A stretch of DNA of 45,074 bases. Origin: Myxococcales bacterium (GTDB lineage: Bacteria; Myxococcota; UBA727; GCA-2721815). Location: NCBI GenBank assembly GCA_002721815.1, contig PBLQ01000039.1, positions 1 through 45,074 on the forward strand. The letters are read 5' to 3'. The notes under the pieces are model-generated. The model saw only the letters and a program-made list of their open reading frames with translations. It was not told the origin of the DNA and searched no databases. Positions 1 to 45,074 of this stretch are shown here, one piece after another. How positions within the stretch are numbered: the first letter of the stretch is position 1; every line of letters starts with the position of its first letter. A program made the translations under genes and the position numbers.

Positions 1-60
1 TCGCGCGATGTCACATTACATGTTTCATCAATAAACTTTTTAATCGAATCTGTTATTTGG

Positions 61-163
61 TTTTCAAAGAGCAAACAAAAACCCCTCCACAGCGGTGAAG
101 GGATCCTTGCCTCGGAAACTTCCGAAGCGAAGGCCGTTCTATCAGACGCCTTCGGAGCGTCAA
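61..163 (-). promoter_or_regulatory. Probable rRNA operon leader: promoter and boxA, reading off the left edge
   Basis: On the minus strand a -35-like TTGACG (158-163) and a -10-like TAGAAC (136-141) are separated by 16 bp. About 60 bp further along, TGCTCTTTGAAAA (61-73) closely matches the boxA antitermination element (TGCTCTTTAACA type) that precedes 16S rRNA genes in many bacteria. No coding potential is seen in 1-234. I infer that a 16S rRNA gene begins beyond position 1 on the minus strand. The rRNA itself is not in the window, so this rests on boxA plus the promoter pattern. Confidence 0.55.
76..102 (-). terminator. Hairpin plus U-tract between the leader promoter and boxA
   Basis: On the minus strand CCCTTCAC (95-102) pairs over 8 bp with GTGGAGGG (83-90) around a CGCT loop. 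It is followed by a T-rich run (76-80). This has the shape of an intrinsic terminator. It could end epmA transcription, or act as an attenuator that the following boxA-dependent complex overrides. Confidence 0.45.
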
Positions 164-164
164 C

Positions 165-180
165 CCCTAAAAGTAGGGGA
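165..180. other. Perfect hairpin downstream of epmA
   Basis: CCCCTA-AAAG-TAGGGG is a 6-bp perfect stem with a 4-nt loop. It lies between the epmA stop and the leader -35 element. No T-run follows it on either strand, so it is not a convincing terminator by itself. It may protect the epmA mRNA 3' end or be incidental. Confidence 0.3.
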
Positions 181-234
181 TTGTCCCACATTGGCTGTTT
201 TCCTGTAAGTGCTTGTTTTTAATGATATAAAAAA

Positions 235-1266
235 TTAGTCTAAAGGGTGCAACGGATAGGTTTCCGCAATATCACCCAGCCCAAAAAGAAGCTGCAGGAG
301 CCGATCCAGGCCAAAAGCGATCCCAGACGTAGGCGGCATTTGATCTAATTCCGACAAAAACGCCCGATCCAAATTGAGGGTAAGTTTACCCAAATCAAGG
401 CGCTTTGCATTGTCGGCTTCAAAACGCGCTGCTTGTTCGGCACCATCAACCAGTTCATCAAAGGCATTCGCCAATTCAAAATCACCTGCATACAACTCAA
501 ACCGCAAGGCAAACAAAGGGTTCTCATCGTCAATCCGAGAAAGCACTGCCATTTGCTTTGGCCAATGGGTCACCACCGTTGGACGCTCTCTTCCGATATT
601 GGGTTCAATCGCCGACAGCATGACTTGGACAAAAGCGTCGTCAAAGTCGGCACCAGGTCGCAGGTGAAATCCTGCTTCCTGAACGGTTCTTACCAGCGCC
701 TCATCACCTTCGTCCGCTACCCGACCTAAAGTTTCTGCGAGATCGATCTGTGCATGCTCTCTCCAGAGCTCTTGCATGGTCACCACTTCAAACGGTTGCT
801 GAGACAACAAACGTATTGCATGCGGATCAGGCTCGAGTTGATGGGCCTGGCAAGTGGCCACAACATGGGCAATAAGCTGCTCACAATCGCGCACCAAAAC
901 ATCCAATTCCTGATGAGGTCGGTACCACTCCAGCATGGTGAACTCGACCAGGTGCTTCGGTGTTCGCTCACCGTCCCGGAATACATGACCCAGGGAAAAC
1001 GATGGGTCAGGCACGCGGCTCAAAAGGCGTTTTAAGTAAAGTTCGGGAGAGGTGTGTAAATAACGGGAAATTGGAGGCTGCCCTGGCTCCAATGCAATGG
1101 AAACCGTCAATGGGTCGATATGGGGTTCACACCCTGTGCCTGGCACGAGCAAGGGTGGGTCCAGTTCTAAAAAGTCGCGCTCATAGAAAAACGAACGGAT
1201 GGCCCGAAAAACGAGATCCCGTCGGCGCATTTTAAGCCGAATCAATTGTGACGTATCTTGGTTCAT
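235..1266 (-). CDS. epmA: Elongation factor P beta-lysine ligase (EpmA/PoxA/GenX)
   Basis: 343 aa, a stand-alone class II lysyl-tRNA synthetase catalytic domain without the N-terminal tRNA-anticodon-binding domain. It activates (R)-beta-lysine and attaches it to a conserved lysine of elongation factor P, which relieves stalling at polyproline stretches. Visible marks are HTSPELYLKRLL at residues 71-82, the motif 2 stretch FRDGERTPKH at 96-105 and the motif 3 stretch GIAFGLDRLLQLLFG near the C terminus. Length is close to E. coli EpmA (about 325 aa). The ATG start is preceded by GGTGA on the minus strand. It is divergent from the FadL-type porin gene, and the likely rRNA leader lies downstream. 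Its partners epmB and efp are not in the window. A proline-rich TonB and a Lys/Pro-rich protein elsewhere in the window are the type of protein that needs modified EF-P. Confidence 0.9.
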   Translation of the reverse strand: MNQDTSQLIRLKMRRRDLVFRAIRSFFYERDFLELDPPLLVPGTGCEPHIDPLTVSIALEPGQPPISRYLHTSPELYLKRLLSRVPDPSFSLGHVFRDGERTPKHLVEFTMLEWYRPHQELDVLVRDCEQLIAHVVATCQAHQLEPDPHAIRLLSQQPFEVVTMQELWREHAQIDLAETLGRVADEGDEALVRTVQEAGFHLRPGADFDDAFVQVMLSAIEPNIGRERPTVVTHWPKQMAVLSRIDDENPLFALRFELYAGDFELANAFDELVDGAEQAARFEADNAKRLDLGKLTLNLDRAFLSELDQMPPTSGIAFGLDRLLQLLFGLGDIAETYPLHPLD

Positions 1267-1353
1267 CTTTCACCGTGTCTCTTCGCTCCTTGGTTTGCCA
1301 CGAATCACAGGAAAATGATAGAGAGTTAGAATCACCCCCAAAACGGAGCTTTT

Positions 1354-3012
1354 ATGCCTGCATCTACGTTACGCGCTCTTGCCTTCTTGTTCACTCTAAC
1401 GGTAGCACCCGTCGTTGGACATTCGGCTGGGATTTTTGTGGGCGAAGTGGGGACCCATGCCTTGTCCCGTGGGGGTGCATTGATCGTAAACCCAAGGGCG
1501 CCCAGCGCAGCATTTTTGAACCCTGCGGCCCTGGCCTTTCTCAAAGGCACCCAACTGCAGCTCAACCTCAACTACGTTAACCTTCGCACCAACTACGTAC
1601 GGGATTGTGGAAACGGCACGGCTGGTTGTGGACCAATTGACGTAAAACGCGATTACGGGGCACACAGTTACGCTCAAGATGGCAGCGGTCGGAGCGCAGT
1701 AGACGAAACTTCTGATCCACCCAGCTATCCAGCGCAAGGCGGTTATATCGGCCAACTCAATACTGGCTCAGATTTTTCCGATGGGCACGCGGTGAGTAAC
1801 CAAGTGGCCGGTATGCCAATTCCCACTTTTTTTGCATCTTTTTCGGGCGCCTACTTTAATCTTCCTAAGCTCACGCTCGCAGCAAGTTTTGCAGCCCCCA
1901 ACTCAAGCGATGCAGAATACGGGCAAGATGAATACACCCGATACACGTTGGTGAAGAAAGATCTCTTGGGCGGCACTTATGGCATTTCTGCTGCGTATCA
2001 GCTCACATCTTGGCTGGCTTTTGGCGGTTCCTTTCAAGGGCAAACCATGGGTTCCCATCAGTCGGTCACCATCTCTGCAGATCCATTGGGCATCGAAAAC
2101 CCCGATTACGACGTCATGGTAGATGTGGACATCATTAAGCATGGCATCCCCACCGGCAACTTAGGGCTGTGGCTCACGCCCTACCGCGGTATTGAGCTCG
2201 GCTTTTCCTACCAACATGGCGCCACTGCTGAACTGTCAGGCCCCGTCAACGTCACTCTCGGCCCCGAACTAGAAAACCTTTCCGACACACTCGCCCTGGT
2301 GGAGGATGAAGGCGGCGGCAAAGCTTATGCCACCATGAGCCAACCCGGGATCGCCCGCGGCGGCATTCTTTTAAACACCGCGAAGCTTTTTCAAATGCCC
2401 TTAGACATCGATATCGAACTGGATGGGGTCTACGAAATGTGGAGCGCTGTCTCCCACGTTCCACTGCGTATTGAAGGTTTGGCCATGCAAGTGGGCGGCG
2501 GCGAGCCGGAGTCTTTCGAGCCAATTGTGCTGCCCAAAGATTGGCAAGATGCTTACTCCATTCGACTGGGTACCGAGTGGCGCCTGCTGCAAAACACATT
2601 GGCCCTTCGTGCAGGTGGCTTTTATGAATCCTCTGCTATTCCCAACGAAACACTTACCGTGGAGAATATCGATGGGAACAAATACGGTGCCGGTGTGGGG
2701 TTCGCATATCGCATGGGAAATATTAATTTAGAGATGGGCTATCAAGGCATTCTTTTGGATGAGCGTAAAATTGGCGATGAGAGTATCGTCCACAACACCA
2801 ACGTAATGGTGGAACCATTGGCAGTTCATTCCAATGGCTCAACACGCGTGGCCATGGGCACCTATAACGCCCAATACCACATCGTCTCCGTAGGGATTAC
2901 CGGCGTCTTCGGCGCTGGTGGTGATGAAGACCCCACGACCCGCAACTCCACCTCTTTAAAAGCGGCCTCTCCCGATGTGGGAACCGGGTTCGACGACGTG
3001 CAAGCAGATTAA
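1354..3012 (+). CDS. OmpP1/FadL/TodX family outer membrane transporter
   Basis: 552 aa outer-membrane beta-barrel of the FadL family, which passes long-chain fatty acids or hydrophobic aromatic hydrocarbons across the outer membrane. An N-terminal signal peptide (about residues 1-25, probable cleavage after GHSA) is followed by the family's typical start with NPAALAFL near residue 56, within the hatch region. Alternating hydrophobic strands with many aromatic residues continue to the C terminus, but the very end is a short acidic tail rather than a terminal Phe. The start is supported by GGAG five bases upstream of ATG. It is divergent from epmA, and its stop codon overlaps the stop of the convergent GH3 gene. 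Substrate cannot be read from sequence. The benzoyl-CoA genes at 37.8-40.9 kb make an aromatic compound conceivable, but fatty acids are equally possible. Confidence 0.82.
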   Translation: MPASTLRALAFLFTLTVAPVVGHSAGIFVGEVGTHALSRGGALIVNPRAPSAAFLNPAALAFLKGTQLQLNLNYVNLRTNYVRDCGNGTAGCGPIDVKRDYGAHSYAQDGSGRSAVDETSDPPSYPAQGGYIGQLNTGSDFSDGHAVSNQVAGMPIPTFFASFSGAYFNLPKLTLAASFAAPNSSDAEYGQDEYTRYTLVKKDLLGGTYGISAAYQLTSWLAFGGSFQGQTMGSHQSVTISADPLGIENPDYDVMVDVDIIKHGIPTGNLGLWLTPYRGIELGFSYQHGATAELSGPVNVTLGPELENLSDTLALVEDEGGGKAYATMSQPGIARGGILLNTAKLFQMPLDIDIELDGVYEMWSAVSHVPLRIEGLAMQVGGGEPESFEPIVLPKDWQDAYSIRLGTEWRLLQNTLALRAGGFYESSAIPNETLTVENIDGNKYGAGVGFAYRMGNINLEMGYQGILLDERKIGDESIVHNTNVMVEPLAVHSNGSTRVAMGTYNAQYHIVSVGITGVFGAGGDEDPTTRNSTSLKAASPDVGTGFDDVQAD

Positions 3013-4652
3013 GGATTGAGCGTCACGGGCAACCGGCCTTCAGCCGCCTGTTGTCCCACAAGTACTTTGGCCGCAGACACTTCGCTGTGACGTCTAAAGC
3101 CGAATGCACATAAAAACGTCACATCTTTAGGTACATAAGAAATCAGAAAAGGCGAACCAAAACTCACCACCACGATGGGTTTTTTCGGGTAAGCCTTTCG
3201 AACTTCGTGCGCCAATCTGGTGTAGTCTGCATTGAGCAACCCTAAAACCACCACCTCAGCGTTTGCCGCGGCTGCCACCACTTGTTTTGCCAAAGTGTTT
3301 TTTCGTTTTTTGGTCGCCCCCAAACGTAATCGAATGGTTTTGGTTTGGGCCACATTTTGTTGCAACGTCTTCATAAATGAAGGTTCACTCGAGGCCACTA
3401 CAATTTTTCGTTCGGAAGCAATGGGCATGATCTTTTGTGGGTCTTGAACCAGTGTCATGGCTTTTTGCGCAATCTCCTTCACCACTTTTCGGTGCCCACC
3501 ATTTTGCAGCGCCTTTAATGTTTGCGGCACTGGCTTCAGTTGGTGTTTGAGAATGCCACGTCGGTGTTTCACTCGTAAAATTCTTTTAAGGCTCTCCTGC
3601 AGCCGGGCTTGACTGATGCGACCGTCTCGCACCGCTTTGAGCAACGCTTGATGAACTTCGTTTTTCTTTTGAATGGTCCACAAAATCAAAACCATATCGG
3701 CACCGGCATTGATGGCTCGGACCGCTGCTTCTCCCGATCCATATCGTGAAACAATTCCATGCATTTCGAGACCATCCGTGATCACCAACCCATCATAGCC
3801 CCACTCATCGCGGACGATCCCAGTAAGAAGATTTTTCGAAATGGTTGCTGGTAAATCGGGCGCTTCAGCCACTTGAGGTAAGACGATGTGAGCCGTCATG
3901 AGCGCATCAATGCCCTTTTCAACCGCCGCCCTGAATGGGCGTAATTCCACCGAATCTAACCGGGTGCGATCGTGATTCAAAGAAGGAGTCTCAAAATGGG
4001 AATCGGTATCAGTGTCCCCGTGACCTGGGAAATGCTTCGCTACCGCAGAGACGCCCTCAGACTGTAAACCAGCCACATACGCAGCCCCCATCCGCGCTAC
4101 CAAGTCGGCATTTCCAGAAAATGCGCGAATGCCAATAACGGGGTTTTTGGGATTGGTGGCCACATCTAAAACGGGGGCCAAGTTCATGTTAAAACCCATC
4201 AACCGCAAATCTTTACCTAAGGCTTTCCCTGCCTCCAAGGAAAGTTGCTCCGACCCGGTGGCACCAATCGCCATGTTGGAAGGAATGACGGTGGCTTGAT
4301 GGCGCAGCCGCACCACATTGGCCCCTTCTTGGTCCACCGAAATAAACATGGGGATGCCCGCCGGTGCCAAGGCCTGGACGTCGCGAATCAGCTGAAGCGT
4401 TTGGGGTAATTTTTTAATGTTGCGCGAAAAAAATGCGGCACCACCGGGCTTTTTATGCCTGAAAAACGAGGCGATGGTGTCGTCCATCACCGTTCCACCA
4501 AAACCCACAAAGAGCAATTGTCCCACTTTTTCCTCGAGGGTCATTTTGCTGATGATGCTGTCAAACTGGGGCGACACGTCCTCGCTGGCCACGGCCGCCG
4601 GCCCTACGAAAAGACAAAACCCAATGAGCAAAAGACGATGCATCAATTTCAT
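3009..4652 (-). CDS. nagZ: Secreted GH3 beta-N-acetylhexosaminidase, NagZ type
   Basis: 547 aa glycoside hydrolase family 3 enzyme expected to remove N-acetylglucosamine from peptidoglycan fragments. A signal peptide covers about residues 1-22 (hydrophobic core, then VAS-ED). The (beta/alpha)8 domain carries KHFPGHGDT at 206-214 followed by DSH at 217-219, the NagZ-type His/Asp loop. The nucleophile is Asp293 in LVITDGLEM. Residues about 380-547 form a second alpha/beta domain, as in the longer Gram-positive NagZ rather than the 341-aa single-domain cytosolic E. coli enzyme. Its ATG overlaps the stop of the upstream M23 gene (ATGA), so the two are probably translationally coupled in an ExbB-M23-GH3 operon. 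The signal peptide puts its activity in the periplasm, suggesting turnover of the sacculus alongside the M23 peptidase. Its stop is shared with the convergent porin gene in TTAA. Confidence 0.85.
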   Translation of the reverse strand: MKLMHRLLLIGFCLFVGPAAVASEDVSPQFDSIISKMTLEEKVGQLLFVGFGGTVMDDTIASFFRHKKPGGAAFFSRNIKKLPQTLQLIRDVQALAPAGIPMFISVDQEGANVVRLRHQATVIPSNMAIGATGSEQLSLEAGKALGKDLRLMGFNMNLAPVLDVATNPKNPVIGIRAFSGNADLVARMGAAYVAGLQSEGVSAVAKHFPGHGDTDTDSHFETPSLNHDRTRLDSVELRPFRAAVEKGIDALMTAHIVLPQVAEAPDLPATISKNLLTGIVRDEWGYDGLVITDGLEMHGIVSRYGSGEAAVRAINAGADMVLILWTIQKKNEVHQALLKAVRDGRISQARLQESLKRILRVKHRRGILKHQLKPVPQTLKALQNGGHRKVVKEIAQKAMTLVQDPQKIMPIASERKIVVASSEPSFMKTLQQNVAQTKTIRLRLGATKKRKNTLAKQVVAAAANAEVVVLGLLNADYTRLAHEVRKAYPKKPIVVVSFGSPFLISYVPKDVTFLCAFGFRRHSEVSAAKVLVGQQAAEGRLPVTLNP

Positions 4653-6001
4653 ATTTGCTGGTTTTCCTCTAACTGTATTTTGAGCGGTGCCATTACTTTT
4701 TGATACTCACCCATGTATTTTTTGGGGATGGGGCGACCGGCCGGAAACTTTTGCCGACCTGGGTTCACATAACGACCGTGTTTTTTCATCCCAAAATGTA
4801 AATGCGGCCCGGTACTTCGCCCCGTGCTGCCCACGTACCCAATGATTTGACGCTGTTTCACTTTGGCCCCTCGACGTATGCCGCGCGCAAACCCTTTGGC
4901 GTGAAAATATTCAGTTTCATACCCGTTTCGATGCCTTAAAACGATCATGTTTCCTGCGGAGCGGCTGTAACGGGCCTCTTTAACCGTGCCATCTGCGACC
5001 GCCCAAAAGGGTGTTCCTCGCGATGCCCCATAGTCCACGCCATTGTGTTGTTTTCGCCTTTTCAATACCGGGTGAAAGCGTTGGCCGTATCTCGAGGTGA
5101 TGCGCGCAATCTCCATGGGGTTTTTGAGAAATGTTTTTTCTAAACATTTCCCTTTTTCATCAAAATAGCCCTGCACCTTCTCATCTTTCGAAGCGTACAA
5201 ATATCCACGCAAAGCCCTCCCCTGGTTCACGTATTCGGCCGCCAATACACGGCCAAAACCCACAAATGAACCATTGGCGTACTTTTTCTCTGTCACCACT
5301 TTAAATGCATCACCATTTTGAACTTCACGGTAAAAATCGATGTCCCAGGTGAAAACATCGGCAAAACGGTTCACCAAATAAGCATTGCCGCCTGCATCGA
5401 TCAAACTTTGGTACAGGGTGCTTTTGACTTTGCCCACCAACACCACCGGCTGGGTGGTTACGGGCGTGGCGATGGTTTCAGCTTTAAACCAAGGCTCGGG
5501 CGCACCGTGCTTTTTATTGGGCAAGCGGGTAGCCACGGCCTTGGCAGGGGCGCCGTTTTCCCCACGGTAACGATAAGTGAAGGACAAGAGCTTTCCTGAA
5601 TTGCTCTCGCGCTCCAAAACCACCACACGACCAGGGCGAACCGTTCGAACATCGAAGACCCCTTTAAGCGAACGGGACAAGTGATGCACATCTAAAGAAT
5701 CGATGCCATTGCGATCCAGCACCACGGATAAGGACTCGTTGCGACCCACGCGATCATAACTTTTCAACGGCGTTTGGGCATGACGGCCATTTTGAATCAA
5801 TGCCAAAGCCAAATCTTGTGCCGCATTGTCCTGATAAACAATTTTGGGAGGTGTGGGCGCCACCGTTTTCTCTTCGCTCGCAGCTTTTTGCGCGTCTGGT
5901 GTGCTTTCCGATTTAGCCCCCCATTGAGAAAGAAGCCCCCAAAAAACGCCTAGGAGCAACGCACCAATTAAAAAGCCTAACGGGTTTTTATTTTGCTTCA
6001 T
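4649..6001 (-). CDS. M23 family peptidoglycan endopeptidase (MepM-like)
   Basis: 450 aa from the chosen ATG. One N-terminal hydrophobic helix (about residues 8-26) anchors it in the inner membrane or serves as an uncleaved signal. A central OapA/LysM-like region (about 85-290) precedes the zinc peptidase domain, with SRYGQRFHP at 303-311, HNGVD (His319, Asp323) and HLHFG (His400, His402). The metal site looks complete, so it should cut peptide cross-links in peptidoglycan like MepM. An upstream in-frame ATG at 6037 exists, but 6001 puts the hydrophobic helix at the N terminus and has GAG five bases upstream. It overlaps the 3' end of the ExbB-like gene by 14 nt, and its stop overlaps the ATG of the GH3 gene. 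Coupling to an ion-driven channel gene is unusual. Confidence 0.85.
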   Translation of the reverse strand: MKQNKNPLGFLIGALLLGVFWGLLSQWGAKSESTPDAQKAASEEKTVAPTPPKIVYQDNAAQDLALALIQNGRHAQTPLKSYDRVGRNESLSVVLDRNGIDSLDVHHLSRSLKGVFDVRTVRPGRVVVLERESNSGKLLSFTYRYRGENGAPAKAVATRLPNKKHGAPEPWFKAETIATPVTTQPVVLVGKVKSTLYQSLIDAGGNAYLVNRFADVFTWDIDFYREVQNGDAFKVVTEKKYANGSFVGFGRVLAAEYVNQGRALRGYLYASKDEKVQGYFDEKGKCLEKTFLKNPMEIARITSRYGQRFHPVLKRRKQHNGVDYGASRGTPFWAVADGTVKEARYSRSAGNMIVLRHRNGYETEYFHAKGFARGIRRGAKVKQRQIIGYVGSTGRSTGPHLHFGMKKHGRYVNPGRQKFPAGRPIPKKYMGEYQKVMAPLKIQLEENQQI

Positions 6002-6650
6002 TTTCACTCGTTTCAGAATCGGACGACGCGGATGCATTTAAGACGTCTAAAGTTTCCACCAGATTCACGGCTTCTTTTTCCATGGCCGAAACAAACCCGT
6101 CAATACGGCCTGAAAGATGCCGGTGGCCCACCAGCGCAATGATGGCCACGGACAAACCAAAGGCTGTGCTGAGCAGCGCCTCCCAAATCCCAGACGCCAT
6201 GTCCATGGGAGAGCCGACACCTTTATCGGCCACGGCTTGAAAAACGGTGATCATGCCCAACACAGTTCCCAACAAACCCATCAACGGTGAGATGGCAATC
6301 ACAGTATTCAATGAACCCATTCGGCGCTCTAAAAACTCCACCTGCTCTTTTCCCGCATCCTCGGCCGTTTCTCTGAGATAAGGATAAGCGCGGCCCGACT
6401 TTTCCAATATTTGTCGCATCAATTTAGCGTAGGGTGTTTCGCTGGATTCGGTGAGCACCAGGGCTTCTTGAACTTTACCGGCGGCCACCAGCGCCTTCAC
6501 TTGTTTTTGCAAACTGGGGGGCATGACGTGAACCGGCTTCAAAAGCCACAAACGCTCAAAATAAATAGTCGCCCCCCACAGCGAAGCCAAAAAAATTGGG
6601 AAGGTCATGAAACCGCCTCGCAGGAGTAAATCCAAAACTTCTTGAAACAA
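5988..6650 (-). CDS. MotA/TolQ/ExbB family proton channel protein, TTG start
   Basis: 220 aa with three hydrophobic segments: about 14-36, a second within 112-140 containing SPLMGLLGTVLGMITVF, and a third about 155-175. This is the ExbB/TolQ arrangement with a large cytoplasmic loop between segments 1 and 2. Such proteins form the stator channel that uses proton motive force to drive ExbD/TolR-like partners. I chose the TTG at 6650 because it keeps the usual family N terminus and has AAGGTG seven bases upstream. An internal ATG at residue 15 is the alternative. No ExbD/TolR gene follows; the next genes encode an M23 peptidase and a GH3 enzyme. It differs from the second exbB at 19.1-19.7 kb. 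The partner could be encoded elsewhere. Confidence 0.85.
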   Translation of the reverse strand: MFQEVLDLLLRGGFMTFPIFLASLWGATIYFERLWLLKPVHVMPPSLQKQVKALVAAGKVQEALVLTESSETPYAKLMRQILEKSGRAYPYLRETAEDAGKEQVEFLERRMGSLNTVIAISPLMGLLGTVLGMITVFQAVADKGVGSPMDMASGIWEALLSTAFGLSVAIIALVGHRHLSGRIDGFVSAMEKEAVNLVETLDVLNASASSDSETSENEAK

Positions 6651-6684
6651 AACGACACCTTTCTTCTGGGGCAGCTGAAGGTTT

Positions 6685-6713
6685 TATAAACCAAAAACTG
6701 TGGCCACCCGCAA
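6685..6713 (-). promoter_or_regulatory. Candidate promoter of the ExbB-M23-GH3 operon
   Basis: On the minus strand TTGCGG (6708-6713) and TTTATA (6685-6690) are spaced by 17 bp and lie about 35 bp upstream of the TTG start. Only half the -35 matches consensus, so this is a weak prediction. Confidence 0.3.
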
Positions 6714-6859
6714 GTTTCATTTTCCAATCAATGGGGCGAACGTGTGTTACAATTTCAAAGCTCGTGAAATGATCGAAGGCCTGGCCCCCAAGAAAGGTTG
6801 TCGTCCTTGGTCGCCAGATGGAGCCAAAAACCCACAAGGTGCGTAAAAGAAGTTCCAAT

Positions 6860-6888
6860 TTGAGCCGAAAACCAACGCTCAATATTTT
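6860..6888 (+). promoter_or_regulatory. Candidate promoter with an embedded inverted repeat
   Basis: TTGAGC (6860-6865) and TATTTT (6883-6888) are spaced by 17 bp, upstream of the small membrane protein gene. The -35 hexamer TTGAGC and GCTCAA (6877-6882), which touches the -10, form a perfect 6-bp inverted repeat. A regulator binding there would cover the promoter. No regulator gene is nearby. Confidence 0.35.
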
Positions 6889-6963
6889 ATAAACCATTAT
6901 ATTACAGTATCTTACGATTTGGCCCTGTTCGTGCAGATACCTAAGCTTTCCACAGGAGTCCAC

Positions 6964-7197
6964 ATGCGTTCATCCCTTCGCAGAGCAGCCTTGATTCGAT
7001 ACAGCACCCGACTTGCTTTCGGAGGTCTGTTGGCACTCACGGTATGGGCCGCAGCCCAGCCCACCGCGCTAGAGCAAGGTTTTGCGGGCACCTTTGGAAT
7101 CGGCTTGACCGCCTGCCTGGTGGGTCTGAGCCTCTTCTTGCCCCGCCAAGGGCTGGTGGTACAGCGACCGCGCCATCGCGTTTTAGCGCGTAAATAA
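6964..7197 (+). CDS. Small two-helix membrane protein, unknown function
   Basis: 77 aa. I do not recognise a family. The N terminus is basic (MRSSLRRAAL), followed by two hydrophobic segments, about residues 16-32 and 40-59, and a basic tail rich in Arg (RPRHRVLARK). This fits a small inner-membrane protein with both ends in the cytoplasm. The ATG at 6964 has AGGAG five bases upstream, which is clearly better than the in-frame TTG at 6919 that has no ribosome binding site. It stands alone between the divergent ExbB operon and the GT-C gene, so context gives no role. Confidence 0.6.
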   Translation: MRSSLRRAALIRYSTRLAFGGLLALTVWAAAQPTALEQGFAGTFGIGLTACLVGLSLFLPRQGLVVQRPRHRVLARK

Positions 7198-7252
7198 AGT
7201 TACACCGCCTAAATATCTAAAAAATATAAGCATTTGTGTTTTCTATTAATTT

Positions 7253-7275
7253 CGCAAAGGGGCTTTTTGCGTTTA
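7253..7275 (+). terminator. Weak terminator-like hairpin
   Basis: CGCAAA (7253-7258) pairs with TTTGCG (7266-7271) around GGGGCTT, followed by TTTAAA. It lies about 55 bp after the small membrane protein stop. The stem is short and the T-run brief, so the assignment is tentative. Confidence 0.25.
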
Positions 7276-7352
7276 AAGCACGCCATCACCCCAGAGGTGG
7301 CCGTTTCTTTTTTTGCCAACCCAGGCCAAGAATGGTCTGCTAGGACACTGGG

Positions 7353-9122
7353 ATGGCATTCCCAAGTGAAGGCAAACCATTGACCCTCCAAAGACCCACG
7401 CGAGAGACTTTTGTTCAACTGGCCATCGTTCTGTCGGCCATTGGCCTGTTGACCGCGCACGGCTACCGCGAATGGTGGCCCACTCCTCGCATCTACATGG
7501 CTTTATTTGCTGACTTCGATTACTGGGCATTGCTGGTCATGTGCATGTTGTTTTTGTTGTGCATGCGGACCCATTTCAAAATCGGCCAATGGATGTGGAA
7601 TTTCTTTCACCACACCAAGACGCTGGGCGTGATCACCTTCATGGGTCTCAGCATCATGCATTTTTGGAGCTATAAAGGTTACCCGCTTAGCATGGATGAG
7701 TATTGCTTCGTCTTTCAAAGCCAGATCTTTGCACAGGGTGAAATGACCGGGCACTGGCCCCTTGGCCTGCATGAACATTTGGTCCACGCAGAATTCATGC
7801 CCAGGTTTTTAACCGGCATGCCCAATGGCGACGTGTTTTCTCGCTATTGGCCTGGCTACTCCTTGCTGTTAGCACCATTCACAGCCCTGCAGGCCCCGTG
7901 GTTGCTCAACGTGGTTTTGGCCGTGGCCTGTTTGTTTTTGGTGAAACACCTCTGCCAGCAATTATTTCCAGACCACCCCCAAGCTTACGTTTGGGGCACC
8001 ATTTTTCTGCTGACCTCCCCCAGCTTTTTGGTCAACGCCGTCACGTTCTACCCCAACACTTTTTACGTCTTTAGTTCCCTGGCTTTTGTGGCTTTGATCT
8101 TACATCCCCATACCCTTCGCCTCATTGCGGCAGGGTTGTTGGGCGCCATTGCCATCAACCAACATCAACCCATGCCCCATTTCTTTTTTGTTCTGCCTTG
8201 GTTTGTTTGGTTGCTCCAACAAAAAGAGGGCTGGCGCAAAGTTCTAATTCTCACCGCCAGTTATATTCCATTGGGACTCTTCATCGGTCTGGGGTGGATT
8301 TTTTGGATGATCCACATTGGCGCGCCAACCCATGTGGGCACGCCCATGAATTCGGTGATGGACTACCTCACCGGCTACCACACGCAGCTATCAGCCTGGG
8401 ATCGCATTGTCGCCAGATACGTGGGTCTATTGAAACTTTGGGCGTGGACCACTCCAGGCTTGGTGCTTTTGGCTTTTTGGGGATTTCGTCAGGCAGCACG
8501 CCAGTCTCCCATCAAATATTTTGGCTACAGCGCCATCACCATGTTTCTGGGCTATCTCTTCGCCCAATACGACGGCGGTCATGGCTGGGGTTTTCGATAC
8601 TTTGAAGGGGCCTGGGGCGGCTTGGTGATTTTGGGGGTGGCTGCCATGAGTGCGCCCGCCCAAACAAGCAATTCACAAAACACCTCGCCCTTTCACCAAA
8701 ATGTATTGTTCCTGTGTACCGTCGGTATGCTGCTCTTCGTACCCCTGCGGTTCGCACAGGTGGAGCATCACTTGCATCAACATCTGGAAAGACATCCGCA
8801 ATTCCAAGACAACCCGCATCTGGAAATCGGTTTTGTGGAAACCCCCCGCGTCTACCACCGCAGCAGCCCGGACCTCATCCAAAACCACGCTTTTTTAACA
8901 TCGCCGAAGATCATCTTCCAAGGCAACGGTCCAGCCCAAAACCACCTTTTCATGAAAAAACACCTCCCGAATTTCGTGCCTCGATTCGGAGAAAGCCAAA
9001 TTTACGTTTTAGGGCCCGAACACATGAAAAAGAATACCCAGCTGTCTCCTTTGGAGGAATTCTTGGTTAAGCGGACTCAAAACGCCATTGATGCCAACAG
9101 TTCCTTGCCCACCGACCCTTGA
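7353..9122 (+). CDS. Polytopic membrane protein, GT-C glycosyltransferase-like
   Basis: 589 aa with about ten or more hydrophobic segments over residues 20-465 and a soluble C-terminal part (about 470-589). After the early hydrophobic segments there is an extracytoplasmic loop with SMDEYCF (Asp115, Glu116), the place where PMT/ArnT-type GT-C enzymes carry their acidic catalytic pair. A polyprenyl-phosphate-sugar-dependent glycosyltransferase is therefore the best guess. It is rich in Trp, His and Phe. Start at ATG 7353; no strong ribosome binding site is visible. It lies 94 bp upstream of valS in the same direction with no functional link evident. The acceptor cannot be told; lipid or surface polysaccharide are options. 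I call the fold with moderate, the activity with low confidence. Confidence 0.6.
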   Translation: MAFPSEGKPLTLQRPTRETFVQLAIVLSAIGLLTAHGYREWWPTPRIYMALFADFDYWALLVMCMLFLLCMRTHFKIGQWMWNFFHHTKTLGVITFMGLSIMHFWSYKGYPLSMDEYCFVFQSQIFAQGEMTGHWPLGLHEHLVHAEFMPRFLTGMPNGDVFSRYWPGYSLLLAPFTALQAPWLLNVVLAVACLFLVKHLCQQLFPDHPQAYVWGTIFLLTSPSFLVNAVTFYPNTFYVFSSLAFVALILHPHTLRLIAAGLLGAIAINQHQPMPHFFFVLPWFVWLLQQKEGWRKVLILTASYIPLGLFIGLGWIFWMIHIGAPTHVGTPMNSVMDYLTGYHTQLSAWDRIVARYVGLLKLWAWTTPGLVLLAFWGFRQAARQSPIKYFGYSAITMFLGYLFAQYDGGHGWGFRYFEGAWGGLVILGVAAMSAPAQTSNSQNTSPFHQNVLFLCTVGMLLFVPLRFAQVEHHLHQHLERHPQFQDNPHLEIGFVETPRVYHRSSPDLIQNHAFLTSPKIIFQGNGPAQNHLFMKKHLPNFVPRFGESQIYVLGPEHMKKNTQLSPLEEFLVKRTQNAIDANSSLPTDP

Positions 9123-9158
9123 TGCTGGATTCTGACGCTGAAAAGCGCCTTTTCCGTC

Positions 9159-9185
9159 TTGAAGGGGCTTTCTCGCTCGTATACA
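9159..9185 (+). promoter_or_regulatory. Candidate valS promoter
   Basis: TTGAAG (9159-9164) and TATACA (9180-9185) lie 15 bp apart, about 30 bp upstream of the valS ATG. The -10 is good but the spacing is short. No T-box-like leader is seen. Confidence 0.3.
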
Positions 9186-9216
9186 TGTGCTCCAAATTCT
9201 TTTGGGAGTGTGACCG

Positions 9217-12144
9217 ATGAGCGATGACAATCGACTGTTAGATAAAGCCTATGACCCCACCGAAGCCGAAAACCGTTGGTATAACGAATGGCAACAGGCG
9301 GGTATCTTTTCGCCAGACAACACCTCCAAGGAAGAAACCTATGTGATCATGATGCCACCGCCCAATGTCACCGGTAGCTTGCACATGGGACACGCACTCA
9401 CCATTACCATCCAAGACATGCTCATCCGCTACCATCGCATGCTCGGCAAAAACACACTGTATCTCCCGGGCACCGATCACGCAGGCATCGCCACCCAAAC
9501 CGTGGTGGAAAGAGAGCTGATGCGCACCGAGAAAAAAACCAGACACGATTTGGGTCGAGACGCCTTCTTAGAGCGCGTATGGGACTGGAAAGAAAAAAAT
9601 GGCAACACCATTTTGAAACAGTTGCGCACCATTGGCGCGTCCGCAGACTGGGACCGATTGCGTTTCACCATGGACGACCAGTGCTCCAAGGCGGTCAAAG
9701 AAGCCTTTGTGCGCATGTGGAATGATGACCTGATTTACCGTGGCGAGCGCTTGGTGAACTGGGATCCCAAAACCCAGACCGCCCTGTCAGATGAAGAGGT
9801 GGAGCACGAAGAGCACGACGGTGAAATGTGGCGCTTTGCTTACCCCGTCAAAGGACAAGACAAAGAATTGGTGGTGGCCACCACACGACCTGAAACCATG
9901 CTGGGCGATACGGCAGTGGCTGTTCACCCAGAAGACGAACGCTATCAGGACCTGGTGGGGCAAGAATTAGCCCATCCATTTTTTCCCGAGCGCAAAGTGG
10001 TCGTGGTTGCCGATGATTATGTAGACCGAGAGTTCGGTACCGGTGCCGTAAAGATCACCCCCGCACACGACCCCAACGATTTTGAAATTGGACAACGCCA
10101 CAACTTACCCATGATCAACATTTTGACCCTCGAGGCCAAAATCAATGAAAACGGCGGCGACTTTCAAGGACAAGATCGGTACGAAGCACGCAAAAACGTC
10201 AAACAAGCCATCGAAGATGCCGGGCTGTTTCGCGGTACAGAGGCCATCAAGCACAATGTGAGCATCAGCCAACGCTCTGGTGTGGTGGTCGAACCCATGT
10301 TGTCACGACAGTATTTTGTAAAAGGCAAACCGTTGGCTGACAAAGCCATGGCCGCCATCAACAGCCAAGAAACCCGCATCATCCCCGAGAGTTGGACCAA
10401 AACCTGGAATCACTTCATGACCAATATTCGTGACTGGTGCATTTCCAGGCAACTGTGGTGGGGCCACCGCATTCCCGTCTTTTATGACCTCAATAAACTT
10501 CAGGCCGCCATCGAAGAAGACGCCGCCAACAAAGGCATCGCCACCGAGGCTCTGAATGCCCTCAAAGCCGGCGAAAGCAGCCAAACGCTTTTACAAATCG
10601 CGCTCACCTCTTTGTCTGATGATTTGGTCCGTTCTTTTTCAGTGGCCAGCACAGAAGACTTGGTGGCCACCCACCCTGACCAATACGTCCAAGAAGAAGA
10701 TGTTTTGGACACGTGGTTTTCTTCTGGCTTGTGGCCTTTTTCTACTTTGGGCTGGCCCGAGAATACCGATGACCTGAAGACCTTTTACCCGGGTGCTGTT
10801 TTAGAAACGGGTTTTGATATTCTCTTTTTCTGGGTGGCACGAATGGTGATGATGGGCACCTATTTCATGGGTGATTCGCCCTTTAAAGATGTGTACCTGC
10901 ACGCCATGGTGCGCGATTCTCAGGGCCGTAAAATGTCTAAATCGCTTGGTAACACCATTGACCCTCTCGACGTGATTGGGGGCATCACTCTGGATGACTT
11001 GGTCAGTAAAACCGAAACCTATCCCGTTCCAGAAAAACTTCTACCCAAAGTCATCAAAGGCCTCAAAAAAGAATACCCCGATGGTATTCCTTCTTCGGGG
11101 GCCGATGGTCTTCGTTTTACTTTGGCCTCACTTTCGGGACAGGGCCGCGATATTAAATTATCCATTCCGCGTGTGGCCGGTTACCGGGCTTTCTTAAATA
11201 AGATTTGGAACGCCACCCGTTTTGCTCTGATGCGCCTCCCAGAAGGTCCTGTCGCCAACCTCAACGAAGTGCGCGATGATCTCAACTTGGCCGATCGCTG
11301 GATTCTATCTCAGTTGCAAGAAGCCATCGCCAAAGCCAACCACGGCATGAGCCATTACCGCTTTGATGAAGTGGCCAATACCATTTATCATTTCTTCTGG
11401 AATGACTTTTGCGATTGGTACATCGAACTCAGTAAAAGTTCGTTGTCCGACGAGGCCTCTGAAAAGCAAAAGCAAACAACGGCCAGCGTTTTGGTACATG
11501 TCCTCGATGAAAGCATGCGGTTGCTGCACCCTATTTGTCCTTTTCAAAGCGAAGAGATTTGGCAAAAATTACCTGGGATTAAAGAACACTGGGCCGCCCA
11601 AAACATTCACTTTTGCGCACGCGCACCCTACCCTCAAAAGGATGACACGTTGGCAGACAGCGATGCGGTCACCCAAATGCAATGGGTCCAAAATGCCATC
11701 ACGCTCATTCGCAATACCCGGCAAGAGTCCGGCCTGCCGGCGCAAAAGAAAGTCCCCGTTCACTTATTGGTCAGCAACGAAAAAGTGAAAGGTGTATTTC
11801 AAGACTTTCACACTGAAATGATGCGACTGGCACTTCTCACCGAACTACATCTCGAAGATCCCAAAAGCTTTGAAACACCAAAATATGCGGCCACCAATGC
11901 CAGCGAAAATTTTGACTTGGTGATACCTCTCGAAGGCCTCATCGATTTGGACGCTGAACGAAGCCGACTACAAAAAGAAATTGAAAAGGTTCAAAAAGAA
12001 GCCTTGGGACTGGGCAAACGTTTGGGGAATGAAAAGTTTGTGGCCCAAGCCCCACCCGAAGTGGTGGCCCAAGCCCAACAACAACATCAACTGCTCGAAG
12101 AAAAACGCAGCCGACTCGAAGCATCTTTGGCAAGACTGTCCTAA
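9217..12144 (+). CDS. valS: Valyl-tRNA synthetase
   Basis: 975 aa class Ia enzyme that charges tRNA-Val with valine and edits threonine. The HIGH signature appears as HMGH at residues 56-59 after PPPNVTGSL, and the KMSKS loop is KMSKS at 572-576. The editing domain lies between them with TTRPETMLGDTAVAVHP. WFSSGLWPFSTLGWPEN and GADGLRFTLASL are typical ValS landmarks. The C terminus is a coiled coil (about 905-975) that contacts tRNA. Between HRIP and EDVLDTWFSS there are about 73 residues, roughly 40 more than I recall for E. coli ValS; the extra part is Ala/Leu/Ser-rich and probably helical. The start is supported by GGAG eight bases upstream. It ends at a hairpin shared with the convergent rpmB. 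Confidence 0.97.
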   Translation: MSDDNRLLDKAYDPTEAENRWYNEWQQAGIFSPDNTSKEETYVIMMPPPNVTGSLHMGHALTITIQDMLIRYHRMLGKNTLYLPGTDHAGIATQTVVERELMRTEKKTRHDLGRDAFLERVWDWKEKNGNTILKQLRTIGASADWDRLRFTMDDQCSKAVKEAFVRMWNDDLIYRGERLVNWDPKTQTALSDEEVEHEEHDGEMWRFAYPVKGQDKELVVATTRPETMLGDTAVAVHPEDERYQDLVGQELAHPFFPERKVVVVADDYVDREFGTGAVKITPAHDPNDFEIGQRHNLPMINILTLEAKINENGGDFQGQDRYEARKNVKQAIEDAGLFRGTEAIKHNVSISQRSGVVVEPMLSRQYFVKGKPLADKAMAAINSQETRIIPESWTKTWNHFMTNIRDWCISRQLWWGHRIPVFYDLNKLQAAIEEDAANKGIATEALNALKAGESSQTLLQIALTSLSDDLVRSFSVASTEDLVATHPDQYVQEEDVLDTWFSSGLWPFSTLGWPENTDDLKTFYPGAVLETGFDILFFWVARMVMMGTYFMGDSPFKDVYLHAMVRDSQGRKMSKSLGNTIDPLDVIGGITLDDLVSKTETYPVPEKLLPKVIKGLKKEYPDGIPSSGADGLRFTLASLSGQGRDIKLSIPRVAGYRAFLNKIWNATRFALMRLPEGPVANLNEVRDDLNLADRWILSQLQEAIAKANHGMSHYRFDEVANTIYHFFWNDFCDWYIELSKSSLSDEASEKQKQTTASVLVHVLDESMRLLHPICPFQSEEIWQKLPGIKEHWAAQNIHFCARAPYPQKDDTLADSDAVTQMQWVQNAITLIRNTRQESGLPAQKKVPVHLLVSNEKVKGVFQDFHTEMMRLALLTELHLEDPKSFETPKYAATNASENFDLVIPLEGLIDLDAERSRLQKEIEKVQKEALGLGKRLGNEKFVAQAPPEVVAQAQQQHQLLEEKRSRLEASLARLS

Positions 12145-12149
12145 AACAC

Positions 12150-12182
12150 AAAAAGCCCACTCACGAAGAGCTGGGCTTTGAA
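12150..12182. terminator. Bidirectional terminator between valS and rpmB
   Basis: AAAGCCCA (12152-12159) pairs perfectly over 8 bp with TGGGCTTT (12172-12179). Read on the minus strand it is followed by TTTTTGTGTTTT, a good U-tract, so it mainly serves rpmB. On the plus strand the tail after valS is weaker. Confidence 0.8.
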
Positions 12183-12206
12183 TGTTCTATTGAAAGAAAC
12201 GAAAAT

Positions 12207-12416
12207 CTAGTCGCGCAACATGGCGGACAAAGATTTTTTATTCAATGTACGCAATGCACGGGTAGAAATTTTCATTTTCACCCAACGTCCGGTTTCAACA
12301 TCAAAAATGCGCTTGGTCTGAATGTTGGCCTTGGTCACTTTTTTGGTTTTGATGTTGGAGTGGGACACCTTGTGTCCGTTCATGCGGCTTTTGCCGGTCA
12401 ATTCACATTTTGCCAT
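12207..12416 (-). CDS. rpmB: 50S ribosomal protein L28
   Basis: 69 aa with the canonical L28 start MAKCELTGKS, followed by GHKVSHSNIKTKK and a basic C-terminal half. Length matches the family. GGAGA lies seven bases upstream of the ATG on the minus strand. It is a single gene, not paired with rpmG, convergent with valS and ending at their shared hairpin. Only Cys4 is present among the residues that some L28 proteins use for zinc, so this is the zinc-free form. Confidence 0.95.
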   Translation of the reverse strand: MAKCELTGKSRMNGHKVSHSNIKTKKVTKANIQTKRIFDVETGRWVKMKISTRALRTLNKKSLSAMLRD

Positions 12417-12543
12417 GATTATTCTCCAAAAAGTTAACTAAAACAGGCACCACCGTGACCTGAGATCTCTTATTACCCGCGTGGATTAGCAACTTTGATC
12501 CCGTTTGGCGACCCCCTTTTGGCCCCCATCGAGGCAGAATCCC

Positions 12544-13623
12544 TTAAGTGTCTGTTTTTGATGATAAAATTCTTTGAATTTCAGCCTTGATCAGGCTCTC
12601 TGCCAGCTCTGGCACCACCTCCCACACCACCGACTCCACCGTCGCGCGAATCATGGACTCCAGTTCTTCCTGGGGAATGCGGGACAAGGCAGCTTGCACC
12701 AGTTCAGAATGGGCGACACCAGCAACTGCAGCGCCTTCTTCGGCAGACGCACCGGCCGCAGCCATTTCTGGTGCATCCTCGGTCCCTTCAGCATCTTCGG
12801 CATCTTCGGCATCTTCGGCATCTTCGGCTTCTTCGGCTTCTTCGGCTTCTTCAACTTCTTCAACTTCTTCAACTTCTTCAGCTTCTTCAGCTTCTTCAGC
12901 TTCTTCAGCTTCTTCGGCTTCCTCGGCTGCCTCGACCTCTTCAGCTTCGTCGGCTTCAATTACCTCTGCATCTGCGACTTCAGCCCCAGCCGTTTCCATC
13001 TCTTCCGCCTCGGTCTGTAATGCATCTTCTTCAGATAATATCTCATCGTCAGCAACCTCTTGAATGATCGAAGCAGTGGCACGACGAATCGGGGTTGGCG
13101 GCATGGATTCATCCATGTTGATTTCGAAATGACTCGGCTCTTGGCTGGCGCCATTGCTGCCATAATCGGTGATGTGACTTTGGTTGAGCTCTGCGGTTTG
13201 GGCAGGCGTTGGCAAAGTGGAGGGTGGGATAGAGTCGAGATGTCCATCGGGCGGAATCTGCTCTAAGATTTCGGTAATGCAGGTGACAAACGTTTCAGTA
13301 TCGAAGGGCTTGAGTAAGTGACCCACGGCCCCCACATCTCTTCCCTGCGCTTCATCGTACGGGTTTTGGGCTCCCGAGAGCATGATCACCGGTATGCCAC
13401 TGACCTTGGCATCTTGTCGCAGGTCACGAACCAGTTCATAGCCCGATCGGTCCTGCATTTGGCAGTCCACCACCATCAACGAGGGTTGTTGCTCATGGGC
13501 TTGCGCCACAGCCTCATTCTCATCACCGGCTGTGACCAAACGAAAACTGCCTTTGGCACAAACCAATTCGGCTGCTTTACGCACAGTGTTGCTGTCATCT
13601 ACCAAAAGGACCGTTTGCGGCAT
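12544..13623 (-). CDS. Response regulator receiver protein with acidic repeat linker and C-terminal helical tail
   Basis: 359 aa. Residues 1-120 form a CheY-like receiver with Asp9/Asp10, phosphoacceptor Asp53 in MVVDCQM, Ser83 in MLSGA and Lys105 in LLKPFDT. No DNA-binding output domain follows. Instead there is a Ser/Pro/Thr-rich stretch, then a very acidic region (about 190-290) of Glu-Glu-Ala and Glu-Asp-Ala triplets, then a helical C terminus with VVWEVVPELAESLIKAEI near the end. That last motif is one I associate with deltaproteobacterial receiver proteins, and it loosely recalls the C-terminal oligomerisation helices of PopZ. The start is the ATG with GGAGG four bases upstream; an in-frame ATG at 13710 would add 29 residues that do not match the receiver fold. 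No histidine kinase is adjacent. The output is probably protein-protein interaction or polar localisation rather than transcription. Confidence 0.8.
   Translation of the reverse strand: MPQTVLLVDDSNTVRKAAELVCAKGSFRLVTAGDENEAVAQAHEQQPSLMVVDCQMQDRSGYELVRDLRQDAKVSGIPVIMLSGAQNPYDEAQGRDVGAVGHLLKPFDTETFVTCITEILEQIPPDGHLDSIPPSTLPTPAQTAELNQSHITDYGSNGASQEPSHFEINMDESMPPTPIRRATASIIQEVADDEILSEEDALQTEAEEMETAGAEVADAEVIEADEAEEVEAAEEAEEAEEAEEAEEAEEVEEVEEVEEAEEAEEAEDAEDAEDAEDAEGTEDAPEMAAAGASAEEGAAVAGVAHSELVQAALSRIPQEELESMIRATVESVVWEVVPELAESLIKAEIQRILSSKTDT
12791..12961. repeat. Nine-bp tandem repeat array inside the receiver protein gene
   Basis: About nineteen 9-bp units lie head to tail. On the plus strand they read GCATCTTCG (4 units), GCTTCTTCG or its GCTTCTTCA variant (3), ACTTCTTCA (3), GCTTCTTCA (3-4), then degenerate copies. 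Each encodes Glu-Asp-Ala, Glu-Glu-Ala or Glu-Glu-Val on the minus strand. Blocks of identical units point to recent slippage or unequal exchange. Length changes stay in frame. Confidence 0.9.
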
Positions 13624-13776
13624 AATTCCTCCCGATCTCACCTGTTCCATACCCCATGCAGGCCCAGGGCCACAACCCAAGACCTCAAAAAGCACACTTT
13701 TCTTGACCATTAGGCCCTTTAACCGCTATTTCAAATCAAAGATTTACGCTGAATTAGCGTCTCATTCAGGAGTTTC

Positions 13777-14163
13777 ATGAAAACCCACGCGCCCCGCTTA
13801 TTCGCATTGATGGCACTCCTCACCCTGGGTCTCCTATCCTCTGGGTGCGGTCCTTTGCTCTCAACGGTTTTAATCCAGCAAGCAGCCACTGAACTAGAGG
13901 GGGCCAAAGCCGCCCGGGCAGAGCAATACGCGCCCTACGAATTCACCGGTGCAACACTCTACTTAGACAAAGCGCGGGAACAACAAGGCTACGCCGAATT
14001 CGCACCAGCGGTGGACTTCGCCTACAAGGCGCGAGAACTCGCCCGGAAAGGCAAAGAAAAAGCCTTAGCCAAACGCAACGAAGCGCCACCCAATGTGCTT
14101 ATCGAAAAAAATGCACCCCGGCCAAATAACGCGCCCAATGTGATCATCACCCCGACGAATTAA
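13777..14163 (+). CDS. DUF4398-type lipoprotein
   Basis: 128 aa. The signal peptide ends in a lipobox (LLSSGC, Cys24), so it should be lipid-anchored, probably in the outer membrane. The mature part has two helices separated by LYLDKAREQQGYAEFAPA, the alanine-rich helical hairpin typical of DUF4398 proteins, which often precede OmpA-like lipoproteins. The C terminus is a Pro/Asn-rich tail. AGGAG four bases upstream supports the ATG. The OmpA/TSP3 gene starts 12 bp after the stop and itself carries a similar helical hairpin, so the two may arise from duplication and act together in anchoring the outer membrane. Confidence 0.8.
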   Translation: MKTHAPRLFALMALLTLGLLSSGCGPLLSTVLIQQAATELEGAKAARAEQYAPYEFTGATLYLDKAREQQGYAEFAPAVDFAYKARELARKGKEKALAKRNEAPPNVLIEKNAPRPNNAPNVIITPTN

Positions 14164-14175
14164 ACCGGAGCTTTC

Positions 14176-15444
14176 ATGACCCGTATCGGTCTTTTCAAAA
14201 TCCTGTGCCTCTCTTCGGTTTTAACCGTTGCCTCGATTCTATCCAGCTGTGTTGGGCCTGGTATTGCCGCCCAGGCTGACGTCGTGCGGGTGGACATCGC
14301 CAAAGCCAAAAAATCTGGTGCCTACGAATGCGCCCCCGTTGAACTGGCCAAAGCTGAGGCCCACGTTGACTTCGCAGAAGCCGAATTGGCCGAAGGCGAT
14401 TTCATTCGCGCCAAAGAGCATATAGATATCGCTATTGAAGAAAAGATTAAGGCGCTCGACAATTCCAAAGGCTGCGCACCCAAAAAGATTCTGATCAAAA
14501 AGAACATCGACAGTGACGGTGACGGCATTCCAGACAAGTCTGACGCATGTCCCGACAACCCTGAAGATAAAGATCAGTTCGAAGACCAGGATGGGTGCCC
14601 GGATCCAGATAACGATCAAGATACGGTCTTAGATCCCATGGACGAATGTCCCAACCAAGCTGGGCCTGCAGACAACCTGGGTTGTCCCTACGGTGACCGA
14701 GATGGCGACGGCATTAACGATCAACAGGACAAGTGCCCTGATAAAGCCGAAGACTTTGATGAAGACAGGGACCAAGACGGCTGTCCGGATGTGGACACCG
14801 ACAAAGACGGCCTCGAAGACGATGTGGACGAGTGCCCCACGCAGCCTGAAGACATCGACGGCTTTGTGGACGAGGATGGCTGCCCAGATATCGACAACGA
14901 TCAAGATGGTATCATTGATACAGTGGACCAATGCCCCGTGGAAGCCGGTCTGCCCCAAGCCACTGGCTGTCCGGATATGGACGGCGACTTTGTCGCAGAT
15001 AAAGATGATAAGTGTCCCGAAGAGTTTGGTGTACGCCAACCAGATAATCCAGATAAAAATGGTTGTCCCAAGGAGTACAAGCTCATCGTCATCAAAAAGG
15101 ACCGCATCGAAATCAAACAACAAGTGCACTTTGAAACAGCCAAAGCCACCATTAAGCGTTCTTCTTACCCGCTCTTGGCAGAAGTGGCAGACGCCATTAA
15201 ATCCGCCGAGATCAAAGGCGTGCGCATTGAGGGACACACCGATAGCGATGGCTCTGAAGTATACAACTTGAAGTTGTCACAAGCGCGTGCAGATTCGGTT
15301 CGTACGCACCTCATCGAGGTGGAGGGGATTCAAGCCGATATGTTGGAGGCCATTGGGTTTGGCGAGAGCAGACCACTGGCCGGAAATGATACGCCAGGGG
15401 GCAAAGCCAAAAACCGACGGGTTGAATTCCACATCGAACGTTAA
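14176..15444 (+). CDS. OmpA family lipoprotein with thrombospondin type 3 calcium-binding repeats
   Basis: 422 aa. A lipobox (ILSSC, Cys25) marks a lipoprotein. Residues about 35-95 are a DUF4398-like helical hairpin. Residues about 110-290 hold several TSP type 3 repeats with the pattern DxDxDGxxDxxDxCP, which bind calcium and make a rigid spacer. Residues about 300-422 are an OmpA C-terminal peptidoglycan-binding domain, with HFETAKATI, the GHTDSDGSEVYNLKLSQARA loop, and NRRVEFHI at the end. It should tether the outer membrane to the sacculus. GGAG five bases upstream supports the start. It sits between the DUF4398 lipoprotein and the MMPL exporter, only 3 bp from the latter, which indicates one operon. 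Confidence 0.92.
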   Translation: MTRIGLFKILCLSSVLTVASILSSCVGPGIAAQADVVRVDIAKAKKSGAYECAPVELAKAEAHVDFAEAELAEGDFIRAKEHIDIAIEEKIKALDNSKGCAPKKILIKKNIDSDGDGIPDKSDACPDNPEDKDQFEDQDGCPDPDNDQDTVLDPMDECPNQAGPADNLGCPYGDRDGDGINDQQDKCPDKAEDFDEDRDQDGCPDVDTDKDGLEDDVDECPTQPEDIDGFVDEDGCPDIDNDQDGIIDTVDQCPVEAGLPQATGCPDMDGDFVADKDDKCPEEFGVRQPDNPDKNGCPKEYKLIVIKKDRIEIKQQVHFETAKATIKRSSYPLLAEVADAIKSAEIKGVRIEGHTDSDGSEVYNLKLSQARADSVRTHLIEVEGIQADMLEAIGFGESRPLAGNDTPGGKAKNRRVEFHIER

Positions 15445-15447
15445 AGC

Positions 15448-17805
15448 ATGAACCACCCCTCATCAGAACCCCAACAGCAACCCGCCGCTTGGGCGAAAGC
15501 CTTCACCCGCTTTCGGTGGTTGAATCTGGGTATTTTGACAGCACTCACTTTTGTGCTTGGCTTCATCGCCTTGGGCATTCAATTTAATTTTTCGCCCGAC
15601 AACCTGTTCTTATCCAAAGACCCGGCCCTGGCCTTTTACGTGGATAAATTGATTCCCAATTTTGGGGCCGGCGGCAATTTCTCTATCCTGTGCATTGAAG
15701 GCGATGTTCGAAAAGAGAATGTTCAGAGTGCACTGGTTGAAGCCCATGAACGCTTAGAAAAACAAACCGGTGTTCAACATGTGCTGTCGCTAAAAAACGC
15801 ACAAATTTTTTCTGATGCAGGGGGATTTTTAGAAACCACCACACTTTTTGATGGCCGCAAGGTAAAAGATTCTCGCTTATGGAAAGCCGTTTTTGAGAGC
15901 CCAATTTACACCGGGAACATTGTCTCCAAATCTGGCCAGGCGGCAGCAGTAATTTTCCAATTAGCGTCCACCGACGGAAATCAAGCAAAAAAAGATGAAT
16001 TAATTGATGGCGTTCAAGATGTGGCCAATACCCTCACTCAAAAATATCCCGAAATTAAATTTTATGTGTCAGGGGCGCCCATTACCCAAAAAGAGATCGT
16101 GCACGTTCTCAAAAAAGATCAAATGACTTTCGTGCCTTTCACCATGTTCTTCATGGGGCTGCTGTTATTTTTGGTCTTTCGAGATTTTCGTGGCGTCTTC
16201 CTTCCCTTTTTGGCCACCGGCATGGCCACTGTCTGGACCATGGGCATCCTGGTGCTCCTGGGACACAACATCAACATCGTCAACAATGCTATAATTATTT
16301 TGCTTTTGGTCATCGGTGTGGCCGACGGGGTTCACGTGGTGGCCCGCTACAAAGAAGAGCTCAAGCGTGCCGAGAAAAATGGCCGACGCCCCACCAACGA
16401 ACAAGAAAAACACCTGCTGGTGGCACAAGTGGTCCAACACATGTTGCTCCCATGCTTTTTAACCACCACCACCACCGCCGTGGGCTTTCTTTCTACCTTG
16501 GTGGCCGAAGTCACGCTTATCCAAGATTTTGGACTTGAAGCGGCCATCGGTGTGATGGCTGCCTTCGTGGCGACCATTTTATTTGTCCCCAGCATGCTTG
16601 CCATTTTACCACTGCCCGGACCGGCTCACGAAGACGCCATTTCCAAGGGTCTCGACCGCAGTCTTTCATTAGCGGCCCGCTTTTCGGTGACCCATGCCAA
16701 GCTCATTGGCTTGGGCGCCTTGGCCCTCACCGGGGGTTTATCGTGGTTGGCCACCCAAGTTGAAACCAATATTCGTTTTGCCGACGAGCTGCCTGCCACA
16801 GCGCCAAGCATGCAAGCCCTGCGTTTCACCGAAAAACATTTCACCGGTGCGCTTCCTTTTGACGTGGTGTTTGAAGGCCCCCGTGATTTGATCGAAAGCC
16901 CGGAGTCTTTGCGCGCCCAAAGCCGCGTGAGCGAATACATTCGTGGTTCAGGATTACCATTTTCCGCTTTTTCCTACGCGGATGTGTATGAAGAGATGGG
17001 CCGCATTTTTTCTGCCGACGGCAAGGCCGAAAAAGTACGCCACTGGACCGATGAAAAAATTGCCCAAGTGAGCCTGCTCATGGACATGGGCGATGCTGAG
17101 CAAATAGAAGAAGGCCGAAAACGGTTTTATTCTCAAGACGGTTCTTTGGTCCGCATCACCGCGTTGGGCGCGGACATTGGTTCGAAAAACTTTTCGCCCT
17201 TTCGCGATAAGCTCATCGACTTTGTTCATGAAAACACCCCAAAAGGTCTCAAGGGTGTGGTGACGGGGGGCCAAGTCATTGCATCTCGCGCCATGGAAAA
17301 CATCATCAATGACATGGGCAGCTCTTTGGGTTTGGCCGCCATTCTCATTGCCATTTTTACCATGATCATGTTTCGCTCATTCAGACTCACGCTGGTGGCC
17401 CTCTTTCCCAATCTCTTGCCCATCATCGTGTCTCTGGCTTTCATGTCGTCCTTTGGTTTTCCCGTCCGGGTCTCCACCGTTGTCATTTTCTGCATGGCAT
17501 TGGGCGTGGCTGTGGACGCTTGTATCCACCTTTTGGCCCGGCTTAAAGAAGAGATGAATCAAGACCATGGCGACAAAGAGGTCAATATGGACGATGTTCT
17601 GTACCGCACCATCACCGGCACGGGGCGACCCATCGTTTACACCACGTTGCTATTATTTTTGGGTTTTTCCGTGATGGGCTTTTCGGACTTTCGATCCCTG
17701 CGTAACTTCGCCATTTTGTCGTCCATCACTCTAGGTACAGCATTGGTGGTGGACATCGCGTTGTTTCCCGCCATGGTTCGCATGTTGGGCATCAAAAAGC
17801 GTTAG
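15448..17805 (+). CDS. MMPL/RND superfamily exporter
   Basis: 785 aa. It has the duplicated RND layout: one membrane helix (about 27-48), a large periplasmic domain, five helices (about 225-395), then a second helix, periplasmic domain and five-helix bundle (about 415-780). GVADGVHVVARYKEEL and ALGVAVDACIHLLARLKEE are the matching helix-4 motifs of the two halves, with the acidic residues that relay protons. This is the hydrophobe-exporting MMPL/HpnN-like branch rather than AcrB, and the substrate is unknown (lipids are typical). The ATG is 3 bp after the OmpA stop, so translation is probably coupled. Its stop overlaps the stop of the convergent tonB. Association with two outer-membrane lipoproteins suggests envelope lipid traffic, but that is inference. 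Confidence 0.88.
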   Translation: MNHPSSEPQQQPAAWAKAFTRFRWLNLGILTALTFVLGFIALGIQFNFSPDNLFLSKDPALAFYVDKLIPNFGAGGNFSILCIEGDVRKENVQSALVEAHERLEKQTGVQHVLSLKNAQIFSDAGGFLETTTLFDGRKVKDSRLWKAVFESPIYTGNIVSKSGQAAAVIFQLASTDGNQAKKDELIDGVQDVANTLTQKYPEIKFYVSGAPITQKEIVHVLKKDQMTFVPFTMFFMGLLLFLVFRDFRGVFLPFLATGMATVWTMGILVLLGHNINIVNNAIIILLLVIGVADGVHVVARYKEELKRAEKNGRRPTNEQEKHLLVAQVVQHMLLPCFLTTTTTAVGFLSTLVAEVTLIQDFGLEAAIGVMAAFVATILFVPSMLAILPLPGPAHEDAISKGLDRSLSLAARFSVTHAKLIGLGALALTGGLSWLATQVETNIRFADELPATAPSMQALRFTEKHFTGALPFDVVFEGPRDLIESPESLRAQSRVSEYIRGSGLPFSAFSYADVYEEMGRIFSADGKAEKVRHWTDEKIAQVSLLMDMGDAEQIEEGRKRFYSQDGSLVRITALGADIGSKNFSPFRDKLIDFVHENTPKGLKGVVTGGQVIASRAMENIINDMGSSLGLAAILIAIFTMIMFRSFRLTLVALFPNLLPIIVSLAFMSSFGFPVRVSTVVIFCMALGVAVDACIHLLARLKEEMNQDHGDKEVNMDDVLYRTITGTGRPIVYTTLLLFLGFSVMGFSDFRSLRNFAILSSITLGTALVVDIALFPAMVRMLGIKKR

Positions 17806-18596
17806 TCCACCAGTTCGAACTTATATTTGTAAACGATAATGCTATCGACAGGTTCATCGTCTACGATGGCGGGATCAAACTTAAACTTTTTGATTGCAGC
17901 CAAGGCGGCTTCATCTAAGCCAAAGCCCAGTTTGCGAATGACTTTGGCATTGCGGACTTTGCCTTTACGCGTCACTTGAATACGCAAAACCACGGTCCCC
18001 TCAATCTCTGCTTCCTCGGCTTGAGGCGGGTAAGGCGCCATGAACTCTTTTTTGACCCTTGCTTTTCGTGACAGCTTGCCACTGCGAACCGGGCTCCATT
18101 GGTATGGCTTGACCTTGGAAGGATCGACGAACTTCTCTTTGTTGGGGTCACCCATGGTGGTGTTCCCCACACGAACGGCCATCCCCGAACCCTTGACCGT
18201 GGACGCCATGGAAATACCAGTCACGATGGGTGGCGGCGCCGCAGGAGGCTCTGGTGGCGGCGGTTGGTTTGGCGGCGGTGGCGGCGGTTTTTTGAGCTTT
18301 GGTTTTCGTTTCTTCTTTTTGGGTTTGGCTTTTTCTTGAGGCGGCTCTGGTGGTGGGGGCGGGGGCGGTGGTGGGGGCTCATAAATGGCCATTTCCACAC
18401 GCTGTTGTTTCTTCTTTTCTTTGATCTCTTTGGCCCCGACCAAGAGCAAGGCGTGAAAACCAAACACCACGAAAAACCACACCACCCACTTGAGCTTGGA
18501 TCGCTCCTGCGACGAATCTCCCCACGGGTTATTAAAGTCCGACTTGGTCGGCTTCGGCTTGGGGCTGCTGGCGGCGTCAAATGGGGGCAAAGTCAA
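17802..18596 (-). CDS. tonB: TonB family energy transducer
   Basis: 264 aa. A short cytoplasmic start is followed by one membrane helix (about 37-57), a Pro/Lys-rich periplasmic rod (about 72-125, including ten consecutive prolines) and a C-terminal TonB domain (about 185-264) with PYPPQAEEAEIEGTVVLRIQ and KFKFDPAIVDD. It transmits proton-motive energy from ExbBD to outer-membrane receptors. No ATG precedes the membrane helix. A TTG at 18596 or, with AGG seven bases before it, the TTG at 18590 must be the start. It is the last gene of an exbB-exbD-tonB operon. The polyproline run makes it a likely EF-P client, which fits epmA in the same window. Confidence 0.9.
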   Translation of the reverse strand: MTLPPFDAASSPKPKPTKSDFNNPWGDSSQERSKLKWVVWFFVVFGFHALLLVGAKEIKEKKKQQRVEMAIYEPPPPPPPPPPEPPQEKAKPKKKKRKPKLKKPPPPPPNQPPPPEPPAAPPPIVTGISMASTVKGSGMAVRVGNTTMGDPNKEKFVDPSKVKPYQWSPVRSGKLSRKARVKKEFMAPYPPQAEEAEIEGTVVLRIQVTRKGKVRNAKVIRKLGFGLDEAALAAIKKFKFDPAIVDDEPVDSIIVYKYKFELVD

Positions 18597-18604
18597 ACCT
18601 AAGG

Positions 18605-19054
18605 TTAGGGGTTCACGGGAACGGGCGCGGAGTCAATGTTCAGAGCGAACTTGATGATTCCCTCTTGCTTTACCAGGTCAATGAGCTGAATGACCTCTCC
18701 GTGGCTGATGGACTTATCTGCCGCAATCACAGCCTGTACATCTTTTTTGCCCGCAGCGATTTCACCCTTGATGTGGGCGCGAATGGTTGCTTCGGATGCC
18801 AAGTCGCCATTGAGGTATATTTTTTTCTCTTTGGTCTCTTGGTCGAACGTGTAGGTCAGCATCACCGTGGAGGGCTCGGTAGAGTCCCCCGTACTGGCTT
18901 CGGGTAAGTCAATTTTCAGGGAATCGGCCACCACGTAGGAAGTGGTCACCATAAAGATCACCAACAAGCACAGCATGATGTCCACCAAGGGGGTCACGTT
19001 GATCTCTGAGATCACTTCATTTTCGTCGCTGTCGCCTAAGGCACCACCGGCCAT
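18605..19054 (-). CDS. exbD: Biopolymer transport protein ExbD/TolR
   Basis: 149 aa. A short cytoplasmic N terminus with EINVTPLVDIMLCLLVIFMV leads into one membrane helix (about 22-42), with the conserved proton-carrying Asp at residue 25. A periplasmic domain of about 100 residues follows and ends in DKSISHGEVIQLIDLVKQEG, typical for ExbD. It partners with the ExbB encoded just upstream to energise TonB. GAGG seven bases upstream supports the ATG. The intergenic gap to exbB is 17 bp and to tonB under 10 bp, which indicates a single operon. Confidence 0.93.
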   Translation of the reverse strand: MAGGALGDSDENEVISEINVTPLVDIMLCLLVIFMVTTSYVVADSLKIDLPEASTGDSTEPSTVMLTYTFDQETKEKKIYLNGDLASEATIRAHIKGEIAAGKKDVQAVIAADKSISHGEVIQLIDLVKQEGIIKFALNIDSAPVPVNP

Positions 19055-19071
19055 GTCATCACCTCAACTGG

Positions 19072-19692
19072 TTATCGGTTGGCAAAAACCACGTGCAACA
19101 AAGCTTCAGCCCCGGTGTTCAAGGACTTCAGACGTCGCGCGAAATAATTATAAAAGGCTACCGCCGGCAGGGCCACGAGCAAACCTACCGCTGTGGCCGC
19201 CAAGGCTGCTGACAGTGTGGACATCACGGCGTTGGCCCCAACTTGACCTGCCGAGTTTGTCCCCATTTCGCTGAGCGCAGCGATGATTTCGAGAACGGTC
19301 CCAAACAGACCGATAAATGGAGCATTGTTTCCCAGCGTCCCCAAAAACGCGAGGCCTTTTTCGAAGCGCAGTTTCTCCACCTTTGCCGTGGACTGAGCCA
19401 TTTCGGACATTGCTTCTTTGCCTTTGGGAGACACCTCTAAGGCCGCGCTCACCACTTTGGCTGCAAAACCTGTCTCTTCTTTGAGTATTTTTTTGGCTTC
19501 TTCGGTCTCACCTGCCGCCAATTTGCCACCAATTTGCTGGGCCAGAAGATCTGCGGCACCGCTGTTTTTCACAAAGAAAACCCAGCGTTCGATCACCACC
19601 GTGAGCGAAATAATACTCAAAAGCACCAAAAACCACATAACAGCTGATCCGGCGCCGGTCAGACTCACTTTCACCACGAGATCGGTGATCAT
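19072..19692 (-). CDS. exbB: Biopolymer transport protein ExbB/TolQ
   Basis: 206 aa from the chosen ATG. Three membrane helices (about 15-35, 110-135, 150-175) flank a cytoplasmic loop. NNAPFIGLFGTVLEIIAAL and LSAALAATAVGLLVALPAV are the pore-forming helices typical of ExbB/TolQ. It forms the proton channel with ExbD. I prefer the ATG at 19692 because GGAG stands six bases upstream; in-frame TTG and ATG codons at 19713 and 19704 lack such a site. It leads the exbB-exbD-tonB operon and is divergent from the NAD kinase gene. It is distinct from the orphan ExbB-like gene at 6.0-6.65 kb. Confidence 0.93.
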   Translation of the reverse strand: MITDLVVKVSLTGAGSAVMWFLVLLSIISLTVVIERWVFFVKNSGAADLLAQQIGGKLAAGETEEAKKILKEETGFAAKVVSAALEVSPKGKEAMSEMAQSTAKVEKLRFEKGLAFLGTLGNNAPFIGLFGTVLEIIAALSEMGTNSAGQVGANAVMSTLSAALAATAVGLLVALPAVAFYNYFARRLKSLNTGAEALLHVVFANR

Positions 19693-19728
19693 ATTGAACT
19701 CCATTCGATGCAAAGGTTTTGAAAAGCC

Positions 19729-19756
19729 TTTTTAAAACAACAGTCTTAGGTGTCAA
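19729..19756 (-). promoter_or_regulatory. Promoter of exbB-exbD-tonB
   Basis: On the minus strand a perfect TTGACA (19751-19756) and TAAAAA (19729-19734) are spaced by 16 bp. The -10 lies about 37 bp upstream of the exbB ATG. I see no Fur-box-like palindrome overlapping it, which leaves iron control unproven. Confidence 0.55.
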
Positions 19757-19905
19757 CGCACCCCTCCGGACTAAAACGTTTTAAGTGTAGAACTTTATTC
19801 ACTTTTGTTTGAATTTGGCCCTTAAAAAAGGCAGGATCTGCTCCCTGAGAGCCGCTTTTTACCCCACGCACCTGCCAAACCTGTGGCATAGTCGAAAATT
19901 TAACC

Positions 19906-20844
19906 ATGATCGCGCACCCAAACCCATCTGATCTCAAGATTGTCCTGGCCCACAAAGATTCGCGTTTTCACCTGTACACCAAGGTGAAACCCAACACGAA
20001 AATCCAGGCGCTGCTCGAAAAAGAGGATGTGAGCGTGGCCCAACTGCGCAAGGCCCATGAAGCCCACATGGAGACCCTCACGCACATCGAAGCGATCCTT
20101 AAAAAAAGAAAACTCAAATACAAGAAGGCCTACCGGGCGCGTTTGGGCGGTCTGGAAACCGAAGCCACACTGGTGATCACCGTGGGGGGCGATGGCACCC
20201 TTTTAGAAGCGTCCCACTGGGTAAAAAATGCGGTCATCCTGGGGGTGAATTCAGATCCGGGGCGCTCCACCGGCTCCTTGTGCGTGGCCAACAAAGACTC
20301 TTTTGAATCATTGTTCGATGCATTCTTGAATGGCGAACTCAAACCCACCTACGTGCCACGCCTTCAACTCACCCTCAACGATATGGTGCTGAACGAGCCC
20401 GTGCTTAATGACATTTTAATCGCACACAAAAACCCCGCGGCCACCTCGCGGTTCATCGTCCAGAAAAATGGCACGCAACAGGACATCCGGTCTTCGGGAC
20501 TGTGGGTGGCTGCCTCGGCCGGATCGACGGGTGGTATTCTATCTGCCGGCGGACAAGTCACGGCGTTGGACGACCCGCGGATTCAACTACGGGTTCGAGA
20601 GCCTTGTGCTTCGCACCAAAACGACAGCCAAGTGCATGAGCACTTTTTAAATGAAAACGAAGAGCTGGAAATTATTTCACGCATGCGCGAAGGAAAAATA
20701 TACCTGGATGGTCCTCACATGACCCATCCCTTTCCCATGGGCGTACGCCTGCGCATTTCGGCACAACACAGCCCCTTGGCATTATTGGTCTCTGATGAAA
20801 TGAAACAACGGCGCACCCATTGGGTCGCACCTTCCCAGGAGTAA
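19906..20844 (+). CDS. nadK: NAD(H) kinase, NADK3-like variant
   Basis: 312 aa. It phosphorylates NAD or NADH to make NADP(H). The diagnostic GGDGT is at 94-98 within VITVGGDGTLLEAS. The second region reads LNDILIAHKNPAATSRF and SSGLWVAASAGSTGGILSAGG. These resemble the NADH-preferring NADK3 branch (plant peroxisomal type, from memory) more than standard bacterial NadK, where a NExxI...GDG...TPTGSTAY pattern is usual. VREP and KIYLDGPH later in the chain fit the same branch. The ATG at 19906 has no clear Shine-Dalgarno. The downstream bcp starts 3 bp after its stop, so the two are co-transcribed, linking NADPH supply to peroxide removal. Confidence 0.85.
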   Translation: MIAHPNPSDLKIVLAHKDSRFHLYTKVKPNTKIQALLEKEDVSVAQLRKAHEAHMETLTHIEAILKKRKLKYKKAYRARLGGLETEATLVITVGGDGTLLEASHWVKNAVILGVNSDPGRSTGSLCVANKDSFESLFDAFLNGELKPTYVPRLQLTLNDMVLNEPVLNDILIAHKNPAATSRFIVQKNGTQQDIRSSGLWVAASAGSTGGILSAGGQVTALDDPRIQLRVREPCASHQNDSQVHEHFLNENEELEIISRMREGKIYLDGPHMTHPFPMGVRLRISAQHSPLALLVSDEMKQRRTHWVAPSQE

Positions 20845-20847
20845 AAC

Positions 20848-21309
20848 ATGGCAAAAGAAGGCAACAAAGCACCTGCATTCACTTTGGCAGGCGACGACGG
20901 TAAAAAGCACAAACTCAGCGACTACAAGGGCCAAAAAGTGGTCTTGTATTTTTACCCCAAAGACAACACCCCGGGGTGCACCACCGAGGCCTGTGACTTT
21001 CGAGACAACATGACCAAACTCAAACGTAAAGGCGTGGTGGTTTTTGGGGTATCCAAAGACTCATTGGCGTCTCACGAAAAATTCCGAACCAAGCAAAACC
21101 TCAACTTTACGCTGTTGTCCGACGAAGACACCAAAGTCCATCAAAAATACGGTGCCTGGGGCGAGAAAAACATGTACGGCAAAAAATTCATGGGCTGCAT
21201 TCGCTCCACCTTCCTCATTGACGAAGAAGGCAAGCTCGCCAAAGCGTGGAATAAGGTCAGAGTCAAAGGCCATGTGGACGAGGTGATCGAGGCCATTAAA
21301 GAACTTTAA
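20848..21309 (+). CDS. bcp: Thioredoxin-dependent thiol peroxidase (Bcp/PrxQ)
   Basis: 153 aa peroxiredoxin of the Bcp/PrxQ group, reducing hydrogen and organic peroxides with thioredoxin. The peroxidatic Cys44 sits in [19 protein letters not shown] and the resolving Cys49 is five residues later, the atypical 2-Cys arrangement. [15 protein letters not shown] is a typical later motif. AGGAG overlaps the end of nadK six bases before the ATG. It lies between nadK and ltaE in the same direction. NADPH from the upstream kinase ultimately feeds thioredoxin reductase, so the pairing makes metabolic sense. Confidence 0.95.
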
Positions 21310-21333
21310 ACATTCTTTCGAAAAGAGCTGAAA

Positions 21334-22341
21334 ATGATCGATTTGCGTTCAGATACCGTTACTCGGCCCACGCCCGAAATGTTAAACGCCATGTGCACCG
21401 CACCCTTGGGCGATGATGTTTTAGGTGATGAGCCCACCGTGCAAAAACTGGAAGCCAAGGTGGCAGAAATGACCGGCAAAGAAACGGCTGTTTTTGTCCC
21501 CAGCGGAACCATGGCCAACCAAATTGCCATTTGGTTACACACCAAACCGGGTGACGGTATTTTGGTCGAAGAAAACTCGCACATTTTGCATTACGAAGCG
21601 GCGGGACCTGCCATGATCGCCGGCGTGAAAACCACGTCGGTGCCAGGCCAAAATGGCATCATGGACGTGGAAAAACTCAAAACAAGTTTTCCTCCTGATG
21701 ACCCCCATTGTGCACCCGTCACACTGGTCTGCGCTGAAGATACGGCCAACCGTGGCGGTGGCTATGCTTACCCCATCGAAACTTTAGATGCCATCGCTCA
21801 AACAGCTCAAGACAACCAGGCGCGATGTCATTTGGACGGTGCGCGACTGTTTAACGCTCAGGTAAAAACAGGCGTGTCGGCGGCGCGACGGGCAGCCCAA
21901 TTTGATACGGTGAGCATTTGTTTTTCAAAAGGTTTAGGCGCACCGGTGGGCTCGGCCTTGTGCCTCCCCCAAAGCATGCGACGGGACGCCATTCGCGCTC
22001 GAAAAATGTTAGGCGGCGGCATGCGCCAATCCGGTGTCATCGCCGCAGCGGCACTGTACGCCTTGGAGCACCATGTCGATCGTCTGGCCGAAGATCATCA
22101 AAAAGCCATCACGCTGGCAGAGGGTTTGAAGCAGCATGGTTACGAAGTCGTCCCGCCTCAAACCAATATGGTTTATTTTAAGCACCCAAAGGCCCAGCAA
22201 ATTTTAGATCAGGCCGAGCAACAAGGGGTTCGTGCACTCACCGCCAAAGCACAAACGGTTCGACTGGTCACCCATTTAGATGTGAATGAATCCGACATCG
22301 AAAAAAGCATCGAAATCTTTGGAAAGCTGCTCAATTCTTAA
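21334..22341 (+). CDS. ltaE: Low-specificity L-threonine aldolase
   Basis: 335 aa fold-type I PLP enzyme splitting L-threonine or allo-threonine to glycine and acetaldehyde. The start MIDLRSDTVTRPTPEM is canonical. HLDGAR at 166-171 and the Schiff-base Lys199 in CFSKGLGAPVGSAL are visible, as are ENSHILHYEAAG and the LGGGMRQSG loop. Length is typical. The start is 24 bp after bcp and has AAGAG upstream, so it may be in the same transcript. No terminator was recognised between its stop and the minus-strand tRNA. Confidence 0.95.
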   Translation: MIDLRSDTVTRPTPEMLNAMCTAPLGDDVLGDEPTVQKLEAKVAEMTGKETAVFVPSGTMANQIAIWLHTKPGDGILVEENSHILHYEAAGPAMIAGVKTTSVPGQNGIMDVEKLKTSFPPDDPHCAPVTLVCAEDTANRGGGYAYPIETLDAIAQTAQDNQARCHLDGARLFNAQVKTGVSAARRAAQFDTVSICFSKGLGAPVGSALCLPQSMRRDAIRARKMLGGGMRQSGVIAAAALYALEHHVDRLAEDHQKAITLAEGLKQHGYEVVPPQTNMVYFKHPKAQQILDQAEQQGVRALTAKAQTVRLVTHLDVNESDIEKSIEIFGKLLNS

Positions 22342-22401
22342 CCCCGCCCCAAAGGCCTGAAACATTTTTGAGCGACGCTTTGGCGATCATCACGCTGAGA
22401 T

Positions 22402-22438
22402 AAAAAAAACGCGCCCCACCCAAAAATGGATGAGGCGC
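22402..22438 (-). terminator. Intrinsic terminator directly after tRNA-Leu
   Basis: On the minus strand GCGCCTCATCC pairs over 11 bp (two or three G-U pairs) with GGGTGGGGCGC, loop ATTTTT, followed by eight Ts. The stem starts at the base after the encoded CCA. Confidence 0.9.
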
Positions 22439-22525
22439 TGGTACCGGGTACCGGAATCGAACCGGTATGGCCGTGAGGCCGGCGGATTTTAAGTCCGCTG
22501 CGTCTACCAGTTCCGCCAACCCGGC
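22439..22525 (-). tRNA. tRNA-Leu (anticodon UAA)
   Basis: 87 nt on the minus strand including an encoded CCA. The acceptor GCCGGGT pairs with ACCCGGT, with a G1-U72 pair as I recall from E. coli tRNA-Leu(UAA). The anticodon stem GCGGA/TCCGC encloses loop CTTAAAA with anticodon TAA. The long variable arm GGCC-TCAC-GGCC marks a class II tRNA. The T arm is ACCGG-TTCGATT-CCGGT. It stands as a single tRNA gene between ltaE and a lipoprotein gene. Confidence 0.96.
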
Positions 22526-22571
22526 GTGGTAGAACAGGCGTCATAACCGATTTGTCATTTATTGAAAAGAT

Positions 22572-22585
22572 GAAGTTTAAACTTC
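22572..22585. promoter_or_regulatory. Perfect 14-bp palindrome in the tRNA/lipoprotein intergenic region
   Basis: GAAGTTTAAACTTC is a perfect inverted repeat, 47 bp upstream of the tRNA-Leu 5' end and about 100 bp upstream of the lipoprotein ATG. It could be an operator for either direction. No regulator is encoded nearby. Confidence 0.35.
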
Positions 22586-22683
22586 GGGAAATCTACATCA
22601 TTTGGGGCTATACCCTGTTAGTCCCCTGGGATTTAGTTGCAAAATGACATAAAAGCCCAATGACCCCTCACCCTGGAGCCCCT

Positions 22684-23394
22684 ATGCGAGTAAAAACCTG
22701 TTTCATGGCGATTTCGCTGCTTTCATCCGTGGCCTGTGCGTCGGTGGAATCCACTGATGTTCGTACTTCTGGTATTTACGCCAGCTTTGAAGCCAAAGGG
22801 GCCAATGATGGCACCACCAAGGTTCATGCTGAACTCACCGTGGGCGAAAATTCCAACACCTATTTAGACCTCACGGGGGAAGATACACTCACCGCCACCC
22901 AAGGCGATGAATCCAAATCCATGAGCCGCAATAATCTAGGGAGCATCGTTTGGTACGAGTCTGTTTTTTCCACCAACGAAGAAGGCACCACTTTTAATAT
23001 CGCCTTTGAGCGAGGCGAAGATGAAAACGCCCCCAATTCAGAAGTAAGCCTCCCCGCCCCATTCGATCTCACCGTGCCCACAGAAGGCGATGAATTCTCT
23101 ATGAGTGCAGACAAAATCACCGTGGCTTGGAACAACATCACAGATGATCCCATGACCCTGCTCGTGAGTGGGAACTGTTTTTATGGCATCACCGAAAATA
23201 TCGTCACCGACCAAGGGGTGTTCGTGATCGAGGCCGCACGGCTCGAACCCATCGACCCAACCACTGGGGACATGTGCACCGCCACCCTCACCCTCACCCG
23301 CGAACGCGATGGGGAGATCGACGAAGCCTACGGGGAAGGCGGCAGGTTTAAGGGCAGACAAGTTCGAACGGTCACCATCACCGTCGCCCCTTAA
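22684..23394 (+). CDS. Lipoprotein of unknown function
   Basis: 236 aa. I do not recognise a family. A signal peptide with the lipobox SSVAC (Cys18) predicts a lipid-anchored exported protein. The mature part is Thr/Asp/Glu-rich and looks all-beta, with few hydrophobic helices, and contains a Cys pair near residues 168 and 200 that may bond. The stretch DEFSMSADKITVAWNN suggests an immunoglobulin-like or carbohydrate-type beta sandwich, but this is impression only. The ATG at 22684 has GGAG five bases upstream, preferred to the ATG at 22660. It is convergent with rlmH, with 5 bp between the stops and no terminator. Confidence 0.75.
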   Translation: MRVKTCFMAISLLSSVACASVESTDVRTSGIYASFEAKGANDGTTKVHAELTVGENSNTYLDLTGEDTLTATQGDESKSMSRNNLGSIVWYESVFSTNEEGTTFNIAFERGEDENAPNSEVSLPAPFDLTVPTEGDEFSMSADKITVAWNNITDDPMTLLVSGNCFYGITENIVTDQGVFVIEAARLEPIDPTTGDMCTATLTLTRERDGEIDEAYGEGGRFKGRQVRTVTITVAP

Positions 23395-23399
23395 GCGAC

Positions 23400-23864
23400 C
23401 TACTTATGGTAAGGTCCACCGCGCCAAATTTCAGCGCAGCGATAAAGCTGTTCCGACAAAAAACACAAAGCCAAGCGATGTGGCAACGTCATGGGTGACA
23501 GCGAAAGCATCAAGTCAGCGGTTTTCTTCACGTCGTCAGATAACCCCGTGGCCCCGCCGATTAAAAAGGCAATGTTTTGCCCTTGATTTTGAAGCTTTTC
23601 TAACTGGCTGGCAAACTGCTCCGAAGAAAACATTTTGCCCCGAGCATCCATGGCAATGCGGTAGCATCGCTCACTGGCCGCCAATAATTTCTCACCTTCG
23701 AATTGCCGGTGATCAGCGTCATTCTGATTTTTTTTTCGTTTGGCTTCTGCCACAGGAACGATGGTGGCTCCCAAACGCTTGCCCCCGCGCATCAGATAGT
23801 CTTCGGCCTGTTGCGATAAAGGATCTTTTTTATCGTATCCCACAGCGCAGATTTTAATTGGCAT
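23400..23864 (-). CDS. rlmH: 23S rRNA (pseudouridine1915-N3)-methyltransferase RlmH
   Basis: 154 aa SPOUT-class methyltransferase that methylates pseudouridine 1915 in helix 69 of 23S rRNA on assembled ribosomes. The C terminus shows the family signature FLIGGATGLSDDV, LSLSPMTLPHRLALCFLSEQ and LYRCAEIWRGGPYHK, ending exactly at PYHK. The cofactor-binding knot is therefore intact. The usual HxxAR is HRLAL here, a small deviation. It follows rsfS by 23 bp, the conserved RsfS-RlmH pair of ribosome maturation genes, and is probably co-transcribed. Confidence 0.95.
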   Translation of the reverse strand: MPIKICAVGYDKKDPLSQQAEDYLMRGGKRLGATIVPVAEAKRKKNQNDADHRQFEGEKLLAASERCYRIAMDARGKMFSSEQFASQLEKLQNQGQNIAFLIGGATGLSDDVKKTADLMLSLSPMTLPHRLALCFLSEQLYRCAEIWRGGPYHK

Positions 23865-23887
23865 CGCCTGTTCCTGTGGGCTGTGAT

Positions 23888-24316
23888 TTAGAGTGCCGCT
23901 TGATCTTTGGCGGCTTGGCGTGCATCTTTGGCCGCTTTGAGATGCGTCATGGATTCGGCTTCATCAAAATCGCGCTCGGGCACTTCCCCCCAAAAACCAT
24001 CGAGATCGTAGTAGGTGCGTGCGCCCTCAAAAAAGATATGGGCCACCACTTCGCCGAAATCCAACAAAACCCAGTGACCTTGTGCCACACCTTCTTGGCC
24101 CAAAGGCCGCACGCCCGCCAACCGCAACTCGTCTATGATGTTGCGTGCCACCGCTTGAACTTGTCGTTCACTGGGTGCGGAGCAAATCACCAAATAATCG
24201 GTGTAACTGGTTTTTTCGGACACATGGAGCAGCTTGAGCCCGTCGGCTTTTTTATCCAATGCCAAAGCGGCCACAACGCCAGCCTTCACCAATGCGTCTT
24301 CATTCAAATCGGTCAT
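23888..24316 (-). CDS. rsfS: Ribosomal silencing factor RsfS
   Basis: 142 aa Iojap/RsfS family protein that binds L14 on the 50S subunit and blocks subunit joining when nutrients are low. Visible motifs are VSEKTSYTDYLVICSAPSER, the GHWVLLDFGEVVAHIF strand pair and YYDLDGFWGE near the end of the domain. The C-terminal tail (about 118-142) is Ala/Lys-rich and longer than needed. AAGGGA upstream supports the ATG. It is 23 bp upstream of rlmH and about 100 bp downstream of the DUF4388-type gene, all on the minus strand. nadD, often next to rsfS, is not here. Confidence 0.95.
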   Translation of the reverse strand: MTDLNEDALVKAGVVAALALDKKADGLKLLHVSEKTSYTDYLVICSAPSERQVQAVARNIIDELRLAGVRPLGQEGVAQGHWVLLDFGEVVAHIFFEGARTYYDLDGFWGEVPERDFDEAESMTHLKAAKDARQAAKDQAAL

Positions 24317-24414
24317 GCAGATCCCTTCTCAAAAAACAGAGAACAGGCTTCACACATGAAAATAGGTATTTCAACCGGGTTAAACGGCAATTTGAGGAAC
24401 AAAACCGTTCGATC

Positions 24415-25446
24415 TTACTGAATTTGGGGTGAAATTATCACCGATGGCAGCGGATCGACCGGGGGCAGAGGCGGTCCAGGCATACAGACCACCAATGGGT
24501 GGACGTCTGAGGGCAAGGGCTCTAAACGCCGGGTTTTCTTTCGCGGTGCCGTTTTTGGCCTTTTGGGCTTGGCCTTGGTCGACAATTTATCTTTAGATTT
24601 AAGGGCTTGTATTTTTTCAGGGTCGAGTGCGGCCTCGGCATCGGACTCGGGTTCGGGACGCGGTTTGCCTTTGCGCACTTCCAAAAGGCCTTCCACCTGC
24701 AAATAACGTAACAATGTGGCCGTGCTGTCTCGCAACAAAGCCCCGCTCTCGAGCAATTCCCAAATGGGCTGATATTGCTGGTTCAAACGGGTCAAAAATC
24801 GCTTTTCTGCCGGCCCAAACCCATAAACTTCTAAGGGCGCGGGCAAGAGATCGTCACCACAGTCCTTGAGACGTACTTCTTTACCACTGAGGAGTTCCAA
24901 GAACCGTTCCCGCACTTTTTTCGTCAATTGTTGTGAAACCGCCAAAAAAACAAGCATGTGCATGTGCATGGGTGTGGGCTGAAAACCGGTGAGAAAGGTC
25001 AAACCTTTAGAAAAAGTAAATGAACGGCTTCCCAGCTTACAAAAATGGTGAGCCTTTCGAGTGGATTGGATGGCCAATATTTCTTTGAGCTGGTCCTCAT
25101 TAATGACCCCCATGCCCATGAACACCTGACCGGGCAAAAGACCACCGCCATCCCGAATCCGACGCTGGGCGCTGATAAAAGTGGTGGCATCGCAAAGATT
25201 GCGCTCGAGCAAGAGCTGACCTAAAGGTGCTAAATATTTAGAGGTTTGTACACCTACGGGCATGCCCTGCATAAAATACATGTGATTTTGACCATTGTGC
25301 TCCTCAATGGTCATCCGCCCCGTGGCCTTCTTTTCTTCGACGGTTAAAAGGGCTTTGTACAGCGGACAATTATCCATGTGCACCGACAGGACATCCATGT
25401 CGGCTATCTCGTTGGGGTCGAAATGGTGGGCACTGTGGGTTGCCAA
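24415..25446 (-). CDS. DUF4388 (PATAN-like) domain protein with basic C-terminal region
   Basis: 343 aa soluble protein. Residues about 25-135 look like DUF4388: KKATGRMTIEEHNGQNHMYF, GMPVGVQTSKY, then GQLLLERNLCDATTFISAQR and VINEDQLKEIL, the paired LG..L....-type helices seen in GspE-N/PATAN proteins. A middle helical region follows. The last third is Lys/Arg-rich (about 260-305) and Pro-rich (about 305-343). Such proteins in deltaproteobacteria occur in signalling and surface-motility contexts, but no role can be named here. The start at 25446 is a TTG; an ATG 17 codons in is the alternative. It is divergent from the PBP gene, with the starts about 70 bp apart, and upstream of rsfS-rlmH. 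Confidence 0.7.
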   Translation of the reverse strand: MATHSAHHFDPNEIADMDVLSVHMDNCPLYKALLTVEEKKATGRMTIEEHNGQNHMYFMQGMPVGVQTSKYLAPLGQLLLERNLCDATTFISAQRRIRDGGGLLPGQVFMGMGVINEDQLKEILAIQSTRKAHHFCKLGSRSFTFSKGLTFLTGFQPTPMHMHMLVFLAVSQQLTKKVRERFLELLSGKEVRLKDCGDDLLPAPLEVYGFGPAEKRFLTRLNQQYQPIWELLESGALLRDSTATLLRYLQVEGLLEVRKGKPRPEPESDAEAALDPEKIQALKSKDKLSTKAKPKRPKTAPRKKTRRLEPLPSDVHPLVVCMPGPPLPPVDPLPSVIISPQIQ

Positions 25447-25516
25447 ATGAATTCCGCCTCTTTTTTAGCCTTTCTCGGCTTGTTCTCTGGATCAACGATG
25501 CTAGGGTGTGCAACCA

Positions 25517-28144
25517 ATGAACACGGAATCATCCTCCCAAAATCAGGACCAGGACGCAAAAGAAAATGCGCCTGCGGCCCCTCTTTTCCGAGATGCCCCA
25601 AAACGCCCGGTGCCCGAGCGTTTGATGCGTCTGATGCTCTTTGTCATGAGCATGGCATCGGTATCTGGGGGAATGGTCGCCATATTGGCCTTCATCACGT
25701 TTTCTCAAAACCTGCCCGAGTTCGATTCCGTTGAGCAATATCGTCCCAACCTGGTGACCAAAGTGTATTCCACCGATGGACGGCTGATCGGCGAATTTGG
25801 AACCGAGCGTCGAACGGTGGTGCCTTATGAACGCATCCCCAAACATTTGATTCAAGCCTTCATCGCGTCCGAAGATAAAAAGTTTTTCGATCACCATGGC
25901 ATCGACTACGTGGGGATTATCAATGCCGTTCTCCAAAAAGTCACCGGCCAACGCAAAAAACTTCGGGGTGCATCTACCATCACGCAACAGTTGGCAAAAA
26001 GTTTGCTGATCGCCCATGAAGGCTTCAAAAAAGGCACCGAACGCTCCATTCGTCGTAAAGCCCGCGAGGCCATTTTAGCCAGCCGCCTCGAAGGTGACCT
26101 CAACAAAGAAGAAATCATTTGGCTTTACCTCAACCAAGTTTACCTGGGACACGGGGCTTATGGGGTTCAAGCTGCCGCAGAAAGTTACTTTCGAAAAGAC
26201 GTACAAGAGTTAAACCTAGCCGAAATGAGTTTACTGGCAGGTCTTCCCCAAGCCCCTTCACGGTTTTCCCCGGTGAACAACCCCTCGTCGGCACGTAAGC
26301 GACAAGAATATGTGTTGCGCCGAATGGTCACCGATCAATACATCACCGAGGAAGAGCGCACCCAAGCTTTAGAAATGGAAGTGGAAAAACATGTTCGTCC
26401 CCGAGACAACCGCTTTGCAGACACCGCTCCCTATTTTGCCGAACACGTTCGTCGATACATCTATGAAAAATACGGTGAAAAAGCATTGTACCGAGGCGGC
26501 CTAAAAATTTACACCACCCTGGACCTAGAGCGACAACATCATGCAGAAAAAGCCCTGGTCCAGGGCGTACGTCAAGTGGACCGACGTCAAGGGTTCCGTG
26601 GTCCGGTGGCCCATCTCCCCAGCCTCGAAAAACGTGAAAAAGCGGCTGAACTTATCGAGAAAAAGCTCATCAAAAACAAACCACTCGAATATGGCACCTC
26701 GTACATGGCCGTGGTGAACCACGTGGATTCCGATAATCAATGGGCACTGATCAATGTCGGCAGCATTGAAGGGATATTACCGTTGGCGGGTTTGCGGTGG
26801 GCACGTGAAGTGAACCCCAACGCTTTTTGGGAATACAACCTGGTCGAGAACATCGAACTGGTGCTCAAAAAAGGTGACGTGGTGATGGTGGTGCCCATGA
26901 GTCGCAAAGATTTGGTGCGCAAAGCATATGGCAACGCGGTGGCCCGTAAAATGCCCGAAGAGCCTTTGGACATCGCCGACGTCGAAAAAGGCAAAAAGTA
27001 CCCCGTAGAGAAACGCCCCCTTTTCGCTCTGGATCAAATCCCCAGCGTTGAAGCAGCCCTCATCGCCATGGCGCCCGACACCGGATACGTGGAGGCCATG
27101 ATTGGTGGTTATGCCTTCGAACGGTCCGAGTTTAACCGTGCCTTCCAGAGTTGCCGCATGCCAGGTTCATCTTTTAAGCCCATCGTTTATTCCGCTGCAG
27201 TGGGCCTTGAAAATTACAATCCGGCCACGCTGATTTTAGACACACCCATCACCATTCGGGATCAAGACATCGGTAAAAGTTGGAAACCGCAAAACTTTGA
27301 ACACTCCTACAAAGGCGAGGTCACTTGCCGTGAAGCGGTGATGAACTCCATGAATGTACCAGCCCTGAAAACGATGGAGCGCGTGGGCATTCGAAATGCG
27401 GTGGCCTGGGCGAAAAAGCTTGGCATCCAAACAAACTTAAAACTGGAGCTGGGCACCGCCATCGGTTCTTCTTGCGTGCGGCCTTGGGAGCTCACCAACG
27501 CGTACACCACTTTTGCAAGGATGGGCTTGAGACCGGAACCCGTTTTTGTGAAGCGCGTGATCGATCGCGACGGCGTGGTTCTTGAAGAACATGCAGCGCC
27601 CGGGGACACTTGGCAAAGCCGCAAAGAACGCACTGACAGTCTCTACCGCAAGCTGCTGCAGCCGCCGCACCGTGTGATGGATGCCGAAGACGCTTACATC
27701 ACCCACTACCTCCTCACCCAAGTGGTGCAATATGGAACCGCGGCGCGTGCCCGATCTCTGGGGCAACCGGCGGCAGGGAAAACGGGCACCACCAATGACA
27801 GTTTTGATACATGGTTTGTGGGTTATACCCCTAGCCTCGTCGCCAGTGTTTGGGTCGGATATGATTCCATGAAAACACCTTTGTCAGTTCGAGAGCAGGG
27901 CGGCCGTACCGCACTCCCCATCTGGCTGGATTTCATGAAGGGCGCTCTCGAAGGTAAGCGAGAAAAACCCTGGATTCCACCTCCCGGAATTTGTGAAGCA
28001 CGCATCGACAGCAAAACCGGAGCACGACTGCTCGAGCCGAGCCCACAAAGCTTTGTGGCCCCATTCCGATGTGGCAGCGAACCAGAAGTTATGGCCCTTG
28101 AAGACATGGACCTTGAGGACACCATGAGTTTAGGTGGCATGTAA
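25517..28144 (+). CDS. mrcA: Penicillin-binding protein 1A (class A, bifunctional)
   Basis: 875 aa from the ATG; a GTG three codons upstream is also possible. A cytoplasmic tail precedes one membrane helix (about 40-63). The GT51 glycosyltransferase domain has the catalytic Glu119 in ASEDKKFFDHHGID, then GASTITQQLAK and the NQVYLGHGAYGVQAAAE motif. An OB-like insertion is followed by the transpeptidase with the SxxK Ser551-Ser-Phe-Lys554, SMN in NSMNVPALK, and KTGT starting at Lys755. It polymerises glycan strands and cross-links them. The gene is alone in its direction, divergent from the DUF4388-type gene and convergent with the giant lipoprotein gene, with only 25 bp between stops. Confidence 0.95.
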   Translation: MNTESSSQNQDQDAKENAPAAPLFRDAPKRPVPERLMRLMLFVMSMASVSGGMVAILAFITFSQNLPEFDSVEQYRPNLVTKVYSTDGRLIGEFGTERRTVVPYERIPKHLIQAFIASEDKKFFDHHGIDYVGIINAVLQKVTGQRKKLRGASTITQQLAKSLLIAHEGFKKGTERSIRRKAREAILASRLEGDLNKEEIIWLYLNQVYLGHGAYGVQAAAESYFRKDVQELNLAEMSLLAGLPQAPSRFSPVNNPSSARKRQEYVLRRMVTDQYITEEERTQALEMEVEKHVRPRDNRFADTAPYFAEHVRRYIYEKYGEKALYRGGLKIYTTLDLERQHHAEKALVQGVRQVDRRQGFRGPVAHLPSLEKREKAAELIEKKLIKNKPLEYGTSYMAVVNHVDSDNQWALINVGSIEGILPLAGLRWAREVNPNAFWEYNLVENIELVLKKGDVVMVVPMSRKDLVRKAYGNAVARKMPEEPLDIADVEKGKKYPVEKRPLFALDQIPSVEAALIAMAPDTGYVEAMIGGYAFERSEFNRAFQSCRMPGSSFKPIVYSAAVGLENYNPATLILDTPITIRDQDIGKSWKPQNFEHSYKGEVTCREAVMNSMNVPALKTMERVGIRNAVAWAKKLGIQTNLKLELGTAIGSSCVRPWELTNAYTTFARMGLRPEPVFVKRVIDRDGVVLEEHAAPGDTWQSRKERTDSLYRKLLQPPHRVMDAEDAYITHYLLTQVVQYGTAARARSLGQPAAGKTGTTNDSFDTWFVGYTPSLVASVWVGYDSMKTPLSVREQGGRTALPIWLDFMKGALEGKREKPWIPPPGICEARIDSKTGARLLEPSPQSFVAPFRCGSEPEVMALEDMDLEDTMSLGGM

Positions 28145-28169
28145 CTCGCCGTTGTTTAGAATATTGGTC

Positions 28170-31100
28170 TTAGAGCTGTGACACGTTCTTCGTGTTCAAT
28201 TCGTCGCCGGTGTTGCCCGCGCTCACCCCACACCGGTAGCCATGCGCACCGCCGGGGCCTAAATCATAATCCACTGAACCCGTTACAACGCCGTTCCCGG
28301 CACCCCAAACGCCTACACTGGGACCACCGCCGCCACTACCGCCACAACCACCGTCGCCGCCTTGGCCGCCATCGCCACCATCACCACCAGAGCCCATAGA
28401 GTAACCCGCGCCGACTTGTTTGATGGAGCCTGGACCGCCTCTGCCGCCCATGCCGCCAATACCTCCAAAGCCACTTTGGCCACCAATACCACCGCCCAAG
28501 GTTTCGATGATGACATCTTCAAAATTCAATGTGGAATCTTTAATAATGATACCAATGGAAGCACCGCCGCCTTGACCGCCTTTACCACCCTGACCACCAG
28601 TGCCGCCACCGCCGCCGCCGCCACCCGCACGACCGGGATCGCCGGTGTAACTGCCGCCGTAGAGGCAAAGGTCACCTGCACCGCCGCCGCCGCCGCCGCC
28701 GCCAGCACCCATTTCCCCAGCCTCGCCCAAGCCACCTACATCAGCTGCCCAGTTTAGGCCCGTTAACATACCCAGACCGTCTCCATCTGAACCGTTGGCA
28801 CCCGTGGCCGCAACACACGGCGTGTTGGCACCACCCGAGGTCAAATAAGCATTGCCTCCAACGAGCCCATCACCCGGCACCAGTGAGCCTCGATACGCAC
28901 AATTTGAGTAGTCAATGCCATATTGATAACCGCCAAGCCCCGAAACCGGCAATCCGTAAGCGTCGAAAACGTGCTTACCGAAAAAGCCACCTCGGCCACC
29001 TCGGCACGTACCCAACGGTGAGTCGGCACCTTTGGTGCCAGAAAACCCGGAATATTCATAGTCATCATAATAGTAGGCGTTCATCCCCCCGGAGCCACCA
29101 TCCCCCGCGTCACCGCCGCCGAAAGAACCGCCATCACCACCTGTATCATTACTGGCCGGGCTGCCAGGGGAACCAACCATTCCCGCAAAACCAGAGACTC
29201 CGGACGCACCAGGCCCACCAAAGCCAGCGATCACATGAACATCTCTCAAAGTGAGATAATCACCCGCGTTGCTAACGATGAGCGCAGCGCGATAGCTTCC
29301 AAAAGTGGTGGCATTATCGGTTTCGATCGCCACACTTGCCACGGTCAAAGGCGCAGACAAGTTCGCGATTTCCATGGCCGTGGTTTGCTCTGAAGACGAG
29401 ATCACGGTTTTCTGGAAAGACTGTCCCGCAAAATCGTATGTAAAACTGCCATAAACGTTTTGGCCGTCTTCTAAAGTGATGGTCTCATTTACAGGATAGA
29501 TGCCGGACGTCATGTAAATGCTGTCTTTGTTACTATCACCATCGACCAACTGCTGTGCCCGCTCAAAAGTCCGTACAGGATTAAGGGGCGACCCATTTCC
29601 AGTATCGTTTCCATCCACGCTCACAAAAACACCTCTGACAATATCGCCATCTACACCGTCACAATTTTCGTCAATGCCGGCGCTGTCTGGAATATCCGTG
29701 TCAGACACAACGGTGCACTCGTATTCGCACCCGTTGGCCAGTTCTCCATCCAGGTTTTGCCAGCCTGCCAAACAACCATCGAACACGCAGCCGCCACCCG
29801 CACTGCAAATGGTATTGGCATTCTCATGAAAACAAGTATCGCCCTGTGAGGGTATCGGCTCACACTCGCAGCCATCCTGAGGGTCTTCATTCAAATCTCT
29901 GCGACCGTCTTCACAATCGGTGCCCACGCCGGAAAGGGTGATCACGCTTTGCGCTTCGGTCCCTTCCACGGCATAATCGTAATCAATAAAGACCGTGCCC
30001 GAATCAGCATTCAGCTCATCGGGCGTATAGGTCACTTCAAAGTTATAGGTCTCGTTGTGGGCCAAAGTTACCGGCAAGGTGCCGGCGTTCAGGGTAAAAT
30101 CTAAAGAACTTCCCATGCCCATTTGTAAATCGCGAATGACCAAATCGCCATAACCCGTGTTTTGAATGTATAAGGATTCAAACCCATCACTCGAGGACAC
30201 AGTGCTTTGTCGGTAGACAGGGCCGAAGTTGTAGGTGTCCAGGCTCTGGAGAAATTCCGGATTGCTGGGGCGTGCGGTGAAACTCACTTCGAACTGACTC
30301 GCGTCAGGATCGGAAGTGAGTACGCGAAACGTTTTTGTCACGGACAACAATTGACCGCCGGCCAGGTAAACCATGGTGGGGGTGAAAGTCATGGCGTAGC
30401 GTTGGCTGGCCACAGAGCCGATGTCCGACACTGGGCCCACAGGCGCAATGGTGAAACCCGAAAGTGACTCGATGTTGGGAAGGCAGGCCCCCGTGATATC
30501 ATCTACGAAACAAGAGTTGAGAATGTCTAAATTACCCAGTCCTTCATTGCGGACCCTAAAAGCATAAAACTTAGTCAAACCCGATGGCACATCGCCCAGA
30601 TCGATGGCCGCCACACCTTCATTATTGGGCAGTTCGGTGAGGTCGTCTTGGGTCAATACCGCTGCGGGGGCCAACTGCGTCAATCCCTGAAGCTCAAAAT
30701 GAGGGTGCTCATCGTCGGGGAAGCTGGAAAGAACGTCTAACTCGAGAACCAAATCAGCGCTTTGCTCAGTGGTGGCCACCATGCCCGTGGCCGGCTCGAA
30801 ACTGAGGGTCAGGGTCTTTGTTTCCCCCGGCTCCAACACACTGCCCTCCCAAGAAGAAGCGTTCTCCACCGTGAAGGAAGGTGCGTAAATACCGTCGCGT
30901 GCCAAGGAACTCACGGGCAAAGCCACTTCACCATTGTTGAGGATGCTCCAACTGAGTGTTTTGCTGCTCCCCACGTAAATGATGTCCTCATCGGTTTGAG
31001 AAAATGTCAATGCCTCCACATAGTCGTTGGAAGATGCCAAAGAGGCCGCCACGGTTCCATAGCTGCCGCGGCCCACGAGCTCGATGTTCCATTCTTGAGA

Positions 31101-33212
31101 CCCACCCATGTCTTCGAGCGGATGTATTTTGAGCGTTTGCTGAACCGACCCCTCGGTGATGGGACTGAAGGTGAGGACAATGGTTCGCGACTCACCGTGT
31201 GCCATGGGCACGTCGAAGTCATCGGGCAATTCGTAAGAAAAGGGTGAATTGGGCGGGAGCACCAGTTGGCTGATTTGCAGCGGACCGTAGCCGGTATTGG
31301 TGATCGTCAAATTTTGAGTGGTCGGGTCGGTGGTATAAATTAATGTTGGCGGAAACTCAGACACCTCGCTCAAAGTGGCCAAAGGATTCACGGTTCGTGA
31401 GCGCAAGTGTAATGACAGGTTCGGTTGTACGGGATCGTTGCTTGAGATGATGAGCGTTCCGTTATCATTTTGCAAATCGCCGTCGTCCCCAATGTTCAGA
31501 GACGTGCCGTCGTAAAAGATGGGAATCACGGCGAACTCAGAAACGGTGACCCCTGCGTCGCTGGCCTCTTCCTCCTGATCCTCCTGAAAGGGTTCGTTGT
31601 CTTGCTCATCGGATTGGTGCAGGGCCAACGGTAAAGGCGGCATGCCCCCTACCGTAAAGCGGCTCGAGGAGCCCTCTCCCATAAAAATGTTATCGAGGCG
31701 CAAAGTGCCTTCACCCGTGTTGAAAGCCACAATGTCTGAATGAATGGCTTCGCCCAAGGATACGGTGGGCATCACCAAGGGAAATTCTAAATCGATTTCG
31801 TTCAGAATGTTGTCTTCCACCAGATAAAGTTTCAATCCCGGAGGTAATGTCATGTCTGCACGAATTTGAACTTGGACCTCGTCTTCATCGGTGGTGTGCC
31901 CAATGAGTTGGTCTTCCAGGGTGCCCAAGGCCCCTTCTCCCAGAAAAGTCACCGCCACTTCAAGCTGGTCACCAGGCTCGAACTCATGGGGTAACTCTAT
32001 TTCTGGAATCGCCCACGATGCCCCCTCTGCGAGCGCCAAAGTGTCGAGGGTCAAAGCCGCCTCTCCGGTGTTTTCAAAGATAACCGTGCTGGCTTGCTCA
32101 TAACCTAAGTAGGCATCTTCAAAAACCAAGAGCGCCGGTGTCGCGGTCAAGCGGCCTCGTAAGCCTTTGCCGGTTAACGTGATGTCATGAATGATATCTT
32201 CATCATTATTGCCAAAGCCAATAACACTCAAAACGCCATTGGCGTTGCCCTCGATGACCGGCGTGAAGAAAACCTCAACGGTGTAAGTGGAAGCCGCCAT
32301 GCCTTCATCGTTAAAGCAAACTTCTTCATCGCACACAGGGAATGCGCTGGGACAATCATCGTCATCGGTACAGTTTTCAATGAAGGAAGATAAATATTCT
32401 GGATCTTGTAGGTCGGCCGGTAAAACTTCGAAGCCAACCGTGGCCGGCGTCACGGTGAAGTCGCTTAGAGCAATCACCGAATCCAAAGCGCCCACGTTAC
32501 GGACGTACAGTTTTTGCGACAACACACTGCCAATAGGCACCTCTCCGATAGCCATTTCGGTGATGATTTCGGTGTCGACGCCATGGTGAGGGTCATCGCT
32601 GATCCAAAGCGTGGGGATGCCTTTGAACTCCGCTTGCAGTTCGATTTGAGAGATCCCGTTTTCACCGGTATGAACCACTTGCAGCATGCTAAAATCTGAT
32701 GTGGCATCTTTGGGGGTGTGTTCAATGGTGAGCTGTAAAACTTCGCCAGGTTCTAAAACGCGGTTCATGTTGCCGCCAGGACTCACATCAAATTCATTTT
32801 GGGGGTCGTTATTGATGACGATGTGCACGAGAGTAAGGGGCAGATTGCCCACGTTCTCCAGCTCGAGTGTTCGCTCAACACTCACCCCCAAACGTTGGGC
32901 TCCAAATTCAATGGTGCCCGTTTCAGACATTTCAAGTTGGGCCAACAGCACGCTGGCATCTTCGCCCGGTGTGTAGCTCAGCATCGTGCCTGCATCGGTC
33001 ACCGTAATGATTGTATCGTTTAAACAAACCCCACTGCTGCAAATCTGGCCGGTCTCACAATCTGAATCAAAAAGACAAGCGCTTTGGGTGGGGGTGTTGT
33101 CATCTTCGCCCGTGTTAACCGGTGCAGGGATCTCGTTACTACAGGCCGAAAGCAGCATCACGAAGCAGGCCATGATGACAGCGAGGTTCGGCAATAATTT
33201 ACATTTGTCCAT
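28170..33212 (-). CDS. Giant lipoprotein with choice-of-anchor-D-like repeats and Gly-rich beta-helix-like C terminus
   Basis: 1680 aa. The lipobox LLSAC (Cys24) predicts a lipid anchor, so it is probably a surface protein. Residues 45-66 have CxxDxDCxxGxxCxxGxC. Residues about 75-1090 contain around eight beta-sandwich repeats of the choice-of-anchor-D type, recognisable by xNTGxGxLxI or ENVGNLPLT at each strand start. Residues about 1099-1186 are a Cys-rich segment with DCEDGRR, GCLAGWQNLDGELANGCEY and IDENCDGVDGD, as in MopE-like proteins. From about 1187 a DUF1565-like parallel beta-helix begins (VSVDGNDTGNGSPLNPVRTF). Its loops become Gly-rich blocks (about 1327-1374 and 1487-1640), with GGxGG runs. 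A large architecture like this suggests a surface adhesin or structural shell, but the function is not known. Confidence 0.85.
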   Translation of the reverse strand: MDKCKLLPNLAVIMACFVMLLSACSNEIPAPVNTGEDDNTPTQSACLFDSDCETGQICSSGVCLNDTIITVTDAGTMLSYTPGEDASVLLAQLEMSETGTIEFGAQRLGVSVERTLELENVGNLPLTLVHIVINNDPQNEFDVSPGGNMNRVLEPGEVLQLTIEHTPKDATSDFSMLQVVHTGENGISQIELQAEFKGIPTLWISDDPHHGVDTEIITEMAIGEVPIGSVLSQKLYVRNVGALDSVIALSDFTVTPATVGFEVLPADLQDPEYLSSFIENCTDDDDCPSAFPVCDEEVCFNDEGMAASTYTVEVFFTPVIEGNANGVLSVIGFGNNDEDIIHDITLTGKGLRGRLTATPALLVFEDAYLGYEQASTVIFENTGEAALTLDTLALAEGASWAIPEIELPHEFEPGDQLEVAVTFLGEGALGTLEDQLIGHTTDEDEVQVQIRADMTLPPGLKLYLVEDNILNEIDLEFPLVMPTVSLGEAIHSDIVAFNTGEGTLRLDNIFMGEGSSSRFTVGGMPPLPLALHQSDEQDNEPFQEDQEEEASDAGVTVSEFAVIPIFYDGTSLNIGDDGDLQNDNGTLIISSNDPVQPNLSLHLRSRTVNPLATLSEVSEFPPTLIYTTDPTTQNLTITNTGYGPLQISQLVLPPNSPFSYELPDDFDVPMAHGESRTIVLTFSPITEGSVQQTLKIHPLEDMGGSQEWNIELVGRGSYGTVAASLASSNDYVEALTFSQTDEDIIYVGSSKTLSWSILNNGEVALPVSSLARDGIYAPSFTVENASSWEGSVLEPGETKTLTLSFEPATGMVATTEQSADLVLELDVLSSFPDDEHPHFELQGLTQLAPAAVLTQDDLTELPNNEGVAAIDLGDVPSGLTKFYAFRVRNEGLGNLDILNSCFVDDITGACLPNIESLSGFTIAPVGPVSDIGSVASQRYAMTFTPTMVYLAGGQLLSVTKTFRVLTSDPDASQFEVSFTARPSNPEFLQSLDTYNFGPVYRQSTVSSSDGFESLYIQNTGYGDLVIRDLQMGMGSSLDFTLNAGTLPVTLAHNETYNFEVTYTPDELNADSGTVFIDYDYAVEGTEAQSVITLSGVGTDCEDGRRDLNEDPQDGCECEPIPSQGDTCFHENANTICSAGGGCVFDGCLAGWQNLDGELANGCEYECTVVSDTDIPDSAGIDENCDGVDGDIVRGVFVSVDGNDTGNGSPLNPVRTFERAQQLVDGDSNKDSIYMTSGIYPVNETITLEDGQNVYGSFTYDFAGQSFQKTVISSSEQTTAMEIANLSAPLTVASVAIETDNATTFGSYRAALIVSNAGDYLTLRDVHVIAGFGGPGASGVSGFAGMVGSPGSPASNDTGGDGGSFGGGDAGDGGSGGMNAYYYDDYEYSGFSGTKGADSPLGTCRGGRGGFFGKHVFDAYGLPVSGLGGYQYGIDYSNCAYRGSLVPGDGLVGGNAYLTSGGANTPCVAATGANGSDGDGLGMLTGLNWAADVGGLGEAGEMGAGGGGGGGGAGDLCLYGGSYTGDPGRAGGGGGGGGTGGQGGKGGQGGGASIGIIIKDSTLNFEDVIIETLGGGIGGQSGFGGIGGMGGRGGPGSIKQVGAGYSMGSGGDGGDGGQGGDGGCGGSGGGGPSVGVWGAGNGVVTGSVDYDLGPGGAHGYRCGVSAGNTGDELNTKNVSQL

Positions 33213-33243
33213 TGTTGAAGTTTAGCATCTATTCCAGTGCTGG

Positions 33244-33257
33244 GTCACATTCGTGAC
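33244..33257. promoter_or_regulatory. Inverted repeat upstream of the giant lipoprotein gene
   Basis: GTCAC-ATTC-GTGAC, a perfect 5-bp inverted repeat with a 4-bp centre, lies about 32 bp upstream of the lipoprotein ATG, where a promoter would be expected. It is reminiscent of CRP/FNR-type half sites in general form only. A second short palindrome, CTAAATTTTTAG, follows at about 33272-33283. Confidence 0.3.
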
Positions 33258-33327
33258 TTGATTCAGATCACTAAATTTTTAGCGTGAATGAAGGGTAAAC
33301 TAAGCCACTGTTTTTAATGTACTTTTT

Positions 33328-34500
33328 CTACTCCCAGGTCACCGTTCCAGAGCTCGCCCAAAGGGCCGATGGGCTCGCCGCGGGGCCCGCCGGCGCATTA
33401 TCAGTGAAAGAGCCGATGGTGGCCCCAATTACCGCGCCTAAAATACCACCGGTCACGCCACCCAACAGGCCCGCATTTTCAATGGCCTGATTTTCCTGTG
33501 CAGCGTTGTCCAAGTTGAGTTGATCCAACTGACTGTAAATCACCAAGACCCCAGTGGCACCACCGATAAGTGCCCCTGCCAGTCCGCCAATAAAGACTCC
33601 GGCAAAGCATCTCGGACCGCACTTTGGACCGCACGAACAACAACACGTGTTGCACGATCCACCACCGCGACCACTGCCTGCACCGGGCGGCGTTGTGGGA
33701 CCATCATCACGCTCTACCTCTTCCCGGTCATCTGGGTATTCTGGAGGCGGGTTTCGAGGCGAACTTTCCTCTTGAGGCACCTCAACAGATTCTTCGGCGT
33801 CCGTACCACTTGAGGGGGGTGGCAATTTTTTCTTCGGAATCTCTTCGGCATCGTTGGTGTCATCCGCATTGGGCGCGCGGGGTGTATCGATGGACACGTT
33901 CGGTGATTTGTCTTTGAGTCCTGGCCCCTGTGCAGCACCGTCATTCCCCTTGGAAGGGGGTGGCTTGGTGGGCATGGGCTTATTCGGCCCATCCGTCGGT
34001 GGGTTCTGAGGCAACGGCTTTCTCGGTGGTGGTGCGGGCTCGGTCGTTGGCGGAGCCTTAGGCGTGGGTTTCGTTTTCGGCGGCTTTTTAGGCGCAGGTT
34101 TTTTAGGCGCGGGTTTTTTAGGCGTGGGCTTTTTAGGCGCGGGCTTCGTTTTCGGCGGTATCTTATTGCCTTCTTTTTTGGGTTTGTTTTTGCCTGAATC
34201 GCGCACATGATCCGATTCATGACCAGGTTGGTTGGGTGACTTGGACCCTGCTTTCGGAGACGGTTTTTTTCGATCACCCAGGTTGCCGGGGGTGTCTTTG
34301 ATCTTTTTCTTCCCCTTCAAAAGGGTGGGCGATTTTTTCTTCTTGGAAGGCTTTTTCTTCTGTGCATCGCCTTTGTCTTTGGCGGTCACGGGCGCTTTTT
34401 TGGGGGGTATTTTGTTGGCTGCGAATGTCTGTTGCGCAGTCAACATGCCACCCAACAACATCATGCTCATGACCCAATTCTTAAGAAGATTTTTTCTCAT
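33328..34500 (-). CDS. Exported Lys/Pro-rich protein with Cys cluster and glycine-zipper helices
   Basis: 390 aa. I do not recognise a family. A signal peptide (about 1-28, ending TFAA) is followed by a Lys-rich then Lys/Pro-repeat stretch (about 30-180, KPAPKKP repeats), an acidic/Pro-rich middle (about 195-275) and a cluster of seven cysteines at 283, 286, 287, 288, 290, 294 and 298. Two glycine-zipper segments come after it, about 300-322 (FIGGLAGALIGGATGVLVIY) and about 340-365 (GLLGGVTGGILGAVIGATIG). The layout is like a TonB-type Pro/Lys rod attached to a membrane-inserting or oligomerising end. AAGGAGA lies upstream of the chosen ATG, preferred over an ATG 8 codons earlier. It is followed on the same strand by the giant lipoprotein gene. 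Confidence 0.75.
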   Translation of the reverse strand: MRKNLLKNWVMSMMLLGGMLTAQQTFAANKIPPKKAPVTAKDKGDAQKKKPSKKKKSPTLLKGKKKIKDTPGNLGDRKKPSPKAGSKSPNQPGHESDHVRDSGKNKPKKEGNKIPPKTKPAPKKPTPKKPAPKKPAPKKPPKTKPTPKAPPTTEPAPPPRKPLPQNPPTDGPNKPMPTKPPPSKGNDGAAQGPGLKDKSPNVSIDTPRAPNADDTNDAEEIPKKKLPPPSSGTDAEESVEVPQEESSPRNPPPEYPDDREEVERDDGPTTPPGAGSGRGGGSCNTCCCSCGPKCGPRCFAGVFIGGLAGALIGGATGVLVIYSQLDQLNLDNAAQENQAIENAGLLGGVTGGILGAVIGATIGSFTDNAPAGPAASPSALWASSGTVTWE

Positions 34501-34595
34501 TCGATTCTCCTTGGGACAACCCATCCAAAGCGTCCCATCCCAAAAACCGCTTCAACCGAGAAACGGTCGGCCGCTCTCCAACTGAACTGCCTGGT

Positions 34596-34610
34596 CCATA
34601 GACGCTATGG
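34596..34610. promoter_or_regulatory. 15-bp palindrome upstream of the Lys/Pro-rich gene
   Basis: CCATAG-ACG-CTATGG is a perfect inverted repeat about 96 bp upstream of the ATG. On the minus strand a TTGAAT lies roughly 17-18 bp before the TCTATG part of the palindrome, so the repeat could overlap a -10 region and act as an operator. Confidence 0.3.
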
Positions 34611-34663
34611 AATTTCGGCTATTCAACCCCGGCCCCACAGTTTTAGAGCCTCCAAGCAGCAAA

Positions 34664-34694
34664 CACAAAAAAAGGGCCCCTAAAGGCCCTTTTT
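34664..34694 (-). terminator. Terminator of the membrane pyrophosphatase gene
   Basis: AAAGGGCC (34671-34678) pairs perfectly with GGCCCTTT (34685-34692), loop CCTAAA, extended by A-T pairs on both sides. On the minus strand a run of Ts follows (34664-34673). It lies about 20 bp beyond the hppA stop. Confidence 0.85.
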
Positions 34695-34714
34695 AGCTCA
34701 ATTTTCAGCCAGTT

Positions 34715-36880
34715 TTAGCCGAAGATGTTGAAGCCATATTTTGCGATCATGGGTGCGATCACCAAAGCCACCACACTCATCAACTTGATGAGAATGTTCA
34801 AAGAGGGACCTGCGGTATCTTTGAAGGGGTCGCCCACCGTATCACCGGTGACGGCTGCTTTGTGCTTTTCGGAACCCTTGCCAGTATTGGCTTCGTGATC
34901 TTTGGGCTCTTCTTCGATTTGCTTTTTGGAGTTGTCCCAAGCCCCACCGGAGTTGGACATGAAGATGGCCAGCAACACACCAGTCGCGGTGGTACCTGCC
35001 AAAAGACCGCCCAACATCAAACCGGAGCTATCAGCAAAACCTGCAGCCACTGGAACCAAAACAGCCAACAAACCTGGCTTCACCATTTCACGAATGGCGG
35101 CTGCGGTGGAAATGTCCACGCATTTGCCGTATTCGGCTTTCGCAGTGCCTTCCATCAAACCAGCGATGTCACGGAACTGACGACGCACTTCCAAAATCAT
35201 ATCATTCGCAGCGCGTGAAACAGCGTCCATGGCCATGGAGGAAAACAAGAAAGGCAACATGGCACCGATGAACAAGCCCACCATCACGCGGGGTTCGGTC
35301 ACGTCGATCTTAATGTCTGCCACCGATTGGTATAGAGAGGAATTCTCAGCCAAAGAGGTTTGGAATGCAGAGAACAGAGAAATAGCGGTCAACGCTGCAG
35401 AGCCAATGGCAAAACCTTTACCGATGGCAGCAGTGGTATTGCCCACGGCATCCAAGCTGTCGGTGCGCTCACGAACTTGAGGCTCCAACTCAGCCATTTC
35501 TGCAATCCCGCCAGCGTTATCAGCGATGGGGCCAAAAGCATCCACAGCCAACTGTACACCGGTGGTGGCCAACATCCCAAAGGCCGCCACGGCGATGCCG
35601 TACAAACCGGAGAAGTGGTAAGCCACCATGATGGCGATACAAATCAGAATGATAGGGTAAGCGGTAGAACGCATGCCCACTGCAATCCCGGAAATGATGT
35701 TGGTGGCAGGACCCGTGTTGGATGCCTCAACGATTTCATTCACAGGGCCTTTGTTTTTGGCGCAGTAGTGCTCCGTCACAAAACCGATGGCGATACCTGC
35801 AACCAAGCCGCCCACCATGGCCGCAAACAAACCCATTTTGTGGTATTCCATGTTGCTGCCGGGCAATCGGAAGTATTCAGGTAACAACTGATGAATCACA
35901 CCAGCAGAAGCCAATGCCATCAAAGCACCTGCGATCCAAGTGCCCATGTCCAAAGCGTGCTGTGCATTGCCGCCCTCTTCAACCTTAACGAAGAAGGTGC
36001 CAACGATGGAGGAAATGATACCCACCGCAGCAAGAATCAAAGGCAAGTACACGAATGCCATGGTGCCTTGACCAGAGCTGAGCGTGACGCCCGCACCGAT
36101 GACCATGGTCGAAATAATGGCGCCCACATAAGACTCAAAAAGGTCAGCGCCCATACCGGCCACATCGCCCACGTTGTCACCCACATTGTCGGCGATCACC
36201 GCAGGGTTACGTGGGTCATCTTCAGGGATGCCCGCTTCAACTTTACCCACCAAGTCAGCGCCAACATCGGCTGCTTTGGTGTAAATGCCGCCACCCACAC
36301 GCGCAAACAACGCGATGGAGGATGCACCCAAAGAGAATGCGGACAAAATGGTGAGCACATCGTTGATTTGGCTATCGCCTTTGAGACCTGGCATCATGCC
36401 GTAAGCCACAAACAAACCGCCCAAACCAGTGACGCCCAAGCCCACAACGCTCATGCCCATCACAGTACCGCCAGCAAAAGCCACATCGAGGGCTTTCGCC
36501 AAACCTTCACGGGCAGCCGCAGTGGTTCGAACGTTGGCGGCAGTGGCCACACGCATACCGAAGAAACCGGCCAAGCCAGAACAGATGGCACCCACAATAA
36601 AGGAAAGGGCCTGCAAGGCTAAAATGGACTTGCTGCCCATGGCGCCTGAAGCCCCCAACAAAACGGCAACGGCCACAACAAAGATAGAAAGAACTTTGTA
36701 TTCACGGCTCAAAAAAGCCATCGCGCCTTCGCGAATGTCGCCGGCGATTTCCTTCATTCTATCGTTTCCGGCGTCTGCGCCGTTTACTTTCTTGCTCTTC
36801 AAAAAAGCGAATCCCAAAGCCAACAAACCGACCAAAGGACTGGCATATGCGAGTGTTTGCATCATTTCTAAATGCTCCAT
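34715..36880 (-). CDS. hppA: Membrane-bound pyrophosphatase, K+-dependent type
   Basis: 721 aa, about 16 membrane helices. It hydrolyses cytoplasmic pyrophosphate and pumps H+ or Na+ out of the cytoplasm. The substrate site is [20 protein letters not shown] (206-225) and [18 protein letters not shown] (231-248), with the gating Glu249 directly after it. The potassium determinant reads [10 protein letters not shown] (480-489). Ala484 and Gly487 stand where K+-independent enzymes carry Lys and Thr, so this is the K+-dependent class. Glu249 in FESYVG is the position seen in Na+-pumping and some H+-pumping members, so ion choice stays open. Start at the ATG with AGAAGAA upstream. It is a single gene with its own terminator. 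Confidence 0.95.
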
Positions 36881-37104
36881 TTCTTCTTATAAAAGAGGGC
36901 TTTGCCCCCACAAATATCTTCGGAAGCAGCCCTAACGGATGAATCGGGGACGGTCAACGCCCCTTTTGAAAGCTGACAAGCCCAATTGAATATGCTAGAT
37001 TGATCCCAGGTCACGGTCAGGCGAACTTTAGGAAACTGACGGCCTCTATTCCATTCATCATCGCTCAAACGCCCATCTCAGGCGCTTTACGCATCGAGTA
37101 ACAC

Positions 37105-37722
37105 ATGTCCCGACCTTCCAAATTCCAATCCACCCCCCTCGCACCCGACCGGGTCAAAGCCGATGGGGAAGCCCAAAAAACCGGATGGGGTGTCCCAAAG
37201 CCCAAATCTGGTAAAAACCAATCGGCCTACGACAAATACAAACAGAGCCTTCACGAAATCTTTGATGGTAAAAAACCCATGCCCAATAAAATGAAAGGCA
37301 TGCTCGAAAGCCAGCACCCTGCGGTGGCCCAAAAAGAAACGGCCGGCGAACAAGAGACCACAGAGGAACAACCCGCCAAAAAAGTGCGGCGCCGGGTTGC
37401 GCCGAAGGGGCCCACTTTGGGTGATTTGATCCAGGTGGCCAAATCGGGCAAAAGCTCTGCAGAGGTACGAGAGGCGCTGTCACAAATTAAAGAGAAAGGG
37501 TTCACCCTGCCCGATGATGATGAAGAAATCCTGGTGAAAGCCTTAGATCATGATGATGATGATATTGTCCTTCAAGCCCTCACCCAACTGGAAGTGTTTT
37601 TAGATAACGACACCTCCAAAAACCCCACCTTGCTCAAAACCCGCCTGCAAAGCGCACAAATGCTGGCGTCCAACGGAAAAATCCGTCGCAAAACCACGGC
37701 ACTTTTAGAGCTGTTGGCATAA
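37105..37722 (+). CDS. Helical protein of unknown function
   Basis: 205 aa. I do not recognise a family. The N-terminal half (1-100) is polar, Lys/Pro/Glu-rich and probably disordered, with KYKQSLHEIFDGKKPMP as one ordered helix and KKVRRRVAP before the second part. The C-terminal half (about 102-205) is a bundle of amphipathic helices of the HEAT/ARM type, with a conspicuous Asp run (LDHDDDDIVLQALTQLEVFL). No signal peptide or membrane helix. The ATG has GAG only weakly positioned upstream. It is divergent from hppA and ends at a terminator shared with boxB. It could be a scaffold or ribosome- or nucleic-acid-associated factor, but nothing proves this. Confidence 0.75.
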   Translation: MSRPSKFQSTPLAPDRVKADGEAQKTGWGVPKPKSGKNQSAYDKYKQSLHEIFDGKKPMPNKMKGMLESQHPAVAQKETAGEQETTEEQPAKKVRRRVAPKGPTLGDLIQVAKSGKSSAEVREALSQIKEKGFTLPDDDEEILVKALDHDDDDIVLQALTQLEVFLDNDTSKNPTLLKTRLQSAQMLASNGKIRRKTTALLELLA

Positions 37723-37755
37723 AAAAACGCACCCTCGAGAGTGGTGCGTTTTTTG
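37721..37755. terminator. Bidirectional terminator between the helical protein gene and boxB
   Basis: CGCACC (37728-37733) pairs with GGTGCG (37743-37748) and is flanked by A-run and T-run on the two sides. It therefore works as an intrinsic terminator in both directions, ending the plus-strand gene at 37722 and boxB on the minus strand. Confidence 0.85.
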
Positions 37756-37779
37756 TATTGGTTTTGGGAGTCACCCGAC

Positions 37780-39198
37780 TTAAAGCTTCACGTACTCGTA
37801 ATCGATTTCTTGATCGTTAATCCCGCGTCGAGGTGGCGCGATCCATCCCGCCATTTTGCCCGGCTCGGTCACTTGAACCATCAAACTTCTCACAAAAGCT
37901 TTATCTTCAGCGGTGGGTAACCAATCATTCTTATTCTTTTGCCACTGGGCTTCGGTGATCATGTTGCCCTCAGGGTCGAAACGCGCCTCGCTCCACAGAC
38001 CCACATCGCGGTTAAAACGACGGGACGGAAGCTTCACGCGGTAATCCACGCCCGCTTTTTCTAAATCGCGATTCCATTGTTTGACACCCTTGTTACAGTC
38101 GTCAACATAATCGTCCCGCAGCACTTCGTTCATGGCGTTTCGCAAGGGCACCTCTTCACTAGAAACTTTTCCACCGTCCAGAACATCCATTTGATAAATG
38201 CATTCTTTGGCCACATGATCAACGTTGAGTTTCGCTTCGTGGGCACGACCCTTAACGCCCGTTGCAAAGTAGCCAGCCGCATTCGTGGACTTTTCAGCGC
38301 CGAACAAGTTCAAAGCACTGGAGTACCAGAAATTGATGTATCTTTCGAGTAACTTCAACGGGATGCCGCCGTGAGGGCCGATGTCATCGGTGTCATGTTC
38401 CTTCATGAGTTGACATGATCGTTGAATCACGCGACGAATTCCAGTTTGCCCCACAAACATGTGGTGCGCTTCCTCGGTCAGCATAAAACGACAGGTGCGA
38501 GACAGCGGATCGAAACCACTCTCTGCCAAAGACAACAACTGGTATTTACCATCACGATCGGTAAACATGGCAAACAAAAAGAAGGACAACCATTCATCGA
38601 TGGGCTCGTTGAAAGTGTTCAAAATTCGAGGTTTGTCCTCGTTGCCTGAGCGACGGTCCAACAACTCTTCAGCCTCTTCACGGCCATCGCGCCCGAAATA
38701 GGAGTGGAGCAAATAGACCATGGCCCACAGGTGCCGGCCCTCTTCCACGTTCACTTGAAACAGATTGCGCATGTCGTAAAGAGAGGGACACGTTTGGCCG
38801 AGCAAACGTTGCTGCTCAACCGATGCAGGCTCGGTATCACCTTGGGTCACGATGAGGCGACGTAAAGCATTTCGGTGCTCACCAGGTACTTCTTGCCAAA
38901 CGGGTTTCCCGTAATCATCACCAAAGGGAATCACCCGGTCTTTTTCGGGTGGCGCCAGAAAGATGCCCCAACGATAGTCAGGCATTTTAACGTGATCAAA
39001 ATGCGCCCAGCCATCGGTTTCAACGCTGATGGCGGTTCGCAAATAAATGTCTTTTTCTTGAAAGCCTTCTGGCCCCATGTCCTGCCACCAACTGAGGTAG
39101 TTGGGCAGCCATTTTTCTAAAGCCCGCTGCAATCGTTTGTCATCACTCAGATGAACGTTGTTGGGAATCTTTTCATTGCTTACGTGAGCTACGGCCAT
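37780..39198 (-). CDS. boxB: Benzoyl-CoA 2,3-epoxidase subunit BoxB
   Basis: 472 aa diiron oxygenase subunit. It epoxidises the ring of benzoyl-CoA using O2, in partnership with the reductase BoxA. Both diiron half sites are visible: VEEGRHLWAM with Glu153/His156, and TEEAHHMFVG with Glu242 or 243 and His245 or 246. Other family stretches include QVNVEEGRHLWAMVYLLHSY, the DDIGPHGGIPL segment and FGAEKSTNAA. Length matches known BoxB (about 470). AAGGAG upstream supports the ATG. It follows boxC by 40 bp on the same strand, so it is probably the second gene of the operon. boxA, the benzoate-CoA ligase gene and the downstream aldehyde dehydrogenase are not in the window. Confidence 0.93.
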   Translation of the reverse strand: MAVAHVSNEKIPNNVHLSDDKRLQRALEKWLPNYLSWWQDMGPEGFQEKDIYLRTAISVETDGWAHFDHVKMPDYRWGIFLAPPEKDRVIPFGDDYGKPVWQEVPGEHRNALRRLIVTQGDTEPASVEQQRLLGQTCPSLYDMRNLFQVNVEEGRHLWAMVYLLHSYFGRDGREEAEELLDRRSGNEDKPRILNTFNEPIDEWLSFFLFAMFTDRDGKYQLLSLAESGFDPLSRTCRFMLTEEAHHMFVGQTGIRRVIQRSCQLMKEHDTDDIGPHGGIPLKLLERYINFWYSSALNLFGAEKSTNAAGYFATGVKGRAHEAKLNVDHVAKECIYQMDVLDGGKVSSEEVPLRNAMNEVLRDDYVDDCNKGVKQWNRDLEKAGVDYRVKLPSRRFNRDVGLWSEARFDPEGNMITEAQWQKNKNDWLPTAEDKAFVRSLMVQVTEPGKMAGWIAPPRRGINDQEIDYEYVKL

Positions 39199-39238
39199 GG
39201 GCGCTCCTTCTTATTCAGTGGAAATGATATGAGCCACT

Positions 39239-40900
39239 CTAACATCTTCTAAAGTCAAATTCAGGTTGGGTGGGTTTTCCGTAGTTGGTCAAAGCACCCA
39301 TTTCTCCCGTGGCGTTCGGCCGAATGAAAATCCAGTTCTGCCAGGCTGATAAACGTGCGAAAATACGGCTTTCCATGGTTTCTGGGCCAGGAAAGCGCAA
39401 AGAGGCCTCCATGCCGGTGAGGGCATCAGGGGACATGGCCACCCGTTCTTCCACCAACAATCGCACTTCATCCGGATAATCGATCTCGTCCCGAACGAAG
39501 GTCACCAGCTCGAGATCTTCGGCATCTTCTGCCTCCACTGGGCCTTCCAGCCCAGCATTCATGGCCGTTTGCAACGCTTCATCATCCCCAAAATAATGGG
39601 CCTGCAAACGCGTCAAACCGTGGCTCATGGGCAATGACCCATTGTTGATTTCAGACAGACGAATTTGGGATGGGGTATCGGCGTCCACATCATCGAGCAT
39701 GTAACTGCGATCGGCAGCCCAAATCAGCTCGGCCAATGAGCCGGCCCAACAAGAGGTGGGCTCGATGAGTGACACGAAAGTGCGGCTGGTGACATCGACG
39801 CGTTTGAGAACGCGCTTCATGTTGTGCAGCACTTCAACCGCAAACCAGTTTGGGTTCTCGCCAGTGGCAGCCGCCAGCAAAGAACGGTCGGATTGCAACA
39901 CGTGCTCAACATTGCCTTCGGTTTTGAGTAAGACCAAGCCCACCATGAGGTGGTTCATGCGCAAGTTCAAAATGGCGTTGTCTAATTCACGAAATGCTTT
40001 GAGTGCCCACAGATTGTTGCCTTGAGCAAAGATCTCGTCGGCAGAAAATTCTTGGGCGGTATCGGGCGCACGGAGGGTCAGCTCAGCCACCCGTTTGTCT
40101 TCGTCGATTTTGACGGTGACGAACTCGTATTGATAGGTACCTTCTTCGAAAGTGGGCTCAACACTTTCCAGTTTGACGCCTTCACCACCCGGGCGATGAC
40201 TTTGGGCCGCCAAAGCTTGGGCCCGGTCGGCCACGGCGGCGTCCCATTTGCTTTTGGGTGCAATGGCGTCCACCAGCTTCCATTTGAGGGCGCGTTTGCC
40301 TTTGACGCCTTCGGCCACGGTGCAGAAAAAGTCGGCCAAATCGCGGCGCACTTTTCGTTTGTCCACCACGCGGGTAAGGCCACCGGTGCCAGGCAATACC
40401 GCCAAAAGCGGTACTTCGGGCAATGACACTGCGGAGTTGGCATCATCGATCAGCAGAATTTCGTCGGCGGCCAAGGCCAGCTCGTAGCCCCCACCGGCGC
40501 AAGTGCCATTGGCAGCGCACAGGAACTTGATGCCCGAATTTTCGGAGGCGTCTTCAATATAAAGCCGAGTTTCGTTGGTGAATTTACAGAAATTCACCTT
40601 AAAAGCGTGGCTGCTGGCCCCCAGCATGGGAATGTTGGCGCCCGCACAGAAAATGCGTTCTTTGCCACCGGTGATGACCACTGCTTTCACTTCGGGGTGC
40701 TCAAATCGGAGCCGCTGAATGCAATCGGCCAGCTCGATGTCCACGCCTAAGTCGTAACTATTTAATTTTAAACGACTATCCTCATTAAGGCCGGCGTCTT
40801 CTTGGACGTCCATGGCCAAAGTGGCGATCTCGCCATCGAGGCTAAAACGCCAATGGCGGTAGTTTTCTGGCGACGTGGAAAAACTGATGTGATCACTCAT
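39239..40900 (-). CDS. boxC: Benzoyl-CoA-dihydrodiol lyase / 2,3-epoxybenzoyl-CoA dihydrolase BoxC
   Basis: 553 aa from the chosen ATG, matching the known BoxC length (about 550-560). It opens the epoxide ring of 2,3-epoxybenzoyl-CoA hydrolytically, releasing formate and the open-chain semialdehyde-CoA. The crotonase-like N-terminal part shows VKAVVITGGKERIFCAGANI (oxyanion hole) and AANGTCAGGGYELALAADEI. A C-terminal crotonase-like half follows. The start MSDHISFS has GGGAGG four bases upstream. The frame stays open for a further 67 codons upstream, but those residues look unlike protein and have no ribosome site. First gene of a boxC-boxB operon with a promoter just upstream, divergent from rplM-rpsI. 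Confidence 0.92.
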   Translation of the reverse strand: MSDHISFSTSPENYRHWRFSLDGEIATLAMDVQEDAGLNEDSRLKLNSYDLGVDIELADCIQRLRFEHPEVKAVVITGGKERIFCAGANIPMLGASSHAFKVNFCKFTNETRLYIEDASENSGIKFLCAANGTCAGGGYELALAADEILLIDDANSAVSLPEVPLLAVLPGTGGLTRVVDKRKVRRDLADFFCTVAEGVKGKRALKWKLVDAIAPKSKWDAAVADRAQALAAQSHRPGGEGVKLESVEPTFEEGTYQYEFVTVKIDEDKRVAELTLRAPDTAQEFSADEIFAQGNNLWALKAFRELDNAILNLRMNHLMVGLVLLKTEGNVEHVLQSDRSLLAAATGENPNWFAVEVLHNMKRVLKRVDVTSRTFVSLIEPTSCWAGSLAELIWAADRSYMLDDVDADTPSQIRLSEINNGSLPMSHGLTRLQAHYFGDDEALQTAMNAGLEGPVEAEDAEDLELVTFVRDEIDYPDEVRLLVEERVAMSPDALTGMEASLRFPGPETMESRIFARLSAWQNWIFIRPNATGEMGALTNYGKPTQPEFDFRRC

Positions 40901-40925
40901 GTGGCCTCCCATTTTGGCTGCCCGC

Positions 40926-40953
40926 ATCTTAGTGATTTTGGCCATCTTTTCAA
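40926..40953 (-). promoter_or_regulatory. Candidate boxC-boxB promoter
   Basis: On the minus strand TTGAAA (40948-40953) and TAAGAT (40926-40931) are spaced by 16 bp. A transcript start would fall near 40919, giving a leader of about 20 nt that still includes the GGGAGG ribosome site of boxC. Confidence 0.5.
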
Positions 40954-40989
40954 GGGCACAAACGCCTTTTCGGGGCCAAATCGTCCCTA

Positions 40990-41007
40990 TTGACACCTCG
41001 GGGTCAA
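40990..41007. promoter_or_regulatory. 18-bp near-perfect palindrome between boxC and rplM
   Basis: TTGACACCTCGGGGTCAA reads TTGACxCC...GGxGTCAA. Seven of nine base pairs are symmetric, with TTGAC/GTCAA arms intact. It lies about 40 bp upstream of the boxC -35 element on the minus strand. It could be an activator or repressor site for the box genes. No BoxR-like regulator gene is in the window. Confidence 0.4.
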
Positions 41008-41033
41008 AAGGGCAGCTTTCTCTCGATTTTGAG

Positions 41034-41048
41034 GTGATCACCGTGATC
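41034..41048. promoter_or_regulatory. Overlapping palindromes, GGTGATCACC and GATCAC-C-GTGATC
   Basis: A perfect 10-bp and a perfect 13-bp inverted repeat overlap here, 27 bp beyond the previous palindrome on the rplM side. They may be regulatory sites for rplM or for the box promoter. No assignment is possible by eye. Confidence 0.3.
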
Positions 41049-41100
41049 GCTTCCGAACAAAACCTGTGGGTGTGATTTTGAAAAAAGCCGCACCTCCGCA

Positions 41101-41117
41101 TACGCCGCGATGGCGTA
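41101..41117 (+). promoter_or_regulatory. Hairpin in the rplM leader
   Basis: TACGCC-GCGAT-GGCGTA is a perfect 6-bp stem with a 5-nt loop, about 44 bp upstream of the rplM ATG. It may belong to an autoregulatory L13/S9 leader, but I cannot match it to a known motif. Confidence 0.3.
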
Positions 41118-41160
41118 GGGCTTAAAGCAACTTGGCTCTAAGTCCGAGAAAGGAACGAAA

Positions 41161-41586
41161 ATGAAAACCCCTACACCGAAACCAGGAGACATCCAACGTG
41201 ATTGGTACGTTGTCGATGCTCAAGACCAAGTGCTGGGCCGCATGGCGACCAAAATCGCTCATGTGTTGCGCGGCAAGAACAAGCCTTACTTTGCACCACA
41301 CGCCGATACCGGTGACTTCGTAGTGGTGATCAACGCTGACAAAGTGCGTTTCACAGGCAAAAAAGAATCCGCAAAAACCTACTGGCGCCACACCGGCTAC
41401 GTGGGTGGCATCAAAGGCATTACCGCTGAAGATCAGCGCGAAAGACATCCCGAGCGCATCGTTCATGCGGCCGTTCGTGGCATGTTGCCTAAAGGACCTT
41501 TGGGCCGTCGCCAGTTAAAGAAACTCAAAATTTACAACGGTACTGAACATCCTCACGGTGCGCAGCAACCCAAACCCTTGAACTAG
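41161..41586 (+). CDS. rplM: 50S ribosomal protein L13
   Basis: 141 aa, the usual L13 length. [40 protein letters not shown] and [20 protein letters not shown] are family landmarks, and [16 protein letters not shown] ends it. GAAAGGAAC upstream of ATG is a good ribosome site. It is the first gene of the conserved rplM-rpsI pair, 21 bp before rpsI, and is divergent from boxC. L13 is an early assembly protein of the large subunit. Confidence 0.97.
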
Positions 41587-41607
41587 ATTTCAAAGAAGGA
41601 TTTTAAA

Positions 41608-42000
41608 ATGCCATCTAATCGATATTACGCAACAGGCCGTCGTAAAGAAGCTACCGCTCGGGTTTGGATCAGCCCCGGTACCGGTAACATCTCTGTGAAC
41701 GGCAAAGAACTCGACACCTATTTTGTGCGCCCTGTGTTGCGCATGATCTTGCAACAACCTTTCGATGCCACTGAAGCCGAAGGCAAATTTGACGTCATGT
41801 GCACCGTTCGCGGTGGTGGCAAGTCCGGTCAAGCCGGCGCCATTCGTCACGGTATTGCCCGCGCTTTGGCCACGGCCGATACGGATTACCGTCCCATCCT
41901 GAAAAAGGCTGGCATGTTGACCCGTGATGCCCGTGCCGTTGAGCGTAAGAAATACGGTCAGCCTGGTGCGCGGAAGCGTTTCCAGTTCTCCAAGCGTTAA
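41608..42000 (+). CDS. rpsI: 30S ribosomal protein S9
   Basis: 130 aa. The start [20 protein letters not shown], the middle [20 protein letters not shown] and the end [17 protein letters not shown] are canonical. The last residues, SKR, reach towards P-site tRNA in the 30S subunit. AGAAGGA upstream supports the ATG. It follows rplM closely and ends at an intrinsic terminator. Confidence 0.97.
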
Positions 42001-42026
42001 TCTTTATTTTCGCTTCAGAGAAATAC

Positions 42027-42056
42027 AAAAGCCGCCTTCATCGGGCGGCTTTTTTT
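42027..42056. terminator. Terminator of rplM-rpsI, also usable from the minus strand
   Basis: GCCGCC (42031-42036) pairs with GGCGGC (42044-42049), loop TTCATCG, with A-run before and seven or more Ts after. The mirror structure on the minus strand has GGCGGCTTTTG as its tail, so it can also stop the convergent NTF2-like gene. Confidence 0.9.
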
Positions 42057-42086
42057 GTGCGTCAAGATTGGCGGGTGCTATCCCGA

Positions 42087-42419
42087 TTACTTGTCTACCG
42101 GCGTCGCCCCCGTTTCCATGTGAACGATCAAACCGTCTTGTAAACGATTGAAACCAACGATGGCCTCACAACTGCCATCGGGGAAATTCATCACCGTATG
42201 ATCCACCATCACCTCTTCGTTTTCGTACAAACAACGCACACTGTGTATCTTCACGGCCTCACTGCTCATCATACCACGAAGCATCTCGGACATTTGTTCT
42301 TTGTTCATGGTGCTGCCCGTTTGATGGCGCACAAAAGTGAAATCATCGTGCAAACAAGCGATGAGGCCTTCGGCATCTTTGTTTTCAATGGCTTTGGCGC
42401 GTTTTTCGAAAAGGGACAT
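42087..42419 (-). CDS. NTF2/SnoaL-like small protein
   Basis: 110 aa. The N-terminal helices LFEKRAKAIENKDAEGLIA and the strands CLHDDFTFVRHQTG, EVMVDHTVMNFPDG and CEAIVGFNRLQDGLIVHME give the cone-shaped NTF2/SnoaL-like pattern. Such proteins bind small ligands or act as scyllatase-like, isomerase-like or polyketide enzymes, but the particular role here is unknown. Soluble, no signal peptide. GGAG six bases upstream supports the ATG at 42419; a start 5 codons earlier would place the ribosome site inside the gene. It is convergent with rpsI. Confidence 0.75.
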   Translation of the reverse strand: MSLFEKRAKAIENKDAEGLIACLHDDFTFVRHQTGSTMNKEQMSEMLRGMMSSEAVKIHSVRCLYENEEVMVDHTVMNFPDGSCEAIVGFNRLQDGLIVHMETGATPVDK

Positions 42420-42600
42420 GAATGACTCCTTCAATCATTGGGGTGGCAATGACCACATGCATTTCAATGGTGTCGAACTTTATAACGACCCACCAAGCAC
42501 GATCAACGATTCATGGCTTTTGTCCCATGAAATTAGCGTTCCCGGTTTTGAAGCGTTAATTTGTGCTTCGGCACCTGCAACCCAAGGCCTTCTTTGCCCC

Positions 42601-43290
42601 ATGTCCCAAAACGATCGCAAGACCTACGACGGAACCCACAAACGCAATTATCCATTGCTGATCCTCGTTGGGCTGGGCTTATGTGCGTTGGATGTGTTTT
42701 GCCTCATGCGCTACTGGGACTGGCGTGCCCATGACCTAGGCAGTGAAAACGCAGGCACTGTATATGGGCTCGCCGCTTTCATCTTGGTGTGGGTGGCCCC
42801 TTTGATGGTGTGGATGAACGCCAAAGCTTGGTACATGGAACGGTTGTTTGGGCAGGTGAAAGTTCACTTGTCCGCCACCCAGGTCCGCATTGGTGACAAG
42901 ATAGATCTCCACCTTTCGGTGCGCAGCCAACACCTCGGTCACCTGAGAGCTCAGGCCAAATTCATCACGTATCAACGTAGACACAAGTCCCCCGAAGAAA
43001 TCGAAAAAGAAAGTTATACCTATCTCTCTGGGCACGGAAACGCGCAAGTGCTGGTGGCAAAATATGAAGACACCCCATTGTTGGAACACCCCATGGGCAA
43101 CACCCGCGGCGCTGTCGATGATCGTGGGCGCTTTGTGGCAACGTTTTCTTATTTAATCCCCCTCAACACCCACCCCACCGGTCACGAAGGGTGCTTGGAA
43201 TATTTTTCGGAGATTCAATACACCCTTTCTTCTGAGCAAAAGCATTGGCGCGGGAAGCAAGCCATCCAAGTGTTGCGCATGCAGCGTTGA
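42601..43290 (+). CDS. Two-helix membrane protein with a beta-rich periplasmic domain, unknown
   Basis: 229 aa. I do not recognise a family. After a polar N terminus (SQNDRKTYDGTHKRN) there are two membrane helices (about 18-35 and 52-72), then a hydrophilic region of about 150 residues (about 80-229) that looks all-beta, with VKVHLSATQVRIGDKIDLHL and GRFVATFSYLIPLNTH. A helix hairpin with a C-terminal soluble domain facing the cytoplasm or periplasm is likely. The start at 42601 is chosen because the earlier in-frame codons (back to 42337) overlap the NTF2-like gene on the other strand and look unlike protein. No strong Shine-Dalgarno is seen. Confidence 0.6.
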   Translation: MSQNDRKTYDGTHKRNYPLLILVGLGLCALDVFCLMRYWDWRAHDLGSENAGTVYGLAAFILVWVAPLMVWMNAKAWYMERLFGQVKVHLSATQVRIGDKIDLHLSVRSQHLGHLRAQAKFITYQRRHKSPEEIEKESYTYLSGHGNAQVLVAKYEDTPLLEHPMGNTRGAVDDRGRFVATFSYLIPLNTHPTGHEGCLEYFSEIQYTLSSEQKHWRGKQAIQVLRMQR

Positions 43291-43377
43291 AGCCTTTACG
43301 ACGCGTCAGTCATGTCGTGCCGAGGGGGTGGTGGAGAGAGGTGTCACGGCGCAATTATTTTTTGAATGGAGCGCCCA

Positions 43378-43593
43378 TCAACGTGGGGGCGCTTTCACCT
43401 CAGAAGCGGCTTTCGGTGCTGCATCAGAAATATTCTGCGGTTCAGCCATGGATTTCTCTACCAACGACAACGTTTTATTTATTTTGGAATTCATCACCGC
43501 AATCCCATGAAATTGATTGTAGCTCATGCGGAACAATAGAAAGAGCACTGCAAGCAAAAGTAGGATGATGATATTGCCTTGCCATCTGGTCAT
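43378..43593 (-). CDS. Small single-pass membrane protein, unknown
   Basis: 71 aa. MTRWQG is followed by a clear membrane helix (about 7-24, rich in Ile and Leu) and then a polar amphipathic tail (about 25-71) ending in an Ala/Pro/Lys stretch. GAGGG four bases upstream of the ATG on the minus strand is a strong ribosome site. No family recognised. It may act as a small inner-membrane accessory protein. It lies convergent to the two-helix membrane protein and divergent from the Cys-rich lipoprotein. Confidence 0.55.
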   Translation of the reverse strand: MTRWQGNIIILLLLAVLFLLFRMSYNQFHGIAVMNSKINKTLSLVEKSMAEPQNISDAAPKAASEVKAPPR

Positions 43594-43622
43594 AAATCCC
43601 TCTTTTCCATGGTTTTACCTTT

Positions 43623-43651
43623 TCGACAAAAGGCATTCTTTACGCTATAGA
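43623..43651 (+). promoter_or_regulatory. Candidate promoter of the Cys-rich lipoprotein gene
   Basis: TCGACA (43623-43628) and TATAGA (43646-43651) are spaced by exactly 17 bp, about 34 bp upstream of the ATG at 43685. This is one of the better sigma-70-like sites in the window. Confidence 0.5.
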
Positions 43652-43684
43652 TGCATTCTCATTTAAACATACAAAGAAGCTAAC

Positions 43685-45074
43685 ATGAAAAAGTATTTCG
43701 TCTTTATTTCTCTCAACCTGATTTGGATTGCATCGGCATGCTTAACGCCAGCAGAAAACTCAGAACACCCCTGTGAGTTAGCCGCCAACTGCGTCTACGA
43801 CCCGGCAGCCTGTTCATCTGATTGCGCGCCTGGCTACACCTGGGAAAACCCGAACGATCTGGATAACTACAATTGTGTGTTAGATAATGTTTGTACACCC
43901 ACCAGTTGCGAAGCCCAAGGCTATAACTGCGGTGATGTCCCCGATGGTTGCGACACCATTTTAAATTGCGGCACCTGCCCAGCGGGCCAAACCTGTGGCG
44001 CGGGCGGACCTAATGTGTGTGCAGAAGGATCGTGCACCCCCACCACTTGTGCGGCGCAAGGCGCCAACTGCGGCTCTATTTCTGACGGTTGCGGGGGTCT
44101 TTTGGAATGCGGCACGTGTCCTTCGGGTCAAACCTGCGGCGGAGGCGGTGTGAATAATGTGTGCGGCAGTCAAACCGCAGAACCGCCTTCGGGGCTGGAT
44201 AACGCGCATTTGTTGCAGGCCAAGTTAAGCCTGAAGGGCTATAGCAGCGATGGCATTGACCATGTTTACTGTACCGTCAACGCCAATAACAACGTCGATT
44301 GCTGGGGAGCGAACTACGACGGTCAAGCATCGACCCAAAGCGAGAGCGGTAATTGGGTCGGCATAAGTCAGGGCTGCAATCTGGGTGCTTTGGGTCAGGT
44401 TCGTTGTGCCGCCACGAACACCTCCGGCATCTCTTCCATGAACGATCTCAGTATGCCCACGCTCAAGCAAATGTCGGCGAGCAGGAATCGCCCCATTGCG
44501 GGGGTGAGCACTGACGGCGCACTCGTGGCCTGGGATATTTATCGTGATACGCTACCAGAAGACTCTGAACCCATCCCCACCGGCAATGATTTTGTATCGA
44601 CGAGCATCAACCAACTCGCCGCCTGTGGGCTTCGTGCGGATGGCAGCTTGGCCTGTTGGCGACACAGAGCGGACCTTGAAGATAATTATGGTGTCACCAA
44701 CCCGCCCACGGGCCACACCTTCAAACAAGTTTCATTGGGCGCGTTTCACGGCTGCGCGCTCACCACCGAAGGCACCATCGTCTGTTGGGGCATTGATAGC
44801 AGTGCAGAGTACGGTCACGATGGCGAAGTGGAAGACGCGCCCACCGATGACGGCTACATTGCTTTGGCCACCAATCTTGACGACCGCTCCTGCGCACTTA
44901 AAAACAACGGACAGGTCAGATGCTGGGGCGATTGGTACAATGGCGTGGAAACGGTTTTCTCCATCGACAACCCCAACAAGGCCACCTTGGCCATGACCGA
45001 AGATGAAGTTTGTGCCCGTACCGACAACGGCATCGTGACGTGCAAAACTTCAAAACTAAAGCAATTCATGGAAA
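43685..45074 (+). CDS. Cys-rich RCC1-like repeat lipoprotein, 3' end beyond the window
   Basis: At least 463 codons without a stop, open at the right edge. A signal peptide ends at a lipobox-like IASAC (Cys19). Two tandem Cys-rich units follow, each reading about CTPTxC-AAQGxNCG-DGC-CGTCPxGQTCG-C (first about residues 73-115, second about 120-165). After Pro-rich linker residues come RCC1/beta-propeller-like units, seen as CWGANYDGQA, CGLRADGSLACW, HGCALTTEGTIVCWG and SCALKNNGQVRCWG. Such secreted proteins are, as I recall, frequent in Myxococcota and relatives. Likely surface-exposed, with disulfides, role unknown. The promoter at 43623-43651 precedes it. Confidence 0.8.
   Translation, partial: MKKYFVFISLNLIWIASACLTPAENSEHPCELAANCVYDPAACSSDCAPGYTWENPNDLDNYNCVLDNVCTPTSCEAQGYNCGDVPDGCDTILNCGTCPAGQTCGAGGPNVCAEGSCTPTTCAAQGANCGSISDGCGGLLECGTCPSGQTCGGGGVNNVCGSQTAEPPSGLDNAHLLQAKLSLKGYSSDGIDHVYCTVNANNNVDCWGANYDGQASTQSESGNWVGISQGCNLGALGQVRCAATNTSGISSMNDLSMPTLKQMSASRNRPIAGVSTDGALVAWDIYRDTLPEDSEPIPTGNDFVSTSINQLAACGLRADGSLACWRHRADLEDNYGVTNPPTGHTFKQVSLGAFHGCALTTEGTIVCWGIDSSAEYGHDGEVEDAPTDDGYIALATNLDDRSCALKNNGQVRCWGDWYNGVETVFSIDNPNKATLAMTEDEVCARTDNGIVTCKTSKLKQFME

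Follow-up and report, generated by a model that had tools for sequence, protein, structure and literature searches.

This locus raises the question of whether the unlike segments of an exported protein belong together, and what they might build in the cell envelope. We analysed the whole stretch of 45,074 nucleotides from a Myxococcales bacterium (the window), in which a 390-aa protein is encoded on the minus strand at 33,328..34,500, stop codon included, a reading supported by the open reading frame call and by likely homologues in four other genomes. The frame starts with the ATG at 34,500 and ends with the stop codon at 33,328-33,330. A likely ribosome-binding site, AAGGAG (34,507..34,512, minus strand), was read from the sequence six bases upstream of this ATG, whereas the alternative in-frame ATG at 34,524 has no comparably clear site. 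GC content at codon positions 1 and 3 (0.57 and 0.56) was similar to that in nine further window genes, while position 2 was higher (0.54 vs 0.37-0.46 in the nine), as the many Pro and Gly codons would lead one to expect. The Cys codons are a mixture of TGC and TGT, indicating that the Cys cluster is not a simple repeat. Judged from its sequence, the gene encodes a real, uncharacterised and lineage-restricted exported protein, a variant of the two-helix glycine-zipper envelope proteins.

Inspection of the protein revealed a signal peptide at residues 1-27 (34,420..34,500) with a putative signal peptidase I site, the predicted cut falling between TFA and ANK, and no lipobox. By composition, it is followed by a Lys/Pro-rich rod at residues 29-204 (33,889..34,416; net charge +36; 45 K and 43 P in 176 residues) and an acidic Pro-rich stretch at residues 205-270 (33,691..33,888; net charge -13). 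The Cys cluster CNTCCCSCGPKCGPRC occupies residues 283-298 (33,607..33,654), and two predicted Gly-zipper helices lie at about residues 299-322 (33,535..33,606; hydropathy maximum 2.02) and 343-365 (33,406..33,474; hydropathy maximum 1.72), all on the minus strand. The seven Cys (283, 286, 287, 288, 290, 294 and 298; pattern CxxCCCxCxxxCxxxC) are the only ones in the protein, and none of 2,000,000 random placements in 390 residues confined seven Cys to a stretch of 16. GxxxG runs set small residues at each fourth position in both helices, which themselves come from low-confidence models only: two different lead sequences each gave two long helices (H23-60 and H68-99; H26-58 and H70-108), with mean pLDDT 60.0 and 56.9 and pTM 0.30 and 0.29. 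The signal peptide, Lys/Pro repeats, acidic segment, Cys pattern and two zippers listed by the initial annotation were thus all confirmed in the sequence, in the order it gave. The full-length protein matched no Pfam or NCBIfam family and no PDB sequence (best E 0.19), Foldseek with the first predicted model returned no similar solved structure (best E 5.3), and searches of the plasmid, viral-contig and genome-contig collections gave no result.

Homologues were sought in 16 genomes, which constitute both the class and the order of the window genome. The window C-terminus as query gave no convincing homologue: E ≤0.1 was reached in 5 of the 16 genomes, its own included, and among the four genes of the sister family f5 only that of G013 was found (E 0.0499), behind six other places. 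The G013 C-terminus as query reached E ≤0.01 in 5 of the 16 genomes, namely the window's own (E 4.2e-4) and all four of f5 (G012-G015), and a five-row profile followed to E 1 matched strongly once per genome in these five, all remaining matches having E values of 0.009 or above. All five encode the same order of segments: a signal peptide (by inspection), a charged/Pro tail, a Gly run, a CC cluster and two zippers, an agreement that is partly circular because the family was defined from these five proteins. These results bear out the earlier view of an exported protein whose segments belong together, since every f5 homologue keeps the segment order, the Cys cluster and the zippers, G012 doing so with only CC and one further Cys.

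The f5 homologues are 258-287 aa long, occur as one gene per genome and have, by inspection, signal peptidase I-like sites and no lipobox; G013 carries C8 inside its signal peptide. Their C-terminal parts are 52-62% identical to that of G015, and across the five aligned proteins the GxxxG glycines and two Cys are among the invariant columns. Instead of seven Cys, the f5 proteins show CCCC, CCCC, CCGGCC and, in G012, a CC before helix 1 with a third Cys nine residues on. Instead of a Lys/Pro tail, three are Asp-rich and G013 is Pro/Arg-rich, and the stretch from residue 29 to CC (139-170 residues) has a net charge of +3, -2, -9 and -7, compared with +24 for residues 29-282 of the window protein. 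As aligned, the constant elements are the signal peptide, the long charged/Pro tail, the Gly run, 2-7 Cys including CC and the zipper hairpin, and the variable ones are Cys number and tail chemistry. Gene neighbours differ as well, the f5 gene following an apparent glycine-cleavage P-protein gene in three genomes and an apparent diadenylate-cyclase-like gene in G012 (both named from sequence). A GCGACA- and TAAAT-like pair lies close upstream in G013, G014 and G015, with the TAAAT part only in G012, which suggests that the f5 genes have a promoter of their own; no such pair was visible at the window gene. A GTCGGAG element also precedes three f5 homologues (L017, L018 and L019), together with the GCGACA ... 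TAAAT pair.

From the observed order of segments and its recurrence we infer export, membrane insertion, oligomerisation and disulfides, and we tentatively read the protein, at somewhat short of an even chance, as an oligomerising membrane hairpin with a periplasmic spacer and a periplasmic Cys collar held by inter-subunit disulfides. The protein would be exported by Sec and its signal peptide cleaved, after which the two C-terminal Gly-zipper helices would insert as a membrane hairpin, with their glycine faces packed against neighbouring copies. The Cys cluster would then sit at the edge of helix 1, and, with the N-terminal side exported, it should face the periplasm, where disulfides between subunits, or less likely metal, could stabilise the oligomer, while the disordered charged tail of about 255 residues would extend into the periplasm and serve as a spacer or brush. 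All 6 genomes tested, including G011, which has no zipper gene, encode a VKOR-family disulfide-forming protein, making an oxidising envelope plausible.

The variation among the homologues refines this reading. A Cys count that varies is easier to reconcile with disulfide stapling than with a fixed metal site, and the nearly neutral f5 tails make a Lys-specific role unlikely, so that the tail probably acts as a disordered spacer and not through lysine. Of the earlier proposals, a specific role for the Lys/Pro rod is therefore weakened, and the metal or disulfide lock at the Cys cluster loses support in its fixed-metal form. The membrane zippers gain plausibility as a hairpin from hydropathy and the two low-confidence models. 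Recurrence in two families yields a testable prediction, namely that disulfides staple a glycine-zipper oligomer. A further elaboration, in which the Cys collar locks and unlocks a zipper ring with the periplasmic redox state and the charge-changing tails form a brush, making the protein a redox-controlled envelope scaffold, is a long shot. A charged disordered spacer, a Cys collar and a membrane glycine zipper are each familiar, but we know of no protein that combines them. Titles and abstract openings in the open-licence literature likewise yielded no glycine-zipper protein with a Cys cluster, a Pro-rich tail or disulfides. TonB-type periplasmic rods share the KPxPKKP-like composition; the window protein differs from them in its C-terminal hydrophobic helices, and no TonB domain was found in it.

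With its seven Cys so closely spaced, the protein might instead be a periplasmic metal-binding protein that holds copper or zinc at the membrane, its tail and helices serving as spacer and anchor, possibly after modification by an MNIO (DUF692) enzyme. MNIO enzymes modify exported Cys-rich RiPP precursors, and the MNIO gene adjoins that of the precursor. The MNIO family PF05114 was present in 6 of 6 genomes tested, but in the five that bear the zipper gene its matches lay on other contigs, some of them short, and no such adjacency was found; PF05114 also occurred in G011, which has no zipper gene. Cys number and spacing moreover differ between all but two of the homologues, and the open-licence literature related to bufferins yielded nothing. 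We regard a metal-binding role as unlikely.

The disulfide-stapled hairpin would have to reside in one of the two membranes, and hydropathy leans toward the inner one. The best 19-residue Kyte-Doolittle windows of the zipper helices scored 1.7-2.3, compared with 0.9-1.5 for E. coli SlyB, OsmB and YmgG and with inner-membrane controls of 1.9-2.5 for hppA and MMPL (eight best windows each) and 1.1, 1.75 and 2.7 for YdhI (three), the windows compared being the best of each protein. This bears on the proposal that the protein is a SlyB-like outer-membrane guard, its hairpins assembling under envelope stress into rings that surround outer-membrane proteins. The complexes formed by SlyB are ring-shaped and may encapsulate proteins of the outer membrane (PMC13067283; also PMC13082787), and by analogy the window protein may work in a related way. 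It shares with the two-helix glycine-zipper envelope proteins (PF05433, PF13441, PF13436; SlyB, OsmB, YmgG) the export to the envelope and the GxxxG-repeat helices, with a weak similarity to Pfam Gly-zipper_YMGG (E 4e-4, below the cut-off), and Lys and Arg are almost absent from the inter-helix loop of the five aligned proteins, so a cytoplasmic loop is not favoured. However, the helices are more hydrophobic than those of SlyB, OsmB and YmgG and nearer to inner-membrane helices, and the Cys cluster and long disordered N-terminal tail set the protein further apart. The window protein and its four homologues also lack a lipobox, the former having no Cys before residue 283. The window protein stayed below the Pfam cut-offs of PF13441, PF05433, PF13436 and PF13488, with no match at full length and 20.4 bits (PF13441; cut-off 28.9) and 14.6 bits (PF05433; cut-off 24.2) for its C-terminal part alone, and the four f5 homologues matched none of the Pfam glycine-zipper families. 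An outer-membrane guard of this kind is improbable on balance.

The comparison between the window protein and the f5 proteins presupposes common descent, which we consider probable. A profile built from the four f5 proteins, with the window protein excluded, found the latter among 195 genomes of the phylum at E 1e-7 over profile positions 9-104, E values being per single genome. Among the candidates scored, this profile returned at E ≤1e-5 only the four f5 proteins, the window protein and one lipoprotein of another layout from G045 (E 4.9e-9, hairpin positions 38-104 only), and the lipoprotein scored higher (38.6 vs 34.3 bits), so a match to the hairpin by itself does not separate homologues from other proteins. 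After composition correction, the window protein scored 33.5 bits against the full profile, 29.5 from the Cys on and 20.9 for the hairpin only, the lipoprotein scored 38.1 in each version, and a TonB-type protein scored 22.7, 24.4 and 25.0. The uncorrected scores for the same three versions were 58.2, 58.2 and 47.2 for the window protein, 44.6, 47.2 and 48.8 for the lipoprotein, and 30.6, 33.7 and 35.6 for the TonB-type protein. Homology is favoured because the window match extends over the Gly/Cys part as well and the segment order is shared; the scores of the lipoprotein and the TonB-type protein, together with shuffle controls, mean that descent is not proved by sequence alone.

Those controls bear directly on the possibility that the zipper and Cys motifs are products of neutral drift in the low-complexity sequence of an exported disordered protein, the two families being alike by composition only. 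Of 500 shuffles of the window C-terminus that kept the G/P/C positions and the residue class, 30, 12 and 47 reached the window score (three profile versions, corrected), and the weak forward search from the window C-terminus and the freely diverging tail composition agree with drift. Without the composition correction, however, only 9, 0 and 0 of 500 class-preserving shuffles reached the score, and full and hydrophobic-pattern shuffles did so in 0 of 500 each. The shared order, the single strong match per genome, the CC cluster in all four f5 proteins with their similar C-terminal parts, and the mixed codons within the Cys runs also speak against drift, which we consider a poor explanation.

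Beyond the order, the five-row profile at E ≤0.001 matched 60 of the 195 phylum genomes, comprising the 5 members and 55 others; for many large genomes, the best 23 or 24 first-look candidates were scored in these profile searches. Among the 55 outside matches, 25 (L026-L050) were read in frame and none had a CC. Of these, 23 (L027, L028 and L030-L050) have GGVxGGV runs and resemble, by eye, TonB-type energy transducers, L029 was by eye an H+-pyrophosphatase, and L026 (G045:C368) was a Gly-zipper lipoprotein of another layout. L004, a match of the first query, is laid out differently, L064 is a separate zipper protein, and the weak PHROGs matches that fell in the Gly-rich part (best E 3.5e-4, including a tape-measure family) were judged compositional. 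The TonB-type proteins recur across many genomes of a single large-genome family of the phylum, and their GGVEGGV-like runs separate the Pro-rich rod from the C-terminal domain (by eye, at the 23 loci). The lipoprotein-like L026 protein (186 aa) also combines Cys with a zipper hairpin, the motif HSCGPQC lying in the loop that joins its two Gly-zipper helices. At L064 (G000:C60), a Gly-zipper segment occurs in a 359-aa protein whose neighbour is a TPR-like protein of 157 aa, and the pair resembles, by eye only, a type III translocator and its chaperone.

In the window, the zipper gene lies between two genes on its own strand. Upstream is hppA (H+-pyrophosphatase, 34,715-36,880), and a terminator-like hairpin with a T-run (34,669..34,694, minus strand, 11 pairs) stands after it, so transcription of the zipper gene from hppA is improbable; the region holds 3 terminator-like sites vs 3.3 in shuffles, and what speaks for this hairpin is its place. 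Downstream, after a gap of 115 nt in which no terminator-like site was found, is a giant lipoprotein of 1680 aa with choice-of-anchor-D domains (28,170..33,212, minus strand), which the initial annotation had tentatively joined to the zipper protein as one surface system on the strength of their position. The expected linkage was not seen: relatives of the lipoprotein, many probably alike by domain type only, lay on other contigs in 4 of 4 f5 genomes, short contigs leaving linkage a little room (10,575 bases in G013, ending about 490 bases after the gene, and 9,636 bases in G015). G011 has seven stretches matching the lipoprotein and no strong zipper match, and in the window genome further lipoprotein paralogues occur at other places, the zipper gene being the only one of its type. 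We therefore judge the lipoprotein a neighbour and not a partner, and a joint surface system very unlikely; adjacency to a striking neighbour is no evidence of partnership. A role as a cell-displayed antibacterial Gly-zipper protein, comparable to the Caulobacter CdzC and CdzD that can kill on contact, is more improbable still, because these bacteriocins (PMC5380434) have 86 and 84 aa and adjoining type I secretion genes and share only the zipper with the window protein, which has 390 aa, a Sec-type signal and hppA and a lipoprotein gene as neighbours.

Several further features of the window genome were recorded. The giant lipoprotein has a paralogue on C65 (43% identity over query residues 9-1537) and further partial matches on C45, C1 and C7. 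At 14,176-17,805, an MMPL transporter gene is immediately preceded on its strand by the gene of an OmpA protein that carries thrombospondin type 3 repeats. Two genes at 37,780-41,101, which matched Pfam PaaA_PaaC (weakly) and enoyl-CoA hydratase, are presumably BoxB- and BoxC-like genes of the benzoyl-CoA epoxidase pathway.
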